Positions 1-64,000 of a DNA stretch of 64,000 nt are shown here, piece by piece (within the stretch, counting starts at the first letter, position 1; every line of letters begins with the position of its first letter). A program made the translations under genes and the position numbers. The DNA is from Brachyspira hampsonii. GTDB lineage: Bacteria > Spirochaetota > Brachyspiria > Brachyspirales > Brachyspiraceae. The DNA lies in the NCBI RefSeq assembly GCF_002214805.1, contig NZ_CP019914.1, positions 2,356,001 to 2,420,000 on the forward strand, written 5' to 3'. The notes under the pieces are model-generated. The model made no database searches. It saw nothing but the letters and a program-made list of their open reading frames with translations, and was not told the origin of the DNA.

Positions 1-1376
1 CTTCTCACCCTGAAATTATAGGCGTATGCGGATATGCTGATGATGTTTATGTTGTTTACAAAGATGAGGATTTAAATAAACTTCCTAATGATTCTAAAAA
101 AGCTTTAATAGTTGCTCAAACTACTTTACAGAAAGATGTTTTTGATAAATATGTAACTCAAATACAAAATAAGTATAAAGATACTGAAATAATTATTAAA
201 AATACTATATGTGCCGCTACTGAACAAAGACAAAATGAGGTATTAGAAATAGCAAAAAGAAATGATGTTGTACTTGTAATAGGCGGTTCTGAAAGTTCAA
301 ATACTAGAAATTTATATAATATAGCAGCAGCTATTAAGCCGGCATTTTATGTGGAATATAAAGAAGATTTGGATAAAATTGATTTATCAAACTATAAAAA
401 TATAGGTATAATGGCAGGAGCATCTACTCCTGATTGGCTTATAGAGGATATAGCACAAACTATAAAGGATAAATATGCCGGTAATTTTGTTAGGTTTATG
501 TCAAGGATATTTGATTTTCTAAATTACGGCTATATATTCTTTTCTGTAGGTGCTTTTTTAATGTCTTATGCTATATATGATATATTATCGCAGCCTTTTC
601 AATATCAAATAGGTATTATAATATCTTTGTACTATTTATATATGAGTTTAGAAAATGGGTATAGTAATTATACTATAAAGATAAGCGATAAAAGAAGGTA
701 TTTATTTTATCAGGAGTATAAAATATTTTTTAGATTTTTGATATTAATGAGTGCTATTCTTATGTTTTATTTTGCCTATAAAATTAATGTAGGAATATTG
801 ATGCTATCAATTCTTTCAAGTTTACTTGGAATGGGGTATAATATTAGTTTTGAAAATAAATCAAGATTTGAAAGTTCTTTTTTCTTCAGATTATTTAAAA
901 AACTCATACCATTTAAAGCCGTAGTAATATCTGTTGCAGTTACTGTATTATTAAACGGTTCAATATTTATTATGCATAGAAATATACTGAAAGAGAAATT
1001 ATTTTTATATTTATTTTCTACATTGACAGTATTTTTATTTATGTTTATAAGACAGGCTTTAATTGAAATAAAATTTTCTCAAAGTGATAAAATTGCAGGT
1101 GCTGTAACTTTGACTACATATATAGATTCTAATAAATTGGCATTTATAACAGGGATAATACCTATTGTTTTAGCTTTGTTTATGCTGGTAGGTATTATAA
1201 TAGGCAAATTTCCATTAGAGATTAATAAATTGAAATATTGTATTCCAATTATATACAGTAGTATAATTTCATTTGTTGTGATGAAAAAGAAGATAATAAC
1301 AAGCAGACATTTATTTTCTATATTGATAGATTCACCGCTTTATATATTATTTCTAGCGGCATTAATTAATATTTAA
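1..1376 (+). CDS. ispH: IspH (HMBPP reductase) C-terminal part fused to a UbiA-like membrane domain; 5' end outside window
   Basis: The reading frame is open from base 3 to the stop at 1376, giving 457 residues of a gene that starts upstream. The first ~165 residues carry IspH signatures: SHPEIIG, NTICAATEQRQ with an iron-sulfur Cys, VIGGSESSNTRNL and GIMAGASTPDW. IspH is the [4Fe-4S] enzyme that makes IPP and DMAPP in the MEP pathway. IspH normally ends soon after the last motif, but here ~290 more residues follow with about eight hydrophobic segments. This part resembles a UbiA-type prenyltransferase (RRYLFYQEYK, LLGMGYN, FIRQALIEIKFSQSDKIAG), although the usual Asp-rich metal motifs are largely lost. 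The IspH call is firm. The UbiA relationship is inferred from motif memory. Confidence 0.88.
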   Translation, partial: SHPEIIGVCGYADDVYVVYKDEDLNKLPNDSKKALIVAQTTLQKDVFDKYVTQIQNKYKDTEIIIKNTICAATEQRQNEVLEIAKRNDVVLVIGGSESSNTRNLYNIAAAIKPAFYVEYKEDLDKIDLSNYKNIGIMAGASTPDWLIEDIAQTIKDKYAGNFVRFMSRIFDFLNYGYIFFSVGAFLMSYAIYDILSQPFQYQIGIIISLYYLYMSLENGYSNYTIKISDKRRYLFYQEYKIFFRFLILMSAILMFYFAYKINVGILMLSILSSLLGMGYNISFENKSRFESSFFFRLFKKLIPFKAVVISVAVTVLLNGSIFIMHRNILKEKLFLYLFSTLTVFLFMFIRQALIEIKFSQSDKIAGAVTLTTYIDSNKLAFITGIIPIVLALFMLVGIIIGKFPLEINKLKYCIPIIYSSIISFVVMKKKIITSRHLFSILIDSPLYILFLAALINI

Positions 1377-1449
1377 TTTATAGAGTCCAATAATTGCAAA
1401 AACAGAAAAATTAATATTGTGATTTTATAATTAATACCGCTGATTATTC

Positions 1450-2214
1450 TTAATTTTTTTTCATAAAAAGTGAAGATGAAGAAGATGCTAAATGATTTCT
1501 TCTTAAATCTATAAGTTCAAATATTGTAGCAGATGATAAACTTTCTCTTAAAGCTTTAGGAGATTTTAAAAGTTTGATGATCTCTTCATTAACCATCCAT
1601 TCTTCATCATAAACATTGCTCATAGAATCTCTAGGAGCATAAATCATATTACTTCTGGCTAATACTATAAATCTGTTATTTTCATCATAGTATCCAAGTT
1701 CACCTATAAAATAGGCATGAGGCATAGCCAAATTGACATATCTATCACCATAAATGTAATTAACTTCTATTTCTTTATGAATTTCTCCATTAGTAATATC
1801 ATAACCAAATACATGGAATATTCTTACAGATATTCTTTTTCCTTTTAAAGAATGATAATTTATATCTTCATCAGATATGTCCCAATAGAAAAAACACCAT
1901 TCAGGATCACGCATCATAAGTACTAATTTTGTTTCTTTATATCTTTCAGGCAGTTCTCTTACTATATCAACTTCATCAGGTATATATTTATCTTTTCTGG
2001 CTTCTTCTTTTATTTCTTTTATCTCTTTTTCTATTTCTTTTTCAGATTTTTTCTTTGATTGTACTTTTTTGGCAGTAGTTTTTTTTGCAGCAGCTGATTT
2101 TACAGCAGCTTTTTTTGAAGTACCGTCTGCTTTTTTTACAGCAGCTTTTTTTGGAGCAGCTGTCTTTTTAGCAGTGGTTTTTTCAGATGCTTTTTCTGTT
2201 TTTTTAGTGGCCAT
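1450..2214 (-). CDS. DUF4912 protein with lysine/alanine-rich N-terminal tail
   Basis: The protein has 254 residues from the ATG at 2214, which has GGAG seven bases upstream; a TTG start at 2244 is possible but has no ribosome site. Residues ~1-60 are a low-complexity tail of KK-T/A-A-K units resembling histone H1 C-termini. It is followed by a charged stretch (KEIEKEIKEIKEEARK) and then a DUF4912 domain with its recognisable core LMMRDPEWCFFYWDIS. The biochemical role of DUF4912 is not known to me. The basic tail suggests nucleic-acid or polyanion binding (inference). It is convergent with the ispH fusion and has its own strong promoter at 2249-2276. Confidence 0.85.
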   Translation of the reverse strand: MATKKTEKASEKTTAKKTAAPKKAAVKKADGTSKKAAVKSAAAKKTTAKKVQSKKKSEKEIEKEIKEIKEEARKDKYIPDEVDIVRELPERYKETKLVLMMRDPEWCFFYWDISDEDINYHSLKGKRISVRIFHVFGYDITNGEIHKEIEVNYIYGDRYVNLAMPHAYFIGELGYYDENNRFIVLARSNMIYAPRDSMSNVYDEEWMVNEEIIKLLKSPKALRESLSSATIFELIDLRRNHLASSSSSLFMKKN

Positions 2215-2248
2215 AAAATATCTCCATAAATTTATATTTTCCAAAAAT

Positions 2249-2276
2249 ATTATAGAACAAATACTTTTATTGTCAA
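2249..2276 (-). promoter_or_regulatory. Sigma-70 promoter of the DUF4912 gene
   Basis: On the minus strand TTGACA (2276-2271) and TATAAT (2254-2249) are both perfect consensus boxes separated by 16 bp. The expected transcription start is about 30 bases before the ATG at 2214. Confidence 0.8.
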
Positions 2277-2372
2277 CAATTAAATTTAGTTTTTTACTTT
2301 TTTAGTTTTACTAGATTTTAATTATTACGATAATAATAAAATAGCATATATCTTATGAAATTGGAGAAATTA

Positions 2373-2906
2373 ATGAAGAAAATAATCATATTCCTACTAT
2401 TTATCTGTAATGCGATAGTATTTTCTCAGGAAAATTTTGTCGTACCTATAACACCTAGTAAAGATCAGGAATTAGATAAGGCGGCAGGATATTCTAGTAC
2501 ATTGTCTGAATTTGATGGGAGTATGAATGCTTATACAAGATTAAAGGCATATATAAATATATTAGATTCTAAAGGAATGGCGGCATTAAAACAGCATCCT
2601 TCATATCCTAAATTAGGAGATATTTATATGTATGGTGCTACATATTTGGTTAAAGAATTTAAAGAGGATAAAATCATTGAATTATATAAAAAAGCATTAG
2701 AATTGAGGGCGGATCCTAATTCTAATTATAAATTAGCTACTATTTATAAAAGAAAATTTGATGCTGCTGTGAAGAAAAATGATGCAGAAAAAGAACAGGA
2801 ATATGGAAAAAATGTGTATGAATATTTAAATAAGTATATTGTTTTATCTGGAAATAATTCAAAAAAATATAAAGAAATATTAGAATATTTTAGTGCTTAT
2901 AAATAA
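2373..2906 (+). CDS. Exported helical/TPR-like protein, unknown function
   Basis: The start at 2373 is chosen over an in-frame ATG at 2355 because GGAG lies six bases before it and the protein then begins directly with a signal peptide (MKKIIIFLLFICNAIVFSQ, likely cleaved near residue 19). The mature ~158 residues are helical, with one TPR-like stretch (IIELYKKALELRADPNSNYKLATIYKRK). A single cysteine in the hydrophobic core does not make a good lipobox. The gene stands alone, reading toward the tRNA. No function can be assigned. Confidence 0.75.
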   Translation: MKKIIIFLLFICNAIVFSQENFVVPITPSKDQELDKAAGYSSTLSEFDGSMNAYTRLKAYINILDSKGMAALKQHPSYPKLGDIYMYGATYLVKEFKEDKIIELYKKALELRADPNSNYKLATIYKRKFDAAVKKNDAEKEQEYGKNVYEYLNKYIVLSGNNSKKYKEILEYFSAYK

Positions 2907-2925
2907 AAAAAATATGTTTTATCTA

Positions 2926-2953
2926 TTGACATTTTTTTTGTTTATGCTATAAT
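2926..2953 (+). promoter_or_regulatory. tRNA-Asn promoter
   Basis: TTGACA at 2926-2931 and TATAAT at 2948-2953 are perfect boxes with a 16-bp spacer, about 20 bp before the mature tRNA 5' end. Confidence 0.85.
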
Positions 2954-2973
2954 AGTTAAACATTAAATAACAA

Positions 2974-3046
2974 TCCGAGATAGCTCAGTCGGTAGAGCAG
3001 GTGACTGTTAATCACCGGGTCGCAGGTTCGAGCCCTGTTCTCGGAG
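2974..3046 (+). tRNA. tRNA-Asn (GUU)
   Basis: It folds as a full cloverleaf. The acceptor arms are TCCGAGA/TCTCGGA, the anticodon stem is GGTGA/TCACC around the loop CTGTTAA (anticodon GTT), and the T arm is GCAGG-TTCGAGC-CCTGT. The discriminator is G46, followed by CA, so the 3' CCA is not fully encoded. The gene is a single-tRNA transcription unit with its own promoter and terminator. Confidence 0.96.
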
Positions 3047-3053
3047 CATTTTT

Positions 3054-3078
3054 AAGCCCCTATTAAAGGGGCTTTTTT
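3054..3078 (+). terminator. Terminator of tRNA-Asn
   Basis: A perfect 7-bp stem AAGCCCC/GGGGCTT with the loop TATTAAA is followed by a run of T, immediately after the tRNA. Confidence 0.9.
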
Positions 3079-3096
3079 ATTGTCAGTGTCTAATAA

Positions 3097-4773
3097 TTAC
3101 TTCTTCTTCACATATTTATTTATAAATCTGCTTATAATCATAATAAATCCCATTATAGCTGATAATGCAAATCCTATCATACCTATAACAGATGTTCCAT
3201 GAAAAAGTGGAGGCATCTTACTTGTTATTATTAAAGCACTTGCTAATATTAAAGAAGCTAAAACTATAGAGTAGCTTAATCTATCTGCTAATCCGTCTAA
3301 AGTGGATGACAATGATTCCAGATTTTTATGCTCCATTTGAATTTTTACACTGCCTTTCTTTATAACTGATACTAAATTCTCTAAGTCTGAAGGAAATTCT
3401 TTTATTATATAACTATAATCATATAGCAGCTTTTTAATTTGTTTTAATAAATTATTAGGCTTCATTTGTTCTTTAACATATCTAAATGCAAATGGCTTAA
3501 TATGTTCTATTAATTTGACATCTTTATCTAAATTTCTAGCTACTCCTTCAAGAACTATCAAAGATTTTATTAAAAGCATAATATTGCTAGGCAAAGTTAA
3601 ACGAAATTCTCTTATTATACCTATAAGTTCATTGAATACATCTTCTATATTTATATTATCCAAAGGCATATCTACATATTTACTCACCAATATAAATATC
3701 GCCATATTAAATTCATCTATATTGTTTATTTCCCCATGATAGCATAAATCGAGTATTGATTTAGATAATTCCAAATAATCAGCAGAGCTTATACTCATAA
3801 TCAAAGAAGAAAAAGCATCTTTAGAGTTAGGCGGAATAAATCCTATCATACCAAAATCTAAAAAACATAATACATTATTTTCTAAAGCCATTAAATTACC
3901 CGGATGCGGATCTGCATGGAAAAAGCCTAACATAAATATTTGTTCCAATACGGCATCTATACCTATAGAAACAAGTTTTTTTCTGTCATATCTAGTATCA
4001 TTTTCTGCAATATCCGAGATTTTTATTCCCTCTATATATTCCATAGTTAATATATTTTTTGTACTGTATTCATTGTATATTTTTGCTATTTTTATATTTT
4101 TATTATTTTCAAAGAATCTGGCAAATTTTAAAGTATTATTTTTTTCAAAGTTAAAATCTAATTCCTGTATAAGCTGAGATTTAAATGCTGCTATCAATTT
4201 TTGAGGCTGCATTAATGCAAATTCTTCATTATATTTTTCTATTATGTTTGAAAGCCATACTATGATTTCTATATCTGTAAGTATATTTTCCTCTATATTC
4301 GGTCTTTTTACTTTTATAGCTACTTTTTCTCCGTTTTTTAATACAGCAGTATGAACCTGAGATATAGAAGCACTTGCTTTAGGAGTTAATTCAAATGATT
4401 CAAAAATATCTTCTATTTTTCCGCCAAGTTCTTCTTCTATAATACTTTTAGCAATATTTTCATCAAAAGGTTTTACATGATTTTGCAGTTTGCTCAATTC
4501 AGTTGTAATATCTTTTGGAAGTATATCATTTCTATTTGAAAGTATTTGCCCTAATTTAATAAATGTTGTACCTAACTCTTCGCAAGCCATTCTGATTCTT
4601 TCGGCTTTGCTGTATTTTCTTAAATCAATTCCTTTATATTTTATATTAATTTTATTTATTGGATTTTTTATTATTTTTAATATCGGAGTTATAGATATAA
4701 TATCTCTAAATCCGTATGCTATTATTATTGATATAATTTCTCTAGCTCTGTTTATAGATTTTATGTTATTCAT
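3097..4773 (-). CDS. ABC1/AarF/UbiB-family atypical protein kinase-like protein
   Basis: This 558-residue protein has the UbiB-family layout. A KxGQ-type N-lobe motif (FIKLGQILSNRNDILP) lies around residue 72, an ATP-binding lysine in VAIKVKRP near residue 153, the catalytic-loop FHADPHPGN near 290, and the metal-binding DFG (FLDFGMIG) near 307. Two hydrophobic helices at residues ~490-550 anchor the C-terminus, as in UbiB/COQ8. Family members act as ATPases or kinases supporting membrane isoprenoid-quinone metabolism; the substrate here is unknown. It lies downstream of a phasin-like gene on the same strand with a hairpin between, an arrangement I associate with many UbiB/phasin pairs. Confidence 0.9.
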   Translation of the reverse strand: MNNIKSINRAREIISIIIAYGFRDIISITPILKIIKNPINKINIKYKGIDLRKYSKAERIRMACEELGTTFIKLGQILSNRNDILPKDITTELSKLQNHVKPFDENIAKSIIEEELGGKIEDIFESFELTPKASASISQVHTAVLKNGEKVAIKVKRPNIEENILTDIEIIVWLSNIIEKYNEEFALMQPQKLIAAFKSQLIQELDFNFEKNNTLKFARFFENNKNIKIAKIYNEYSTKNILTMEYIEGIKISDIAENDTRYDRKKLVSIGIDAVLEQIFMLGFFHADPHPGNLMALENNVLCFLDFGMIGFIPPNSKDAFSSLIMSISSADYLELSKSILDLCYHGEINNIDEFNMAIFILVSKYVDMPLDNINIEDVFNELIGIIREFRLTLPSNIMLLIKSLIVLEGVARNLDKDVKLIEHIKPFAFRYVKEQMKPNNLLKQIKKLLYDYSYIIKEFPSDLENLVSVIKKGSVKIQMEHKNLESLSSTLDGLADRLSYSIVLASLILASALIITSKMPPLFHGTSVIGMIGFALSAIMGFIMIISRFINKYVKKK

Positions 4774-4820
4774 ATTACTTAATCACCCAAACTTTAATAA
4801 ACTCATCATTTTTATAAAAT

Positions 4821-4862
4821 AAGGAGTTTTAATTATTTTTTATAAATAAAAAAACTCCTTAT
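4821..4862 (-). terminator. Hairpin between the phasin-like gene and ubiB-like gene
   Basis: AAGGAGTTTT (4821-4830) and AAAACTCCTT (4851-4860) form a 10-bp inverted repeat with an AT loop. It lies directly after the phasin-like stop on the minus strand. It is either a terminator or a leaky attenuator that lowers ubiB-like expression (inference). Confidence 0.6.
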
Positions 4863-4880
4863 AATTATCAAAAATTAGAT

Positions 4881-5192
4881 TTATTGTTCATCTTTTTTAA
4901 TAGACTGTTTTAATTCATCTAGTTCTTTTCTCATAGCATCATATTCTTCTTTTTTTACATATCCCATTTTGTCAATAGCTTTTTTCACTCTTTCATCTAT
5001 AAATTGTGAAATATCTTCTTTAGTTTCATTGGCTTTATTAACCATTTCTTTTACAAACTTTTCTCCTTCTTCAGCACTGACATTCTTATCTTTAATAAAC
5101 TCGCGTGCTGCTTCTTCCAATTTTTCTTTTCCTTTAAGCATCATACCAATGCTTGAATAAAATCCTGATTTGATATCATCTGATAATGACAT
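4881..5192 (-). CDS. Phasin-like coiled-coil protein
   Basis: This protein of 103 residues is almost wholly helical. An amphipathic N-terminal region (FYSSIGMMLKGKEKLEEAAR) is followed by charged heptads and a terminal coiled coil (YDAMRKELDELKQSIKK). This matches the small phasin/PhaI-like superfamily often found beside UbiB-family genes. The ATG has a strong AGGAGG upstream. Whether it coats polyhydroxyalkanoate granules or instead acts as a UbiB accessory factor cannot be told from sequence; I see no PHA synthase nearby. Confidence 0.7.
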   Translation of the reverse strand: MSLSDDIKSGFYSSIGMMLKGKEKLEEAAREFIKDKNVSAEEGEKFVKEMVNKANETKEDISQFIDERVKKAIDKMGYVKKEEYDAMRKELDELKQSIKKDEQ

Positions 5193-5319
5193 AGTAAATC
5201 CTCCTATTTGTTATATATTAATTAATTTTTTATCATTGAAAAATAAAAAGTCAATATAAAAAAATATGCTTTTATAGTATAAAAACCCTTTATATATTGT
5301 TTAATAAAAATTTTTATTA

Positions 5320-5535
5320 TTATTTTTTATCTATAGCATCAAAATAGCATGCCATAAAATCTCCTTCACCATTTTCAAAGTCATAAACCATATCAGAAAC
5401 TTTTTTATTAAGTTCTTTTATCATAATATATGCTATTTCCTGTGCTTTGCTTTCAGTTATATCACTATTATTTTTCTGAATATTTTTAATAACTTTATTT
5501 ATATTAACTCTTTTATATACGCCGTCGCTATCCAC
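5320..5535 (-). CDS. Small protein of unknown function
   Basis: The protein has 71 residues and starts at GTG 5535 with AGGAGA seven bases upstream. It is acidic and helical with no signal peptide or recognisable motif; a region around residue 40 (YIMIKELNKKVSDMVYDF) is amphipathic. It follows the TM2-domain gene by 15 bp on the same strand and is probably co-transcribed with it. I do not recognise a family. Confidence 0.6.
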   Translation of the reverse strand: MDSDGVYKRVNINKVIKNIQKNNSDITESKAQEIAYIMIKELNKKVSDMVYDFENGEGDFMACYFDAIDKK

Positions 5536-5550
5536 TTTATTATCTCCTTA

Positions 5551-6306
5551 TTAAACATAACCGTCTTTTTTTAATTCTGCTTTAAGTACATCTATATCGC
5601 TTGTTATATCCATAATATCATCTTTTTGTATATTTTCTAATACCTTATTTAAATATATTATTACTGATTCTATAGATTCTGTTATATTAGCTTTAATATT
5701 ATTTAAATCCGATGTATTTGATAATGATAAATCTATATATGAATTAATAAGTTTTAATGTTGTAGGTATATTGTATTGAAGCATTCTATCAAGCTCTTTT
5801 ATAGATCTTTCATTTTTTTTACAGCTGCATGATTTATCAATAATGCTTTTAAACAATTGATTTAAATGTTTAACTTTAGATGAAAAATTATAGTCTTTTA
5901 TAGAGATTGATGCATCATTAATTAGTTTATGATATTCTAATGCTTTATTAATAATAATATTTTCTTCTGTATTTTCTTGATTATCATGATTTTCCTCTTC
6001 ATCATTAACATAAGTATATTCAGCATCTATAGCATCATCAAATTTATTTCTATGATTTTCATTATTATTTTCATAATCTATAATTTCCATATATTTTTTA
6101 TTATATGTGATATTAAAGTCTTCTTCACTCATAAATATAAATCTTACTAAATCTATAATGCAAAGCAAATATGGTATGCCTGTCCAACAGAATAGAACAT
6201 ACAATATACCTCTTTTAGTTTGACCTAAATAGAATTTTTGTATTCCTATTCCTCCGAATATTAGAGAAAGAGCAGAACATATTATAGCTTTAATTCTTTT
6301 TTTCAT
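5551..6306 (-). CDS. TM2-domain membrane protein with XpaC-like C-terminal domain
   Basis: Residues ~1-60 form a TM2 domain: two membrane segments around GGIGIQKFYLGQTKRGILY, with the conserved G-x-H/Q-FYLG pattern and a WTGIPYLLCIIDL second helix. An acidic linker (~75-120) leads to a helical domain ending in TTLKLINSYIDL and DITSDIDVLKAELKKDG. The same C-terminal pattern recurs in the XpaC-like protein at 32626-33177, so the two are clearly related. XpaC-like proteins usually sit with TelA; this copy instead precedes a 71-residue ORF. Function is unknown; a membrane-stress role is only inference. Confidence 0.75.
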   Translation of the reverse strand: MKKRIKAIICSALSLIFGGIGIQKFYLGQTKRGILYVLFCWTGIPYLLCIIDLVRFIFMSEEDFNITYNKKYMEIIDYENNNENHRNKFDDAIDAEYTYVNDEEENHDNQENTEENIIINKALEYHKLINDASISIKDYNFSSKVKHLNQLFKSIIDKSCSCKKNERSIKELDRMLQYNIPTTLKLINSYIDLSLSNTSDLNNIKANITESIESVIIYLNKVLENIQKDDIMDITSDIDVLKAELKKDGYV

Positions 6307-6428
6307 TTATAATAACCAAATAATATTTACTGTTATATAATATCAAAGTATTTATTTTTAACAAGCAATTTTTTATTCATTACTTGTTATAAATATTAAT
6401 AATTTATTATTTATAAAGCGAATAAAAC

Positions 6429-7169
6429 ATGAAAAAAAAGTTAGAATTACAAACTACCACTTTATGGGATTATCCTTCTCAGCAGTATTTAAAAAGTGAA
6501 GAAGAAAAACATAAACATTATATAGGAGCAACACCTTCATATATAATTTGGAATCTTCTAAACAGATATACAAAAGAAAAAGATTTAGTTGTTGATCCTA
6601 TGGCAGGAAGCGGTACTACGGTTGATGTAGCAAGAGAACTAGGAAGGAGGGCTTTAGGATATGATATAAATCCGAAAGCCTTACAGAGAAAAGATATTTT
6701 TAAAGCTGATGCCAGAAAAATACCAATAGAAGATGAAAAGGCTGATTTTGTGTTTATAGATCCGCCTTACAGTACACATATCAATTATTCTGATGAAAAG
6801 AACTGTATCGGAAAATTAACAGCAAGAGAAAATGAATATTATGAAGCTATGGAAAAAGTTATAAATGAAATATTCAGAATAATGAAAAAAGATAGGTATA
6901 TGGCTTTATATGTATCGGATTCTTATGAAAAGGGATTTCCTTTTATGCCTATTGGCTTTAAACTTTTTGAAATTATGAATAAGTATTTTATGCCCATAGA
7001 TATTATATCAGTTGTTCGTCATAATAAAACTCTTAATAAAGGTAATTATCATATAGCAGCCGCTGAAAATAATTTTTACTTGAGAGGATTTAATTATCTA
7101 TTTATAATGTATAAAAAAGGAAATAAAACTATAGATATAAATGGAAAGGTTCATCTTAGAAATTTATAA
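6429..7169 (+). CDS. Orphan DNA methyltransferase (N4/N6 type)
   Basis: The 246-residue protein has a SAM-binding motif DPMAGSGTT near residue 57 followed by a GYDINP loop, and the catalytic DPPY (IDPPYSTHINY) near residue 117. This motif-I-then-DPPY order is typical of gamma-type amino-methyltransferases; the target-recognition region would be C-terminal. No restriction endonuclease gene lies on either side, so it looks solitary and may have a regulatory or housekeeping role. The exact base modified, or even an RNA substrate, cannot be decided from sequence. Confidence 0.75.
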   Translation: MKKKLELQTTTLWDYPSQQYLKSEEEKHKHYIGATPSYIIWNLLNRYTKEKDLVVDPMAGSGTTVDVARELGRRALGYDINPKALQRKDIFKADARKIPIEDEKADFVFIDPPYSTHINYSDEKNCIGKLTARENEYYEAMEKVINEIFRIMKKDRYMALYVSDSYEKGFPFMPIGFKLFEIMNKYFMPIDIISVVRHNKTLNKGNYHIAAAENNFYLRGFNYLFIMYKKGNKTIDINGKVHLRNL

Positions 7170-7202
7170 TATTATTTAAATTTTTTGCTAAAGAATAATA
7201 AA

Positions 7203-7230
7203 AAAGCAGAGACTTTCAAATCTCTGCTTT
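7203..7230. terminator. Bidirectional terminator
   Basis: AAAGCAGAGA/TCTCTGCTTT is a 10-bp stem with an 8-base loop between two convergent genes. An A-run on one side and T-run on the other suit termination from both directions. Confidence 0.85.
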
Positions 7231-7244
7231 TGATTAATATTTAT

Positions 7245-10200
7245 TTATCTGACATAATACATATCTTTTGGTATATAATCATCTATAACAGCTGTCTGCT
7301 TCAAATTTCTTTTTCCTTGTACCGCCATTATATTATAAGCAGCTGCTCCTATATTTTGATTATCAACAAGTATGGTTCTTTTTTCTATTCTTTCTAAATC
7401 TATATTTGAAGTTCTTATCTGATCAAAATATTCGCTTGCTAATACAAAATATTTAAATGCTTCCTGTTCATTAACAATAGTATTTGTAATATTAGCGTTG
7501 TAAGCATAAGAAACACCTATATTATTGTAAAGGCTTGCTAAATAACTTACAAGTATAAAATCGCTTTCCGTACGCATTTCCAATCTTCCTAATCTGTCTC
7601 TCTTAGATAATACCTGACTTAAAGCGTTTCTGTAGAATCCGTTAGCCAAATTAGCTTTATCCAAATGTAAAAGCGAATTACCTAAAGCATAAGAAACAAC
7701 ACTGTTGCTAGGATTTTTTTGGAATAATGCATTGAATCCTTCAAATGCTCTGTCATATTCTTCATCTGAATAATATATCCAAGATAAATTATATAAAAGT
7801 TTATCATTTCTAAGATTAGGTGCTAAATTATCATAAGCTGTTTGATAATGCTGTTTTGCCTTTTCATAATCTTTTTCCCTATAGAAATAAACATTAGCCA
7901 AATTATAATTAGCATCAGGATATACTGAATTGATTGCTAAAGCTTCATTAAAGTTTTTAACTGCATTTCCATATTCGCCTAAATTATAATATATTTGACC
8001 TAACATATTATATACATATTCTTTTCCTTTATAGAAAGGATTAGATTCATATAGAGGCAAAGCTGCTGTATTAAGTATTTCCATAGCTCTGTCATAATGT
8101 TTTAATCTTGTTTCATAATCTGCATAACCTACTATAGATTCTAAATTATTAGGATATGCTTCTAATAGACTTTCAAACAGTACTCTTGAGCCATAAAAAT
8201 CATCTTTATCAAGTAAATATTGGGCTAATTTAGGATAAACCTCATCATCAATATAATCTTTTTTCAATAAGTTTATATGATTTTGAAGTGCTTTTACCTG
8301 CTCATAGTTATCCTGATAAATTTTTATAAGCATAGCTCTTTTTCTAGGAATGACACCGTCTCCAAAGAAATTAACCATATCTCTATAATTGTTATAAGCT
8401 ATATCATAATAATTAGGTTCTAATAAATTTTTAGCTCGGCTTATCATAAGCAGACCGCGTTCATCATATATAGTTTCTTTTTCCTTTTTCTTTTCAGTAT
8501 AAACTAACATATCATTATACAATTCTTCGCCTAATGTGTAGTCTTCTAATGATAATTCTTTTTCGCCTTTCTTTCTATAATAGTAGCCAAAAGTTATTCT
8601 AGTTTCAAAATCTCTAGGCTTAATATCTAAAGCACCCTGTATTTTTTTAAGAGCATCATTGAAAGTTTCTCTGTCAATATAAGCTCTTGCATATTTATTA
8701 TACCATTTTATCTGTTTTGGTTTTAATCTTTCACCTTCAGCAAAGTTTCTCTCAGCATCATCATAAGCTCCGTTTGATATGCTTAATAAACCTTGATTAT
8801 AGTATTTATTTGCCATTACAGGTTTATAAATAAATTGGAAAGATAAAATCACTAAAGCTACAAATAATATTAAAAATACAGCTGCAACTCTTATTATTTT
8901 AGCATAGTCTTTTAATGAATTAGGTATAGGTATAAGTTCTAATACATTTTTATTACCTTCTTCTTTAAGACTTAAACCTAATTTTTTATTTAATAATTCT
9001 GTAATGTTTTCATTAGACTCTCCTCTTTCTAAGGCATTAAGTAAGGATTCCATAGAGATTCTGTCTAATTTCTCATTAAGTATAGCATCTAAAACATGAT
9101 ATTGCGTAATAGGAGAAAGATGTTTTATTGCATTAATAACTTTATCAGTATCAACATCTTTATCTACATCTTCATATTTAGAAGCTGGAAGATTATTCAC
9201 TGTATCAGGAGATGGAAGAGTAGTGCCTCCTGCTATTATATTATTAGAAATACTTTTATTTTCTTCTTTATCGTCGTCTATATCTATGTTATCGTCCAGA
9301 TCAAGATCATCTTTAACTTCATCTTTAGGTGATTGTTCATATTCTTCCATAGCATCATCTAAAGATAAATCGTCCAAATCTATATCATCTTGAGGCTCTT
9401 CTTTAGTGTCATCTTTAACCTCATCTTTAGGTTCTTCATCATCATCTTGAGTAAGGCTGTCTAAAGATAAATCGTCCAAATCTGTATCGTCTTTAGGCTC
9501 TTCTTCAGTTTTTTCATCTTTAGTGTCTTCTTTAACCTCATCTTTAGGTTCTTCATCATCATCTTGAGTTAGGCTGTCTAAAGATAAATCGTCCAAATCT
9601 GTATTGTCTTTAGGCTCTTCTTCAGTTTTTTCATCTTTAGTGTCTTCTTTAGCCTCATCTTTAGGTTCTTCATCAACATCTTGAGTAAGGCTGTCTAAAG
9701 ATAAATCGTCCAAATCTGTATCGTCTTTAGGCTCTTCTTCAGTTTTTTCATCTTTAGTGTCTTCTTTAGCCTCATCTTTAGGTTCTTCATCAACATCTTG
9801 AGTAAGGCTGTCTAAAGATAAATCGTCCAAATCTGTATCGTCTTTAGGCTCTTCTTCAGTTTTTTCATCTTTAGTGTCTTCTTTAACCTCATCTTTAGGT
9901 TCTTCATCAACATCTTGAGTTAGGCTGTCTAAAGATAAATCGTCCAAATCTGTATCGTCTTTAGGCTCTTCTTCAGTTTTTTCATCTTTAGTATCTTCTT
10001 TAGCCTCATCTTTAGGTTCTTCATCATCATCTTGAGTTAGGCTGTCTAAAGATAAATCATCCAAATCTGTATTGTCTTGAGGCTCTTCTTCTTTATTTTC
10101 CTCATCTAATTTATCATCAGATAAAATATCATCTAAATTTGGATCTTCATTTTCTAATATATCATCTAAGCTATCAGATATATTATCAATGTCTAAATCA

Positions 10201-11273
10201 TTTATATTTGATTTTTGATTATCATCAGGTTCTGCATTATTTAATTCATTGTATTCATCTTCTTTAGCTTCATCTATACTAGGCAGACTATCAGGCAAAG
10301 GCAAATCATCTAATACAGGCAATTTTTCTGAATGAATATCACTTTTTTCTGAATTATCATTGCTAATATCCATTGCTATTTTATCTTCCAATTCTTTATC
10401 TTCAGGAAGATCCAAGCCGTCAATATCATCAGTTACTTTATCATTATCTAAATCTTCAGGTAATCCTAAATCATCTATATCATCAGATACTTTATCATCG
10501 CCTAAATCTTCAGGTAATCCTAAATCGTCTATGTCATCAGATACTTTATCATCATTGTCTAAATCTTCAGGAAGATCTAAATTATCTATATCAGCAGATA
10601 CTTTATCATCGCCTAAATCTTCAGGAAGATCTAAATTATCTATATCAGCAGATACTTTATCATCATTATCTAAGTCTTCAGGAAGATCTAAATTATCTAT
10701 ATCAGCAGATACTTTATCATCATTATCTAAGTCTTCAGGAAGATCTAAATTATCTATATCAGCAGATACTTTATCATCATTGTCTAAATCTTCAGGAAGA
10801 TCTAAATTATCTATATCAGCAGATACTTTATCATCATTGTCTAAATCTTCAGGCAATTTTAAATCATCTATATCAGCAGATACTTTATCATCATTATCTA
10901 AGTCTTCAGGCAATTTTAAATCATCTATGTCAGCGGATACTTTATCATCATTGTCTAAATCTTCAGGCAATTTTAAATCATCTATATCAGCAGATACTTT
11001 ATCATCATCTAAATCTTCAGGCAATTTTAAATCATCTATGTCAGCGGATACTTTATCATCATTATCTAAGTCTTCAGGAAGATCTAAATTATCTAAATCA
11101 TCAATAGAAGGCAAACCATTATCCTCTAACGGCATAGAACTAGCCATATGTTCGTCTGTAAAAACTGACTTAAAACTGTCATAGTCGCTTTTTGATATTT
11201 CTTTTGGTAATGCTTTATTTCCTATTAAAAAAGCAATACTTCCTAATCTTTCTAAATCTTCTATTTTAGGCAT
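7245..11273 (-). CDS. Giant acidic-repeat, single-TM, TPR protein
   Basis: The protein has 1342 residues from the ATG at 11273; a TTG two codons upstream is less likely. Residues ~60-290 hold about twelve 18-19-residue acidic repeats of the DDKVSADIDDLKLPEDL type. Residues ~395-640 hold six to seven 39-residue repeats of the TDLDDLSLDSLTQD type. A single membrane helix lies near residue 800 (VAAVFLILFVALVILSF). The C-terminal ~500 residues are TPR repeats (e.g. YNLGEYGNAVKNFNEALAI). There is no N-terminal signal peptide, so the acidic half is probably cytoplasmic and the TPR half periplasmic. The role may be scaffolding (inference). Confidence 0.88.
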   Translation of the reverse strand: MPKIEDLERLGSIAFLIGNKALPKEISKSDYDSFKSVFTDEHMASSMPLEDNGLPSIDDLDNLDLPEDLDNDDKVSADIDDLKLPEDLDDDKVSADIDDLKLPEDLDNDDKVSADIDDLKLPEDLDNDDKVSADIDDLKLPEDLDNDDKVSADIDNLDLPEDLDNDDKVSADIDNLDLPEDLDNDDKVSADIDNLDLPEDLDNDDKVSADIDNLDLPEDLGDDKVSADIDNLDLPEDLDNDDKVSDDIDDLGLPEDLGDDKVSDDIDDLGLPEDLDNDKVTDDIDGLDLPEDKELEDKIAMDISNDNSEKSDIHSEKLPVLDDLPLPDSLPSIDEAKEDEYNELNNAEPDDNQKSNINDLDIDNISDSLDDILENEDPNLDDILSDDKLDEENKEEEPQDNTDLDDLSLDSLTQDDDEEPKDEAKEDTKDEKTEEEPKDDTDLDDLSLDSLTQDVDEEPKDEVKEDTKDEKTEEEPKDDTDLDDLSLDSLTQDVDEEPKDEAKEDTKDEKTEEEPKDDTDLDDLSLDSLTQDVDEEPKDEAKEDTKDEKTEEEPKDNTDLDDLSLDSLTQDDDEEPKDEVKEDTKDEKTEEEPKDDTDLDDLSLDSLTQDDDEEPKDEVKDDTKEEPQDDIDLDDLSLDDAMEEYEQSPKDEVKDDLDLDDNIDIDDDKEENKSISNNIIAGGTTLPSPDTVNNLPASKYEDVDKDVDTDKVINAIKHLSPITQYHVLDAILNEKLDRISMESLLNALERGESNENITELLNKKLGLSLKEEGNKNVLELIPIPNSLKDYAKIIRVAAVFLILFVALVILSFQFIYKPVMANKYYNQGLLSISNGAYDDAERNFAEGERLKPKQIKWYNKYARAYIDRETFNDALKKIQGALDIKPRDFETRITFGYYYRKKGEKELSLEDYTLGEELYNDMLVYTEKKKEKETIYDERGLLMISRAKNLLEPNYYDIAYNNYRDMVNFFGDGVIPRKRAMLIKIYQDNYEQVKALQNHINLLKKDYIDDEVYPKLAQYLLDKDDFYGSRVLFESLLEAYPNNLESIVGYADYETRLKHYDRAMEILNTAALPLYESNPFYKGKEYVYNMLGQIYYNLGEYGNAVKNFNEALAINSVYPDANYNLANVYFYREKDYEKAKQHYQTAYDNLAPNLRNDKLLYNLSWIYYSDEEYDRAFEGFNALFQKNPSNSVVSYALGNSLLHLDKANLANGFYRNALSQVLSKRDRLGRLEMRTESDFILVSYLASLYNNIGVSYAYNANITNTIVNEQEAFKYFVLASEYFDQIRTSNIDLERIEKRTILVDNQNIGAAAYNIMAVQGKRNLKQTAVIDDYIPKDMYYVR
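9330..10085 (-). repeat. 117-bp coding tandem repeats (39 aa)
   Basis: Six near-identical 117-bp units plus a shortened variant lie inside the giant TPR gene. The phrase encoding DLDDLSLDSLTQD recurs every 117 bp from about 9456 to about 10041. Units differ mainly at single positions (D/V, A/V, D/N), pointing to recent amplification or homogenisation. Confidence 0.92.
10425..11095 (-). repeat. 54-57-bp coding tandem repeats (18-19 aa)
   Basis: About twelve units encode KVSADID(D/N)L(K/D)LPEDL, with (D)NDD or GDD linkers giving the one-residue length differences. Variant KVSDDIDDLGLPEDL units sit at the C-terminal end of the block. Stop-free frames on the opposite strand across this block are by-products of the repeat. 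Confidence 0.92.
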
Positions 11274-11379
11274 ATTCAATCATCTAATATAAATTTTTTA
11301 GTTAACATATTATATTATAATTAAGCTATAAAAATATGTCAACTAAATTATCGGATAATACTAAAATTACAATAGCATA

Positions 11380-11802
11380 TTATTTAGAAGAAATTTCTAT
11401 TTGTTTATTAAGTTTGGCTATTTTTTCATTGTTTCTTCTTGCTTCTTCAGGATTTATAACCATTTGACTAGATAATTTATTTATTTCATCTTTCAATATA
11501 GCAGCATCTATATCTTTCGGATATAAAGCAGTTTCTACTAATATTCCTATAACATTGTTTGTAACTTCAGCTATACCATCTTCTACATACATATTTATAA
11601 GTTTATTATCTTCGTTATATATTTTGAGTTCGCCGTAACCTATTCTTACTATATACGGACAATGATCTAAATGTATTGAAACATATCCGTCATGCGAAGG
11701 TATCTCTACATGATCTATTTTTATGGATCTCAATATAGGTCCGATTCTAGTAATTACAGAGCAAGTTAAAGCCTTTTTATTTTTTTTTGCTGCAGTAGCC
11801 AT
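11380..11802 (-). CDS. ATP synthase epsilon-subunit-like protein (solitary)
   Basis: Residues ~12-95 of this 140-residue protein match the beta-sandwich domain of F1 epsilon/delta subunits: VEIPSHDGYVSIHLDHCPYIVRIGYG, then VEDGIAEVTNNVIGILVETAL. A short helical C-terminus follows (KDEINKLSS, NNEKIAKLNKQIE). In F-ATPases epsilon couples F1 rotation to the membrane ring and is encoded last in the atp operon. Here no other atp gene is near; the neighbours are a thioesterase and a small membrane protein. The fold call is good, but membership of an ATP synthase is inference. Confidence 0.75.
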   Translation of the reverse strand: MATAAKKNKKALTCSVITRIGPILRSIKIDHVEIPSHDGYVSIHLDHCPYIVRIGYGELKIYNEDNKLINMYVEDGIAEVTNNVIGILVETALYPKDIDAAILKDEINKLSSQMVINPEEARRNNEKIAKLNKQIEISSK

Positions 11803-11817
11803 ATAAAACCCTCAAAA

Positions 11818-12123
11818 TTAAATTATATTTTTATATTTTAAAACAAAAATTATAAATATCAATGAAATTATAAATAAAATTAATAGTATTAGTGAAATAA
11901 AGAATAAAAATCTTACAACTATTTTTAAAGAATTTATTTCTGAATATATATATTGAAATTCTTTTCTAGTTTTAGATTCTACTTTTTCTATTATTTCCTT
12001 TTCTTTTTCATCTAATTTATTATATAGTTTTTTTGTTCTGCTTTCCATAGTTGTTGTTTTTACCAAATCCCCAACCATATTAGCAGAAGATAAAACAGTT
12101 AATATAACATTAAGCCAACTCAT
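11818..12123 (-). CDS. Small coiled-coil membrane protein, unknown function
   Basis: This protein of 101 residues has a weakly hydrophobic N-terminus (LNVILTVLSSANMVGDL), a highly charged helical middle (KKLYNKLDEKEKEIIEKVESKTRKE), and one strong membrane segment at residues ~70-95. It lies between ybgC (3-bp gap) and the epsilon-like gene (15-bp gap) in one operon. I recognise no family. Confidence 0.6.
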   Translation of the reverse strand: MSWLNVILTVLSSANMVGDLVKTTTMESRTKKLYNKLDEKEKEIIEKVESKTRKEFQYIYSEINSLKIVVRFLFFISLILLILFIISLIFIIFVLKYKNII

Positions 12124-12126
12124 ATA

Positions 12127-12540
12127 TTATTTACCTTTGGACATTATACTGTATAGATATTCATCTGGTTTTACTATTTGTCCTTTTCTATTAACAAAAG
12201 GGTGAAGCGTATAACCTGTACTATATAATATTTTTTCATTTTCTTTGCTTCTTATCTCATATTTTAGTTTTAATGATACATTTTTCAGCTTTTCAACACT
12301 AGTATAAACTACTATAACTTCATCATATCTTATAGAAATTTTATAATCTACAAAAGCCTCTTTTACAGGAAGCATTATATCATATTTTTCTTCCATATCT
12401 TTATATGAAATGCCTAACTCTCTTAAAAGCTCCGTTCTTCCTATCTCAAAATATCTTAAATAATTTGAATGGTAAACCACACCCATTTGATCAGTATCTG
12501 CATATATCACTCTTATTTCTGTTTTATTAACATGAGCCAT
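12127..12540 (-). CDS. ybgC: YbgC-family acyl-CoA thioesterase
   Basis: The 137-residue hot-dog-fold protein has the family signature YADTDQMGVVYHSNYLRYFE at residues ~14-33, including the catalytic Asp. It continues with EIGRTELLRELG and an HPF near the C-terminus. YbgC-type enzymes hydrolyse acyl-CoA thioesters; in many bacteria they sit with Tol-Pal genes, but not here. It is the first gene of a three-gene operon and divergent from coaD. Confidence 0.9.
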   Translation of the reverse strand: MAHVNKTEIRVIYADTDQMGVVYHSNYLRYFEIGRTELLRELGISYKDMEEKYDIMLPVKEAFVDYKISIRYDEVIVVYTSVEKLKNVSLKLKYEIRSKENEKILYSTGYTLHPFVNRKGQIVKPDEYLYSIMSKGK

Positions 12541-12690
12541 AAATAACTCCTAATGAATATTTATTCTTTAAATTATAACATATAATATAAAAAATATTTA
12601 TTTTTTTTATATTTTTTATTTAAAACAGAAAAACATTATGTTTGTATATATTAAATTTTTGAAGTATTGAAATAAATGTTATTTTTTATA

Positions 12691-12718
12691 TTGATATTAT
12701 ATTAATTTTGTATATACT
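12691..12718 (+). promoter_or_regulatory. coaD promoter, predicted leaderless transcript
   Basis: TTGATA at 12691-12696, a 16-bp spacer, then TATACT at 12713-12718. Transcription would begin near 12725, and the coaD ATG is at 12727. No Shine-Dalgarno sequence precedes that ATG. Confidence 0.55.
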
Positions 12719-12726
12719 TTATCATT

Positions 12727-13215
12727 ATGAAAAATGGAAAAGTAATATTTCCGGGTACTTTTGACCCTTTTACATTAGGACATCTCGATGTTCTTTACAG
12801 ACTTGCTGATATATTTAACAAAGTTTATATATCTGTAGCACTTAATTTGGAAAAATCTCCTACTTTTACCATAGAAGAAAGGAAAAATATGATTAAAAAG
12901 GTAATAGGGGATAATGATACTATAGAAATTGTATCTGTATCTGGGCTTGTTACCGAATATATGAAGCAGAATGATATAAAAGTATTGGCTAGAGGTATCA
13001 GAGACAGTGAAGATTTATACTATGAATTAAGAATGTCCAGAATGAATAAATTATTATATCCAGAGATGGATACTATATTTTTACATACATCAGAACATTA
13101 TGCTTATGTAAGTTCTTCTTTAATAAAGGAAATACTTAAATTTAATGGACCTATAGACGGATTAGTGCCGGAAATACTAGTTGAAGATATAAGATCCAAA
13201 TTCATAAAAAAATAA
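12727..13215 (+). CDS. coaD: Phosphopantetheine adenylyltransferase
   Basis: The 162 residues match CoaD at full length. [12 protein letters not shown] near residue 9 is the nucleotidyltransferase T/HxGH-type motif, [20 protein letters not shown] lies near residue 88, and [12 protein letters not shown] closes the active site. The enzyme converts 4'-phosphopantetheine plus ATP to dephospho-CoA. It heads a coaD-miaB-PPTase operon, linking CoA supply with the transferase two genes downstream. No ribosome site is visible; see the promoter entry. Confidence 0.96.
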
Positions 13216-13230
13216 TAAAAAGATTAGAAC

Positions 13231-14541
13231 ATGAAGAATTTTTACCTAGAAAATTACGGATGCCAAATGAATAAGGCGGATTCAAATAGTTTAATAAATT
13301 CGCTTATGCAGGAAGGCTTTGTACAGACAGAAAATTATGAAAATGCTGATAATATTATAATAAATACATGCAGTGTGAGAGCACATGCTGAAGAAAGAGT
13401 ATTTTCAAGAGTTAAACTATTCAATGCAAATAGAAAGAAAAATAAAAAAGACAGTAAAATAATAATTATGGGATGTATGGCTCAAACTTCAAAAGAGCAT
13501 CTTGAAAATCTTGGTGCTGATAAGATATTTGATGTATACAATGAGGTTAATATTATAGATTATCTTAAAGATGAAGAAGTTTTTGTAAGAAAATTTAATG
13601 ATAATTATATATTTAATAAATCTTATGTAGATGAAGATAAGCCGCATAAAGCATTTATACCTATATCGCATGGCTGCAATAATTGGTGTACTTACTGTAT
13701 AGTTCCGCATACAAGGGGTAAAATGGTAAGCAGAAAGTCAGGTGAAATTGCAGAAGAATTGAAAAGATTAATAGATGACGGAGCTAAAGAGATAACTCTT
13801 TTAGGGCAGAATGTTAATTCTTATGGGCTTGATATTGATAATGAGATTAATTTTACAGAATTATTATACAAATTAGACAAAATTATTGATGAAAAAGCTA
13901 AAGATAAAGTTTGGATAAGATTTTTAACTTCTCACCCTAAAGATTTTGATAAAGATTTGGCTGATGCTATATGGAATCTAAATAGTTTATGCAAACATAT
14001 ACATCTTCCTTTTCAAAGCGGCTCGGACAGAATATTAAATCTTATGAATAGAAAATATACAAAAGAAGAATATGTAAAAAAAGTATCATATTTGAGAGAT
14101 TATGCAGAAGATTTTCCTATTTCTACTGATGTAATAGTAGGTTATGCCGATGAGACAGAAGATGAGTATCAAGAAACATTAAATTTACTTGAAAGTATAG
14201 GTTTTGAGGAGGCTTACCTGTATAAATATTCAGAAAGGGAAGGTTCTATTGCCTATAAAAAAAATGTACAGTATGATAAAGCAGCAGGTGCTAGAAGACT
14301 TACTAATCTTGTAAATTATCAAAGAGAATTGGCTCAGAAATTATTGGCTAATCAGGTTGGTAAAAAAACATCTGTGATGATAGATGATATAGCAAAAGAT
14401 AATATGCACTATTTATGCCGAAGTAAAGAAAACAGGATAATACTTGTAAAAAAAGATAAAGAACTTAATATGGGCGATATTTTTAATGCTGAAGTTACAG
14501 AGATAAAAAGCCATACATTGATAGGCAGCTTCATTGATTAA
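13231..14541 (+). CDS. miaB: tRNA-2-methylthio-N6-dimethylallyladenosine synthase
   Basis: The 436 residues have the MiaB order. An N-terminal UPF0004 domain carries the auxiliary-cluster cysteines (YGCQMNKADS, NTCSVRAHAEERVF, IMGCMAQ). The radical-SAM CxxxCxxC follows (HGCNNWCTYCIVPHTRGK, near residue 147), then a TRAM domain at the end. HLPFQSGSDRIL is also typical. It methylthiolates i6A37 in tRNAs reading UNN codons. It starts 15 bp after coaD. Confidence 0.96.
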   Translation: MKNFYLENYGCQMNKADSNSLINSLMQEGFVQTENYENADNIIINTCSVRAHAEERVFSRVKLFNANRKKNKKDSKIIIMGCMAQTSKEHLENLGADKIFDVYNEVNIIDYLKDEEVFVRKFNDNYIFNKSYVDEDKPHKAFIPISHGCNNWCTYCIVPHTRGKMVSRKSGEIAEELKRLIDDGAKEITLLGQNVNSYGLDIDNEINFTELLYKLDKIIDEKAKDKVWIRFLTSHPKDFDKDLADAIWNLNSLCKHIHLPFQSGSDRILNLMNRKYTKEEYVKKVSYLRDYAEDFPISTDVIVGYADETEDEYQETLNLLESIGFEEAYLYKYSEREGSIAYKKNVQYDKAAGARRLTNLVNYQRELAQKLLANQVGKKTSVMIDDIAKDNMHYLCRSKENRIILVKKDKELNMGDIFNAEVTEIKSHTLIGSFID

Positions 14542-14560
14542 TTCATAAAAAGGTTAATTT

Positions 14561-15172
14561 ATGACTTATTTAGAGTACAGTTTCAATGATAATAAAAATA
14601 GGGCAGAGGCAAGAAAAACATTAGAAAATTTGATTCTTTCTATGTCTGAAAATCATTATAATAAAAATAATTTAGTTATAGAAAGAGAAGAAAACAAAAA
14701 ACCTTATTTTAAAAATGAAAATAGTCTGTATTTTAATGGTACTCATACTTCGGATTTATTTGCCGCTGTTATGAGTAATGAATATAATGTTGGGATAGAT
14801 GCCGAAAATATAAGGGATAGGGATTATTTTGCTATTGCAGAAGAATATTTTTATAAAAGTGAAATTGAATATCTTAAAAATACACATAAATTAGAGATAG
14901 ATTTTTTTACTATATGGACAATTAAAGAAGCGTATGTAAAAATGCTTGGAAAAACTATTTTTGATATAAAAAATTCTATAGAGGTAGATTTGCTTGAGAG
15001 AGAAGTGAGAAATGCTGATAATTTATTTTTTGCTTCTTTTATACTTGATGACTCATATATAATAAGTGTATGTTTTGATACAAAAAATGATGTTGATTTG
15101 AATATTCAGGATTTTAATTTAAATATGTTATTTGCTTATCCTACATTGCCAAATATTAATATAAATATGTAA
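14561..15172 (+). CDS. 4'-phosphopantetheinyl transferase (Sfp-type)
   Basis: The 203 residues have the PPTase motifs: FNGTHTSD near residue 59, GIDAENIRDRD near 78 (metal-binding Asp and Glu), and FTIWTIKEAYVKMLGKTI near 119 with the WxxKEAxxK core. It transfers phosphopantetheine from CoA to carrier proteins. Genomic pairing with coaD, which makes the CoA precursor, fits the function. The carrier-protein substrate is not in the window. Confidence 0.87.
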   Translation: MTYLEYSFNDNKNRAEARKTLENLILSMSENHYNKNNLVIEREENKKPYFKNENSLYFNGTHTSDLFAAVMSNEYNVGIDAENIRDRDYFAIAEEYFYKSEIEYLKNTHKLEIDFFTIWTIKEAYVKMLGKTIFDIKNSIEVDLLEREVRNADNLFFASFILDDSYIISVCFDTKNDVDLNIQDFNLNMLFAYPTLPNININM

Positions 15173-15264
15173 TTTTGAATTTTATGACTATTGACTTTTT
15201 TTATTCTAAATTATACACTTATAGTACTTAGTGATGTTATTTATTAAAACTAAGGAGTATATTT

Positions 15265-16269
15265 ATGCTTAATAGAATATTTATATTAGCAATATTATTT
15301 GCTTTTTCATTAGGCAATATTTTATTATCACAGGATATCTCTTTTAAAGTTACAGGTATATCCGGCATAGCCTTCATAGAAAAACCAGATATAAATAAAT
15401 CATTGAGGGCTTTCAGAGGAAGTGAAGTACATAGTGAATATAGATTGAGAACATCAGCTGATACTCAAGTTGAGCTTACTTTAAGCAGAAGGGGAGATAA
15501 AATAGGTTCTATTGTAGTTCCTCAAAATACAATAATTCTTGTTAATAAACCTATTTCAAAAGATGATAATAGGGTTTCTTTGTCTCTTCTGGAAGGTTAT
15601 ATTAAAGTTAATATAAATAAAAATGCCGGAGCTTTAGTTGAAGTACATACGGCAACTACTAGTTCTGTGGTAAGGGGTACAAGTTTCGAGGTTGCTTTTG
15701 CAGAAGATGGTTCTACTATAGTTGTTCTTGATGAAGGTGCTATTGATGTTGTTACTGACAATGATAAAGAAGTTCTCAATCCTAAGAAGGCTTATGTAAA
15801 TACAATAGATGATAAATCTAAAGTTGTAAGTCAAAGTTCTGACAGTGATCCTATAGTATTTTTGAATAGGGGAGAGGAGGCATCAAGAGAGGATTATATG
15901 TATACTATAGAAAATTTGATGTCTGCTATGGAAAATATACCATATAAAAATAATAATAATAACGATAATTTTTCTTCATTAGTGAATGTAGAAGAAGGTG
16001 AAAATAAAATTAATGATATTGAAATGAAGCATTATAGAATGATAGCTGCAAATGAGGGATATTATAATACAATAATAAAATTAATAAATTTATATCCTGA
16101 TAAAAAAAATGAGATGGTGCAATATGCTAGAAAATCATTAGCATTGTATGCAGCAAATCAAAGAGCTATTAATAAAATGGGTTCTTCTATAATAAGAACG
16201 AGAGAAAAATTTGATAGGATAAAAAAGAAATTTAATGACAGAATGATGAGTACTGCAGCATCCAAATAA
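15265..16269 (+). CDS. FecR-domain exported protein
   Basis: The 334 residues begin with a signal peptide (MLNRIFILAILFAFSLGNILLSQ). Residues ~30-190 are a FecR domain; the VHTATTSSVVRGTSFEV and VVLDEGAIDV stretches are its hallmark. A helical C-terminal half follows (MRMIAANEGYYN region, basic at the end). The start has AAGGAG seven bases upstream. FecR domains occur in anti-sigma regulators and in spirochaetal surface proteins; with no sigma factor adjacent, this is more likely a periplasmic structural or sensor protein (inference). Confidence 0.82.
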   Translation: MLNRIFILAILFAFSLGNILLSQDISFKVTGISGIAFIEKPDINKSLRAFRGSEVHSEYRLRTSADTQVELTLSRRGDKIGSIVVPQNTIILVNKPISKDDNRVSLSLLEGYIKVNINKNAGALVEVHTATTSSVVRGTSFEVAFAEDGSTIVVLDEGAIDVVTDNDKEVLNPKKAYVNTIDDKSKVVSQSSDSDPIVFLNRGEEASREDYMYTIENLMSAMENIPYKNNNNNDNFSSLVNVEEGENKINDIEMKHYRMIAANEGYYNTIIKLINLYPDKKNEMVQYARKSLALYAANQRAINKMGSSIIRTREKFDRIKKKFNDRMMSTAASK

Positions 16270-16270
16270 T

Positions 16271-17734
16271 TTATAAATCAAATATGTTTTTTATATCTGA
16301 ATTTTTTCTTAATTTTGATATATAGAAATTTCTTTCATATTCGGCAAGAAGTATTTTAGCCCTCTTTATAAATTCATTTTCATCATAAACAATCAAATCT
16401 ATATAAATATTATATACTCCCATAGCTCCGCCAAGTACAATTCCTATATCAGCTTCTTTATCCCCGCTGGCAAGAACTTCCTTTTCCAATCTTTCCTGTA
16501 TTTCATATCTTTCATTTAATATTTCTTTTCTTGATTCCTCATCATCATTTCTGTAATCATAAGTATAATATAAAAATATTGCCCTAGCTCCGCATTTAGA
16601 AATTTCTATTATATCATCTGTATTTTCATTGTAATAATCATTTACTGTTTCATAATATGATGTAGTTCCTGCTATTATATCGTATCTTAATGCATTGGAT
16701 TGTCTAGGTTCTGAAGTGTATGCTAGGTATTGATTTATTGGATTAGTAATGATTTTTTTTCTATGGAAAGATAATGTTTTTTTTATGTATTTTTCTAATT
16801 CTACAAGAGAAAGCATATTATTTAATTTTCTATTACTTATATCAGCATATCTTATATATACCCTTGACAAACCTTCTCCTATAGAATTTTCCATAATGAG
16901 GAAAAATATATTATATGCTTCTTCTTTATCAAAATCATTTAAATCTTTATTATAGAATACTAAATCAAATTTATCATTTTCATCATCGAATTCTATTTTG
17001 ACAAAAACATCCTGCGTTTCTATTCTTTTATTATGTATTTCAATACTAAAGTTTACACCATTAGAACTAGGTATAAAAGGCATAAAAGTCCATTTTTCTT
17101 TTAACTTTTCCGGCATATCAGATATTATTCTTGGAGTTAGATAAAACAGATAATTTTTTCCGTCTATATTAAAAGTGAAATTATAATTCCTGCCTATATT
17201 GAAAGCTAAATTATCAGATATTATCTTTACGCCATTAGATAGAAAATGAACTATATCTTTGTTTTTATTTTTGATTATATTATCAATTTCTGCTTCATTA
17301 TCTTCAAACCATTTCCAAAATGATTTTACTCTTTGAGCAAAACTTAATCCGTCATCTTCAAAGCATAAAGAATATAAATTTTTTATATTCTTTGATATAT
17401 CTTCAAAATTTTCTATATTTTTTTTGTCATAATTTTCAAATAATTCTATAGCCTTGCTGAAATATTGCTTGGCAGTATCTTTCTCATTTTTATGATAATA
17501 AGCATACCCTGTTCTGTAATACCATACAGGATCAAATAATCCTTCTTCTCTTATATACATAAGATTATCCAATGCTTCATCATAATTCTGCACATTATTT
17601 AAAGCTCTGGCAAATAATAGAATTATTTCATAATCTCTTTTATCTTCTTCTATAGAATAAATAATTTCTATAATTTTCTGATGCTTATCCTGATTATGCA
17701 GTTCTTTAATTTTTTCTAAAATTTTTTTATTCAT
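16271..17734 (-). CDS. TPR protein with unknown C-terminal domain
   Basis: Residues ~1-115 of the 487 form TPR-like helices (YDEALDNLMYIREEGL, YYRTGYAYYHKNEKDTAKQYFSKAIEL). A second region at ~150-320 is a mixed alpha/beta domain (YNFTFNIDGKNYLFYLTPRI; IGEGLSRVYIRYADIS). Residues ~350-480 include a set with an Arg-Asp-Asp-Glu-Glu cluster. There is no signal peptide, so it is cytoplasmic. The stop is within 2 bp of the convergent fecR-domain gene. I do not recognise the C-terminal domain. Confidence 0.72.
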   Translation of the reverse strand: MNKKILEKIKELHNQDKHQKIIEIIYSIEEDKRDYEIILLFARALNNVQNYDEALDNLMYIREEGLFDPVWYYRTGYAYYHKNEKDTAKQYFSKAIELFENYDKKNIENFEDISKNIKNLYSLCFEDDGLSFAQRVKSFWKWFEDNEAEIDNIIKNKNKDIVHFLSNGVKIISDNLAFNIGRNYNFTFNIDGKNYLFYLTPRIISDMPEKLKEKWTFMPFIPSSNGVNFSIEIHNKRIETQDVFVKIEFDDENDKFDLVFYNKDLNDFDKEEAYNIFFLIMENSIGEGLSRVYIRYADISNRKLNNMLSLVELEKYIKKTLSFHRKKIITNPINQYLAYTSEPRQSNALRYDIIAGTTSYYETVNDYYNENTDDIIEISKCGARAIFLYYTYDYRNDDEESRKEILNERYEIQERLEKEVLASGDKEADIGIVLGGAMGVYNIYIDLIVYDENEFIKRAKILLAEYERNFYISKLRKNSDIKNIFDL

Positions 17735-17826
17735 TGAGCTATATATTACAATATTTTTATAAAAAAATCTATTTATTTAAAACATTAATTTATTTTTTAC
17801 TCATTGATAGTTTTTTATTTTTATGC

Positions 17827-17855
17827 TTGACAAAATTAATTTAATATAGTAATAT
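17827..17855 (+). promoter_or_regulatory. Probable rplU operon promoter
   Basis: TTGACA at 17827-17832 and TAATAT at 17850-17855 are spaced 17 bp apart, leaving a leader of about 50 bases before the L21 ATG. Confidence 0.5.
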
Positions 17856-17912
17856 ATAGTACTCATAGTATTGTATAAAATAAAAATATATATAAATTGG
17901 AGATAAGCAATA

Positions 17913-18224
17913 ATGTATGCAATCGTAGAAGTAAAAGGTAAGCAATACAAGGTGGAAAAAGGTCAGGATATTTTAGTGGAATATCTAGGCGATGATGCTA
18001 AAGAAGCTCCTGAAATTAAAACTCTTCTTCTTAAAAAAGATGATGAAAGTGTTTTAGTAGGTACACCTTATGTTGACGGCGTTAAAGTAAGTTCTAAAAT
18101 AGTAGAAATGATGAAAGGCGATAAAGTAGTTATTGGTAAACATAAAAGAAGAAAAGACTATAGAAGAAAAACAGGTCATAGACATAAATATCATAAAATA
18201 ACTATTGAAGATATAGCTGTTTAA
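17913..18224 (+). CDS. rplU: 50S ribosomal protein L21
   Basis: The 103-residue protein begins MYAIVEVKGKQYKVEKGQ and ends with the basic RNA-binding HKRRKDYRRKTGHRHKY segment, both diagnostic of bL21. TTGGAG precedes the ATG. It is the first gene of rplU-prp-rpmA. Its stop overlaps the next start (TAATG), indicating translational coupling. Confidence 0.97.
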   Translation: MYAIVEVKGKQYKVEKGQDILVEYLGDDAKEAPEIKTLLLKKDDESVLVGTPYVDGVKVSSKIVEMMKGDKVVIGKHKRRKDYRRKTGHRHKYHKITIEDIAV

Positions 18225-18580
18225 TGGCTTCATCTGTTAATGTAGTATATAATATAGAATCTATTATACAAAGCATAACAGTTGAAGGGCATGCCGGTAT
18301 TAAAAAATCTGGTGAAGGTTATGAAGTTTGTATAGCTTTGAGTACATTAACACAGGCTATGTATAGAGCTTTATTATCTATAGTAGGAAATAAGTTTTTA
18401 AAGTACAAAATAAATGATGGATTTTTGAGTTTAGAACTTGTTAATTTTGATAAACTTGAGAATAATAAAAAAATAGAGTATAAAATAGTTAGTAATGGAT
18501 ATTTGATAGGTATAAAATCTTTAATTAAAGAGTATCCTGATTTTATAAAATATAAAGAGGAGTATAAAAATGGCACATAA
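18224..18580 (+). CDS. prp: Prp-family ribosomal-processing cysteine protease
   Basis: The 118-residue protein lies between rplU and rpmA, the standard Prp position. The catalytic pair is visible: His in [13 protein letters not shown] (near residue 27) and Cys in [12 protein letters not shown] (near residue 40). In Firmicutes Prp removes an N-terminal extension from L27 before ribosome assembly. The L27 encoded here has no such extension, so the native target is unclear. It overlaps rplU by one base and rpmA by 11. Confidence 0.85.
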
Positions 18581-18824
18581 AAAAGGTGGCGGAAGTTCTA
18601 AAAACGGACGCGATAGTCAATCTAAACGTTTAGGTGTTAAAGTTTACGGCGGTCAGAAAGTTATATCAGGCAATATTATAGTTAGACAACGCGGTACTCA
18701 ATTCCATGCTGGAAGAAATGTTGATATAGGTCGCGATCATACTATATTTGCTACTGCTTCTGGTTATGTTAAGTTCCATACTAATAAATTCGGAAAGAAA
18801 ACTATTTCTGTTGTAGCTGAATAA
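18570..18824 (+). CDS. rpmA: 50S ribosomal protein L27
   Basis: The 84-residue protein begins [20 protein letters not shown], the mature bL27 N-terminus that reaches the peptidyl-transferase centre. GAGGAG lies directly upstream. Reading back in frame, a TAA at 18546-18548 precedes any other start codon, so the short form is real. The gene starts inside the last codons of prp. Confidence 0.97.
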
Positions 18825-18847
18825 TAAATTAATTGTTTAAAATATTG

Positions 18848-18888
18848 TATCTCAGCTGATAATTAATAATTAGCTGAGATATTTTTGT
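18848..18888 (+). terminator. Terminator of rplU-prp-rpmA
   Basis: ATCTCAGCT (18849-18857) pairs with AGCTGAGAT (18872-18880), followed by ATTTTTG. It lies just after rpmA. The remaining ~180 bp to the next gene show nothing clear. Confidence 0.85.
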
Positions 18889-19069
18889 TTCTTTTACTTC
18901 TTTATTTGACATAATGAAAATTATTTAGTTATTGTGAATCTCGTCATATACATATAATTTTTATATTTAAATGTTTTTATTTTTTATTGCAGTTTCAAAA
19001 AATTAATGTTTATATTTTCTATATAGTGATAACTTTATCAAAAAACAGAATAATCTTAGAAAGATAAAA

Positions 19070-20146
19070 TTAATCAAATAAATAAGCCAAATAATGCTCT
19101 TTATTTATATAGTCTTTTATATCACTTAATTTAATGAATATTTTTTTATATTCGTTATCAGACATTACTACAATACCAATATCTGTTATAAGAAATAATA
19201 AATCATCATTATAAAAATTGTCAGGTGCATCATATTTTTTTAATAACTCTTTAGTATTATTTACTAAATCTTTAAAATAAGAACTTATTAATTGCTGATT
19301 ATTCAAATTATAAATAAGAGAAATATTATTAATTATGAGTTTTTTATTTTCTTTTATTTGAGTAATTCTTTTATATATACAAATAGTTTTTTCATCAAAG
19401 TATAATATATTAAAAGCATATAAATCTTTAATTTTTACAAAATATTGTTTTAGTTCATAAGTAGAGAATTGTTTGAGAAGTGAACTAACTTCATCTGAAA
19501 GCTCTTTTTCTTTTTCACATTTAAAATCTTCTGAAAAACTATGTTCTCCGTTAATATCAAAATTTATTTTTTCTTTATTATCTATAAATGCATAATAAAA
19601 ATTAAATAAATGATTAAGAATTGTTACAGTTATTCCTATACTATAAGTTTTTAAATATTTAAATCCGCATATATGGAAATTTTTTATATTTATTTGAGGT
19701 TGATTAATTATTTCAAAAACACCTTCTATTATTTTACCATTAATATTAATAACATATTCAATTTTTGAAAGATTAGTATTTTTTAAATTTATTTCTGCAA
19801 TATTTTTTCTGTTTAAAGTTATGAAGTCTTCACTATCATAGTCAAAAACTTCAATCTTTTTACTGTTTCCTGCAATCTCATAAATTCCAAATAAATCTGC
19901 ATTATTTATAAATATTTTACCCGTATACAAATAATGAATACTATCATCAATATTTTCAAATCTATTGCAGTAAATATATACATTATTAATATTATCTTTA
20001 AGTATAAAAAAAGTTATATCTTTTACATAAAAATAAGGACGGTATTTATTTCTCATTAAAAGTTTAAAAATAATAACTAAAACAATAATAGAAATAACCA
20101 AAACAAAATATTCGTTATGGAAAATACTATATAATAATTCTTTCAT
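19070..20146 (-). CDS. Paralogue family member 1 (membrane-anchored, unknown)
   Basis: The 358-residue protein has one N-terminal membrane helix (residues ~13-30, VLVISIIVLVIIF) followed by basic residues, so the large domain should be cytoplasmic. It shares a fixed series of motifs with five neighbours: FFILKDNINNVYIYC, a G-x-IFINN strand, IEGVFEII, FNILYFDEKTICIYKR, LISSYFKDLV, and a terminal NKEHYLAYLFD. Its closest relative is the C-terminal half of the ankyrin-fused member at 27753-29633. No catalytic motif is obvious. It is the last gene of the array, on the same strand as all the others. Confidence 0.8.
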   Translation of the reverse strand: MKELLYSIFHNEYFVLVISIIVLVIIFKLLMRNKYRPYFYVKDITFFILKDNINNVYIYCNRFENIDDSIHYLYTGKIFINNADLFGIYEIAGNSKKIEVFDYDSEDFITLNRKNIAEINLKNTNLSKIEYVININGKIIEGVFEIINQPQINIKNFHICGFKYLKTYSIGITVTILNHLFNFYYAFIDNKEKINFDINGEHSFSEDFKCEKEKELSDEVSSLLKQFSTYELKQYFVKIKDLYAFNILYFDEKTICIYKRITQIKENKKLIINNISLIYNLNNQQLISSYFKDLVNNTKELLKKYDAPDNFYNDDLLFLITDIGIVVMSDNEYKKIFIKLSDIKDYINKEHYLAYLFD

Positions 20147-20234
20147 AATCTTTATTTAACTCCAAAATTATTTTACATTTATAATTTAATAGTCAATTCA
20201 AATTTGAAAAACTAAAAATTTTTAGATATCAAAA

Positions 20235-21521
20235 TCAATTAAATAAATAATACAAATAATGCTCTTTATTTACATACTCTTTTATATTTTTATAGTCAAT
20301 AAATATTTTCCCGTATCCTTTTTCTTTCATTATTATAATAAATGAATCAGTTATCCCGAAAACTAAATTATCTATATTTGAATAAAAATCACTAGGGGCA
20401 TTATATTTTTTTAATAATTCTTCTGGATCATTTACCAAGTCTTTAAGATAGGGGCTTATTAATTTCTGACTTTCCATCTCAAATGTCATAAACATATTAT
20501 CTATTTCAGCAAGCTTAAAATCTTCTAGCTTTGAAACTCTTTTATATAAAGATATTGTCTTATCATCATAGTATAATATATTAAAACTTTTAAACTCTTT
20601 AAGTTCATTATAATAATCAGCATAATTATCAATATAATTTAATATACTCTCATCCATTAATGATTTCCAATGTCTTTTTTTAGATTCTTTTACATACGAT
20701 TCTACTATATTCTTATTTTCATTTATTTTATCTTTCAAAAACTCATCTGAAAACTCTCTAACTCCATTAATAGAAGAATTTATTTTTTCTTTTCCATTAA
20801 TAAAAAGATAATCAAAATTAAATACATTACCTGAGAATATTCTCTCAGAACTGAATAAAATACTTTTATCATTATACAAACCCAATATATCTATATTATG
20901 CAGTCTTATTATTTCTGCTTCATCTTCCCTTATAATTTCAAAAGTTCCTTCTATTTTTACAGGATCTCTTAAAGTTTTTTTAATATTATCGCCAACATAG
21001 TCAACAATACTGTCATAAGGCTTAAACTCAATAACATAGTCAATTTTTGATTTTAATGTATCATCTAATTTTGTCTTGAATTTTATTTCAGCAAAAGTTT
21101 CAGGCTCATATCCATAAGATTTATTACCCTCTGATGAGTGTTTATTAATTAAAATTGTATTATCTTTATCATAATAATTTTTAACTCCTATTCTTTCGGA
21201 TGAAAAGTAAACATCATTTATAATAAAGCCATTATCATTATTTATATATACTCTTCCTAGATATGGGAACACATTATCTTTAGGGAAGTATAAATCATTA
21301 TGATTTTCAATATCATTTGTTCTATATTCATAAACATAAATATATATATTGTTAATTTTATCTTTAAGCATGAAAAAATTATTTTTATAAAATCTTACAG
21401 GATTTTTTTTAGCATTATTTTTCGGTATATTAAGAATTATTATGACAGCAGCTACTAAAATTACTACTGCTAACAAAATTATTATATCCTTATCCATAAA
21501 TTTAGTTATTAAATTTTTCAT
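20235..21521 (-). CDS. Paralogue family member 2 (membrane-anchored, unknown)
   Basis: The 428-residue protein has an N-terminal membrane helix (IIILLAVVILVAAVIII) and the shared cytoplasmic domain. Its nearest relative is the 394-residue member at 26495-27679: both have NNIYIYVYEY, a FKTKL..EF strand, KIEGxFEIIR, and SFIIIMKEKGYGKIFID near the end. The family ending is NKEHYLYYLFN. A GGAG lies 12 bases from the chosen ATG; a start at Met9 is also possible. The upstream region 21540-21575 carries a short GC-rich sequence akin to the array's other 5' repeats. Confidence 0.8.
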   Translation of the reverse strand: MKNLITKFMDKDIIILLAVVILVAAVIIILNIPKNNAKKNPVRFYKNNFFMLKDKINNIYIYVYEYRTNDIENHNDLYFPKDNVFPYLGRVYINNDNGFIINDVYFSSERIGVKNYYDKDNTILINKHSSEGNKSYGYEPETFAEIKFKTKLDDTLKSKIDYVIEFKPYDSIVDYVGDNIKKTLRDPVKIEGTFEIIREDEAEIIRLHNIDILGLYNDKSILFSSERIFSGNVFNFDYLFINGKEKINSSINGVREFSDEFLKDKINENKNIVESYVKESKKRHWKSLMDESILNYIDNYADYYNELKEFKSFNILYYDDKTISLYKRVSKLEDFKLAEIDNMFMTFEMESQKLISPYLKDLVNDPEELLKKYNAPSDFYSNIDNLVFGITDSFIIIMKEKGYGKIFIDYKNIKEYVNKEHYLYYLFN

Positions 21522-21667
21522 TTTTTGCTATGTCTCCTATTATTGTTATGTTCGTCCGCTACTAGTTCGGCCTATAATAACCTATTTGCTCTTGTTTAAT
21601 TCTATATTCAACTTTTATATTTTAAATTATACCCTCAGCATTATATAAAAATCAATTATAAAAACAA

Positions 21668-23086
21668 TTATTGTCTATCAAAAAAACTAAATAAAGAATG
21701 ACTTCTATTTAGATAATTTTTTAAATCATTTGATGAAATAAATATTCTATTTGCAATTTTTTCATGTGCATTTTCTAAATCATAATCTTCATCGCTAAGA
21801 ATTAGATTTGTGTATTCAGGCATTACTATAATTCCTGTATATGTTAAAAGAAATATTAAATTATCCATATTCTCATAAAAATATTCGCCAACTACATAAT
21901 TAGATAATAACTCTTTACTATCAATAACTAAATCTCTTAAATAAGAACTTACACTTTTTTCTCCGTTTAATTCAAATATAAAAGAATGATTTTTTACTAT
22001 AGCTTCATCGCTTCTTTCATCTGCTTTTACAGTTCTTTTGTATATACATATTAATTCATCATCATAGTATAATATGTCAAAGCATCTGAAGTCTTTAAGT
22101 TTCTTATAATATATAATACCAATTTTATCAGCATAATAGGCTTTGTTTTGGTCATAGTGATGGAATTTTTCTATAATAAATTCTTTATTTTTTAATTCTT
22201 CTTCAAGCTCTCTTCCTTTTTCTTCTTTAAAATTTTCATCAAAATAATAAGCCCCGCTGATAGCCGTATTTATTCTTTCTTTGCCTCTAATAAAAGGATA
22301 ATTGAAATTAAATAAATAATTAGTAAGCATTTTTCTTACTTCGTCCATACCAAGATAAGCTGAATATTTATCATCAGTAAAAGTAGTCTGTTCTACTGGA
22401 ATATAAAACTCTCTTATTTCCATTTCAGGCTTTCTAATAACCTCAAAAACTCCTTCTACTTTTCCTCCTTCAATATCCATAGTATATTCAATTTCTGATG
22501 TTCTTTCATAATCGAATTCTCTTTTGAATTTTATCTTTAATAAAATTTCTCTATTGTTTTCTTTTGAACTCCAACCGCCAAATTTACGTGATTCTTTCCA
22601 TGAATTTTTATAAGGATCATCGTATTTAAATTGCTTTTCCTCTAGTCTTTCAAAATAAGCCATATCATAATCACGGTAAACATTAATTTGATTATTATTT
22701 AATTCATTAGTTTCACGAATCATTAATTTATTTTCGCTATTTATAAACATTTGACCTGTAAAAGAAGCAAAATATTCACGTGCAAAATTATCAAATTTTG
22801 ATTTAAGTACATACTTAATTTTACCGCGATATTTTCTGTACCATTCATCATAATTATTATCTTTATATTTATAGCAATTAATATATATATTATTTACTCT
22901 ATCTTTCAGCATAAAAAAACTTTTTTCATATACCAATATTTTATTTTTAGCATACCATTTTTTTGCTTTCTTCTCAATTGTAAAAATTACAGCTAGAAAA
23001 ATGGCAATCGATCCAAACAAAATAGGCCAAAAATAGTCACTAATAAGAAAAAGTCTTAATGGTTCCAATATTCCAAATGATATCAT
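21668..23086 (-). CDS. Paralogue family member 3 (membrane-anchored, unknown)
   Basis: The 472-residue protein has an N-terminal membrane helix (FWPILFGSIAIFLAVIF) followed by a Lys-rich stretch, then the family domain (FFMLKDRVNNIYINCYKY, GQMFINS, EGVFEVIRKPEMEIREF, DILYYDDELICIYKR, SVSSYLRDLV). It is most similar to the next member (23515-24828). Both share insertions with a FDLWAHEYF or DNFAREYF helix and end with SHSLFSFF-type residues. The start has AGGAG-TTATTT-ATG, identical to the neighbour's. Confidence 0.82.
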   Translation of the reverse strand: MISFGILEPLRLFLISDYFWPILFGSIAIFLAVIFTIEKKAKKWYAKNKILVYEKSFFMLKDRVNNIYINCYKYKDNNYDEWYRKYRGKIKYVLKSKFDNFAREYFASFTGQMFINSENKLMIRETNELNNNQINVYRDYDMAYFERLEEKQFKYDDPYKNSWKESRKFGGWSSKENNREILLKIKFKREFDYERTSEIEYTMDIEGGKVEGVFEVIRKPEMEIREFYIPVEQTTFTDDKYSAYLGMDEVRKMLTNYLFNFNYPFIRGKERINTAISGAYYFDENFKEEKGRELEEELKNKEFIIEKFHHYDQNKAYYADKIGIIYYKKLKDFRCFDILYYDDELICIYKRTVKADERSDEAIVKNHSFIFELNGEKSVSSYLRDLVIDSKELLSNYVVGEYFYENMDNLIFLLTYTGIIVMPEYTNLILSDEDYDLENAHEKIANRIFISSNDLKNYLNRSHSLFSFFDRQ

Positions 23087-23100
23087 AAATAACTCCTATC

Positions 23101-23482
23101 ATTGTTATGCTCGCCTTCGCCTAAAGGTTTGACTTAATAAATTAAGTCAAAGGCTTCGGCTCGCTTGTTAGTTGCTATGTTGGCCTCAGCTTAATATGAT
23201 CTGCCAACTAAAGTTGTCAGTTGCTCGTTTATTGCTTTAAAAATTATTTTTTATTGTTATGTTAGCCCACACGAAGTGTGCCTACTTGGTTCGCCTAAAG
23301 GTTTGACTTAATAAATTAAGTTACACGTCTGTATCCCTGTGGGAAAGGCTTCGGCTAGCTTATTAATTATTATGCTCATAGCGATAAACTTACTTAATAT
23401 ATACTGACAATTTTTAAGTTTGTCAATTTTTATATTTTTTCAACTTTTTCCCGCCTTCGCTCTGCGGACTTCGTCAAAGTTG
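23101..23482. repeat. Intergenic repeat cluster in the paralogue array
   Basis: This 430-bp gap is richer in GC than its surroundings and is built of small repeats. An identical 32-bp sequence occurs at 23116-23147 and 23290-23321. Within it is a perfect 11-bp inverted repeat TTTGACTTAAT/ATTAAGTCAAA (23128-23151). A CACAC/GTGTG hairpin lies near 23270. CAACTTT (23441) pairs with AAAGTTG (23476) around a GC-rich loop. TTGTTATG(C/T)TCG, here at the gene-proximal end, also occurs before two other array members. It is non-coding by frame. Confidence 0.75.
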
Positions 23483-23514
23483 CAAAAAATGCAAATACAA
23501 AATATAAAAATTAA

Positions 23515-24828
23515 TTATCTCCTATTAAAAAATTTAAATAAGTAATGACTTTCATTTAGATAATTTTTTAAATGATCTGTAGCTATAAATATTCTTTCTG
23601 CAGTATTTTCTAAATTCATATCTCTATCATTAAGCTCCATATTTGGGTATTCAGGCATTACTATAATTCCTGTATCTGTTAAAAGAAATATTACATTATC
23701 TATATTATTATAAAAATTATCAGTAAGTTCATAATTAGATAATAATTCCTTACTATCAGCAACTAAATCTCTTAAATAAGAACTTATACTTCTTTCGCTT
23801 TCTAATTCAAATATAAGAGAATGATTTTTTAATATAATTTCTTTAGGTGCTTCTACTTCTACAGTTCTTTTGTATATGCATATTACTTCATCATCATAGT
23901 ATAATATATCAAGGCATCTAAAATTACTAAGTTTATTATAATATGCAATACAAGTTTTATCATCAAGACAGAATTTATCTTCTAAAAGCTCATCTTTATG
24001 GTTCAATTTCTCTTCAAGCTCTTTTCCTTTTTCTTGTTTGAATTTTTCATCATAATTATAAGCTCCGCTGATAGCCTTATTTATTCTTTCTTTTCCCTCA
24101 ATAAAAGGAAAATTGAAATTAAACAAATAATTAGTTATCATGTTATTCATGTCAGACCAAGCTGTATCATAGGAATCTATCTGTTCAATTGGAAGAAAAA
24201 ATTCTTTTATTTCTATTTCAGGCTTTCTAATAACTTCAAAAACTCCTTCTATTCTTTTATTTTCAATATCCATAGTATATTCAATTTTTGATGCTTTTTC
24301 ATAATCTAATTCTTTTCTGAATGTTATTCTTGTCAATTTATCTCTTATTCCTTCTTTTGACTCAAATTTATCTCTCTCTTGTATAGCTGAATGATTTTGT
24401 TTGAAATATATTTCTTTAAAATATTTAACATCATAATCATAATAAACTATAATTTGATCTATGTATAACGGACTAGTTTCACGAATAATTAATTCATCGC
24501 TGTTATTTATAAATATTTGCCCTGAAAAAGAGTCAAAATATTCATGTGCCCACAAATCGAAATCTAATGAAGGAGATACATCTCTCAGCTTACGGCAGGA
24601 TGCCCCATATGAATAATAATGTTCATCATATTTAATTTTATAGCAATTAATATATATATTATTTATTTTATCTTTCAGCATAAATAATTCTTTTTCATTT
24701 AACCATATTTTATTTTTAGAATACCATTTCTTTAGCGACGGTAGAATTTTACCAATATTAAGATATAATACCAGAGGACCCAGAAATACAATAAAAACTA
24801 AAATACCTATGATAAGTTCAATATCCAT
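23515..24828 (-). CDS. Paralogue family member 4 (membrane-anchored, unknown)
   Basis: The 437-residue protein is closely related to member 3 along its whole length. It has an N-terminal membrane helix (LIIGILVFIVFLGPLVLYL), FMLKDKINNIYINCYKI, GQIFINNSDELIIRETS, EGVFEVIRKPEIEIKEFF, LDILYYDDEVICIYKR, SISSYLRDLVADSKELL and FIATDHLKNYLNESHYLFKFF. The start has AGGAG-TTATTT-ATG. Members 3 and 4 are tandem neighbours, consistent with local duplication. Function is unknown. Confidence 0.82.
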   Translation of the reverse strand: MDIELIIGILVFIVFLGPLVLYLNIGKILPSLKKWYSKNKIWLNEKELFMLKDKINNIYINCYKIKYDEHYYSYGASCRKLRDVSPSLDFDLWAHEYFDSFSGQIFINNSDELIIRETSPLYIDQIIVYYDYDVKYFKEIYFKQNHSAIQERDKFESKEGIRDKLTRITFRKELDYEKASKIEYTMDIENKRIEGVFEVIRKPEIEIKEFFLPIEQIDSYDTAWSDMNNMITNYLFNFNFPFIEGKERINKAISGAYNYDEKFKQEKGKELEEKLNHKDELLEDKFCLDDKTCIAYYNKLSNFRCLDILYYDDEVICIYKRTVEVEAPKEIILKNHSLIFELESERSISSYLRDLVADSKELLSNYELTDNFYNNIDNVIFLLTDTGIIVMPEYPNMELNDRDMNLENTAERIFIATDHLKNYLNESHYLFKFFNRR

Positions 24829-24837
24829 AAATAACTC

Positions 24838-24915
24838 CTATTATTGTTATGCTCGCTTGTTAATTGTTATGCTCGCCTTTTATTATTGCCAGCGATAAAC
24901 TTGCTTAATAATATA
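24838..24915. repeat. Short repeats upstream of family member 4
   Basis: TTGTTATGCTCGC occurs twice in direct succession, followed by an AGCGATAAAC / GTTTATCGCT inverted repeat. The same words appear in the 23.1-kb cluster, always just 5' of array genes on the minus strand. Confidence 0.65.
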
Positions 24916-24935
24916 ATCGTTTATCGCTGTAAAAA

Positions 24936-25325
24936 TTATTTTTTTTGTTTTATTACATTGATTATAATGGGTTCTTCTCCGCTAATATTATAAATAAGTT
25001 CAAGTGATGTATCAGTAAATTTAAATTCTGCATAATTGCCGTCTTCATCTGCAGTTTTATAATAATTATCTGACACTTTTAATAAGTTTTCATTTAGCAT
25101 ACCGCCTTCATAATTTTCTCCACTTATCATAATTCTTATACCTTCAGAACCTACTGTTACAATCATTTTTCTTATTTTCTCTTCAGAATTATTAGGGTCT
25201 CCAACATAAGTGCCGTACCATTTAGGAGATATTACACCTGATTCTTTAGGATATGCGGATAAATTCATTACTAAAAAACTTGGAACTAATAAAGCGAATA
25301 AAAATTTTAAAATACGATTTTTCAT
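24936..25325 (-). CDS. Small exported protein (relative of the adjacent lipoprotein)
   Basis: The 129 residues begin with a signal peptide (MKNRILKFLFALLVPSFLVMNLSA). Mature features include ISPKWYGTYVGDPNNSEEK and LLKVSDNYYKTADEDGNYAEFKF. The opening MKxRILKFxF and the KVSDNxYKT motif are shared with the lipoprotein just upstream, so they are paralogues. This copy lacks the lipobox cysteine (NLSAYPK versus NISCSKK) and is probably soluble in the periplasm or secreted. The strong AGGAGG start is clear. Confidence 0.72.
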   Translation of the reverse strand: MKNRILKFLFALLVPSFLVMNLSAYPKESGVISPKWYGTYVGDPNNSEEKIRKMIVTVGSEGIRIMISGENYEGGMLNENLLKVSDNYYKTADEDGNYAEFKFTDTSLELIYNISGEEPIIINVIKQKK

Positions 25326-25376
25326 ATAACCTCCTTATAGCATCTAATTATAATTTTATTCATATTAAGATATTTC

Positions 25377-25829
25377 TCAATATTTTTTTCCTAATTTAGG
25401 CAAATTAATTGATTTAAGCTTCTGCGTGCCTTCATAAACAGACATTTCAAGTACTCCATTATTAAATTTAAACTCCATATGAGCATCATTTGTAGATATA
25501 GTTTTATAATGATTATCTGATACTTTTGATAAATCATCATTTCCTATAGCTCCTTTTACAGCTCTGTCGCTTTCTAGTATAACATCCGCACACTTTTTTA
25601 CAACTTCTATTGTAGATTCATCATTAGGATAATCAATTTCTAACCCATCATAACCTACAATTACATAAACTGATTTCATATATGTTTCATCAGCTGACAT
25701 AAAATATTGCCCATATAGGTCTTCAGGGATATTTGTGTTTTCTTCTGTTTTCTTAGAACATGAAATATTAATTAATAAAAAACTTGAAATTAATAAAAAG
25801 AATGAAAATTTTAAAATTCTACCCTTCAT
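25377..25829 (-). CDS. Small lipoprotein, unknown function
   Basis: The 150 residues start with a type II signal peptide and the lipobox LINISC (Cys near residue 24), followed by a charged linker (SKKTEENTN). The mature part contains DLYGQYFMSADETYMK and LSKVSDNHYKT. This looks like a small beta-rich lipocalin-like fold (weak inference). It is a paralogue of the next gene. It lies downstream of the YoeB toxin gene with a 160-bp gap and within the six-member array. Confidence 0.72.
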   Translation of the reverse strand: MKGRILKFSFFLLISSFLLINISCSKKTEENTNIPEDLYGQYFMSADETYMKSVYVIVGYDGLEIDYPNDESTIEVVKKCADVILESDRAVKGAIGNDDLSKVSDNHYKTISTNDAHMEFKFNNGVLEMSVYEGTQKLKSINLPKLGKKY

Positions 25830-25988
25830 ATCATATAACCTCCTATGGTATAGGATTATAAATACATTTTTTAATTATGTCAATAAAAAATTTGTTCATG
25901 TATAAAAATATTCGATATTCTTTACTAGGCTTCATTAGAAAATATATTTATTTTATAAAATATAGTATTAAATCATACTAAATAATAA

Positions 25989-26252
25989 TTATTCTTTACT
26001 ATAATGATATTTGCAAGATGTTATTATTAAGTTATCATTTTCTATATGATAAACTAATCTATGCTCTAAATTAATTCTTCTTGAATATAAATCTTTTTTA
26101 TCATATTTGAATTTTTCAGGCTTACCTATACCAGAATATGGATCTATAATAATATCCTTAATAAGTTCATTAATTTTCTTTACAATTGTTTTATCATTAG
26201 ATACCCAGAAGATATATTCCTGCCAAGCTCTTTCATTAAAAACTATTTTCAT
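25989..26252 (-). CDS. yoeB: YoeB-family mRNA-interferase toxin
   Basis: The 87 residues match YoeB in length and key positions. Glu46, Arg65, His83 and Tyr84 coincide with the catalytic residues of the E. coli enzyme, the last two in the ending CKYHYSKE. RRINLEHRLVYHI is the family's central signature. YoeB is a ribosome-dependent RNase that cleaves mRNA at the A site. Its ATG overlaps the antitoxin stop as ATGA, so translation is coupled. It sits inside the paralogue array. Confidence 0.9.
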   Translation of the reverse strand: MKIVFNERAWQEYIFWVSNDKTIVKKINELIKDIIIDPYSGIGKPEKFKYDKKDLYSRRINLEHRLVYHIENDNLIITSCKYHYSKE

Positions 26253-26422
26253 TTTTCAAGCTCTTCAAGTTCTTCTAAAGTCTTAACTATAACTTTTCCA
26301 TTAGTTTCCATATCTATAGCTTCATCAAGATACTGCTGTTCTTTTATTATATCAATGATTTTTGTTAAACTTTCTTCAGGCATACTGTCTATAATATTTA
26401 TTAATTCTTCTTTAACTGTCAT
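26249..26422 (-). CDS. Antitoxin partner of YoeB (short, not YefM-like)
   Basis: This short frame of 57 residues starts at ATG 26422 and overlaps the toxin start by four bases. It is acidic and helical (VKEELINIIDSMPEESLTKII near the start; KTLEELEELEK at the end). Classic YefM antitoxins are about 80 residues with an N-terminal Phd fold that I do not see here. It may be a different N-terminal domain carrying a toxin-wrapping C-terminal helix. Position and coupling make the antitoxin role likely. Confidence 0.75.
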   Translation of the reverse strand: MTVKEELINIIDSMPEESLTKIIDIIKEQQYLDEAIDMETNGKVIVKTLEELEELEK

Positions 26423-26494
26423 AATTATTCCTTAACAATTACTTACTAATAGTATAAATAATAATTAAAACAAAATCAAATTTTCATTTATAAA

Positions 26495-27679
26495 TTAATT
26501 AAATAAATAAGCCAAATAATTATCTTTCTTTATATAATCTTTTATATTCTTATTATCAATAAATATTTTTCCATATCCTTTTTCTTTCATTATTATAATA
26601 AATGAATCAGTTATACCGAAAACTAAATTATCTATATTAGAATAAAAATCACTGTTGACATTATGTTTTTTCAATAATTCTTCAGGATCTTTTACCAAGT
26701 CTTTAAGATAAGAGCTTATTAATATTTGACTGTCTAACTCAAATATAGCAAAGAGATTATTTATTTCGGCAAGATTAATATCTTCTAATTTTGAAAATCT
26801 TTTATATATACATATTATTTTATCATCATAGTATAATATATTAAAACTTTTAAACTCTTTAAGTTCATTATAAATATTATTATAATCACTTATATAAGAT
26901 AAGACGCTATCATCAAATAATGACTGCCAATCTTTTTTATAATATTCTTTTACATACGATCCAATTATACTATTATTTTCTTCTATTTTTTCTTTAACAA
27001 ACTCATCTGAAAACTCTTCAGCTCCATTAATAAATGAATTGATTTTTTCTTTTCCATTTATAAAAAAATAATTAAAATTAAATACATTATAAACGAATCT
27101 TTCCTCAGCTTTCTTTAATGGTGATATTTCTGAATTATACAAACTTATTACTTCTGCCTCAGGCTTTCTTATGATTTCAAAAACACCTTCTATTTTTACA
27201 GTCTCTCTAAAAGTGTTTTTAAGTTTATCTGCAGTAGAATCTATAACATTTGTATAAGGATCAAACTCAATAATATATTCTATTTTTGATTCTGATGTAT
27301 CATTTAATTTTGTTTTGAATTTTATTTCAGCAAAAGTGCTTATCAAATTATTGTTATATCTATCATAATAATTATAAACTTCTATTTTTTCAGATTTTAC
27401 ATTAGCCTCATTTATAATAAATTCATTATTATTATTTATATATATTCTTCCTTTATTGTTAGAGTAATTTTTATATAAATAATTATAACTTTCAATATCA
27501 TTTTTTTTATATTCATAAATATAAACATATATATTGTTTATTTTATCTTTAAGCATAAAAAAATCATTTTTATAAAATTTAACAGGATTATTTTTAGCAT
27601 CATTTGTAAGTATACCAATAAAGACAACAGCTGCCAATATCACTCCAGCTATAATTATTAATTCTATCATATAACTCAT
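26495..27679 (-). CDS. Paralogue family member 5 (membrane-anchored, unknown)
   Basis: The 394-residue protein has an N-terminal membrane helix (IELIIIAGVILAAVVFIGIL) and the shared domain: FFMLKDKINNIYVYIYEYK, GRIYINNNNEF, VKIEGVFEIIRKPEAEV, FNILYYDDKIICIYKR, LISSYLKDLV. It is closest to member 2. AGGAG is only two bases from the first ATG; the ATG three codons later (27670) gives 11 bases, so the exact start is uncertain. It follows the ankyrin-fused gene by 73 bp and could share its transcript. Confidence 0.8.
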   Translation of the reverse strand: MSYMIELIIIAGVILAAVVFIGILTNDAKNNPVKFYKNDFFMLKDKINNIYVYIYEYKKNDIESYNYLYKNYSNNKGRIYINNNNEFIINEANVKSEKIEVYNYYDRYNNNLISTFAEIKFKTKLNDTSESKIEYIIEFDPYTNVIDSTADKLKNTFRETVKIEGVFEIIRKPEAEVISLYNSEISPLKKAEERFVYNVFNFNYFFINGKEKINSFINGAEEFSDEFVKEKIEENNSIIGSYVKEYYKKDWQSLFDDSVLSYISDYNNIYNELKEFKSFNILYYDDKIICIYKRFSKLEDINLAEINNLFAIFELDSQILISSYLKDLVKDPEELLKKHNVNSDFYSNIDNLVFGITDSFIIIMKEKGYGKIFIDNKNIKDYIKKDNYLAYLFN

Positions 27680-27752
27680 AACTCCTCATTATTAGTTTTC
27701 CAATAGTAAAAAATATAAGCAATAAGTTATTAATATTTTTATTTGTAAAAAT

Positions 27753-29633
27753 TTAATCAAATAAATAGGACAAATAATGCTCTTTATTAACATGTTCTTT
27801 TATATCATCTAAAGGAATAAATATTTTTTTATGCCCTTTATCTTTCATCAATATAATACCAGCTTCAGTTATAAGAAAAATTAAATTGCCTATATTATTA
27901 GAAAAATTACTATTATATCTTTTTAATATCTCATCAGCATTATTAACAAAATCTTTAAAATAAGGACTTATTAATTTTTCATTATCTAAATCAATTATGA
28001 GAGATATATTATTTACTGTAAGATTATTATTAGTTTCTATTTTAGCAAATCTTTTATATACACATATTGTCTTATCATCTAAATATACTATATTATTAAC
28101 ATTATAAAAATCTTTAAGTCTATCATAATATTTAGTTTTAATATCGTTTAATGACATACTCTCATGTTTCTTTAAAATCTGTTCAACATTTATCTCCAAT
28201 TCATTTTTTTCATCAGAATACGATTTATTATCTCCGTTTATATATGCATTAATTTTATCTTTATTCTTTATATTGAAATGATATAGATTAAAGAAATAGG
28301 AAAGCATTCCTATAAAACGATTACCTTTTGAAACCTTTTTAAACATTAATCTAGAATATTCTACATTAACATTAGTATTTCTATTTACTTCAAAAACTCC
28401 ATTCATAATTTTAGAGTCAGCTATTTCCGCAATATACTCAATTTCATTTTTATCACTCTTTATAAAATCATAAAGAGAACAATCGAATTTTATTATAGCT
28501 TTTTCATTTGCTTCTATGTCAACATCATACCAGCTAAAATATTCCTTATCATTTTTTTTATTATCATACAAATCATAAATAGCAATATAATTCCCCGTTA
28601 AACTACTGTTTATATTATAATATCCTTTTAGCTTATTATTATTTATAAATATATTTCCAAAAAAACCCAGCATTGTAGATAATAGTCCGAAAGAATAATA
28701 AGTATAACAGTAAATATACATATTGTTTACTTTATCTTTAAAAGTTATAAACATTGTACTCTCTTCATAAATATTAGGAATATATCTTCTTTTATATACA
28801 TAAATAAAAGAAGCAAATAAAGCAATCATAATAGCTATAAGAATTAAATATTTACCAAATACCAATTTAAAATAATATAAAAAATTATCAGTTTTAGCAC
28901 CGCTTAAAACTAATTCAGCCGCTATATCTTTATTGCCTTTATCAAGTGCTATTTCAAGCCCTTTGTCTAAATTCATTTTGAATTTATTTCCAAAGAATAA
29001 AAATTTCTTTTTTAATAGACTTTTTAATATAAACTCATTTTCATTATTAACAGCTAACAAAAACTCATCATTTACATCATCATTGTCTTTATAATGTTTC
29101 AAAATAACTTCAGCAGCATCATAAAAATAATCGTCTACAGCACTGTAAAGAGGCGTTTTACCATTAATAGATTTTTTATAAATATCAGCATTATTTTCAA
29201 TTAAGAACTCTATTATATCAGTTTCGCCCCTATATCCTGAATAAGTATAAAGCAAAGTATAGCCGTCATATACTCCGTTTATATCATATTTTTGTATAAA
29301 CTTCTTAACATCTTCTAAATCACCATAACCTTCTGCAGTACTTTGATATTCATCTTCTAAACTATCTATTTCTATAACATTATATTTTTTATAAAGTTCC
29401 ATTTTCTCTTTTAATGCTTTTTCTTCTTCCTTTTTTAGCAAGTTTTCCATATATTCTTTAGGGTCTTTTGCCATTTCTTTTAATTCATCTTTATTTGTAA
29501 ACATTGCATCAAAAAGTTTTTTATAGAAATTAGTATCATATTCCTCTGAGTATAAAGAGTATAAAAATAAAGATGATATTATTAATAAACTAAAATGTAT
29601 AATTATTCTGCTAATAGTTTTTTTCATTTTCAT
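27753..29633 (-). CDS. Paralogue family member 6: ankyrin ectodomain fused to the family domain
   Basis: The 626-residue protein has a signal peptide (residues ~1-27), a charged stretch, then ankyrin repeats at ~90-260 (NGVYDGYTLLYTYSGYRGE, NGKTPLYSAVDD, LEIALDKGNKDIAAELVLSG). A membrane helix follows at ~265-285 (ILIAIMIALFASFIYVY) with KRR after it. Residues ~290-626 are the family domain (FKDKVNNMYIYCYTY, MNGVFEVNR, DDKTICVYKR, LISPYFKDFV, NKEHYLSYLFD). The predicted topology puts ankyrins in the periplasm and the family domain in the cytoplasm, a receptor-like layout (inference). Member 1 is the closest to its C-half. Confidence 0.85.
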   Translation of the reverse strand: MKMKKTISRIIIHFSLLIISSLFLYSLYSEEYDTNFYKKLFDAMFTNKDELKEMAKDPKEYMENLLKKEEEKALKEKMELYKKYNVIEIDSLEDEYQSTAEGYGDLEDVKKFIQKYDINGVYDGYTLLYTYSGYRGETDIIEFLIENNADIYKKSINGKTPLYSAVDDYFYDAAEVILKHYKDNDDVNDEFLLAVNNENEFILKSLLKKKFLFFGNKFKMNLDKGLEIALDKGNKDIAAELVLSGAKTDNFLYYFKLVFGKYLILIAIMIALFASFIYVYKRRYIPNIYEESTMFITFKDKVNNMYIYCYTYYSFGLLSTMLGFFGNIFINNNKLKGYYNINSSLTGNYIAIYDLYDNKKNDKEYFSWYDVDIEANEKAIIKFDCSLYDFIKSDKNEIEYIAEIADSKIMNGVFEVNRNTNVNVEYSRLMFKKVSKGNRFIGMLSYFFNLYHFNIKNKDKINAYINGDNKSYSDEKNELEINVEQILKKHESMSLNDIKTKYYDRLKDFYNVNNIVYLDDKTICVYKRFAKIETNNNLTVNNISLIIDLDNEKLISPYFKDFVNNADEILKRYNSNFSNNIGNLIFLITEAGIILMKDKGHKKIFIPLDDIKEHVNKEHYLSYLFD

Positions 29634-29894
29634 AAATCTCCAATTAATAATAGACTTTTTTCAAAATTCTTTGACAAGATTATATATAAAAAATTTAGTA
29701 ATTATCAATTATAAAATAATGTTTTATATATTGTATAGCTTATTATTTCTATTATGTAAATATGCAGTCCTTTCAGATGCCTACGAAAAAGAATCTAATA
29801 CAATATACCTAGTCTCCGTAATTATAAATAGTTTTGGAACCAAACTAATATATACTATAGTAACATATATGTCAATAAAATAATAAACTAGTAT

Positions 29895-30449
29895 TTAAGG
29901 TATAAAACTTACATTCACATTTTTTATTATATCCATATTTTTAGCTTCAGGCTTTGAATATTTTGATGATGCTTTTTGTGAATTAGCTTGATTTCCTATA
30001 TTAATCACAGAAGTATAAAGCACATTATTATCCTGATATATAGTAGCTTCAACAACTATTCTATAAGCACCATCTTTTACAATATTTCCTTGATTATCTT
30101 TGCAATCCCAAACTATATTAACTTTTCCCTGTTTAGGTGTGGATTTAGATACTGCATCAACTATTTTTTTATCTATTCTTGATGCATTAGCTTTTTTTTG
30201 CCAATTATTTAATGATAAAGGTCTTTTTTTCCAGCCTTCTCTTCTGCCTGTAAAATCTGTAATATATATTGTGGCTATATAATTACCGTTATTATCTTCA
30301 GCCCAAACAGCTATTTGATTACTTGCAAATCCAGGTCTTTTTGTATAGTCAAAACTTATATTAACTTTTTTAGTATTGTTCTGAGCATAATTTTCATTGA
30401 TGTATGATACAGTAAAAATCATAAATAATATAATAAAAAGTTTTTTCAT
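29895..30449 (-). CDS. DUF2271 periplasmic protein
   Basis: The 184 residues start with a signal peptide (LFIILFMIFTVSYINENYAQ). The DUF2271 core is clear: SNQIAVWAEDNNGNYIATIYITDF, then REGWKKRPLSLNNW and VNIVWDCKDNQGNIVKDGAYRI. These proteins are thought to be periplasmic and often accompany FMN- or flavin-related electron-transfer proteins. Here the next gene upstream on the strand is a flavin nitroreductase, a suggestive but weak link. The start has AGGAG. Confidence 0.82.
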   Translation of the reverse strand: MKKLFIILFMIFTVSYINENYAQNNTKKVNISFDYTKRPGFASNQIAVWAEDNNGNYIATIYITDFTGRREGWKKRPLSLNNWQKKANASRIDKKIVDAVSKSTPKQGKVNIVWDCKDNQGNIVKDGAYRIVVEATIYQDNNVLYTSVINIGNQANSQKASSKYSKPEAKNMDIIKNVNVSFIP

Positions 30450-30521
30450 AAATAATCTCCTAATAATTAATTTTTTTTATTTTTTATCATATTATATTAA
30501 TTGATTTTTAATTATTAATAA

Positions 30522-31031
30522 TCAATACTTTTCATAATGTATTTTATTTGGTTCAAATCTATCAGGCATTTGAGGCTCTCCATCTGGATATCCTATAACA
30601 ACAAGTCCTAAAGGCTTTATATGTTCAGGCAGATTAAAAAGGTTTATAATTTCATTCATTCTCTCTTCGCGAGGTGCAATGCCTATCCATACACTTCCTA
30701 AATCTTTAGCCTTTGCTGCAAGCATTAGATTTTCTAAAGCTGCAGAACAGTTTTGCTGCCAATAAAGTTTACCAGATTCATCGGATAAATCCCCGCATAC
30801 AACTATAGCTAAAGTAGCTGTATCAAGCATTTTAGCATAAGGGTGAAAGTTCATAATTTTATCTAGTGTTTCCCTATTTTTTACTACTATAAACTCCCAA
30901 TTTCTTCTATTGTTAGCAGAAGGGGCATACATAGCTGCTCTTAGCATATATTCTATTTTTTCATCTTCAACCTGTTTGCCTTTAATATATTTTCTTATGC
31001 TTCTTCTTGTAAATAAGATATCTTCATTCAT
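30522..31031 (-). CDS. Nitroreductase-family flavoprotein
   Basis: The 169-residue protein has nitroreductase motifs: RRSIRKYIKG near residue 9 (FMN phosphate contact), APSANNRRNWEFIVV near 37, QNCSAALENLMLAAKAKDLGS near 94, and a terminal GYPDGEPQ. Such enzymes use NAD(P)H and FMN to reduce nitroaromatics, quinones or enones; the physiological substrate is unknown. The gene is upstream of and co-directional with the DUF2271 gene (72-bp gap). Confidence 0.92.
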   Translation of the reverse strand: MNEDILFTRRSIRKYIKGKQVEDEKIEYMLRAAMYAPSANNRRNWEFIVVKNRETLDKIMNFHPYAKMLDTATLAIVVCGDLSDESGKLYWQQNCSAALENLMLAAKAKDLGSVWIGIAPREERMNEIINLFNLPEHIKPLGLVVIGYPDGEPQMPDRFEPNKIHYEKY

Positions 31032-31273
31032 ATAAACATCACTCCTTAAAATTATTTTTTATTATTACTTATAATAAAATTTGTTCAGTAAAATACTATA
31101 TAATGTTATAGTATTATAGGTATTTTTATATTCAGTTATTTAATATTCTAAAACTATTATATAATAAATATTGAAAAATTAAAATTGTTAGAATACTAAA
31201 ATTTATATTTTAATTATCAAAAATTATAATGTATAAAATAAAGTTATAATAAGTTTAAAAAATTGTTTACATG

Positions 31274-31359
31274 CCCCGCCCTTTATATTTTTTACTTTTA
31301 TTAAACATTGAAACTTTTTTATTTTCTTAATTTATTTTAAAAAAGCATGCCCACCCAAG
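31274..31359 (+). repeat. C-box element A (single C-rich module)
   Basis: CCCCGCCC at 31274 and CCCACCC at 31350 are 76 bp apart, framed as TTTACATGCCCCGCCC and AAGCATGCCCACCCAAG. The DNA between is almost pure A/T. It lies in the 400-bp gap between the divergent nitroreductase and D12 methyltransferase genes; the rest of this gap is AT-rich and featureless to my eye. No GCACG module follows. Confidence 0.7.
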
Positions 31360-31434
31360 ATTTTTTTATATTTATAAATTACAGTTTTTATGTTAAAGTT
31401 TTGTATATTGTTAATGGATATAAGGGTATAACTG

Positions 31435-32502
31435 ATGAACTATATAGGAAGCAAATTATCATTATTAGATTTTTTATATGAAAGCATATTTTCAATAATA
31501 GATGATAACTGTTCTTTATTTTGCGATTTGTTTGCAGGTACGGGCATTGTCGGAAGGTATTTTAAATCAAAAAATTTTTCTGTAATAGCTAATGATATTC
31601 AGTATTACAGTTATGTTTTAAATAAACATTATATAGAGAATAATAAATATTTAAATTTTGATGGTTTAAAAGAAGAAATAAAGGAGTTAAAAGAAGTATC
31701 TGTCGAGGAAAAGTATTTAATTGTATGCGAATATTTGAATAATATAGATTATAAAAATTATGAAGAGGGTTTTATTTACAATAATTATTCTTTGGGCGGA
31801 ACTAAAGGCAAGGAGTTTGAAAGGATATACTTTTCAGATGAAAACGCTATTAAATGTGATGCTGTAAGAATGAAAATAGGAGTATGGTTCAGTAATAAAA
31901 AAATCAATGAAAATGAATATTATTTTCTTCTTGCTAGTTTATTGGAAAACATAGATAAATGTGCGAATACGGCTTCAGTTTACGGAGCATTTTTAAAAGA
32001 TATAAAAAAAACAGCTTTAAAGACTTTTTATTATTATCCTGCAGAGTTTGTTGTAAGCGGTACAGAACATAAAGTGTATAATGAAGACGCCAACAAATTA
32101 ATGGAAAATATTAAAACTGATATTTTGTATTTAGATCCGCCGTATAATAGAAGACAATATTCTGATAATTATCATATACTTGAAACTATAGCTAAATATG
32201 ATAATCCTGCAATAAAAGGAAAAACAGGACTTAGAGATGACAGAATAAAATCATTATACTGCAGTAAAAATGATGTTTATAATGCATTTGAAGAGTTAAT
32301 AAATAAATCTAATGCTAAATACATATTTTTAAGCTATAATAATGAAGGTTTATTGTCATTGGAAGATATAAAAAAAATAATGTCTGCTAAAGGCGAATAT
32401 GGAGTATTTAAAAAAGAATACAGCAGGTTTAAAGCAGATAATAAAAGATATAATTCAGATTCAAAAACATTTGAATATCTTCATTATGTTATAGTGAAAT
32501 AA
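31435..32502 (+). CDS. D12-class adenine-specific DNA methyltransferase
   Basis: The 355 residues start with the D12 signature MNYIGSKLSLLDF. The SAM motif CDLFAGTGIVGRYFK is near residue 30, and the catalytic motif ILYLDPPYNRRQYSDNYH is near 235. The target-recognition region lies between these. D12 enzymes (Dam and M.DpnII relatives) methylate N6 of adenine. There is no partner nuclease gene. It is the second orphan DNA methyltransferase in the window. Confidence 0.9.
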   Translation: MNYIGSKLSLLDFLYESIFSIIDDNCSLFCDLFAGTGIVGRYFKSKNFSVIANDIQYYSYVLNKHYIENNKYLNFDGLKEEIKELKEVSVEEKYLIVCEYLNNIDYKNYEEGFIYNNYSLGGTKGKEFERIYFSDENAIKCDAVRMKIGVWFSNKKINENEYYFLLASLLENIDKCANTASVYGAFLKDIKKTALKTFYYYPAEFVVSGTEHKVYNEDANKLMENIKTDILYLDPPYNRRQYSDNYHILETIAKYDNPAIKGKTGLRDDRIKSLYCSKNDVYNAFEELINKSNAKYIFLSYNNEGLLSLEDIKKIMSAKGEYGVFKKEYSRFKADNKRYNSDSKTFEYLHYVIVK

Positions 32503-32625
32503 AATAATCAATATCTTGCAATATTATGTTTATTCATTATAATATATACTAAAGGGTCGTAAATATATTTTACTTTATATTATATATTATAGTTTTATTA
32601 ATTTAGTTTATTTGAGAGGATATAT

Positions 32626-33177
32626 ATGGCAAGAGATGAAGATGATTTTATTTTTCAGAGATTGAGACAAAATATACAGAGGAATTTTCCCAGAGAAGAT
32701 GATGTAAATAGTTATAACCCAAATAATTATAATCAGAATAATCATAGAAAAGATAGCTACTCAAATGAAGACAGTTTAATAATTTTAGAAACTCAAAGAA
32801 ATATAGATAAAATCGCCAATTTCGCTCAAAAAATAGATGATCCGGAACTTACTCCTGCATTGAAAGAAATGATAGGTATATTAAAAGAAATGGCTGATTA
32901 TTCTAAGGTAAATAAAGAAGGTGAAAAAAAACTAGAAAAAATAAATGAATATCATCTTCCAACAGCCATAAAAATGCTTGATTCATATATAGATTTCTGT
33001 AATTTTCCTGTAAAAAATGAAAATATGCAAAAAACGGCACAGGAAATAGAAGATGTTATAATAAAATTAAATGAAGCATTGAAGAAAATGCTTGTAGAGA
33101 TGAATCAGAATAAATTAATTGATATAAATAGCGATATAGATGTATTAAAAAACATGCTTGAAAAAGATGGTTTATAA
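32626..33177 (+). CDS. XpaC-like protein upstream of TelA
   Basis: The 183-residue protein has an Asn-rich N-terminus (SYNPNNYNQNNH) and a helical domain with LPTAIKMLDSYIDF and IDINSDIDVLKNMLEKDG. The latter pattern is shared with the TM2 protein at 5551-6306. It is followed after 40 bp by a TelA gene, the typical XpaC-TelA pairing seen in many bacteria. XpaC/TelA are linked to tellurite, toxic-anion or cell-envelope stress tolerance, with the mechanism unsettled. Confidence 0.78.
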   Translation: MARDEDDFIFQRLRQNIQRNFPREDDVNSYNPNNYNQNNHRKDSYSNEDSLIILETQRNIDKIANFAQKIDDPELTPALKEMIGILKEMADYSKVNKEGEKKLEKINEYHLPTAIKMLDSYIDFCNFPVKNENMQKTAQEIEDVIIKLNEALKKMLVEMNQNKLIDINSDIDVLKNMLEKDGL

Positions 33178-33216
33178 TAAAAAGTAAAAAAAATATATAT
33201 AATAAGGAAAAGTTTT

Positions 33217-34479
33217 ATGGAAAATAATGAAAATCAATTAAATAATTCACAGTTTAGTAATATTCAAGGACAAAATACAGTAAATAATCAGCCTATTGAG
33301 CAAGGTCAGAATTTTACTCAGCCTAATGTTCAGCCTTTAGTACAAAATACAATGCCTACTAATATGCAGAATACTATTAATACTCAAAATTATAATACTC
33401 AGAATGCAGCACAGCAAGTTCTTAATGATATGAACAGTATTTCAAGCAAGCAATTTACTCCTGAAGAGTTAGCAAAAATAAATGAAGTGTCAAATAATAT
33501 TAATTTGAAGGATTCTGTTTCTATAATGTCTTATGGTTCAGCGGCACAAAATAAGATGGTACAATTTTCTGAAAATACTTTAAGCAATGTTATGAATAAA
33601 GATTTAGGCGAGGTAGGAGATGCAATTACTGATGTTATAACAGAGCTTAAAAGTTTTGATATAGAAAATGAAACTAAAGGAAAAGGTATATTTGGATTTT
33701 TTAAGAAAGCTACAAATAATCTTACTAAATTAAAAACTAAATATACTAATGTAGAAACTAATATTGATAATATAGTAAAAACTTTAGAAGCACATCAGAG
33801 AAATCTATTAAAAGATATAAGTATTTTAGATCAAATGTATAATTATAATTTAGAATACTTAAAAGAATTAGAAATATATATAGAAGCAGGAAAACAGAAA
33901 CTCAATCAATTAACAACTAATGAAATACCTGCTTTAGAAGCAAAGGCTATGGCAAGCAATTCCACTGAAGATGCACAAATGGCTAGAGATGTAAAAGATT
34001 TAGCTAATAGATTTGAAAAAAGAATACATGATTTAGAGCTTACAAAAACAATTTCTATACAAACAATACCGCAAATTCGTTTGGTGCAGAATAATAATGT
34101 TATAATGACAGAAAAAATTCAATCTACAATAACAAATACAATACCTCTTTGGAAGAATCAAATGGTTTTGGCTATAGGACTTCATCATTCTAATGAGGCT
34201 GCAAAAGCACAAAGAGCTGTTACTGATACTACAAATGAATTATTGAGAAAGAATGCTGAAATGCTTAAAACTTCTACAATAGAAACTGCTAAGGAAGCAG
34301 AGAGAGGAATAGTTGATATTGAAACCTTAAAACATACAAATCAGCAGCTTATATCTACTTTAGATGAAGTTATGAAAATACAAACAGAGGGCAGAGATAA
34401 AAGAAAAGCAGCTGAAGCAGAATTAAGAAATATAGAAAATGAACTTAAAACAAAAATATTAAATATATCAAAAAATTAA
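33217..34479 (+). CDS. telA: TelA-family (toxic anion resistance) protein
   Basis: The 420 residues have a Gln/Asn-rich N-terminal tail (~1-75), followed by the TelA helical domain: SIMSYGSAAQNKMVQFSE, IFGFFKKATNNLTKLKTKY, then RIHDLELTKTISIQTIPQIRL and LWKNQMVLAIGL. The family is associated with resistance to tellurite and other stresses and works with XpaC-like partners; the upstream gene is one. It is a cytoplasmic coiled-coil protein. A terminator follows. Confidence 0.9.
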   Translation: MENNENQLNNSQFSNIQGQNTVNNQPIEQGQNFTQPNVQPLVQNTMPTNMQNTINTQNYNTQNAAQQVLNDMNSISSKQFTPEELAKINEVSNNINLKDSVSIMSYGSAAQNKMVQFSENTLSNVMNKDLGEVGDAITDVITELKSFDIENETKGKGIFGFFKKATNNLTKLKTKYTNVETNIDNIVKTLEAHQRNLLKDISILDQMYNYNLEYLKELEIYIEAGKQKLNQLTTNEIPALEAKAMASNSTEDAQMARDVKDLANRFEKRIHDLELTKTISIQTIPQIRLVQNNNVIMTEKIQSTITNTIPLWKNQMVLAIGLHHSNEAAKAQRAVTDTTNELLRKNAEMLKTSTIETAKEAERGIVDIETLKHTNQQLISTLDEVMKIQTEGRDKRKAAEAELRNIENELKTKILNISKN

Positions 34480-34484
34480 TATAA

Positions 34485-34528
34485 AAAATACTCATCTGTA
34501 TACAAGAATATATAGATGGGTATTTTTA
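34485..34528 (+). terminator. Terminator of xpaC-telA
   Basis: An imperfect stem AATACTCATCTGTATA/TATATAGATGGGTATT is followed by a T-run, just after the telA stop. Confidence 0.7.
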
Positions 34529-34635
34529 TATGATAAATTATCAATTTTTTATATGTTTAATAATAAAATATCAAAAATATATATTAAAATTTTAAAATAA
34601 GTTATAAAACTTAGACAAAATAGCTTATTATAATT

Positions 34636-34833
34636 CCCCGCCCTTTTAATTTTATAATCATATTTGTAATGTTAATTTTATTTATATTTAAAACCTAAAC
34701 TGTAAAAGCACACCCGCCCAAGATTAAATTAAATTTTAGAATTTAATTTAACGCACGGTGAATAAAATTTTATTTATTGATAAGTTTAGAATTTATAACA
34801 GACTTTTTTATTATAGCCGGCTTCACGTGCGTT
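34636..34833 (+). repeat. C-box element B (C-rich module plus GCACG module)
   Basis: CCCCGCCC at 34636 and CCCGCCC at 34713 are 77 bp apart. Next, AACGCACG at 34750 and its inverted partner CGTGCGTT at 34826 follow, with 73 bp between GCACG and CGTGC starts. The gap from C-box 2 to GCACG is 34 bp. The element fills the ~390-bp space between convergent telA and the SNF symporter gene. Box sequences are shared with the copies at 45 and 60 kb, spacer sequences are not. Confidence 0.75.
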
Positions 34834-34870
34834 GTGAGAATAAGTAAACTATTTTTATGTATTTTAATTT

Positions 34871-36262
34871 TTAAATAAAAAATCTATTTACATAATCTAT
34901 CACAAATATAGCAAGCACTATAAAAGGCAGAATATATGATACATAGAATCTAGCCCATTTAGGAAATTTGATTCCTTTGCCTGTATCAGCTTCTTTTATA
35001 AAATTATCCCAGCCCCAGCCGAAATTTCTAGTACAGAATATTAGTATTATTATACCGCCTAAAGGAAGAAAATTGTTGCTCACAAGAAAATCAAGCCCGT
35101 CAGCTATAGTGCTTCCTTCACCAAGCGGATTTATAAATGATAATAAATTAAATCCTAAAGCTGTAGGCAGACTCAATATAAATATAGTAACTGACACTAT
35201 TATAGTAGTTTTTTTACGAGGCATTTTAGTTTCAGACATGGTAAATGCAATTAGGTTTTCAAATACGGCTATAATAGTTGTTAATGCTGCCATAGATAAG
35301 AATAAAAAGAATAAAGCTCCCCATAATCTTCCCAAAACCATAGAATTAAATATATTAGGTAAAGTTAAAAATACTAGTCCTGCACCTTCTCCGGGATTGA
35401 TTCCGAAAGAAAATGTTGTAGGAAATATAACAAGTCCTGAAAGAAATGCTATTAAAGTATCAAGCCCCATAACCATAACGGATTCACCTGTTAAGGAATA
35501 ATCTTTATCAATATAGCTTCCGAATATAGTCATAGCTCCTATTCCTAAACTCAAAGTAAAGAATGACTGACCTATAGCGGCATAAGCTACAGAGAAGAAT
35601 CCTTTTATACCTCCGCTGAACATTTTATTTGTATCAGGAAGTAAATAAAATTTCAGTCCTTCTTTAGCATTAGGAAGCGTAACGGCTCTTATTATAAGTA
35701 CAAAAAGAACAAGAAGAAGAAGAGTCATCATGACTTTTGTAACCTTTTCAACACCATTTTCAAGTCCCTTCATACATACGAAAGTTGCTATTATAACAGT
35801 TACAGTCATCCAAAATATCAAAGTAGAAGGAGAAGCAAGAACTGAATTAAAAAAATCTACTACCTGCTGAGGATTAAGCCCCTGAAGTTTTCCCATAGCC
35901 ATAAAATAGCAGTATGATAAACACCAGCCTGCCACAGTAGTATAAAACATCATAAGAAGTACACATCCGAATATTTGTATATATCCTACTATATGCCATT
36001 TACATCCTTTTTTTTGTAAGGCTCTATAAGAACCGGCTAAATCTCTTTTTCCGGCTCTTCCTACAGCGAATTCCATTACAAGTATAGGAAGTCCTAATAT
36101 CACAAGTGAAATTAAATAAAGCAGTACAAAAAGTGCCCCTCCGTACTTTCCTGTGATATAGGGAAATCTCCATACATTACCAAGTCCTATAGCACATCCT
36201 GCCGAAACTAATAAAAAACCTAATCTGCTGGAAAGTTTTTCTCTATTATTATTATCATGCAT
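34871..36262 (-). CDS. Sodium:neurotransmitter symporter (SNF) family transporter, copy 1
   Basis: The 463-residue protein has 11-12 membrane helices with LeuT-fold signatures: the first helix GCAIGLGNVWRFPYITGKYG, LPILVMEFAVGR, and GLVFLTLPNIF. The family takes up amino acids or related amines with sodium. It is clearly paralogous to 58388-59773, with near-identical FPTTFSFGVNPGEGAG-type segments. The substrate cannot be inferred from sequence alone. The OmpA-like gene precedes it by 24 bp, so the two may be co-transcribed. Confidence 0.93.
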   Translation of the reverse strand: MHDNNNREKLSSRLGFLLVSAGCAIGLGNVWRFPYITGKYGGALFVLLYLISLVILGLPILVMEFAVGRAGKRDLAGSYRALQKKGCKWHIVGYIQIFGCVLLMMFYTTVAGWCLSYCYFMAMGKLQGLNPQQVVDFFNSVLASPSTLIFWMTVTVIIATFVCMKGLENGVEKVTKVMMTLLLLVLFVLIIRAVTLPNAKEGLKFYLLPDTNKMFSGGIKGFFSVAYAAIGQSFFTLSLGIGAMTIFGSYIDKDYSLTGESVMVMGLDTLIAFLSGLVIFPTTFSFGINPGEGAGLVFLTLPNIFNSMVLGRLWGALFFLFLSMAALTTIIAVFENLIAFTMSETKMPRKKTTIIVSVTIFILSLPTALGFNLLSFINPLGEGSTIADGLDFLVSNNFLPLGGIIILIFCTRNFGWGWDNFIKEADTGKGIKFPKWARFYVSYILPFIVLAIFVIDYVNRFFI

Positions 36263-36286
36263 AATTTACACCTATAAAAAATGTTA

Positions 36287-36847
36287 TTATTTTGACATTA
36301 TCAAGTTATTTATATAATTGGTATATACATTCATATCATTGCTGTTTTCTATTAAAATAAATTCTACTCTTCTATTTTCTTCAATTTTTTGATATTCGCT
36401 TAGTAAATCCTGAAGTCCGTAATTAGTAAATTTATTTAAAATGCCGTTTGTTACCGCTAAATATACATTATAAGACCTATTATATGATAAATCATCAATA
36501 TTTTTTCTATTATATAGGAATAATATATCTGTTTTATCATATCCATTTGTAATTTTTTTATATTCATCAGTGCTTGTATGACCTTCTACAATAATCATCA
36601 TAATATTAGTGCTTGTGCTTACATCTCCGACATATTTAACAGTATTTAAGTATTTTTTTAAATCTAATTCTCCGCTGTTAAATTGAAACAGTATATTTTT
36701 AGGTACTATTAATACTTTTCCTCTTTCAGTCATTTTATATTTATATTTTATTTCTCTTGGTTTTCTATAAGTTGATATTACTATTGCTCCGTAAGCATTG
36801 ATAGCTATTAATAATGCTGCAAAGAGTATATTTATTTTCTTTAACAT
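36287..36847 (-). CDS. OmpA-like domain protein
   Basis: The 186-residue protein has an N-terminal signal or anchor (INILFAALLIAINAYG) and a C-terminal OmpA-like domain. Its elements are FQFNSGELDLKKYL, MIIVEGHTSTDEY (the EGHTD loop with T-S-T), LSYNRSYNVYLAV, and ENRRVEFILI with the typical N-R-R-V. OmpA-like domains bind the peptidoglycan diaminopimelate. It probably anchors an envelope complex to the wall. Confidence 0.8.
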   Translation of the reverse strand: MLKKINILFAALLIAINAYGAIVISTYRKPREIKYKYKMTERGKVLIVPKNILFQFNSGELDLKKYLNTVKYVGDVSTSTNIMMIIVEGHTSTDEYKKITNGYDKTDILFLYNRKNIDDLSYNRSYNVYLAVTNGILNKFTNYGLQDLLSEYQKIEENRRVEFILIENSNDMNVYTNYINNLIMSK

Positions 36848-37019
36848 ATTTTAACTTTCCTTTTTTACTTGAAGTCATTATACAATATATAAAAAAAATT
36901 TAAATATTTTTTTGTTATCGTATAAAAATGCAGAAATAAAAAATTATATAAATGCAAAGCCTAATTTATTTTAAAAATAAGTTAAATATAAAAAAATTGA
37001 TGAATTTTTTACAATAAAA

Positions 37020-37047
37020 TTGACAATAAGAAAAATAACATTATACT
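37020..37047 (+). promoter_or_regulatory. ppdK promoter
   Basis: TTGACA at 37020-37025 and TATACT at 37042-37047 have a 16-bp spacer. The leader is about 50 bases and ends with GAGGAG before the ATG. The preceding 36848-37020 stretch is AT-rich and shows nothing else. Confidence 0.75.
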
Positions 37048-37106
37048 ATATAATAAGTAATGACTTAAAATTTATATGAATATTTTATTTTAGAGGAGAG
37101 TTTATT

Positions 37107-40100
37107 ATGGCATCAAAAAAGATGGTTTACTTCTTTGGTAATGGTAAATCTGAAGGCGCTAAAGAAACAAAAGCTCTTTTAGGCGGAAAAGGTTTAGGAC
37201 TTGCACAAATGACAGAAAGTAAAGTACCTGTACCTGCTGGTTTTACAATTACTACAGAAGTTTGTGATTACTATTCAAAAAATAAGTCATATCCTAAAGG
37301 CTTAGAAAAAATAGTTGATGAAAACATCAAGAAGCTGGAAAAAGCAATGGGTATGCAGTTCGGAAATCCAAAACAGCCGCTTTTGGTTTCAGTTCGCTCA
37401 GGAGCTGCTATATCTATGCCTGGTATGATGGATACTATACTTAATCTAGGTATTAATGAAAAAGTAGTAGAAGGTCTTGTAGAAAAAACTAATAATCCTA
37501 GATTTGCTTGGGATGCTTATAGAAGATTTATACAGATGTTCGGTGATGTTGCTATGGGTGTTGATCATGATAAGTTTGAAGAGATATTAGATGAGAGAAA
37601 AAGAGATATAGCACCTAAAGTTGGAAAAGCTGAAAAAGATGTTAAAGATACAGATTTAGATGTTGAAGATTTAAAAGTAGTAGTAGAAAAATATAAAGCT
37701 ATGTATAAAGAGGATAAAGGAGAAGAATTCCCAGAAGATCCTAAAGTGCAATTATGGCATGCTATTAATGCAGTATTTAGGAGTTGGAATAACCCTAGAG
37801 CTGAAGCATACAGAAAATTAAATGACATAAGAGGTCTTTTAGGTACTGCTGTAAATGTACAGGCTATGGTATTTGGTAATATGGGAAATACTTCCGCTAC
37901 AGGCGTATGTTTCTCTCGTAATCCTTCTACAGGTGAAAATAAATTCTATGGTGAGTTCTTAATCAATGCTCAAGGTGAAGATGTTGTTGCAGGTATTAGA
38001 ACTCCTCAGGAAATTACATTGGAAGGCAGTTTAGAATGGGCTAAAAATAACTCAATAAGCGAAGAAGAAAGAAAATCTAAGTATCCTTCTCTTGAAGAAG
38101 TTATGCCTAATGTATACAAACAATTAGTAAGCTATAAAAATCAATTAGAAAAATATTACAGTGATATGCAGGATATGGAATTTACTATTCAGGAAGGCAA
38201 GCTTTATATGCTTCAAACTCGTAATGGTAAAAGAACTGCTGCTGCTGCTGTAAGAATAGCGGTTGAACTTGCTGAGGCTAAAATAATATCTAAAGAAGAA
38301 GCTATAATGAGAGTAAATCCTTCTGATTTGGATCAATTGCTTCACCCAATGTTCGATCCTGCTGCTAAGAAAGGTGCCAAAGTTCTTGCTAAAGGCTTAA
38401 ATGCTTCTCCTGGTGCTGCTGTTGGTAAAGTAGTATTTGCTGCTGACAGAGCTGAAGCTATGAAAGAAGCAGGAGAACAGGTTGTACTTGTTCGTATAGA
38501 AACTAGCCCTGAAGATATTAAGGGAATGAATGCTGCTGAAGGTATATTAACTGCTAGAGGCGGTTCTACTTCACATGCTGCTGTTGTTGCACGCGGTATG
38601 GGTAAATGCTGTGTTGCAGGCTGCAGTGCTTTGGAAATAGACTACGCTAATAAATGTATGAAAGTAGGTGATGATATAATTAATGAAGGCGATTATATTT
38701 CTATAGATGGTTCTACAGGCGAAGTTATGTTAGGACAGGTTGCTACTAAAGATTCAGAAATGTCAGAGGACTTCAAAAAACTTATGCAATGGGCTGATGA
38801 CATAAGAATAAAAAATAAATTTGAAGTTCATACTAATGCTGATACTCCTAATGATGCACAAATTGCTAGAAAATTCGGTGCTGAAGGTATCGGACTTTGC
38901 AGAACTGAGCATATGTTCTTCAATGCTGACAGAATTAAGAGTGTAAGACAGCTTATACTTGTTGCAGAAGAAGTTAAGCAGTTAAAAGAAAAATTAGAAG
39001 CTGCTGAAAAAATTGGCGATAAGAAAACTATAGAAGAACTTGAGCCTTTATACAGAGAGCCTAGAAAACTTTATGATGAGGCTTTAGATAATATTCTTCC
39101 TATGCAAAGAGAAGACTTTATCGGAATATTTACCGCTATGAATGGATATCCTGTAACAATAAGACTTCTTGATCCGCCTTTGCATGAATTCATTCCTCAT
39201 GAAGATTCTCAATTGCAGGAGCTTTCTAGTGAAATGAATGTTCCTTTTGATAAACTTAAAGCCATAAGAGATTCTTTACATGAATTTAACCCTATGCTTG
39301 GACATAGAGGCTGTCGTCTTGGTATTACTTATCCTGAAATCTATGATATGCAGGCTAGGGCTATTCTTGAAGCTGCTGTAAAAGTTAAGAAAAATGGCGT
39401 AGATGTTCATCCTGAAATAATGATTCCTCTTGTAGGTACTTTAAAAGAATTAAAAATCATTAAAGACAGAATCATTAAAATAGCAGATGAAGTATTTGAA
39501 AAAGAAGGTTCTAAAGTTGATTATAAAGTTGGTACTATGATAGAAGTTCCTAGAGCTGCCTTAGTTGCTGATAAAATAGCTACAGAAGCAGAGTTCTTCT
39601 CATTCGGTACTAATGACTTAACTCAAATGGGAGGCGGTTTCTCAAGAGATGATGCCGGTAAATTCTTAAAAGACTATGTTAATAAAGAAATATACGAAAA
39701 AGATCCTTTCCAATCATTGGATCAGGAAGGTATAGGAGAGCTTTTGAGAATTGGTGTTACTAAAGGAAGAGCTGCTAATAAAAAACTTATTGTTGGTATA
39801 TGCGGTGAACATGGAGGAGATCCTGCTACAGTTATGTTCTGTTATAGTATAGGTCTTAACTATGTAAGCTGTTCGCCTTATAGAGTTCCTATAGCTAGAC
39901 TTGCTGCTGCTCAGGGAATAATAAGCTATAAACCAGCTAAAAAAGCTGCTGCTAAGAAACCAGCTGCTAAAAAAGCAGATAGTAAAAAAACAACTGTGAA
40001 AAAAACAGATAGTAAAACTGCATCTGCTAAAAAAACAGCTTCTAAAGTAACAGCTTCTAAAAAAACTGCAGCTAAAAAAACACCTGCTAAGAAAACTTCA

Positions 40101-40115
40101 GGAAGAAAAAAATAA
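37107..40115 (+). CDS. ppdK: Pyruvate, phosphate dikinase with histone-H1-like C-terminal tail
   Basis: The 1002-residue enzyme interconverts pyruvate+ATP+Pi and PEP+AMP+PPi. The N-terminal ATP-grasp domain (KALLGGKGLGLAQM near residue 22) leads to the phosphohistidine domain with catalytic His490 in GGSTSHAAVVARGMGK. The PEP/pyruvate barrel follows (GTNDLTQM; ICGEHGGDPA). The catalytic part ends near residue 945. A further ~57 residues are Lys/Ala/Thr repeats of the KKTAAKK type, absent from typical ~880-residue PPDKs. Glycolytic PPDK fits an anaerobe, and pfkA is also in the window. Confidence 0.97.
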   Translation: MASKKMVYFFGNGKSEGAKETKALLGGKGLGLAQMTESKVPVPAGFTITTEVCDYYSKNKSYPKGLEKIVDENIKKLEKAMGMQFGNPKQPLLVSVRSGAAISMPGMMDTILNLGINEKVVEGLVEKTNNPRFAWDAYRRFIQMFGDVAMGVDHDKFEEILDERKRDIAPKVGKAEKDVKDTDLDVEDLKVVVEKYKAMYKEDKGEEFPEDPKVQLWHAINAVFRSWNNPRAEAYRKLNDIRGLLGTAVNVQAMVFGNMGNTSATGVCFSRNPSTGENKFYGEFLINAQGEDVVAGIRTPQEITLEGSLEWAKNNSISEEERKSKYPSLEEVMPNVYKQLVSYKNQLEKYYSDMQDMEFTIQEGKLYMLQTRNGKRTAAAAVRIAVELAEAKIISKEEAIMRVNPSDLDQLLHPMFDPAAKKGAKVLAKGLNASPGAAVGKVVFAADRAEAMKEAGEQVVLVRIETSPEDIKGMNAAEGILTARGGSTSHAAVVARGMGKCCVAGCSALEIDYANKCMKVGDDIINEGDYISIDGSTGEVMLGQVATKDSEMSEDFKKLMQWADDIRIKNKFEVHTNADTPNDAQIARKFGAEGIGLCRTEHMFFNADRIKSVRQLILVAEEVKQLKEKLEAAEKIGDKKTIEELEPLYREPRKLYDEALDNILPMQREDFIGIFTAMNGYPVTIRLLDPPLHEFIPHEDSQLQELSSEMNVPFDKLKAIRDSLHEFNPMLGHRGCRLGITYPEIYDMQARAILEAAVKVKKNGVDVHPEIMIPLVGTLKELKIIKDRIIKIADEVFEKEGSKVDYKVGTMIEVPRAALVADKIATEAEFFSFGTNDLTQMGGGFSRDDAGKFLKDYVNKEIYEKDPFQSLDQEGIGELLRIGVTKGRAANKKLIVGICGEHGGDPATVMFCYSIGLNYVSCSPYRVPIARLAAAQGIISYKPAKKAAAKKPAAKKADSKKTTVKKTDSKTASAKKTASKVTASKKTAAKKTPAKKTSGRKK

Positions 40116-40147
40116 TAGATAAAATATTTATATAAATGAATTTTGAA

Positions 40148-40190
40148 AGGGCTTGGCTTTATATATAAAGTTAAGCCCTATTTTTTATTA
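40148..40190 (+). terminator. Terminator of ppdK
   Basis: AGGGCTTGGCTTTAT pairs with ATAAAGTTAAGCCCT, followed by ATTTTTT. A strong stem directly after ppdK. Confidence 0.85.
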
Positions 40191-40275
40191 TTAATGTATA
40201 TTGTGCCTATAATAATTAATAAAAACAAATTTATTTTTTTATCATGATGAAAATTATTAATTAATATTATTCTAA

Positions 40276-41352
40276 TTATTTTATTAGATGTATATATTCT
40301 TTTTCTTTATTTTTCACTTTTCCTATAATGCATGCACAGTCAATTCCTTCACGCCATAAATCAGCTAATATATTTTCTGCATTATCTTTATCAGCACATA
40401 TAAATAGCCCGCCAGATGTTTGAGGATCGAAAGAAAGCATTTTTAAATTATAATCAACATTATCATCTACTTTTATATTGTCTCCTACATAACGCATATT
40501 AGTAAAAGCAGCTCCCGGTATACAACCCATATCAAGTACTTCATAGCTTTTATTAAACATAGGCAATGCTGATGATTGAAGCTCTATAGTTACATTGCTT
40601 GCTTTAGCCATTTTGTATGCATGTCCTATGAGTCCGAATCCTGTAATATCAGTAGCACATTTAACATTATATTTATTCATAACAGAGCAGGCTTTTTTAT
40701 TTAATGTCTTCATAGAATCAAAAACATCTTCTATATAAGATTCCTTGATAAGACCTTGTCTCATAGCAGCTAAGCAAGCCCCTGTTCCAAGAGGTTTAGT
40801 AAATATTATAATATCTCCGTCTTTAGCTGCTGAATTTGTAGTTATTTTATTTGGATTAGCAAAACCAATAACAGCCATTCCATATTTTACTGTTGTATCT
40901 GTTATTGTATGCCCGCCTACGACTAATACTCCGGCTTCTGTTGCTTTATCCTGTCCGCCCTTAAGCATATTAGCTAATATATTTAAAGAATCATCTTTTG
41001 GAAACATAGTAATATTTAAAGCTAATTTAGGTTCTCCTCCCATAGCATAAATATCGCTTATAGAGTTGCATGCAGCTATTTGTCCAAATCCGTAAGGATC
41101 TGCTATTACAGGGGGAAAATAATCCACTGTAAATATTAAAGCATTATCATCTGAAATTTTATAAACTCCTGCATCATCTCCTATATCAACATCTGAAAGC
41201 AAATTTGAATCTGTTTTTATCTGCATTAAAGGAGCAAGCGTTTTTTCTAGTAAATCAGGCGGAATTTTGGCAGAACAGCCTCCCTCCAAAGCACATGATA
41301 ATAATTCTATTTGTTCTTTTGTTTCTTCCGTATTATTTGTAATATTTGACAT
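40276..41352 (-). CDS. selD: Selenide, water dikinase (selenophosphate synthetase)
   Basis: The protein has 358 residues from ATG 41352; a GTG three codons earlier would overlap the AGGTG ribosome site. Near residue 25, GGCSAKIPP is the active-site loop, with Cys where some organisms use selenocysteine. DIGDDAGVYKI, FTVDYFPPVIADPYGFGQIAACN and DITGFGLIGHA complete the family signature. It makes selenophosphate for selenocysteine or selenouridine synthesis, so the organism presumably uses selenium. No sel partner genes are adjacent. Confidence 0.95.
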   Translation of the reverse strand: MSNITNNTEETKEQIELLSCALEGGCSAKIPPDLLEKTLAPLMQIKTDSNLLSDVDIGDDAGVYKISDDNALIFTVDYFPPVIADPYGFGQIAACNSISDIYAMGGEPKLALNITMFPKDDSLNILANMLKGGQDKATEAGVLVVGGHTITDTTVKYGMAVIGFANPNKITTNSAAKDGDIIIFTKPLGTGACLAAMRQGLIKESYIEDVFDSMKTLNKKACSVMNKYNVKCATDITGFGLIGHAYKMAKASNVTIELQSSALPMFNKSYEVLDMGCIPGAAFTNMRYVGDNIKVDDNVDYNLKMLSFDPQTSGGLFICADKDNAENILADLWREGIDCACIIGKVKNKEKEYIHLIK

Positions 41353-41587
41353 AATAAGCACCTATAAATTAATTTTTATATTAATAGAATATATACTATA
41401 CAATGGAAAATTCAAATATTTTATTTAAATAATGTTTTTTAAAAGCTTATATTATATTTAATTATCTATAAAAGTAAATTTTTTTTACTTTATTCAGATT
41501 ATAAAAGTATATATGTTGTATTTGTATTATAAAATCTATAAAATATATATTTTAAGTAAATTTTTTGTAAATTATATGTAAACTATA

Positions 41588-41615
41588 TTGACAAATATAC
41601 GATTTAGGCTATACT
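41588..41615 (+). promoter_or_regulatory. Promoter of the PepSY-like gene
   Basis: TTGACA at 41588-41593 and TATACT at 41610-41615 have a 16-bp spacer, about 65 bp before the ATG; AAAGGAG lies just upstream of that ATG. The 41370-41580 stretch is AT-rich with no other feature seen. Confidence 0.75.
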
Positions 41616-41680
41616 TATAATTGTAAAGATAATTTACATATAGCAAAACAATAAAAAATAAAAACAAAAGGAGATTTACT

Positions 41681-42112
41681 ATGACTAAAAAATTATTCGC
41701 TTTATTAATAACTTTAACTATAATTTCTACTTCAAGTGCTTTTGCTGATTTGGTAGTACCAGCTTCTTCACTTCCTCAGAGGGCTAGAAGTTTCATACAG
41801 CAAATTTATCCAAATGTACAAATATGGAAAGTAGAAAGAGATGACGGAAAATTTGAGGTAAAATTATCTAATGGTGCTAAAATAGATTTCTTATACAATG
41901 GCGATTGGCATAGCATAGACGGTGAGTATAATGCTGTACCTTTCTCTGCTTTACCTGCTAATATAGCCAGCACTATAAGAAACACTTATCCTCAGGCTGC
42001 TGTTATAGATGTAGAAAAAGAATGGGGTAATTACAAAGTAAAATTAAATAACTTTATGGAATTATTTATCTCTGCTAACGGACAGTTAATGGGACAGAAA
42101 TTTGATGACTGA
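41681..42112 (+). CDS. PepSY-like periplasmic protein
   Basis: The 143 residues have a classic signal peptide ending AFA (near residue 22). Two similar ~60-residue halves follow: LPQRARSFIQQIYPNVQIWKVERDDGKFEVKL and LPANIASTIRNTYPQAAVIDVEKEWGNYKVKL. Each is a PepSY-like (DUF2874) unit. Members are small periplasmic proteins, sometimes compared with protease or beta-lactamase inhibitors; the role is unknown. The gene has its own strong promoter and terminator, so it may be abundant. Confidence 0.85.
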   Translation: MTKKLFALLITLTIISTSSAFADLVVPASSLPQRARSFIQQIYPNVQIWKVERDDGKFEVKLSNGAKIDFLYNGDWHSIDGEYNAVPFSALPANIASTIRNTYPQAAVIDVEKEWGNYKVKLNNFMELFISANGQLMGQKFDD

Positions 42113-42185
42113 TAAATACTGATTAAATACAAATATTGAAGATTGTTTATACTAAGATACTAATTATTTATTGAAAAATACCAAC

Positions 42186-42230
42186 AAAGAGAGGGAGTTA
42201 AAAAATAGCTTCCTCTTTTTTTGTTTAAAT
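42186..42230 (+). terminator. Terminator of the PepSY-like gene
   Basis: AAGAGAGGGAG and CTTCCTCTTT pair (one G-T) around an AT loop, followed by a long T-run. Confidence 0.75.
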
Positions 42231-42266
42231 AAAAAAGCATCTATATATTTTTATAGTTTTATTCTG

Positions 42267-42283
42267 CCCGCCCACCCGCCCCC
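42267..42283 (-). other. Four-tract C-run / G-quadruplex motif
   Basis: The plus strand reads CCCGCCCACCCGCCCCC, so the minus strand has four G-tracts of three or more with single-base loops. In this AT-rich DNA the run is isolated. It lies between the PepSY-like terminator and the C45 hydrolase gene, 105 bp before the latter's ATG, and may relate to the C-rich boxes elsewhere in the window. Confidence 0.8.
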
Positions 42284-42388
42284 TTACTATATTTTTTAAT
42301 ACTTAAAAAAATTTTTTATTCATATTTACTTAAAATTTTTATTATGCTAGCCTTTGTATAAATATTATAATTATATTGGAGATATAAA

Positions 42389-43393
42389 ATGTATCATTCA
42401 AGATTTAAGGGCAGTCATTATGAAGCTGGATTTAAATATGGTAAATTGCTTTCTAAAAATAATATTAACCCATTAGAAAAAATTAAAATATCAAATGATA
42501 GAAAATATTTTGCTAATAAATGCATGCCAATATACAATCAATTTTTTCCTGAAATAATAGAAGAAATAAAAGGAATATCCGACGGACTAAATACAAATGA
42601 TAATATAAAAATAGATTATAAAAATATATGCGAATTTTTATTTACAATATATGCTTTTACTTTTGATAATAAATGTTCCTCTTTTGCTTTCAAAACAGAT
42701 AATGATATAATACTTGTCAAAAACAGTGATTTTTTAAAAGATATAAAAAATTATTGCGACAGTATGTATTATAAAATAAATAGTTCTTATTTATTTATTG
42801 GCAATACTACAGCATTTATAGAAATTGAAGATGGTATAAATGAAAAAGGACTTGCAGCAGCATTAACTTTTGTGTATCCCACAAAAATAGATTACGGATT
42901 CAATGCCGGAATGATAATAAGATATATTTTAGAGAAATGCTCTACTGTTGATGAGGCTTTAGAGTTTTTAAAAAATATTCCAATTTCATCTGCACAGAAT
43001 ATAATATTGGCAGATAGAAAAGGAAGTATTGCATTAATAGAATGTAATTGCAAAAAAGTAGAAATAATTAAAAATGATTATGTGTTTATATCAAATCATT
43101 TTGTAAGCAAGTCTATGAAAGAATATAATACTAATATTGAAGATGATATTTATTCTAATGAAAGATATATAACTATGGAAGATGCATTCAAAAATTATGA
43201 TTATGATTTAAATTTTGCAAAAAAACTTATTTCAGGAGAGTATGGATTTTTATGCCAATATGATAGAAAACTCAATTTTGATACTGTTTGGTCGGCAATA
43301 TATTCAATAAAAAACAAAAAAGTATATATAGCAGAAGGAAATCCGTCAAGAAAAAAATTCAAAGAGGATAATAGATTAAAATTTGATTATTGA
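42389..43393 (+). CDS. C45/linear amide C-N hydrolase family protein
   Basis: The 334-residue protein resembles acyl-CoA:6-aminopenicillanate acyltransferase-like and choloylglycine-type Ntn hydrolases. FKGSHYEAGFKYGKLL is the N-terminal family motif. The likely nucleophile is Cys96 in DNKCSSFAF, which is exposed after autocleavage in family members. KNSDFL and IEDGINEKGLAAALTFV complete the fold. The natural substrate is unknown (amides, peptides or N-acyl compounds). It has TTGGAG upstream and no signal peptide. Confidence 0.82.
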   Translation: MYHSRFKGSHYEAGFKYGKLLSKNNINPLEKIKISNDRKYFANKCMPIYNQFFPEIIEEIKGISDGLNTNDNIKIDYKNICEFLFTIYAFTFDNKCSSFAFKTDNDIILVKNSDFLKDIKNYCDSMYYKINSSYLFIGNTTAFIEIEDGINEKGLAAALTFVYPTKIDYGFNAGMIIRYILEKCSTVDEALEFLKNIPISSAQNIILADRKGSIALIECNCKKVEIIKNDYVFISNHFVSKSMKEYNTNIEDDIYSNERYITMEDAFKNYDYDLNFAKKLISGEYGFLCQYDRKLNFDTVWSAIYSIKNKKVYIAEGNPSRKKFKEDNRLKFDY

Positions 43394-43447
43394 TTTTATT
43401 TTATAAATAGTATATTTTGTATGAAAATATTTTAAAGGTTTATTATA

Positions 43448-44833
43448 GTGCTTTCATTAGAAGAGATTAATAACATAGTAGAAAAAAATTATAATAAAAA
43501 ATTTGATAAAACTACTTCATTTATAGATGATTCTATAATATCAAATGTACTTATAAAAGATAAAAGCAGTAAAGTTACAAGTAAGGTAATAAGATATATT
43601 TTAGGAGAATACTTAGATATAAAAGAGGCTTACAGATTAAGAAATGCTGATATGATAGGTAATTCTTTAGATAGTGAAAGTTTAAATGAGGCTCTTGAAA
43701 AAGTATATAAATTATGGAATGAGGATAATAAAAAGAAATCAATACTTTATCCTTACTGCATATTTGCAAACAATATACAGCTTGATAATTTATACAAAAG
43801 GGCAGTATCTATTGCAAGCGGAAGATTCAAATTGGCATGCTCTATGCTTGAGGCTATTGCTTTAAGCGGTACAAAAAAAGGTTTAGCATTAGTATATGAA
43901 GCTTCTAGGAAATTCAAGCAGGCTAGTGTCAAAAATACATGTTCATTTATTATAGAGGATATAACTAAAAAATTGGGTATAAGTAAAGAGGAATTTGCTG
44001 ATAGGATTATACCGGATTTCGATTTTGATAGAAATGGGATTAGAATTATAGAAAGCGATAATAAAAAATTTAAAATAACATTGAAGCCTGATTTTACTAT
44101 ATCAATATTCGATGAAATAAAAAATAAAGAATACAAAACATTACCGAAAGATTTTCCTCAAACTCCTAAAAAAGAATTAACAAAATTAAAAAGTGAAATA
44201 AATAAAATGCTTAAAACTCAAACTGATCGTTTGCTGTTAGTATTAATGGACGGCAGAAAATGGACATTAAATGAGTGGAAAGAAATATTTTTTGATAATC
44301 CTTTTATGAGAGCATTTGCTGTTAAGCTTATTTGGGGTGTATATGATAAAGATAATAATTTATTAAGCACTTTTAGATATATGGAGGACGGTTCATTTAA
44401 CAATGCTGATGATGAAGAAATGAATATAGAAGATAATGCTTTAATAACTTTATTGAGTCCTATGGAAGTTAATAAAGAATTAATAGAAAAATGGAAAAAT
44501 CAGCTTTTAGATTATGATATAATTCAGCCTTTTAATCAATTATCTTCAGAAACTAAAGAAGATTTAATTGAGAGAATACCTGACAAAGTAACTGCAGGAA
44601 GTATTAAGAATGCTGCATTAAAATTAGGTATGGATAAATCAGATGAGGGAGGATTTATAAATTTTTATTATTTATATGATTACTATAATAAAGCTGTTGT
44701 TGTTATAGAAACTTCAAATCTTTATTATGGTTCTAGTACTACAGATGAAATCAGTATTAAAATAAAATTTAAAAATGCTAATGAAAGATTTGAATATGGG
44801 GCATATCTTATATTGTCTAATTATCTAAAATAA
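43448..44833 (+). CDS. DUF4132 (MolR-like) protein
   Basis: The 461 residues start at GTG 43448 with AAAGG upstream. Residues ~255-400 carry the DUF4132 core (DGRKWTLNEWKEIFFDNPFMRAFAVKLIWGVYD, HP-like QPFNQLSSETK) and end in a strand-rich region. An N-terminal part is helical (HEAT-like: FKLACSMLEAIALSGTKKGLAL). DUF4132 proteins are often paired with WGR-domain or MoxR proteins, none of which is here. Function is unknown. It follows the C45 gene by 54 bp. Confidence 0.8.
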   Translation: MLSLEEINNIVEKNYNKKFDKTTSFIDDSIISNVLIKDKSSKVTSKVIRYILGEYLDIKEAYRLRNADMIGNSLDSESLNEALEKVYKLWNEDNKKKSILYPYCIFANNIQLDNLYKRAVSIASGRFKLACSMLEAIALSGTKKGLALVYEASRKFKQASVKNTCSFIIEDITKKLGISKEEFADRIIPDFDFDRNGIRIIESDNKKFKITLKPDFTISIFDEIKNKEYKTLPKDFPQTPKKELTKLKSEINKMLKTQTDRLLLVLMDGRKWTLNEWKEIFFDNPFMRAFAVKLIWGVYDKDNNLLSTFRYMEDGSFNNADDEEMNIEDNALITLLSPMEVNKELIEKWKNQLLDYDIIQPFNQLSSETKEDLIERIPDKVTAGSIKNAALKLGMDKSDEGGFINFYYLYDYYNKAVVVIETSNLYYGSSTTDEISIKIKFKNANERFEYGAYLILSNYLK

Positions 44834-44856
44834 ATTTCTAAATTTAAATATCACTT

Positions 44857-45169
44857 GGGCGGGGATGCTTTTTCAAAGTAAGTTATGAAGTTAATTAAAA
44901 TTAGAATTTAAAAAATAGGCATCAAAGAATAAAGGGCGGGGTATGTAAATAGATTTTTTGCCTATTTTGATTCCCACCCTATAGGCTTTTTGAATTTATC
45001 TGTTATTTTTGTTATATATTATTTTAAAAATTTTTTCTGTAATTTTAGATGTCCACCCAAGAGTTTTTTAAATTTAGAATGAATACACCGCACGAAAAAT
45101 GAAATTATATATCTAGGTTCATTAATAATAACATGTTATTTATATATGAAATTTAATTAACCGTGCGTT
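44857..45169. repeat. C-box element C (two opposed C-rich modules plus GCACG module)
   Basis: Boxes in order: GGGCGGGG 44857, GGGCGGGG 44934 (a minus-strand module), CCCACCC 44973, TCCACCC 45052 (a plus-strand module), GCACG 45090, CGTGC 45162. Distances are 77, 39, 79, 38 and 72 bp between starts. The 340-bp gap between the convergent DUF4132 and SDR genes is almost entirely this element. ACACCGCACG and ACCGTGCGTT are the inverted arms. Confidence 0.75.
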
Positions 45170-45172
45170 TAA

Positions 45173-45922
45173 TTAAATTTCCAATTTCCAACCCTCATCA
45201 TTATGATATATCATAAGTTTTGTCATACCACCGTCTACAATAATATTTTCTCCATTTATAAAATCATTATTACAAAGAAACCAAGCAGTACTAGCTATAT
45301 CAGAAGTTTTTCCAACTTTGGCACTAGGATGCTGAAGTATATCTTCCTTGCTGAATGAAGCATCATCAATAGTATTAATCCAACCCGGACTAATAGAATT
45401 AACTCTTACTTTATGAGATAAACTTACTGCCATAGCATGTGTTAAAGAGATAATAGCTCCTTTAGCAGCACTGTAGCTTTCACTGTCTTTTTGCGACATA
45501 AAAGCCCTTGTAGAAGCAATATTTATTATGCAGGATTTTTCATTGAAGTGATTCATTAAATTTTTTGTTATTTCATAAGGGGCAGCAGCACCGATTTTAA
45601 AAATCTCTAAAAAGTCATCATAACTGCAGTTACTTAAAAGTCCTTTATTTGAATAGCATGCATTGTTTATTAAATAATCTATATTTTCAAATTTTTCTAT
45701 TACTTTGTCTGTAAATGATTTTATAGATTTTTCATTATCAATATTATCATTTATAAATAAGCATTCTCTGCCGATATCTTTTATTTGTTTATATAGCTTT
45801 AATCCGTTTTCATTGTCCTTATCAATAAATGCTATATCGCAGTTGTTTTTTGCAAATAATAATGCAATTTCTTTTCCTATTCCGTTTGATGCACCTGTTA
45901 TTATACAAACTTTATTTGCCAT
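45173..45922 (-). CDS. Short-chain dehydrogenase/reductase
   Basis: The 249-residue Rossmann enzyme has TGASNGIGKEIA (residues ~9-20, cofactor loop), INNACYSNKG near 86, the catalytic Ser region NIASTRAF, Tyr-Lys in SYSAAKGAI near 150, and NSISPGWIN near 178. Asp in FIDKDN at the end of the second strand suggests NAD(H). The substrate is unknown. ORF end abuts the inverted CGTGC arm of the repeat element. Confidence 0.93.
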   Translation of the reverse strand: MANKVCIITGASNGIGKEIALLFAKNNCDIAFIDKDNENGLKLYKQIKDIGRECLFINDNIDNEKSIKSFTDKVIEKFENIDYLINNACYSNKGLLSNCSYDDFLEIFKIGAAAPYEITKNLMNHFNEKSCIINIASTRAFMSQKDSESYSAAKGAIISLTHAMAVSLSHKVRVNSISPGWINTIDDASFSKEDILQHPSAKVGKTSDIASTAWFLCNNDFINGENIIVDGGMTKLMIYHNDEGWKLEI

Positions 45923-46033
45923 TATAAAACTCCTAATTATTCATTTTTAGTTAACATTATATACAATAATATGAATAAATAAATGTTTTAATATTTAAAT
46001 AATAAAATATATATTCTGAATTATCTTTTATTA

Positions 46034-46061
46034 TTGATATTTTTACAAATAGTATTATAAT
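46034..46061 (+). promoter_or_regulatory. Promoter of the amino acid ABC transporter operon
   Basis: TTGATA at 46034-46039 and TATAAT at 46056-46061 have a 16-bp spacer; the leader to the permease start is 30-40 bases with no clear ribosome site. Confidence 0.65.
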
Positions 46062-46102
46062 GGTATTTCAATTAACTTTTATATTATTTATTGGCTTTAT
46101 TT

Positions 46103-46753
46103 ATGGATTATGTAATATCTACTACTTTGTACCTATTAAAAGGAACATATACTACTTTATGTCTTTACTTTGTAACTGCTATAATTTCTCTTCCCTTATC
46201 TATGCTTTTTGCCGCATTGCAGTTTAGTGCTCCAAAGTTTGTAAGATATATTTTTGATATATATGCTTGGATATTTAGAGGCACTCCTTTAATACTGCAG
46301 CTTATATTCTTTTATTACGGACTTCCTCTTATGACCAATAATATGATAGCTTTTCCAGCTTTTACATCAGCTGCGGTAACTTTTATACTTAATTATTCCG
46401 CCTATCTTATGGAGATATTCAGAGCTGGTATTGAAAGTATAGAGAAAGGTCAGTATGAGGCTGGTTTTGCACTTAATTTAAGCTACAGACAGATTATGAC
46501 TAGAATAATACTTCCGCAGGCTGTGAGAAGAGTTCTACCTCCGCTTTCTAATGAGGCTATTAACTTGATAAAAGATACTGCTTTGGTTATAGTATTGGGT
46601 ATAGGCGATTTAATGCTTCATGCAAGACAGATACTTACAAGAGATTATAAATTGCTCCCATTTTTTATAGCAGCTATTATATATTTGATTTTTACTTCTA
46701 TTTTGGTTCTTGTATTCAGACAATTGGAGAAGAAATATGTCATCAGAAACTAA
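46103..46753 (+). CDS. Polar amino acid ABC transporter permease
   Basis: The 216 residues (from ATG 46103; TTG 46091 is an alternative, and neither has a clear ribosome site) have about five membrane helices. The HisMQ-type permease signature is ESIEKGQYEAGFALNLSYRQ followed by ILPQAVRRVLPPLSNEAINLIKDTAL, which includes the EAA loop that docks to the ATPase. RGTPLILQLIFFYYG is also characteristic. The 3' end overlaps the ATPase gene, giving translational coupling. Confidence 0.93.
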   Translation: MDYVISTTLYLLKGTYTTLCLYFVTAIISLPLSMLFAALQFSAPKFVRYIFDIYAWIFRGTPLILQLIFFYYGLPLMTNNMIAFPAFTSAAVTFILNYSAYLMEIFRAGIESIEKGQYEAGFALNLSYRQIMTRIILPQAVRRVLPPLSNEAINLIKDTALVIVLGIGDLMLHARQILTRDYKLLPFFIAAIIYLIFTSILVLVFRQLEKKYVIRN

Positions 46754-47510
46754 TTTGAAAGTTGTAAATATAAAAAAACATTATAAAGACACTCCAGCTA
46801 TAAACGGAGTATCATTTACAGTTAATAAAGGTGATATACTTTCTATTATAGGACCTTCAGGAGCCGGAAAGAGTTCGCTATTAAGAAATATTATACAGAT
46901 AGAAGAACCTGATTACGGAGAGGTTTATATAGATAATGAAGTTTTATTTTGTAAGAGGGAAGGTGAGAAGGCATTAAATATTACGCATGCGGATTTTATG
47001 AAGCGTAAGGAAAAAATAGGTATGATATTTCAGCATTTTAATTTATTTCCTCATAAAACGGCATTAGAAAATATAATAGAAGCTCCTATTGTGGTAAAGA
47101 AGCAGAATAAAGATGAAGCAATTGAAGAGGCGTTAAAACTTTTAGACAGTGTAGGGCTTAAACATAAAAAAGACAGTTATCCGAATGAATTATCAGGCGG
47201 ACAAAAACAGAGAGTTGCTATTGCGAGAGCTTTGGCTATGAAACCGGAGATACTTCTTTGCGATGAGCCTACATCAGCCTTAGATCCGGAGCTTATAGGT
47301 GAAGTTTTATCGGTATTAAAAGAGCTTGCTAAAGAGAAAATGACTATGATTGTTGTAAGCCATGAAATAAGTTTTGTAAGAGAACTCTCTACAAATATTG
47401 CTTTTATGGACGGCGGAAAAATTATTGCTATGGATACTTCTTCCAATTTCTTTAATAATCAGAGTAATGATAGGATTAAAGAGTTTTTGAATAAAATATT
47501 TCATAAATGA
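46737..47510 (+). CDS. Polar amino acid ABC transporter ATP-binding protein
   Basis: The protein has 257 residues from ATG 46737, which has GGAG inside the permease 3' end; an upstream in-frame start lacks one. Walker A is GPSGAGKSS near residue 36, the Q-loop is MIFQHFNLFPH, the signature is LSGGQKQRVAIARAL, and Walker B is ILLCDEPTSALDP. It matches GlnQ/HisP-type ATPases that energise uptake of polar amino acids. It works with the permease before it and the binding protein after it. Confidence 0.96.
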   Translation: MSSETNLKVVNIKKHYKDTPAINGVSFTVNKGDILSIIGPSGAGKSSLLRNIIQIEEPDYGEVYIDNEVLFCKREGEKALNITHADFMKRKEKIGMIFQHFNLFPHKTALENIIEAPIVVKKQNKDEAIEEALKLLDSVGLKHKKDSYPNELSGGQKQRVAIARALAMKPEILLCDEPTSALDPELIGEVLSVLKELAKEKMTMIVVSHEISFVRELSTNIAFMDGGKIIAMDTSSNFFNNQSNDRIKEFLNKIFHK

Positions 47511-47560
47511 TTATTTATAAAATAAGGCTGAATAAACTGTTATTATATCTAATTTCTATA

Positions 47561-47588
47561 TTGACATTTTTGTAAATATTATTATAGT
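47561..47588 (+). promoter_or_regulatory. Internal promoter for the substrate-binding protein gene
   Basis: TTGACA at 47561-47566 and TATAGT at 47583-47588 have a 16-bp spacer, in the 250-bp gap after the ATPase gene. It would let the binding protein be made in excess over the transporter. Confidence 0.7.
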
Positions 47589-47624
47589 ATGTACTAATAA
47601 AAAGTGTGTTAGGGAGTTTCTATT

Positions 47625-47699
47625 ATGAATAGTCTTTTTTTGAATTGTTTCTTTAATAATTCTTTTTTATGTCAACTTCATGTTACATTCAAACATTAA
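47625..47699 (+). CDS. Possible 24-residue leader peptide
   Basis: ATG 47625 is preceded by AGGGAG eight bases upstream and by a good promoter, and closes at TAA 47697-47699. The peptide is rich in Phe, Asn and Leu, has two Cys and two His (starting MNSLFLNCFFNNSF), and resembles no protein. It lies in the leader of the amino acid-binding protein mRNA. Its translation could sense an amino acid supply (attenuation), but chance is not excluded. Confidence 0.35.
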   Translation: MNSLFLNCFFNNSFLCQLHVTFKH

Positions 47700-47761
47700 T
47701 AAAAAATCTAATAAAATTAATTTATCATATTATAAAAATCATAAAATTTAGGAGAAAAACT

Positions 47762-48595
47762 ATGAAGCGTATATCAAGTATTTTATTATTTATTATTTTT
47801 GCCTTTATTGTAAGCTGCGGCGGCGGTGATAAAGCTGCTTCTGATAATACAGCAGAAAATACTGCAGCATCAGAAGATAATTCATTACAAAAAGTAAAGG
47901 ATGCCGGAAAATTAGTGTTGGGCTTGGATGACACTTTTGCTCCAATGGGATTCAGAGATGAAAATGGAGAAGTAGTAGGTTTTGATATAGACTTAGCTAA
48001 AGAAGTTGCTTCAAGACTTGGAGTAGAATTGGAAATAAAGCCTATAGAATGGTCTAGTTCTATATTGAGTCTTAATAAAGGCGATGTAGATGTACTTTGG
48101 AATGGAGTTACTATTAATGAAGCTAGAAAACAGCAGATTAATTTTTCTAAACCTTATCTTAATAACAGACTTGTTATAGTAAAAGCTATTGATGACAACA
48201 CTATTAATTCTAAAGATGATTTGTCAGGAAAAGTATTAGGTGTTCAGGTTGGAAGCAATGATGAAGCATTAACAGCTGATCCTGCAAGTAAATATGCTAA
48301 AGAAATACGAAGATATGATGTTAATGTAAATGCATTTTTGGATTTGCAGGCTAAAAGAATAGATGCTGTTGTTATAGATGAAGTTGCAGCTCAGTATTAT
48401 ATATCTGAGAAAAAAGCTCCATTTGTAGTTGTTGATAACAGTCCTTTGACAGAAGAATTATATGGTGTAGGATTTAGAAAAAGTGATGAAAAACTTTTGG
48501 CAGAGGTAGACAGAATATTAGATGAGATGAGAGCTGATGGTAAAGCTACTGAAATATCTCAGAAATGGTTTGCTAAAGATATATTTTTAAAATAA
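47762..48595 (+). CDS. Polar amino acid ABC transporter substrate-binding lipoprotein
   Basis: The 277-residue protein starts at ATG 47762 with AGGAG upstream. The type II signal peptide ends in the lipobox FIVSC, so it is lipid-anchored. SBP family-3 features are LVLGLDDTFAPMGFRDENG, VVGFDIDLAKEVASRLG, and GDVDVLWNGVTINEARK. It delivers an amino acid to the permease and ATPase encoded just upstream. The specific substrate is not clear; the fold is of the Gln/His/Cys/Arg-binding group. Confidence 0.95.
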   Translation: MKRISSILLFIIFAFIVSCGGGDKAASDNTAENTAASEDNSLQKVKDAGKLVLGLDDTFAPMGFRDENGEVVGFDIDLAKEVASRLGVELEIKPIEWSSSILSLNKGDVDVLWNGVTINEARKQQINFSKPYLNNRLVIVKAIDDNTINSKDDLSGKVLGVQVGSNDEALTADPASKYAKEIRRYDVNVNAFLDLQAKRIDAVVIDEVAAQYYISEKKAPFVVVDNSPLTEELYGVGFRKSDEKLLAEVDRILDEMRADGKATEISQKWFAKDIFLK

Positions 48596-48613
48596 CTGTA
48601 AAATTTATACATT

Positions 48614-48660
48614 AAAAAGTGCATATTATTATATCTGTTATAATAGTATGCACTTTTTTA
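48614..48660. terminator. Bidirectional terminator
   Basis: A near-perfect long stem AAAAAGTGCATATTATTATA/TATAATAGTATGCACTTTTT lies between the convergent binding-protein and LRR genes. Confidence 0.85.
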
Positions 48661-48668
48661 ATAGTTTA

Positions 48669-49502
48669 TTATTGATAATTATTTGCTAAATATAAATGTT
48701 CAATATTTTTTAATCTATGTATATTATTTTTTATATATGAAAAATCCCCCTCTATATATAGTTTTTTTAAGTTTGCTAGAGAATAAAAATTTTCTGCTGC
48801 TTTAATTGTATGTTTGCTGCTGAAATAAAACTCCTCAAGATTTTCTAATTTTCCTATATATTCGTTAATATCCTCCAAATTATTATTTTTTAAAGACAGA
48901 ATTTTTAATTTGGAAAGTTTTTCTATGTTTTTAGGTATTTTGTTTATATTATTATTATTTAAACAAAGTTTTTCTAAATTTTTTAATTTAGCAATATCAT
49001 TAGGGATATTTTCTATATTATTATTAGATAAATCCAATCTTTCTAATTTTACTAAGCTAAAAATTTCTTTTGGTATTTCATTTAAATAATATCCAGAAAC
49101 ATTAATAGCTTTTAATTGTTTTAAATTGTATATCTCTTTAGGAAAAGATTTAAACATGTTATTAGATATATCTATTTCTTCAATATTCTGAAGTAAAGAT
49201 ATTTTTTTTGGTAATTTTGTTAATTTATTGAAGCTGGCATCAATATATTTTAAATTTACTAATTCAGATATACTTTCAGGTATTTCTTCTATTAGGTTAT
49301 TGCATATATCCAAAGTTTCAAGATTTGTTAATATATTGATTTCTTTTGGAATATAATTTAATTTTAAAGAGCTTAAATCTAACTTTTTAATATTCAATAA
49401 TTTTTTTCTGCTGTAATTAATATATTTATTTATATTATTCTTTTTTAAAAAATCATATATACTATTTAATTTATCTTCTATTTTTTTGTCTATATTTTCC
49501 AT
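48669..49502 (-). CDS. Leucine-rich repeat protein
   Basis: Of the 277 residues, about 45 onward form roughly ten 23-residue repeats of the form L-x-x-L-x-L-x-x-N-x-I-x-x-I-P-x-x-I. Examples are LETLDICNNLIEEIPESI, LERLDLSNNNIENIPNDI and LEKLCLNNNNINKIPKNI. The N-terminal ~40 residues are helical and there is no signal peptide, so it is cytoplasmic. LRRs of this type mediate protein binding. Partner and role are unknown. Confidence 0.9.
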   Translation of the reverse strand: MENIDKKIEDKLNSIYDFLKKNNINKYINYSRKKLLNIKKLDLSSLKLNYIPKEINILTNLETLDICNNLIEEIPESISELVNLKYIDASFNKLTKLPKKISLLQNIEEIDISNNMFKSFPKEIYNLKQLKAINVSGYYLNEIPKEIFSLVKLERLDLSNNNIENIPNDIAKLKNLEKLCLNNNNINKIPKNIEKLSKLKILSLKNNNLEDINEYIGKLENLEEFYFSSKHTIKAAENFYSLANLKKLYIEGDFSYIKNNIHRLKNIEHLYLANNYQ

Positions 49503-49579
49503 TTGTTATTCTCCTATTATTTTTTATATTATAATAATAGGAGATAACTGCGACAGATTTTGTCATTAAAAAAATAAAA

Positions 49580-50338
49580 TTAAATTTTTTCGTAAACTGT
49601 ATCTAATATATATTTTAATTTCATAGATTCTATTTGTCCCGGGGCAGATGAGCGTTTTGCGGATGCAAAAGTGAGTACAGAGCCGAATATTCTGCTTATA
49701 ATTCCAATATTTCCCATAGAGATAGCTATTATAGGGAAATTTTTTATATCGCTTGATGCATCCAACAATGTAATAACATCTTTTTTATTTTTAGGCATAT
49801 AAGCAACTTTTGCTATATCGCATTTTAATTTTATCATTTTATTGATTCTTGATATTATTTCTTTTTTTGAAGGTGTTTTATTAAAGTCATGATTTGATAT
49901 TATAGTTTTTATGTTATTTGAAGAAGCTGATTTGATTAATTTTTTTATATCATTTTCTTTTAAATTTAATAATTCTAAATCTATCAATTCAAAGCATTTA
50001 TTTTTTATTATATTATCATATAAATTTATAATGCTTTCATATTTGTCATATTTAATATTTCCTCCTTCTTTATTGCTCCTTAAAGTAAATAGTATAGGTT
50101 TGCTGCTTGATTTTTTTATTTCTTTTGCAAATGAGATTATATCATCAAAATCATTATTATATTCAGATATATCATCTATGAAAAAATCAGCCCTCCATTC
50201 TATAATATCAACAGGAAGTTTGCTTATTTCTTTTATATATTTAGTGATATCCTTTCCATTTTTTTCAACTACAGGTATGCATATTTTTGGAATACCGTCT
50301 CCCAATTTAACATTTTTTATTTTTACTATATTCTCCAT
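49580..50338 (-). CDS. aroD: Type I 3-dehydroquinate dehydratase
   Basis: The 252-residue TIM-barrel enzyme has IEWRADFF near residue 44, the catalytic His in ISNHDFNKTP near 150, and the Schiff-base Lys in CDIAKVAYMP near 178. FASAKRSSAPGQI is the C-terminal substrate loop. It makes 3-dehydroshikimate in the shikimate pathway. GAGGA precedes the start. It follows aroE by 38 bp, and together they do consecutive steps. Confidence 0.95.
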   Translation of the reverse strand: MENIVKIKNVKLGDGIPKICIPVVEKNGKDITKYIKEISKLPVDIIEWRADFFIDDISEYNNDFDDIISFAKEIKKSSSKPILFTLRSNKEGGNIKYDKYESIINLYDNIIKNKCFELIDLELLNLKENDIKKLIKSASSNNIKTIISNHDFNKTPSKKEIISRINKMIKLKCDIAKVAYMPKNKKDVITLLDASSDIKNFPIIAISMGNIGIISRIFGSVLTFASAKRSSAPGQIESMKLKYILDTVYEKI

Positions 50339-50376
50339 TTCCGCATCCTCACTCGTATTTAGATTAATTGTAATAT

Positions 50377-51228
50377 TTATTTAAATATAATATTTTTAAT
50401 ATATTCTACAGGCATTTTCTTATTAGTCCAAAGCTCAAAAGCTAAAGCACCTTGATATAATAACATACCCATTCCATTTATTATTTTGCATCCTTCTTTT
50501 TCTGCTATTTTTAATAATTTAGTTTTCGCAGGATGGTATATGCAGTCGCTTACTACTAAATCATTTCTGAAGAAAGATGAATCTTCTATAAGAGAAACAT
50601 CTTCTTTCATACCGACACTTGTGGCATTTATTAATACATAACTATTTTCTATCTTTGATTTTAATATATTTTTATCTTCTAAAGAATACAGGCTTATAGA
50701 ACAGTTAGTTTTACCGGCAATATTATCTATAATCTTTTTCTGCTCATTCCAATTCGTATCTCTTTTAAATACATATATTTCTTTAACTCCATATAATGCT
50801 GCCTGAGATATTATAGCAATAGAAGCTCCTCCTGTTCCCAATATAGTAATATTTTTATTTTTTATAAATACTTGTTCTTCTTCTAAGGATTTTATAAATC
50901 CTTCACCGTCCGTACTGTATCCTGTGAGTATTCCGTTATTATTTACTATAGTATTTACACTTTGTGAAAGTTCTGCAGCTTCTGATATATTGTCTAAATA
51001 TTTTATTACTTCTTTTTTATTAGGCATAGATAAATTAACGCCTCTCATATTAAGCATTCTTATAGAAGTTACAGCATCTTTTAAATTGTTTTTATCAACC
51101 TCAAAAGCTAAATATATATAATTAAGATTAAGTTTATTAAATCCTTCATTATGCATAATAGGTGATATGCTATGCTTTGAAGGTGATGCGAATAGTCCTG
51201 TTAGTATAGTTTCAGCATTTACTTGCAT
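50377..51228 (-). CDS. aroE: Shikimate dehydrogenase
   Basis: The 283 residues have the substrate motif SPSKHSISPIMHN near residue 16, catalytic Lys in LSMPNKKEV near 68, Asp in YSTDGEGF near 105, and the nucleotide loop GTGGASIA near 128. It reduces 3-dehydroshikimate to shikimate using NADPH. It forms an operon with aroD downstream. Other shikimate genes are not in this window. Confidence 0.95.
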   Translation of the reverse strand: MQVNAETILTGLFASPSKHSISPIMHNEGFNKLNLNYIYLAFEVDKNNLKDAVTSIRMLNMRGVNLSMPNKKEVIKYLDNISEAAELSQSVNTIVNNNGILTGYSTDGEGFIKSLEEEQVFIKNKNITILGTGGASIAIISQAALYGVKEIYVFKRDTNWNEQKKIIDNIAGKTNCSISLYSLEDKNILKSKIENSYVLINATSVGMKEDVSLIEDSSFFRNDLVVSDCIYHPAKTKLLKIAEKEGCKIINGMGMLLYQGALAFELWTNKKMPVEYIKNIIFK

Positions 51229-51423
51229 ATTTAAAGCCTTATTATTTTTATAAGTATTATCATAGATAATAATATAATTTTTATTATTGTCAAATACTAA
51301 TAATTATATAAATAAAAAAAAATAGTATATAAGTTACTTGATATTTTATAAAAAAATAATTATAATTAACATAATAAAAAAGATGAAAAAAATTAAAAAA
51401 TACATATAAAGGAGAATCGATAC

Positions 51424-51807
51424 ATGGATAAAAAAATCATTAAAACACACAAAGCACCTCAAGCAATAGGTCCTTATTCTCAAGCAGTAAAAAGCGGAAA
51501 TTTTATTTTTGCATCAGGTCAAATACCTTTGGACCCTGTAAGCGGCAATATGGCCGAAAATGATATAAAAAAACAAACTGAAAGAGTTATGGAAAATATT
51601 AAAGGTCTTTTAGAATCAGAAAATTTAACTATGGCTAATATTATTAAAACTACTTGTTTCTTAACAGATATGGGGAATTTTGCAGCTTTTAATGAAGTAT
51701 ATGCAACTTATTTCCCAGAAAATCCTCCTGCAAGAAGCACTGTTGCTATAAAAGCTTTGCCTAAAGATGCTTTGGTAGAAGTTGAGATAATTGCTGTTAT
51801 AAACTGA
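51424..51807 (+). CDS. ridA: RidA-family 2-iminobutanoate/2-iminopropanoate deaminase
   Basis: The 127-residue protein has the family signature at full length: APQAIGPYSQAVKSG near residue 11, FASGQIPLDP near 29, the Arg-containing PPARSTVAIKALPKDALVEVE near 100. RidA hydrolyses reactive enamine/imine intermediates made by PLP enzymes such as threonine dehydratase. AAAGGAG precedes the ATG. It is monocistronic, with a terminator after. Confidence 0.95.
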   Translation: MDKKIIKTHKAPQAIGPYSQAVKSGNFIFASGQIPLDPVSGNMAENDIKKQTERVMENIKGLLESENLTMANIIKTTCFLTDMGNFAAFNEVYATYFPENPPARSTVAIKALPKDALVEVEIIAVIN

Positions 51808-51819
51808 TTATTATTAATA

Positions 51820-51859
51820 ATAGCCATGAGTATGCATATATTCATGGTTATTTTTTTAT
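51820..51859 (+). terminator. Terminator of ridA
   Basis: ATAGCCATGA pairs with TCATGGTTAT and is followed by a run of seven T. Confidence 0.85.
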
Positions 51860-51936
51860 AACTTTTATTTTATATATTTATTCAAACATTTTACTTATCT
51901 TATTATAAATAAATAATAAATCTTAAAGAGGAAATC

Positions 51937-52794
51937 ATGAGAAACTATATATCATATTTTATTAAAGGAATGGCTATAGGTATTGCCAATGCCATACCGG
52001 GCGTATCGGGAGGTACTATTGCTTTTGTATTAGGAATATATGAAAAATTAACTTATGCTATATCAATTTTACCTAATGCATTAATAAAATTAAAATGGGA
52101 AGAAATAAAAGAAAGCTTAAAAGTTTTGATTCCTGTTGTATTAGGGGCTGGTATTTCTATAGTATTATTTTTAAAACTTATAAATTATACATTTACTTAT
52201 TATCCTATACCGACTAGAATATTTTTTGTAGGACTTATATTAGGTTCTTTTCCATTTATAACAAAAACAGTGGAAGAATTTAATTTTAAAGTCTTTATAG
52301 CATTTTTTATAGGTGCTTTTATTATGGCGGTGTTTGTATATTTCGATATAAATAAGCCTGTAGGTGAAACCACTTATGCTGGAAATTTTTCACTAATTTA
52401 TGGTATTAAATTGTTTTTATGCGGTATAGCTGCTGCTGTTGCTATGGTTATACCCGGAATATCAGGCTCTTTGCTTTTACTTATATTAGGAGAATATGAA
52501 AATATATCATATTTTATATCCTCATTTGTAGATACTTTTAATTTCAGCCTCTTAATTCCTTTAATATTTTTAGGTTTAGGTGTTGTTATAGGAATATTCG
52601 GCATATCAAAACTTGTAACTATACTTCTTCAGAAATATAAATCTACTTTATTCGGATTTGTTCTTGGTATTATAATAGTATCATTTTTAAGTTTATGGCC
52701 TAATATTACATCTATGAGTCTTCCTATGCTCACTTCCACAGTTATTTCTATGTGTGTCGGTTTCTTGGTTGCTATAGGTATGGAAAAAATATAA
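51937..52794 (+). CDS. DUF368 (PopT-type) polyprenyl-phosphate transporter
   Basis: The 285-residue membrane protein has about eight helices. It carries the two repeated motifs AIPGVSGGTIAFVLGIYE (N-half) and VIPGISGSLLLLILGEYE (C-half), a mark of inverted-repeat architecture. DUF368 proteins (PopT/PtrA) have been shown to recycle undecaprenyl phosphate across the membrane for wall and glycan synthesis. GAGGAAATC precedes the ATG. A terminator follows. Confidence 0.9.
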   Translation: MRNYISYFIKGMAIGIANAIPGVSGGTIAFVLGIYEKLTYAISILPNALIKLKWEEIKESLKVLIPVVLGAGISIVLFLKLINYTFTYYPIPTRIFFVGLILGSFPFITKTVEEFNFKVFIAFFIGAFIMAVFVYFDINKPVGETTYAGNFSLIYGIKLFLCGIAAAVAMVIPGISGSLLLLILGEYENISYFISSFVDTFNFSLLIPLIFLGLGVVIGIFGISKLVTILLQKYKSTLFGFVLGIIIVSFLSLWPNITSMSLPMLTSTVISMCVGFLVAIGMEKI

Positions 52795-52813
52795 TTAATA
52801 AAATATCATTATA

Positions 52814-52841
52814 AGCCGGAAAGTTAATTTTCCGGATTTTT
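52814..52841 (+). terminator. Terminator of the DUF368 gene
   Basis: CCGGAAA and TTTCCGG form a stem followed by ATTTTTTAT. Confidence 0.85.
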
Positions 52842-52934
52842 TATTTTAACTCATAATTTTATCATTCATAAGCTTTGATTAAATTTTATATATTTCATTT
52901 CCGAAAATTGAAACAGCATTTATAGGATAATTAT

Positions 52935-53891
52935 ATGAATAAAAATAGAAATAAAAAAAATGGTATTTATTTATTATTTGGGTTTATAAGCATAATATTC
53001 TTTTATATATCAATAAATGTTTTATATACACAAACTTCTGCTTATTATGATGAAACTTTAATAAATAATTTACCTAATGCTGAAAGATTTGTATCTAATC
53101 TAAAGATTTCTGCTTCAGATACTAATAGTAATATAGTATTGATAGAGTGGGAAGGAATAACAGATAATAATTTAATATATTATGTTTATAGAAGCAAAAA
53201 CCCTATAATAGGTAAGTCTTCTTTTTCTGATTCTACAGTAGTTGATTATGTAAAAGCAACTAATGATTCAAGAACATATATTGTATCAGATAGCCCTATA
53301 ATAACTTCTACATACTATTATGCTGTAGTTTCATATATAAATGATTCAGTTTTCTATAATGCTGAAGAAAATATTGATACATTAACTTTGTCATTTAATG
53401 GAATAACAACAAATAATGTTTTAAATAACAATTTAAAATACAATACAAATATTAATAATAATATTATTACCAATACTGTGACTGTTACTAACAATGTTAT
53501 ATTTACAAATAATATTTTATTAACGAATACAGTTACTTTTACAAATACTGTTACATTGACAAATAATATTACTAATTCTGTACCATCATCATCATCTAGC
53601 AGAAGTATTAATAATTCTGCTCAAAATGAGTACAGCAGGTATAAAACAGAATATGACAGAGCATTAGCACAGTTTAAATTAAAAAATTATTTACAGGCAG
53701 CTTCTATATTGGAGCCTGTATCTAGCAGAAATATAAATAGAAATTTATATTATGATATTAATCTTCTTCTTGGCAAATGTTATAAGTATTTGGGCAGAAA
53801 GAAAAATTCATTAGATGTTTTTAATCGTATAAAATCTTATAACAGTCAGGAAGTTAATTTTTGGATAAATCAGGTTTTAAGCGATTTATAA
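52935..53891 (+). CDS. Membrane-anchored protein with Ig/FN3-like and TPR-like parts and Thr/Asn linker
   Basis: The 318-residue protein has an N-terminal signal or anchor (LFGFISIIFFYISINVLY). Residues ~45-150 form a beta domain resembling fibronectin type III (SNIVLIEWEGITDNNLIYYVYRS). A linker at ~170-215 repeats Val-Thr-Asn units such as TVTVTNN and TVTFTNT, followed by a Ser run. Residues ~230-318 are TPR-like (DRALAQFKLKNYLQAASIL). It is probably exported. It precedes another TPR protein by 16 bp. Function is unknown. Confidence 0.72.
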   Translation: MNKNRNKKNGIYLLFGFISIIFFYISINVLYTQTSAYYDETLINNLPNAERFVSNLKISASDTNSNIVLIEWEGITDNNLIYYVYRSKNPIIGKSSFSDSTVVDYVKATNDSRTYIVSDSPIITSTYYYAVVSYINDSVFYNAEENIDTLTLSFNGITTNNVLNNNLKYNTNINNNIITNTVTVTNNVIFTNNILLTNTVTFTNTVTLTNNITNSVPSSSSSRSINNSAQNEYSRYKTEYDRALAQFKLKNYLQAASILEPVSSRNINRNLYYDINLLLGKCYKYLGRKKNSLDVFNRIKSYNSQEVNFWINQVLSDL

Positions 53892-53907
53892 TTGGAGTAT
53901 ATGATTT

Positions 53908-54948
53908 ATGAAAACTTATGCAGCAGTTTTGGCATCTGTTATAACTATAGTAGCAATATTAGGCGGAGTATTCATTACCAAAGTATCAGCATTATCGTCT
54001 CCTGAAAGATATTTTCAAAAGGGAAAAAGAAGCTATGAGATAGAAAATTATCAGGAGGCTATTAATAATTTAAATGAATATTTATCCATAGATAGTAAAT
54101 CAAGACCGATAAATAATATAGCAGAATCATATTTTATGGTGGCAGATTCTTTAAAAAGATTAAAAAAATATTCTTTGGCAAAAGAAAGACTTGCTAATAT
54201 AATAAATAATCCGGACTTTGTTCAATACTCTACAAATGCAGTTTTAGCTTATGCCGATATAGCAAGATTAGAAAATAATGCAGATCCATATATAATGTCA
54301 AAACTGCAGGAAAATTTAAAAGTAGGCGATTCAAATTTAGCATCAAAAATAAATGTACAATATGGTTATCAATTATTCCTTCAAAAGAAATACGGTGAGG
54401 CATTAAGCTATTTCCTAAGAAATGATGGAGAATTGGCAGTACTTGGAAGGGCAAGAGTTTATTTCAATATGAATGAATATGACAGAGCATTTGAAACTTA
54501 TGAGGATTTTCTTAAATATAATAAAACAAGTATATATTATGATGAAGTTGTAAGAACATATTTGATACAGGTACCTGCTATGGCTCATAAAACTTTTGTT
54601 GAAACTAATTATATAAAATCAAGAATGTATTATACAAAAATAGCAGAATTATTCCCTAGAACTGAATATGCAGAAGAAGCTTTATTTAGAATAGCTCAGT
54701 CATACTATAATGAAAAGAATTATAACAGAGCATTAGAGTATTATAATAGAGTAAGACTTAATAATGTATATACTTTAGATGCTGAGGCTTTACTTTATAT
54801 AGGCTTATCATATTTCAAAGTAGGAAGATACTCTGATTCTTATAAGGTTTTGGATACTTTTATATCAGAATATCCGGCTAATCCTAATGTTTCAAGGGCA
54901 AGAGAATATATGCAGGCTTTGCAGGAAACTTTGCTTGCTATTAATTAG
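53908..54948 (+). CDS. TPR periplasmic/membrane-anchored protein
   Basis: The 346 residues have an N-terminal membrane helix (VLASVITIVAILGGVFIT). TPR-like repeats then occupy most of the sequence: RYFQKGKRSYEIENYQEAINNLNEYL, AEEALFRIAQSYYNEKNYNRALEYYNRV, and LLYIGLSYFKVGRYSDSYKVLDTFI. The arrangement resembles YbgF/BamD-type scaffold proteins. It probably forms an envelope complex with the preceding co-transcribed protein (inference). Confidence 0.82.
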   Translation: MKTYAAVLASVITIVAILGGVFITKVSALSSPERYFQKGKRSYEIENYQEAINNLNEYLSIDSKSRPINNIAESYFMVADSLKRLKKYSLAKERLANIINNPDFVQYSTNAVLAYADIARLENNADPYIMSKLQENLKVGDSNLASKINVQYGYQLFLQKKYGEALSYFLRNDGELAVLGRARVYFNMNEYDRAFETYEDFLKYNKTSIYYDEVVRTYLIQVPAMAHKTFVETNYIKSRMYYTKIAELFPRTEYAEEALFRIAQSYYNEKNYNRALEYYNRVRLNNVYTLDAEALLYIGLSYFKVGRYSDSYKVLDTFISEYPANPNVSRAREYMQALQETLLAIN

Positions 54949-55025
54949 AAATGCAATTTTGCTATTTTTACGAATTTATAAAGTATTATAAAATCATATA
55001 TTATAGATATAATTATTTGCATAGA

Positions 55026-55784
55026 TTAGTTGTTTGAAACGGTATTTTTTTTATCTTTTTTAGTTGTAAGTTTTTCAAAGAAAACTAATATCCAAAATCT
55101 TATATAATCAATATATAAGAATACTCTAAATACATTTTTTTTGGCGTAGAATGATTCATATTTATTTTTATTTAATATTTCCATACTAGGAGGTTTTATT
55201 TTTCCGGCAAAACTATCCAATGGTCTTTTGAATGGAATAAAAAATTTCATATCTAAATTTTGTTTATTATTATTAAACCAATATAAAGATTTCTTGAATT
55301 CCATATACATTAAAAATACATCAGGTTCTATCTTTTTAAAACCGATAAATGCTTTATCCAATTCTTCTTTATCTTTAGTATTTTGATAATTACCAAGCAT
55401 ATAAATACCCGGATAAATCTTTTTAATTTTTTCAGATATAGTAAAGAAGTATTTTTCTTCATCTCCGAATAAAAACATAGACATCTTTTTTTGTTCTATA
55501 TAATCTAGTACTTTTGAAAATAAAATGAATTCATTAATATAATTTATTTCTTCTTTATGAATAAATTTATAAGCTTTGGCTATAGAAGGATGTGCAGCAA
55601 TCACTAAAGAAGAATTATTTATAATCTCTTTTAATTTTTTATTATATCTTATTTTTAGTAATTTATGCACATCCAGAGATATTATGAGTATATTTTTTCC
55701 ATATTTAAGGTAGTCAAGTATTTCTTCAAGACTAACTTGGAAACTGTCGATTCTTATTCCTAAAATGGATTTATTCTGTATCAT
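55026..55784 (-). CDS. WecG/TagA/CpsF-family glycosyltransferase (degenerate)
   Basis: The 252 residues follow the WecG/TagA plan: ILGIRIDSFQVSLEEIL at the start, LIISLDVHKLLKIRYN, MSMFLFGDEEKYFFTISEKIK (the FLFG nucleotide loop), and YPGIYMLG then EPDVFLMYMEFKK. The family's usual PDG catalytic region is AAHPSIAKAYK here, so the conserved Asp appears lost. The C-terminal tail is basic and amphipathic, as in membrane-associated relatives. It may have altered activity or be a non-catalytic paralogue. Confidence 0.75.
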   Translation of the reverse strand: MIQNKSILGIRIDSFQVSLEEILDYLKYGKNILIISLDVHKLLKIRYNKKLKEIINNSSLVIAAHPSIAKAYKFIHKEEINYINEFILFSKVLDYIEQKKMSMFLFGDEEKYFFTISEKIKKIYPGIYMLGNYQNTKDKEELDKAFIGFKKIEPDVFLMYMEFKKSLYWFNNNKQNLDMKFFIPFKRPLDSFAGKIKPPSMEILNKNKYESFYAKKNVFRVFLYIDYIRFWILVFFEKLTTKKDKKNTVSNN

Positions 55785-55812
55785 AATAAATTATAGCCTT
55801 TATTTGTTATTA

Positions 55813-56793
55813 TTATATAGCAAGGGTTCTGCATAATGCCAAGTCTATAGGATCTATTTTAGGAACTTTTTTTACAGCATCAGTTAAAGGAGTGTAAGTA
55901 TATTCACCTTTCCAAATTCCTACAGCAACATTTTTCTTTCCTTCCAATAAAGCTTTAACAGCAATATAACCAAATCTTGCCGCCATCAAACGCTCTCTTG
56001 AAGTAGGTGAACCACCTCTTTGCATGTGTCCTAATATAGTAACGCGTGTATCGAAACCTGTTTTACCCTCAATTTGTTTAGCTACTTCCATAGCTCCGCC
56101 TGATTCATCGCCTTCTGCTACTACAATAATAGAAGATTTTTTACCTCTTTTTTTGGCAATTTGTAATTCTTCTACTATTTTGTCCATATCAGTTGTAGTT
56201 TCAGGTATTAAAATATCCTCAGCTCCTGAAGCTATTCCAACCTCTAATGCAATATATCCTGCATGTCTTCCCATAACTTCTACGACAAAGCATCTTCCAT
56301 GGCTTGTAGCAGTATCTCTTAATTTATCAATAGCGTCCATTGCTACATTAACAGCCGTATCATAACCTATAGTATAATCAGTACCAAAAATATCATTGTC
56401 AATAGTACCCGGTATTGCTACTATAGGAAAATCAGGGTGATGATTATAAAAATCCAAAGCCCCTTTATAAGTTCCGTCTCCGCCTATTACTATTAAGGCG
56501 TCCATACCATGATATCTCATATTATCAGCGGCTTTTTTCATACCGTCTTCTGTTTGAAATTCAGGTGATCTTGCAGAAAATAATATAGTTCCTCCATGAT
56601 TAATGATGCCTCCAACACTTCCAGCTGTCATTGGGTATACATCATTATACATAAGTCCTTGATAGCCCTCTTTAATTCCCATTACTTCCAAACCATTGGC
56701 TATTGCTGTTCTTACAACACTTCTTATAGCAGGATTCATTCCAGAGGCATCTCCTCCGCTTGTTAATACACCAATTTTTTTTATATCAGACAT
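55813..56793 (-). CDS. pfkA: ATP-dependent 6-phosphofructokinase
   Basis: The 326 residues match PfkA. GVLTSGGDASGMNPAIR at the N-terminus binds ATP, GGDGTYKGA sits near residue 102, IPGTIDNDIFGTDYTIG near 122 holds catalytic Asp, and VVEVMGRHAGYIALE near 158 binds fructose-6-phosphate. Gly in the PGTIDND motif, rather than Lys, points to ATP rather than pyrophosphate as donor. Start has AGGAG. With PPDK the organism can run glycolysis with two dedicated kinases. Confidence 0.96.
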   Translation of the reverse strand: MSDIKKIGVLTSGGDASGMNPAIRSVVRTAIANGLEVMGIKEGYQGLMYNDVYPMTAGSVGGIINHGGTILFSARSPEFQTEDGMKKAADNMRYHGMDALIVIGGDGTYKGALDFYNHHPDFPIVAIPGTIDNDIFGTDYTIGYDTAVNVAMDAIDKLRDTATSHGRCFVVEVMGRHAGYIALEVGIASGAEDILIPETTTDMDKIVEELQIAKKRGKKSSIIVVAEGDESGGAMEVAKQIEGKTGFDTRVTILGHMQRGGSPTSRERLMAARFGYIAVKALLEGKKNVAVGIWKGEYTYTPLTDAVKKVPKIDPIDLALCRTLAI

Positions 56794-56920
56794 ATTACAA
56801 TAACTCCTTTATTTTTTCATAATATTCAAGTATATATTGGATTTTTTTTATTATATTATATAATGTTATATATTATATAATAATAATAAAAGAATTGATA
56901 TACAAAATATAAAAAAAATT

Positions 56921-58285
56921 ATGACAGAAAACAAAGAATATACAGAAATTATTAATATTATAGAAAATCAGAGATGGGATAAACTTAAATATTTGCTTTC
57001 TAATATGCATGCTGCTGAAGTAGTGGATATTATACGTATACTTGATAATGATAAAAATAGAAGTATGGTTTTTAGACTTTTATCAAGAGAAAATGCAGCA
57101 TATGTATTTTCTGAGCTTGATACAGAAGAACAGGAAAAAATCATAGTTTCTATGAGTGATAATGAGCTTAAAGAACTTATGCATGATATGAGTCCTGATG
57201 ACAGAACCTCACTTTTTGAGGAACTTCCAGCAGACATTACAAAAAAGATATTTTCTTTAATGGGGGAAAAAGACCTTAATGTTACAAGGCAGTTATTAGG
57301 ATATCCTGAAGACAGTATAGGACGTATAATGACGCCTGAATATATAGATGTTCTGCCGGATTATACTGTTAAACAGACTTTAGAATATATTAGAAAATAC
57401 GGTAAAGATTCTGAAACTTTTGAAGTTATATATGTTGTTCAAAAAGATGATACTTTAATAGGATATATTTTATTAAAAGATTTATTATTTGCTTCTCAGA
57501 ACGAAAAAATAGAAGATCTTATGCATACAGATATAATATATTTGTCGGTATATTCGGATCAGGAAGAGGCTGTTAGGGTAGGGAGAAAATATGATTTACT
57601 CTATATACCTGTTGTAGATTCTAAAAATGCTTTGATAGGTATTGTTACTATAGATGATATATTTGATATAGCAGAAGAAGAGGATACAGAGGATTTTCAT
57701 AAATTAGGTGCTATTAGTATAGATGATGATTTTGACAGTAATATAAAACAGGCTAATCCTATTGTACTTTATAAAAGAAGAATATTTTGGCTTTTTGTTT
57801 TAGTATTTGTTAATATTGTATCAGGATATGTTATAGGAATGTTTGAAGAGACTATAAGCAGGTATGTTTCTTTGATATTTTTCTTACCACTACTTATAGA
57901 CAGTGCAGGAAATGCAGGTGCTCAGTCATCAACTCTCATAATAAGGAGTTTATCTGTAGGAGATGTTAAGAAAAGCGATTGGCTTTTTATGCTTGGAAAA
58001 GAGATACTTGTTTCCACTACTCTTGGACTTACTATGAGCGTAGCTGTATCATTAATTGCTGTTTTCAGGGGAGGTTTAATTATAGCATTAGTTGTATCAC
58101 TTTCTATGATATTAGTTGTTATTATAGGAAGTTTGATAGGTTTATGCCTGCCGTTTTTATTTGTTAAGTTTAAGAAGGATCCTACTACCAGCAGCGTACC
58201 TCTTGTTACTTCTATATGTGATATTAGCGGTACTGCTATATATTTATTGCTTGCCACTACTATACTTGCTAACTTTTCTAAATAG
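56921..58285 (+). CDS. mgtE: MgtE magnesium transporter
   Basis: The 454 residues have the MgtE layout. A helical N-domain (~1-125: MHAAEVVDIIRIL; ELPADITKKIFSLM) is followed by a CBS pair (~130-250: VLPDYTVKQTLEYIRK, IGYILLKDLL, IGIVTIDDIFDI). Five membrane helices start at ~285 (FLPLLIDSAGNAGAQSSTLIIRSL is the pore signature). The N and CBS parts act as a Mg2+ sensor that closes the pore. No ribosome site precedes the ATG. It is divergent from pfkA. Confidence 0.95.
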   Translation: MTENKEYTEIINIIENQRWDKLKYLLSNMHAAEVVDIIRILDNDKNRSMVFRLLSRENAAYVFSELDTEEQEKIIVSMSDNELKELMHDMSPDDRTSLFEELPADITKKIFSLMGEKDLNVTRQLLGYPEDSIGRIMTPEYIDVLPDYTVKQTLEYIRKYGKDSETFEVIYVVQKDDTLIGYILLKDLLFASQNEKIEDLMHTDIIYLSVYSDQEEAVRVGRKYDLLYIPVVDSKNALIGIVTIDDIFDIAEEEDTEDFHKLGAISIDDDFDSNIKQANPIVLYKRRIFWLFVLVFVNIVSGYVIGMFEETISRYVSLIFFLPLLIDSAGNAGAQSSTLIIRSLSVGDVKKSDWLFMLGKEILVSTTLGLTMSVAVSLIAVFRGGLIIALVVSLSMILVVIIGSLIGLCLPFLFVKFKKDPTTSSVPLVTSICDISGTAIYLLLATTILANFSK

Positions 58286-58387
58286 TTTAGTTTAAAAACT
58301 GCAGATATTTTTATAAATAACAATAAAGCATACATCTCATTAATTGTTTATAAAATCCATAAAATATATGCATAATAATCTAAACAA

Positions 58388-59773
58388 TTATTTCAAAAAA
58401 AATCTATTTACATATTCATATAAAAATATTGCCAATACTATAAAAGGAAGTATATAACTAATATAGAATCTTAATCTTCGAGGAAATTTTATACCTTCTC
58501 CTGTATTAGCTTCTTTTATGAAGTTATCGAATCCCCATCCGAAATCTCTTGTACAGAAGAATAGAGTTACCAAAGCACCTAAAGGAAGTATATTATTTGA
58601 TACTATAAAGTCAAGTAAGTCCATTATAACAGTGCCTTCTCCCAACGGCTTTATATTAGATAATACATTAAATCCTAAAGTTGTAGGCAAACTAAGTATG
58701 AATAATATTATAAATAGTATAATAGAAGTTTTTTTTCTTGTAAGTTTGAATTTATCCATGATAAATGAATATATATTTTCTAATACTCCTATTATAGTAG
58801 TAAGTGCTGCCATTGCTAAAAATAAGAAAAATAACGCTCCCCATAATCTTCCTAATGGCATAGAATTAAATATATTTGGCAATGTTACGAATGCAAGTCC
58901 GGCACCTTCTCCCGGATTTACACCGAAAGCAAAGCAGGCTGGAAATACTACAAGTCCGGCAAACAAAGCTACCATAGTATCCAATGCTATTATTATTAAT
59001 GCTTCTCCTGTAAGAGATTGTTTTTTATCTATATAGCTTCCGAATATAGCCATTCCTCCCTGACCTACACTCAAAGAAAAGAATGCCTGACCTATAGCTG
59101 CATAAAATATTCCTATAAATCCTGTAAGTCCGTTTCCAAATAATTTATTTAAATCCGGTACTAAATAAAATTTTAATCCTTCTACCGCACCTTTTAAAGT
59201 TAATGCTCTGATTATAAGAAGTATTAAAAGAGCAAATAATGAAATCATCATAAATTTACTTGCTCTTTCTACTCCTTTCTCTAGTCCGAAAGAGCATATT
59301 ATTATACCAATTAATAAACTTATACCCATCCATAATGTTAATGTAGAAGAGCTTCCCAAAACACCGTTAAAGAAATTTCCAACTTCATTTGCATTGAGTC
59401 CTTCAAATTGTCCTGAAAGCATAAAGTAAAAATAAGATAAACACCAGCCGCATATAGTTGTATAAAACAGCATAAGAATAACATTACCCAATATTTGTAT
59501 ATAACCTATTTTATGCCAATTATGACCTTTCTTCTCAAGTTTTTCAAATGATGTAGCTATATCATGTCCGCCGGCTCTTCCTACAGCGAATTCCATTACC
59601 ATAGGAGCTACACCTAATATAATTATTGATATAATATACAATATTACAAAAGCACCGCCTCCATATTGTCCTGTTATATATGGAAATCTCCAAACATTAC
59701 CCATTCCAACCGCACAGCCGGCAGATACTAATATAAATCCGAATCTGCTGCCTAGTTTTTCTCTTTTTTGCAT
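58388..59773 (-). CDS. Sodium:neurotransmitter symporter (SNF) family transporter, copy 2
   Basis: The protein has 461 residues from ATG 59773, nine bases after GGAG; ATG 59779 and TTG 59788 are closer starts. The first helix has GCAVGMGNVWRFPYITGQYG. PMVMEFAVGRAGGHD and FVTLPNIFNSMPLGRLWGALFF are shared almost word for word with copy 1 at 34871-36262. Both end in a YVNRFFxK-like sequence. The genes lie 22 kb apart and each is beside a C-box element. Substrate is unknown. Confidence 0.93.
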   Translation of the reverse strand: MQKREKLGSRFGFILVSAGCAVGMGNVWRFPYITGQYGGGAFVILYIISIIILGVAPMVMEFAVGRAGGHDIATSFEKLEKKGHNWHKIGYIQILGNVILMLFYTTICGWCLSYFYFMLSGQFEGLNANEVGNFFNGVLGSSSTLTLWMGISLLIGIIICSFGLEKGVERASKFMMISLFALLILLIIRALTLKGAVEGLKFYLVPDLNKLFGNGLTGFIGIFYAAIGQAFFSLSVGQGGMAIFGSYIDKKQSLTGEALIIIALDTMVALFAGLVVFPACFAFGVNPGEGAGLAFVTLPNIFNSMPLGRLWGALFFLFLAMAALTTIIGVLENIYSFIMDKFKLTRKKTSIILFIILFILSLPTTLGFNVLSNIKPLGEGTVIMDLLDFIVSNNILPLGALVTLFFCTRDFGWGFDNFIKEANTGEGIKFPRRLRFYISYILPFIVLAIFLYEYVNRFFLK

Positions 59774-59867
59774 CTGCATATACTCCAAATGATTATAACA
59801 ATCTTTTTAAATTATACTATATATTATAAATTATTAAAACTTATAATAATAAAATTTTATTTACATA

Positions 59868-60177
59868 CCCCGCCCTTTAGATTTTATAGCTAAATTTGTA
59901 TTTATAATTTAAATTATGTTTATTACTCCATTAGAAATTTCAGCACTCTCCCAAGTTGGTATTAGTTTAAAAATTTATTTAACGCACGGTTAGTTTAGCT
60001 ATAAATATAATTTAAATTGTATTATTAATTTATCTTTATTTTTTATTTTGCTTATCGTGCGTTGAACAGGTATTCATTTCTATAAAAAACTAGGGTGGGG
60101 GATATAGTTTCTGTATAGGCTTTAAAAAAGTAAAAGTTAAAATTTTATATAAAATCAATAAAGAAAAAAGGGTGGGG
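59868..60177. repeat. C-box element D (palindromic arrangement of C-rich and GCACG modules)
   Basis: Boxes in order: CCCCGCCC 59868, CTCTCCC 59946, GCACG 59984, CGTGC 60056, GGGTGGG 60093, GGGTGGGG 60170. The order is symmetric: spacings are 78, 38, 72, 37 and 77 bp between starts, with the left half mirrored by the right. It fills most of the ~400-bp gap between the SNF copy 2 gene and the next minus-strand gene end. Confidence 0.78.
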
Positions 60178-60185
60178 AGTTAGTG

Positions 60186-60773
60186 TTATTTTGATGAATA
60201 TATTTTTTTTATTTTAATCTCATCATAAAAAGAAATTCTATATGAATAATGCTTCATAACATTGTCTAAAGTATCTAAATCTGGTTTTATATACAATGAT
60301 ACGCTTGCAAGCTCAGATGACCACCATATTATATACTCTTCAAAAGGTTTTTTATAAAATGAATAATGTTTTACATCCGTTTTTGTTATTTGCCCATATT
60401 TGAAAGTAAGCTCTTCTTTTATATTGTTAATATCAGCCATAGTTACAGGATTATAAAAGGAAGGGTTATTATAAATATCACCTATATGATTGCATATTTC
60501 TATTCTGTAAAGCTCATTATTGTAGAAATATAGATAATATGCTAATTTTTCTGTGTCATTTTTATATATATTAAGAATAGTATTATTTTTTAATTCAAAT
60601 GATTCAAAAAAATCAGCATATAAGTTTACATTATAATTAGTAATTTTATTATCAACTTCTTCAATGCTCATTCCAAATTTTAAATCTTTATAACCATTTA
60701 AGTCAAAAAGCTCCGGTAATTGGGCGAATACTATATTTATATTGATTAATAAAATTACTATTATATATTTCAT
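60186..60773 (-). CDS. Exported protein of unknown function
   Basis: The 195-residue protein starts with a signal peptide (IIVILLININIVFA, cleaved before QLPEL). The mature part has FGMSIEEVDNKITNYNVNL, a pattern seen in small exported proteins of unclear role, and a beta-rich body (YYLYFYNNELYRIEIC). Its ATG overlaps the LOG gene stop as ATGA, so it is translationally coupled to it. No family name is justified. Confidence 0.7.
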   Translation of the reverse strand: MKYIIVILLININIVFAQLPELFDLNGYKDLKFGMSIEEVDNKITNYNVNLYADFFESFELKNNTILNIYKNDTEKLAYYLYFYNNELYRIEICNHIGDIYNNPSFYNPVTMADINNIKEELTFKYGQITKTDVKHYSFYKKPFEEYIIWWSSELASVSLYIKPDLDTLDNVMKHYSYRISFYDEIKIKKIYSSK

Positions 60774-61435
60774 TTTTGTTTATTCTGATAAAAAGAATTA
60801 ATTATATCTAAAGTTTCCTGAGGAGTTTCAGCATATTTTATTAAGTTCAAATCCTCAAGATCTATATAATTTTCTCCTATCATATATTTTTTTATCCATT
60901 CTATTAAATCAGTGTAATAACTATAATTCATAACTATAAGAGGCATTCTATCAAGAACTCTTGTCTGTATTAGAGTGAGAGTTTCAAACATCTCGTCCAT
61001 AGTACCAAAACCGCCGGGAAATATTATAACAGCTTTTGCATATTTTAAGAACATTACTTTTCTAGCAAAGAAGTATCTAAATTTTAATTCTTCTTTAACA
61101 TAAGGATTAGTTTTCTGTTCAAAAGGCAATTCTATACATAAACCTATAGAACCTGCATTGGAATCGAAAGCTCCCCTGTTTCCAGCTTCCATTATTCCTG
61201 GACCGCCTCCTGTTATTATATCGTATTTATTTTCACCTAGTAATTTAGCAGTTTCATAAGCTAATTTATAATGGGGGTGATCTTCTGAAGTTCTTGCACT
61301 TCCAAATATAGAAACAGCATTTTTATAGTAGGACATAGTTTCAAATCCTTCTACAAATTCTCCCATTATTCTAAATATACGCCAAGATTCATTAGGCATA
61401 TCAGAATTCTGTAATTCGTAAGTCTCTCTTTTCAT
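60770..61435 (-). CDS. LOG-family protein (Rossmann-fold nucleotide hydrolase-like)
   Basis: The 221 residues carry the LOG signatures: SIFGSARTSEDHPHY near residue 43, ITGGGPGIMEAGNRGA near 78 and PGGFGTMDEMFETL near 138, with Arg-Lys in ARKVMFLKYAK. LOG proteins release cytokinin-type bases from nucleoside 5'-monophosphates; bacterial members have general nucleotide-phosphoribohydrolase activity (family knowledge). It is coupled to the exported-protein gene downstream. Confidence 0.9.
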   Translation of the reverse strand: MKRETYELQNSDMPNESWRIFRIMGEFVEGFETMSYYKNAVSIFGSARTSEDHPHYKLAYETAKLLGENKYDIITGGGPGIMEAGNRGAFDSNAGSIGLCIELPFEQKTNPYVKEELKFRYFFARKVMFLKYAKAVIIFPGGFGTMDEMFETLTLIQTRVLDRMPLIVMNYSYYTDLIEWIKKYMIGENYIDLEDLNLIKYAETPQETLDIINSFYQNKQK

Positions 61436-61458
61436 GAAAAAATTCCCGCCTTTTATTA

Positions 61459-61785
61459 TTATTTTATTATTACAGCAGTACCATAAGCAATAACTTCTGT
61501 AGTTCCTTCCATTACAGATGAAGATGAATAATGTATTCCTATTATAGCATTAGCACCTAATTTTTTAGCTTCTTCTATCATTCTTTTAGTTGCTGCTTCT
61601 CTAGCTTCATTAATCATCTCAGTGTAGCCTTCAACTTCACCGCCTACAATATTTTTAAGACCTGCAAGCAAATCTTTTCCTATATGTTTAGCCTGAGCTA
61701 TATTTCCTTTAACCAAACCTAATAATTCATAATTATATCCGTTGGGTAAATAATCAGCTGTAAATAATTTTATATCGTTATCCAT
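61459..61785 (-). CDS. UPF0145/YbjQ-family protein, copy 1
   Basis: The 108 residues are a complete UPF0145 (PF01906) domain: YNYELLGLVKGNIAQ at the N-side, GGEVEGYTEMINEAREAATKRM, and AKKLGANAIIGIHYSSSSV, the typical pattern of the family. The family forms pentameric or decameric rings of unknown role, sometimes called heavy-metal-binding. It is almost identical in length to the next gene upstream, which is its tandem paralogue. Confidence 0.9.
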   Translation of the reverse strand: MDNDIKLFTADYLPNGYNYELLGLVKGNIAQAKHIGKDLLAGLKNIVGGEVEGYTEMINEAREAATKRMIEEAKKLGANAIIGIHYSSSSVMEGTTEVIAYGTAVIIK

Positions 61786-61801
61786 TTTTACTCCTCATAA
61801 A

Positions 61802-62128
61802 TTATTTCAATACAATAGCAGTACCATAAGCAACAACTTCTACAGTTCCAGGAAGTACAGAAGATGAAGAAAAATTAATTCCTATTATAGCATTAGCACC
61901 TAATTTTTTAGCTTCTTCTATCATTCTTTTAGTTGCTATTTCTCTAGCTTCATTAAGCATTTCAGTGTAACTTTCAACTTCACCGCCTACAATATTTTTA
62001 AGTCCTGCAAGTAAATCTTTTCCAACATGTTTAGCTAAAGATACATTACCTTTAACTAATCCTAACATTTCATAATTATAATTGCTAGGTAAGTAATTAA
62101 CAGTAAACATTTTGATATCAGCACTCAT
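61802..62128 (-). CDS. UPF0145/YbjQ-family protein, copy 2
   Basis: It has 108 residues from ATG 62128, which has GGAG; a further in-frame start at 62188 lacks a ribosome site. It is close to copy 1 throughout (YNYEMLGLVKGNVSLAK, GGEVESYTEMLNEAREIATKRM, LGANAIIGINFSSSSV). The 16-bp gap and same length show a tandem duplication. A damaged third copy of its 5' end lies at 63190-63270. Confidence 0.9.
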   Translation of the reverse strand: MSADIKMFTVNYLPSNYNYEMLGLVKGNVSLAKHVGKDLLAGLKNIVGGEVESYTEMLNEAREIATKRMIEEAKKLGANAIIGINFSSSSVLPGTVEVVAYGTAIVLK

Positions 62129-62250
62129 TTTTGATCTCCATTTATATTGTAAAATATTATGTGAATTTGTCGGAAAAGCTGTAAACATTATTAATGATTT
62201 TTTATTATAATGATTTAGCTATAATTAGGAAGTTTTGAAATTAATGGCAT

Positions 62251-62289
62251 AAAAAAGAGTTACTGCAGTATAAACTACAATAACCCTTT
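62251..62289 (-). terminator. Terminator of the exported 171-residue protein gene
   Basis: On the minus strand GGGTTATTGTAGT pairs with ACTGCAGTAACTC (with mismatches), followed by TTTTTT. The same hairpin occurs after the duplicate gene at 63389-63428. Confidence 0.75.
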
Positions 62290-62319
62290 ATATGTTTTAT
62301 TATTCATTAATTAATATTC

Positions 62320-62835
62320 TTATTTCATTATACCCCATTCTTTCCATAATTGAACAGTGTAATTTTCTTCTTTCTGAGAAGATGAATTAAATAAAGACTC
62401 ATTATTAATATTTATAGAAGCTCTTCCGTCTCCATAACCCCATTCGTGATCTTTCCAGAATGTAAAAGGACTAAAAATAAATTCTTGTAATTTTTGCTCA
62501 TCTGATAAGATATTAACAAATAATTGCGGATTTTTATCAATAAAATTAAATAGCTCAGGGTTATTTTCAAGAACTGTGAATAATTCAGGATTGTTTTTTA
62601 AATTATTAAACAGTGCATCATCTTTAGAAGCAAATAATTGGGCATTATTTTCTAAGAAATAAGCACGTATAGCTTCCTCATATTTAATTATATCCTCCAG
62701 GGCTCTTACTATATCCTCCAGATCCTTACCACTATAATACTCTTTTTCATTTGGTGTATCATATGAAGTCTGAGCATAACAGAATAATGAGAATAATAAA
62801 ACAAATAGAAACAAGAAAATTATAAATTTTTTCAT
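62320..62835 (-). CDS. Exported protein, duplicated locus, copy 1
   Basis: The 171 residues start with a signal peptide (MKKFIIFLFLFVLLFSLF, cleaved after CYA). Residues 58-171 are identical to the copy at 63458-63967; residues ~31-57 (GKDLEDIVRALEDIIKYEE) differ strongly. The shared part has repeated Asn-Pro-Glu-Leu-Phe units (NNPELFTVLENNPELFNFI) and a Trp-rich end (FWKDHEWGYGDGRA). TAAGGAG precedes the start. Function is unknown. Confidence 0.75.
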   Translation of the reverse strand: MKKFIIFLFLFVLLFSLFCYAQTSYDTPNEKEYYSGKDLEDIVRALEDIIKYEEAIRAYFLENNAQLFASKDDALFNNLKNNPELFTVLENNPELFNFIDKNPQLFVNILSDEQKLQEFIFSPFTFWKDHEWGYGDGRASININNESLFNSSSQKEENYTVQLWKEWGIMK

Positions 62836-63083
62836 TCTTTTTCTCCTTATAATGAATAATTATATTTATAATATATATTTTATTAATAATAAATAAAAAG
62901 TCAATATATATTTATTAATAAATATATATAATACCAAACCAAATGATAATATGTTTGTAAAAATACAAATTGTACTTAATGAAAAAAATAAATTTAGTAA
63001 TTTTTATTCATATTATAAAATATTTATATGCTCTCATATATATTTTTTTACATCTTTTATATTTTGTAAGTCCATATAATTTA

Positions 63084-63180
63084 TTAATTGGCTAACTGTA
63101 CTTTTTTAATTAAGCCTGTGGAAAGTTCAGGAATATAAATAACATCATTAACCAAATCTATATCAGCAGTACCTTTTAAG
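63084..63180 (-). pseudogene. C-terminal remnant of an unknown (beta-propeller-like?) gene
   Basis: In one minus-strand frame ~32 residues can be read before a stop (63084-63086): GTADIDLVNDVIYIPELS then TGLIKKVQLAN. This resembles the last blade of an NHL/SMP-30-like propeller. There is a stop just upstream in frame, where the sequence becomes the UPF0145 remnant, so it has no start of its own. Confidence 0.5.
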
Positions 63181-63184
63181 TTTC

Positions 63185-63270
63185 CTTATTTTCTTTAACT
63201 AATTCTAATATTTCATAATTATAATTTGCTTTAAGTAATTAACTGTGAACATATTGATATAAGCACTCAT
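63185..63270 (-). pseudogene. Degraded 5' fragment of a UPF0145/YbjQ gene
   Basis: From the ATG at 63270 the minus strand aligns with the first ~90 bases of copy 2 (62128): ATGAGTGCT..ATATC, GTTAATTACTTA, AATTATAATTATGAAAT, TTAGTTAAAG. Single-base changes and a shifted A-run break the frame, giving stops within ~25 codons. Similarity ends abruptly and the propeller-like remnant begins, showing a rearrangement junction. Confidence 0.75.
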
Positions 63271-63388
63271 TATTACTTTAGTTTATATAATAAATATTAT
63301 GTTAATCTATTAAAAAGCGTAAACATTATTAATGATTTTTTTATTATAATTATTTAGCTATATTAGAAAGTTTTGAAATTAATGGCAT

Positions 63389-63428
63389 AAAAAAGAGTTA
63401 CTGCAGTATAAACTGCAATAACCCTTTA
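63389..63428 (-). terminator. Terminator of the exported 169-residue protein gene
   Basis: Same hairpin as at 62251-62289; here the 5' arm has ACTGCAG fully complementary to CTGCAGT, with TTTTTT after it on the minus strand. Confidence 0.75.
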
Positions 63429-63457
63429 TATGTTTTATTATTCATCAATTAATATTC

Positions 63458-63967
63458 TTATTTCATTATACCCCATTCTTTCCATAATTGAACAGTGTAA
63501 TTTTCTTCTTTCTGAGAAGATGAATTAAATAAAGACTCATTATTAATATTTATAGAAGCTCTTCCGTCTCCATAACCCCATTCGTGATCTTTCCAGAATG
63601 TAAAAGGACTAAAAATAAATTCTTGTAATTTTTGCTCATCTGATAAGATATTAACAAATAATTGCGGATTTTTATCAATAAAATTAAATAGCTCAGGGTT
63701 ATTTTCAAGAACTGTGAATAATTCAGGATTGTTTTTTAAATTATTAAACAGTGCATCATCTTTAGAAGCAAATAATTGGGCATTATTTTCTAAGAAATAA
63801 GCACGTCTACCTTGCTTATATTGATTTAGAATCTCCTTTATGGCTTCTACTATATCTTTAACACTAGCATACTCTTTTTCATTTGGTGTATTATATGAAG
63901 CCTGACCATAACAGAATAATGAGAATAATAAAACAAATAGAAACAAGAAAATTATAAATTTTTTCAT
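63458..63967 (-). CDS. Exported protein, duplicated locus, copy 2
   Basis: The 169 residues have the same signal peptide and identical last ~114 residues as the 62320-62835 copy. The segment at residues ~33-55 (SVKDIVEAIKEILNQYKQG) is unrelated in detail, so the protein has a variable region between conserved ends. The upstream 15 bases (AAGGAGAAAAAGA) are also identical. Duplication is recent and includes flanking DNA. Confidence 0.75.
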   Translation of the reverse strand: MKKFIIFLFLFVLLFSLFCYGQASYNTPNEKEYASVKDIVEAIKEILNQYKQGRRAYFLENNAQLFASKDDALFNNLKNNPELFTVLENNPELFNFIDKNPQLFVNILSDEQKLQEFIFSPFTFWKDHEWGYGDGRASININNESLFNSSSQKEENYTVQLWKEWGIMK

Positions 63968-64000
63968 TCTTTTTCTCCTTATAATGAATAATTATATTTA

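Follow-up and report, generated by a model that had tools for sequence, protein, structure and literature searches.

IspH, an oxygen-sensitive reductase, catalyzes the last step of the MEP pathway. "Rosetta stone" fusions of IspH to UbiA have been described in 47 sequences, all from sulfate-reducing bacteria (Rao et al. 2015, PMC4746011). The membrane domain of those fusions is classed as PT_UbiA_5 and carries two DXXXD motifs, the sulfate reducers also have a separate UbiA, and expression of the fusion proteins largely failed; metabolic coupling was the idea put forward for the arrangement (PMC4746011).

The 64-kb window analyzed here (the whole stretch of DNA under study) opens inside a gene of this type. 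Like the fusions of Rao et al. 2015, its product has an N-terminal IspH and a C-terminal UbiA-like membrane domain, is about twice the usual length and occurs in anaerobes. Unlike them, the spirochaete proteins have altered motifs in which the two DXXXD motifs are missing, and the window's genome, unlike those of the sulfate reducers, has no separate UbiA. The fusion type has been known since 2015; what is new here is its extension to many spirochaetes and the motif-altered form. The main text of Rao et al. 2015 (PMC4746011) mentions neither Brachyspira nor spirochaetes, Treponema or Leptospira, and our literature search found no paper naming Brachyspira and IspH together and none describing the altered-motif fusion or its spread among spirochaetes.

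The fusion gene and its distribution

An open frame runs from base 3 of the window to a stop at 1374-1376 (+). Using upstream DNA from G000:C1:2346001-2358000 (L003, which reaches 10 kb 5′ of the window), we recovered the complete fusion gene at L003:9631-11376 (+). It starts with ATG, encodes 581 aa without an internal stop or frameshift, and consists of window positions 3-1376 plus 369 upstream bases. The features of the gene within the window are as follows.

3..464 (+), IspH domain, residues 125-278; the rest of the domain (residues 1-124) lies at L003:9631-10002
453..1373 (+), C-terminal UbiA-like membrane domain, residues 275-581 as modelled (AlphaFold, solved-structure neighbours, hhalign)
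1374..1376 (+), stop codon of the fusion gene

The single gene claimed in the preliminary description is therefore confirmed as one uninterrupted ORF. The same single frame recurs in every one of the 25 further genus members and in more distant families, which together with the uninterrupted ORF rules out a frameshift or a join made during assembly.

The IspH half matches PF02401 over residues 7-278 (270.4 bits against a cut-off of 24.5). The [4Fe-4S] iron-sulfur cysteines C12, C98 and C194 are invariant in 64/64 fusions, as are the active-site residues H41, H76, H126, E128, T165, S222, N224 and S265. This is the only IspH copy in the 3.19 Mb single-contig genome, leaving no second IspH that would render the fused copy dispensable, and the presence of IspG beside IspH is consistent with a working MEP pathway. 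In the reading we favor, the IspH half would go on producing IPP and DMAPP, the normal IspH products. The earlier proposal of prenyl diphosphate synthesis at the membrane needs correction to this extent: IspH yields IPP and DMAPP, and longer prenyl diphosphates require a separate synthase.

We surveyed 296 genomes of the phylum, together with the whole family of the window's genome. The full-length fusion is present in 26/26 genomes of the genus, 28/29 of the family and 11 families in all, so that conservation, raised as a check for other Brachyspira, holds for the whole genus and extends well beyond it. We aligned 64 full-length copies. In many other spirochaete families IspH occurs as a separate protein of about 280-300 residues. 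The IspH tree groups families f1, f2 and f12 together, denoted here as the window's clade. About five label changes are needed on this tree to account for the fused or unfused state, and one gain of the fusion followed by losses is possible. In a separate contig scan with one pattern, the named relatives were all Spirochaetes, Spirochaetia, Spirochaetae or Spirochaetota, a result that is no evidence of absence elsewhere because a single pattern would miss diverged forms. A plasmid search with the fusion returned matches confined to the IspH domain, with none spanning most of the query.

In Brachyspira the fusion gene begins about 36 bases after rpmB (ribosomal protein L28), and a promoter-like TTGACT-17-TATAAT sequence (a consensus match) lies upstream of rpmB. 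In orders other than the window's, the fusion gene is mostly preceded by conserved genes resembling the type II secretion gspJ-N set; no common gene neighbour was found across families. A UbiB/ABC1 kinase-like gene at window positions 3097-4773 (-) is present family-wide, in a genome without a canonical UbiA. We rejected a specific link between it and the fusion, since genome G051 lacks the C-terminal domain yet keeps UbiB, and fusion genomes of other families (G007, G032, G057, G159) have no UbiB.

The membrane domain and its pocket

The window protein itself matches the UbiA family PF01040 at 19.4 bits in the genome search, under the 34.2-bit cut-off, and hmmscan reported no Pfam or NCBIfam match for its C-terminal domain alone. 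Among the relatives, PF01040 is matched at E<0.01 by 30 of 42 fusion members (best 8e-10), two of which exceed the cut-off (38.8 and 34.3 bits). Alignment of the domain to other UbiAs with hhalign gave 96.5% probability (E 7e-10), and a sequence-profile search of the PDB gave chlorophyll synthase as its sole match (E 0.15).

The AlphaFold model of the domain (pLDDT 84.8, pTM 0.83) has the nine-helix UbiA arrangement, close to the "about eight membrane segments" of the preliminary description and one more than that count. A Foldseek search of solved structures with this model placed UbiA proteins at all of ranks 1-14, and VIA-align with 4tq4 (A. fulgidus UbiA) gave Z 17.2 and rmsd 3.9 over 262 residues. 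Soluble prenyl synthases share a core fold with UbiA proteins; the Z of the model is 16-17 to AfUbiA and ApUbiA and about 14 to the soluble synthases. A second model, of a relative from a spirochaete MAG (L097), gave the same UbiA answer with better E-values. The profile matches and predicted fold indicate that the C-terminal domain is homologous to UbiA. The assignment is secure only through the relatives and the fold, the window protein's own match being weak. The relatives' PF01040 matches, hhalign and the fold all agree with the UbiA-like domain proposed at the outset.

Other unusual UbiA arrangements were seen in spirochaete genomes. In G154 (L119:1450-3093) an ABC-transporter permease (BPD_transp_1) and a canonical UbiA share one frame beside a UbiD-like gene, and G188 and G194 have similar 558-aa ORFs. 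G144 (L123:323-1747) encodes a protoheme farnesyltransferase-like UbiA-family protein fused to a phosphoribosyltransferase domain. Three adjacent stand-alone UbiA-like ORFs or fragments in G047 (L129:193-1965), with near-canonical Asp motifs, match the profile of the fused C-terminal domain. Family f29 (G052, G059, G109, G114) encodes UbiA proteins, 450-470 aa long, that carry a large additional domain.

In AfUbiA, N68, D72, D198 and D202 coordinate Mg, R22 and K146 bind the diphosphate, and Y139-S140 lies at the reacting bond; mutants of N68, D72, R22 or K146 abolish GPP binding and D198A weakens it 45-fold (PMC4106721). We mapped these residues by profile alignment and motif spacing, with R22 placed by sequence alone and the K146 equivalent uncertain, a Lys occurring in one of two adjacent columns. 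Three sites in the window were located in this way.

654..680 (+), residues 342-350, NGYSNYTIK, degenerate counterpart of the first Asp-rich motif (canonical NDxxDxxxD)
837..842 (+), Y403-N404, corresponding to the catalytic pair Y139-S140 in AfUbiA
1050..1100 (+), residues 474-490, RQALIEIKFSQSDKIAG, degenerate counterpart of the second Asp-rich motif

At the first motif, ENGYSNYTIK stands where NDxxDxxxD is expected and the Asn alone is retained (N68 kept, D72 to Asn, D76 to Lys); N342 and N346 are each present in 31/31 members of the window's clade. The second motif reads F-x-x-x-D, not DxxxD: D198 is replaced by Phe, D202 is kept as D486, E479 and Q484 are conserved, and hhalign sets EIKFSQSD over DIRDVIGD. 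The preliminary description had read the second motif (IEIKFSQSD) correctly as degenerate, and the first is degenerate as well.

Across all 64 fusions the equivalents of N68 (62/64), Y139 (63/64) and D202 (D486, 64/64) are retained; D198 is lost in 62/64, position 482 being Asp in 2/64 only, and D76 is lost too. Inside the clade R22 is replaced by Tyr (30/31), D72 by Asn (31/31), S140 by Asn (31/31) and D198 mostly by Phe, Y403 and N404 are each found in 31/31, and further invariant polar residues are K429, R474, Q484 and D567, with E479 in 30/31. Outside the clade the pair is Tyr in 32/33 and Ser in 27/33, R22 is kept in 29/33 and 23/33 have Asp or Glu at the D72 position; judged by these last two positions, the non-clade members may still be enzymes. 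In the clade, two of the four Mg ligands and the residue at the R22 position have fixed replacements, which suggests that the domain would be without classical Mg-dependent prenyl transfer. As loss of R22 or D72 abolishes GPP binding in AfUbiA, the clade domain might be unable to bind any prenyl diphosphate.

Selection, loss and metabolic setting

Over 193 pairs, dN/dS has a median of 0.090 in the C-terminal domain and 0.080 in IspH, indicating that the domain is under purifying selection. At larger distances its amino acids change faster (49% identity to L032 versus 79% for IspH). The replacements fixed in the clade, together with a dN/dS like that of IspH, point to repurposing and not to decay.

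One close relative has lost the domain. In G051 (L036:1432-2361), whose IspH is 64% identical, ispH stops right after the IspH domain, with a clean absence of the UbiA-like domain. The locus, seen on one contig of one assembly, keeps a ribosomal L28-like gene upstream and a DUF4912-like gene downstream, as in Brachyspira, and neither the C-terminal domain nor a UbiA was found elsewhere in this 99% complete genome. Because G051 is nested among fused relatives in the IspH tree, the domain was lost there and not ancestrally absent; as G051 lives without it, at least one lineage can do without the domain.

No additional UbiA was found at the search threshold in any genome of the window's family; a second candidate in the window's genome (10 bits) was discarded, as it lies within that genome's sole FPP synthase gene. 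Each of the six family genomes tested carries a single FPP-type synthase, and the two f2 genomes have two each along with canonical UbiA proteins. With no other UbiA and one FPP-type synthase there are no obvious quinone substrates, and we infer from this gene content that a quinone-type acceptor pathway is not apparent in Brachyspira.

Possible roles and relation to known systems

The reading we favor, tentatively and at somewhat short of even chances, is that of a real and ancient IspH-UbiA fusion whose UbiA-fold half has been repurposed as a tether that accommodates a prenyl ligand, does not carry out classical transfer and perhaps exerts feedback. By UbiA topology, the membrane half would hold IspH at the inner face of the cytoplasmic membrane, on the cytosolic side and above the pocket. 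The pocket would retain binding of a prenyl ligand such as DMAPP, GPP, FPP or undecaprenyl diphosphate; the prenyl-binding domain suggested in the preliminary description is plausible. The benefit could be local supply, or feedback in which ligand occupancy of the membrane domain tunes IspH.

It is rather unlikely, though a serious competitor, that the domain works as a membrane prenyltransferase whose metal site has been rebuilt, fed directly by the IspH half, in line with the metabolic-coupling idea of Rao et al. 2015, and acting on an unknown acceptor. The strict conservation of the Y139, N68 and D202 equivalents and of several pocket residues would fit such an enzyme, as would the R22 and D72 positions outside the clade (R22 kept, D/E in 23/33), and loss of D198 costs AfUbiA merely the 45-fold in GPP binding noted above (PMC4106721). 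However, two Mg ligands are gone, D198 in 62/64 fusions and D72 as Asn clade-wide, and Brachyspira, with neither a quinone-type UbiA nor a second polyprenyl synthase, has no known acceptor pathway.

We consider it unlikely that the domain is a mere ligand-free membrane anchor that positions IspH close to its electron donor or to the enzymes that act after it. Several diphosphate ligands have disappeared and G051 dropped the domain cleanly while retaining IspH, as expected of an anchor, but an anchor has no need for the fixed polar pocket residues N342, Y403, N404 and D486, and a dN/dS as low as that of the enzyme half would be unexpected. That assembly or annotation joined ispH to an adjacent membrane-protein gene can practically be dismissed, with the same frame in 26/26 genus genomes and in families sharing about 26-40% identity.

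The spirochaete series combines three features absent from the earlier sulfate-reducer set, namely a graded loss of catalytic residues, f1 genomes without another UbiA and a domain-less close relative that keeps the rest of the locus, which makes the choice among enzyme, anchor and sensor directly testable.

Among known systems, the membrane domain resembles AfUbiA (4tq3/4tq4), ApUbiA (4od5) and DGGGP synthase (6m31/7bpu) in fold and helix order. It shares with UbiA prenyltransferases the motif-1 Asn, the Tyr of the YS pair and the last Asp of motif 2, and differs from them in that NDxxDxxxD and DxxxD are not present, the clade lacks the R22 equivalent and the domain is fused to IspH. IspH-RPS1 fusions likewise join IspH to a large C-terminal partner, which in that case is ribosomal protein S1, soluble and unrelated.

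In animals, UBIAD1 is a GGPP sensor attached to HMG-CoA reductase, which it controls (PMC9579336). As in the UBIAD1-HMG-CoA reductase complex (8djk; PMC9579336), a UbiA-fold protein is physically attached to a reductase of the isoprenoid pathway, and by motif position we map the retained motif-1 Asn to the UBIAD1 disease residue N102. The animal system differs in being made of separate, eukaryotic proteins of the mevalonate pathway and in acting through protein degradation, and a similar way of working is put forward here as a proposal. An improbable but specific form of the repurposed fusion would be a single-chain bacterial counterpart of this pair, a pseudo-enzyme that senses a downstream prenyl diphosphate within the membrane and feeds back on IspH. 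If this were so, UbiA-fold control of an isoprenoid reductase would operate in bacteria and animals alike.
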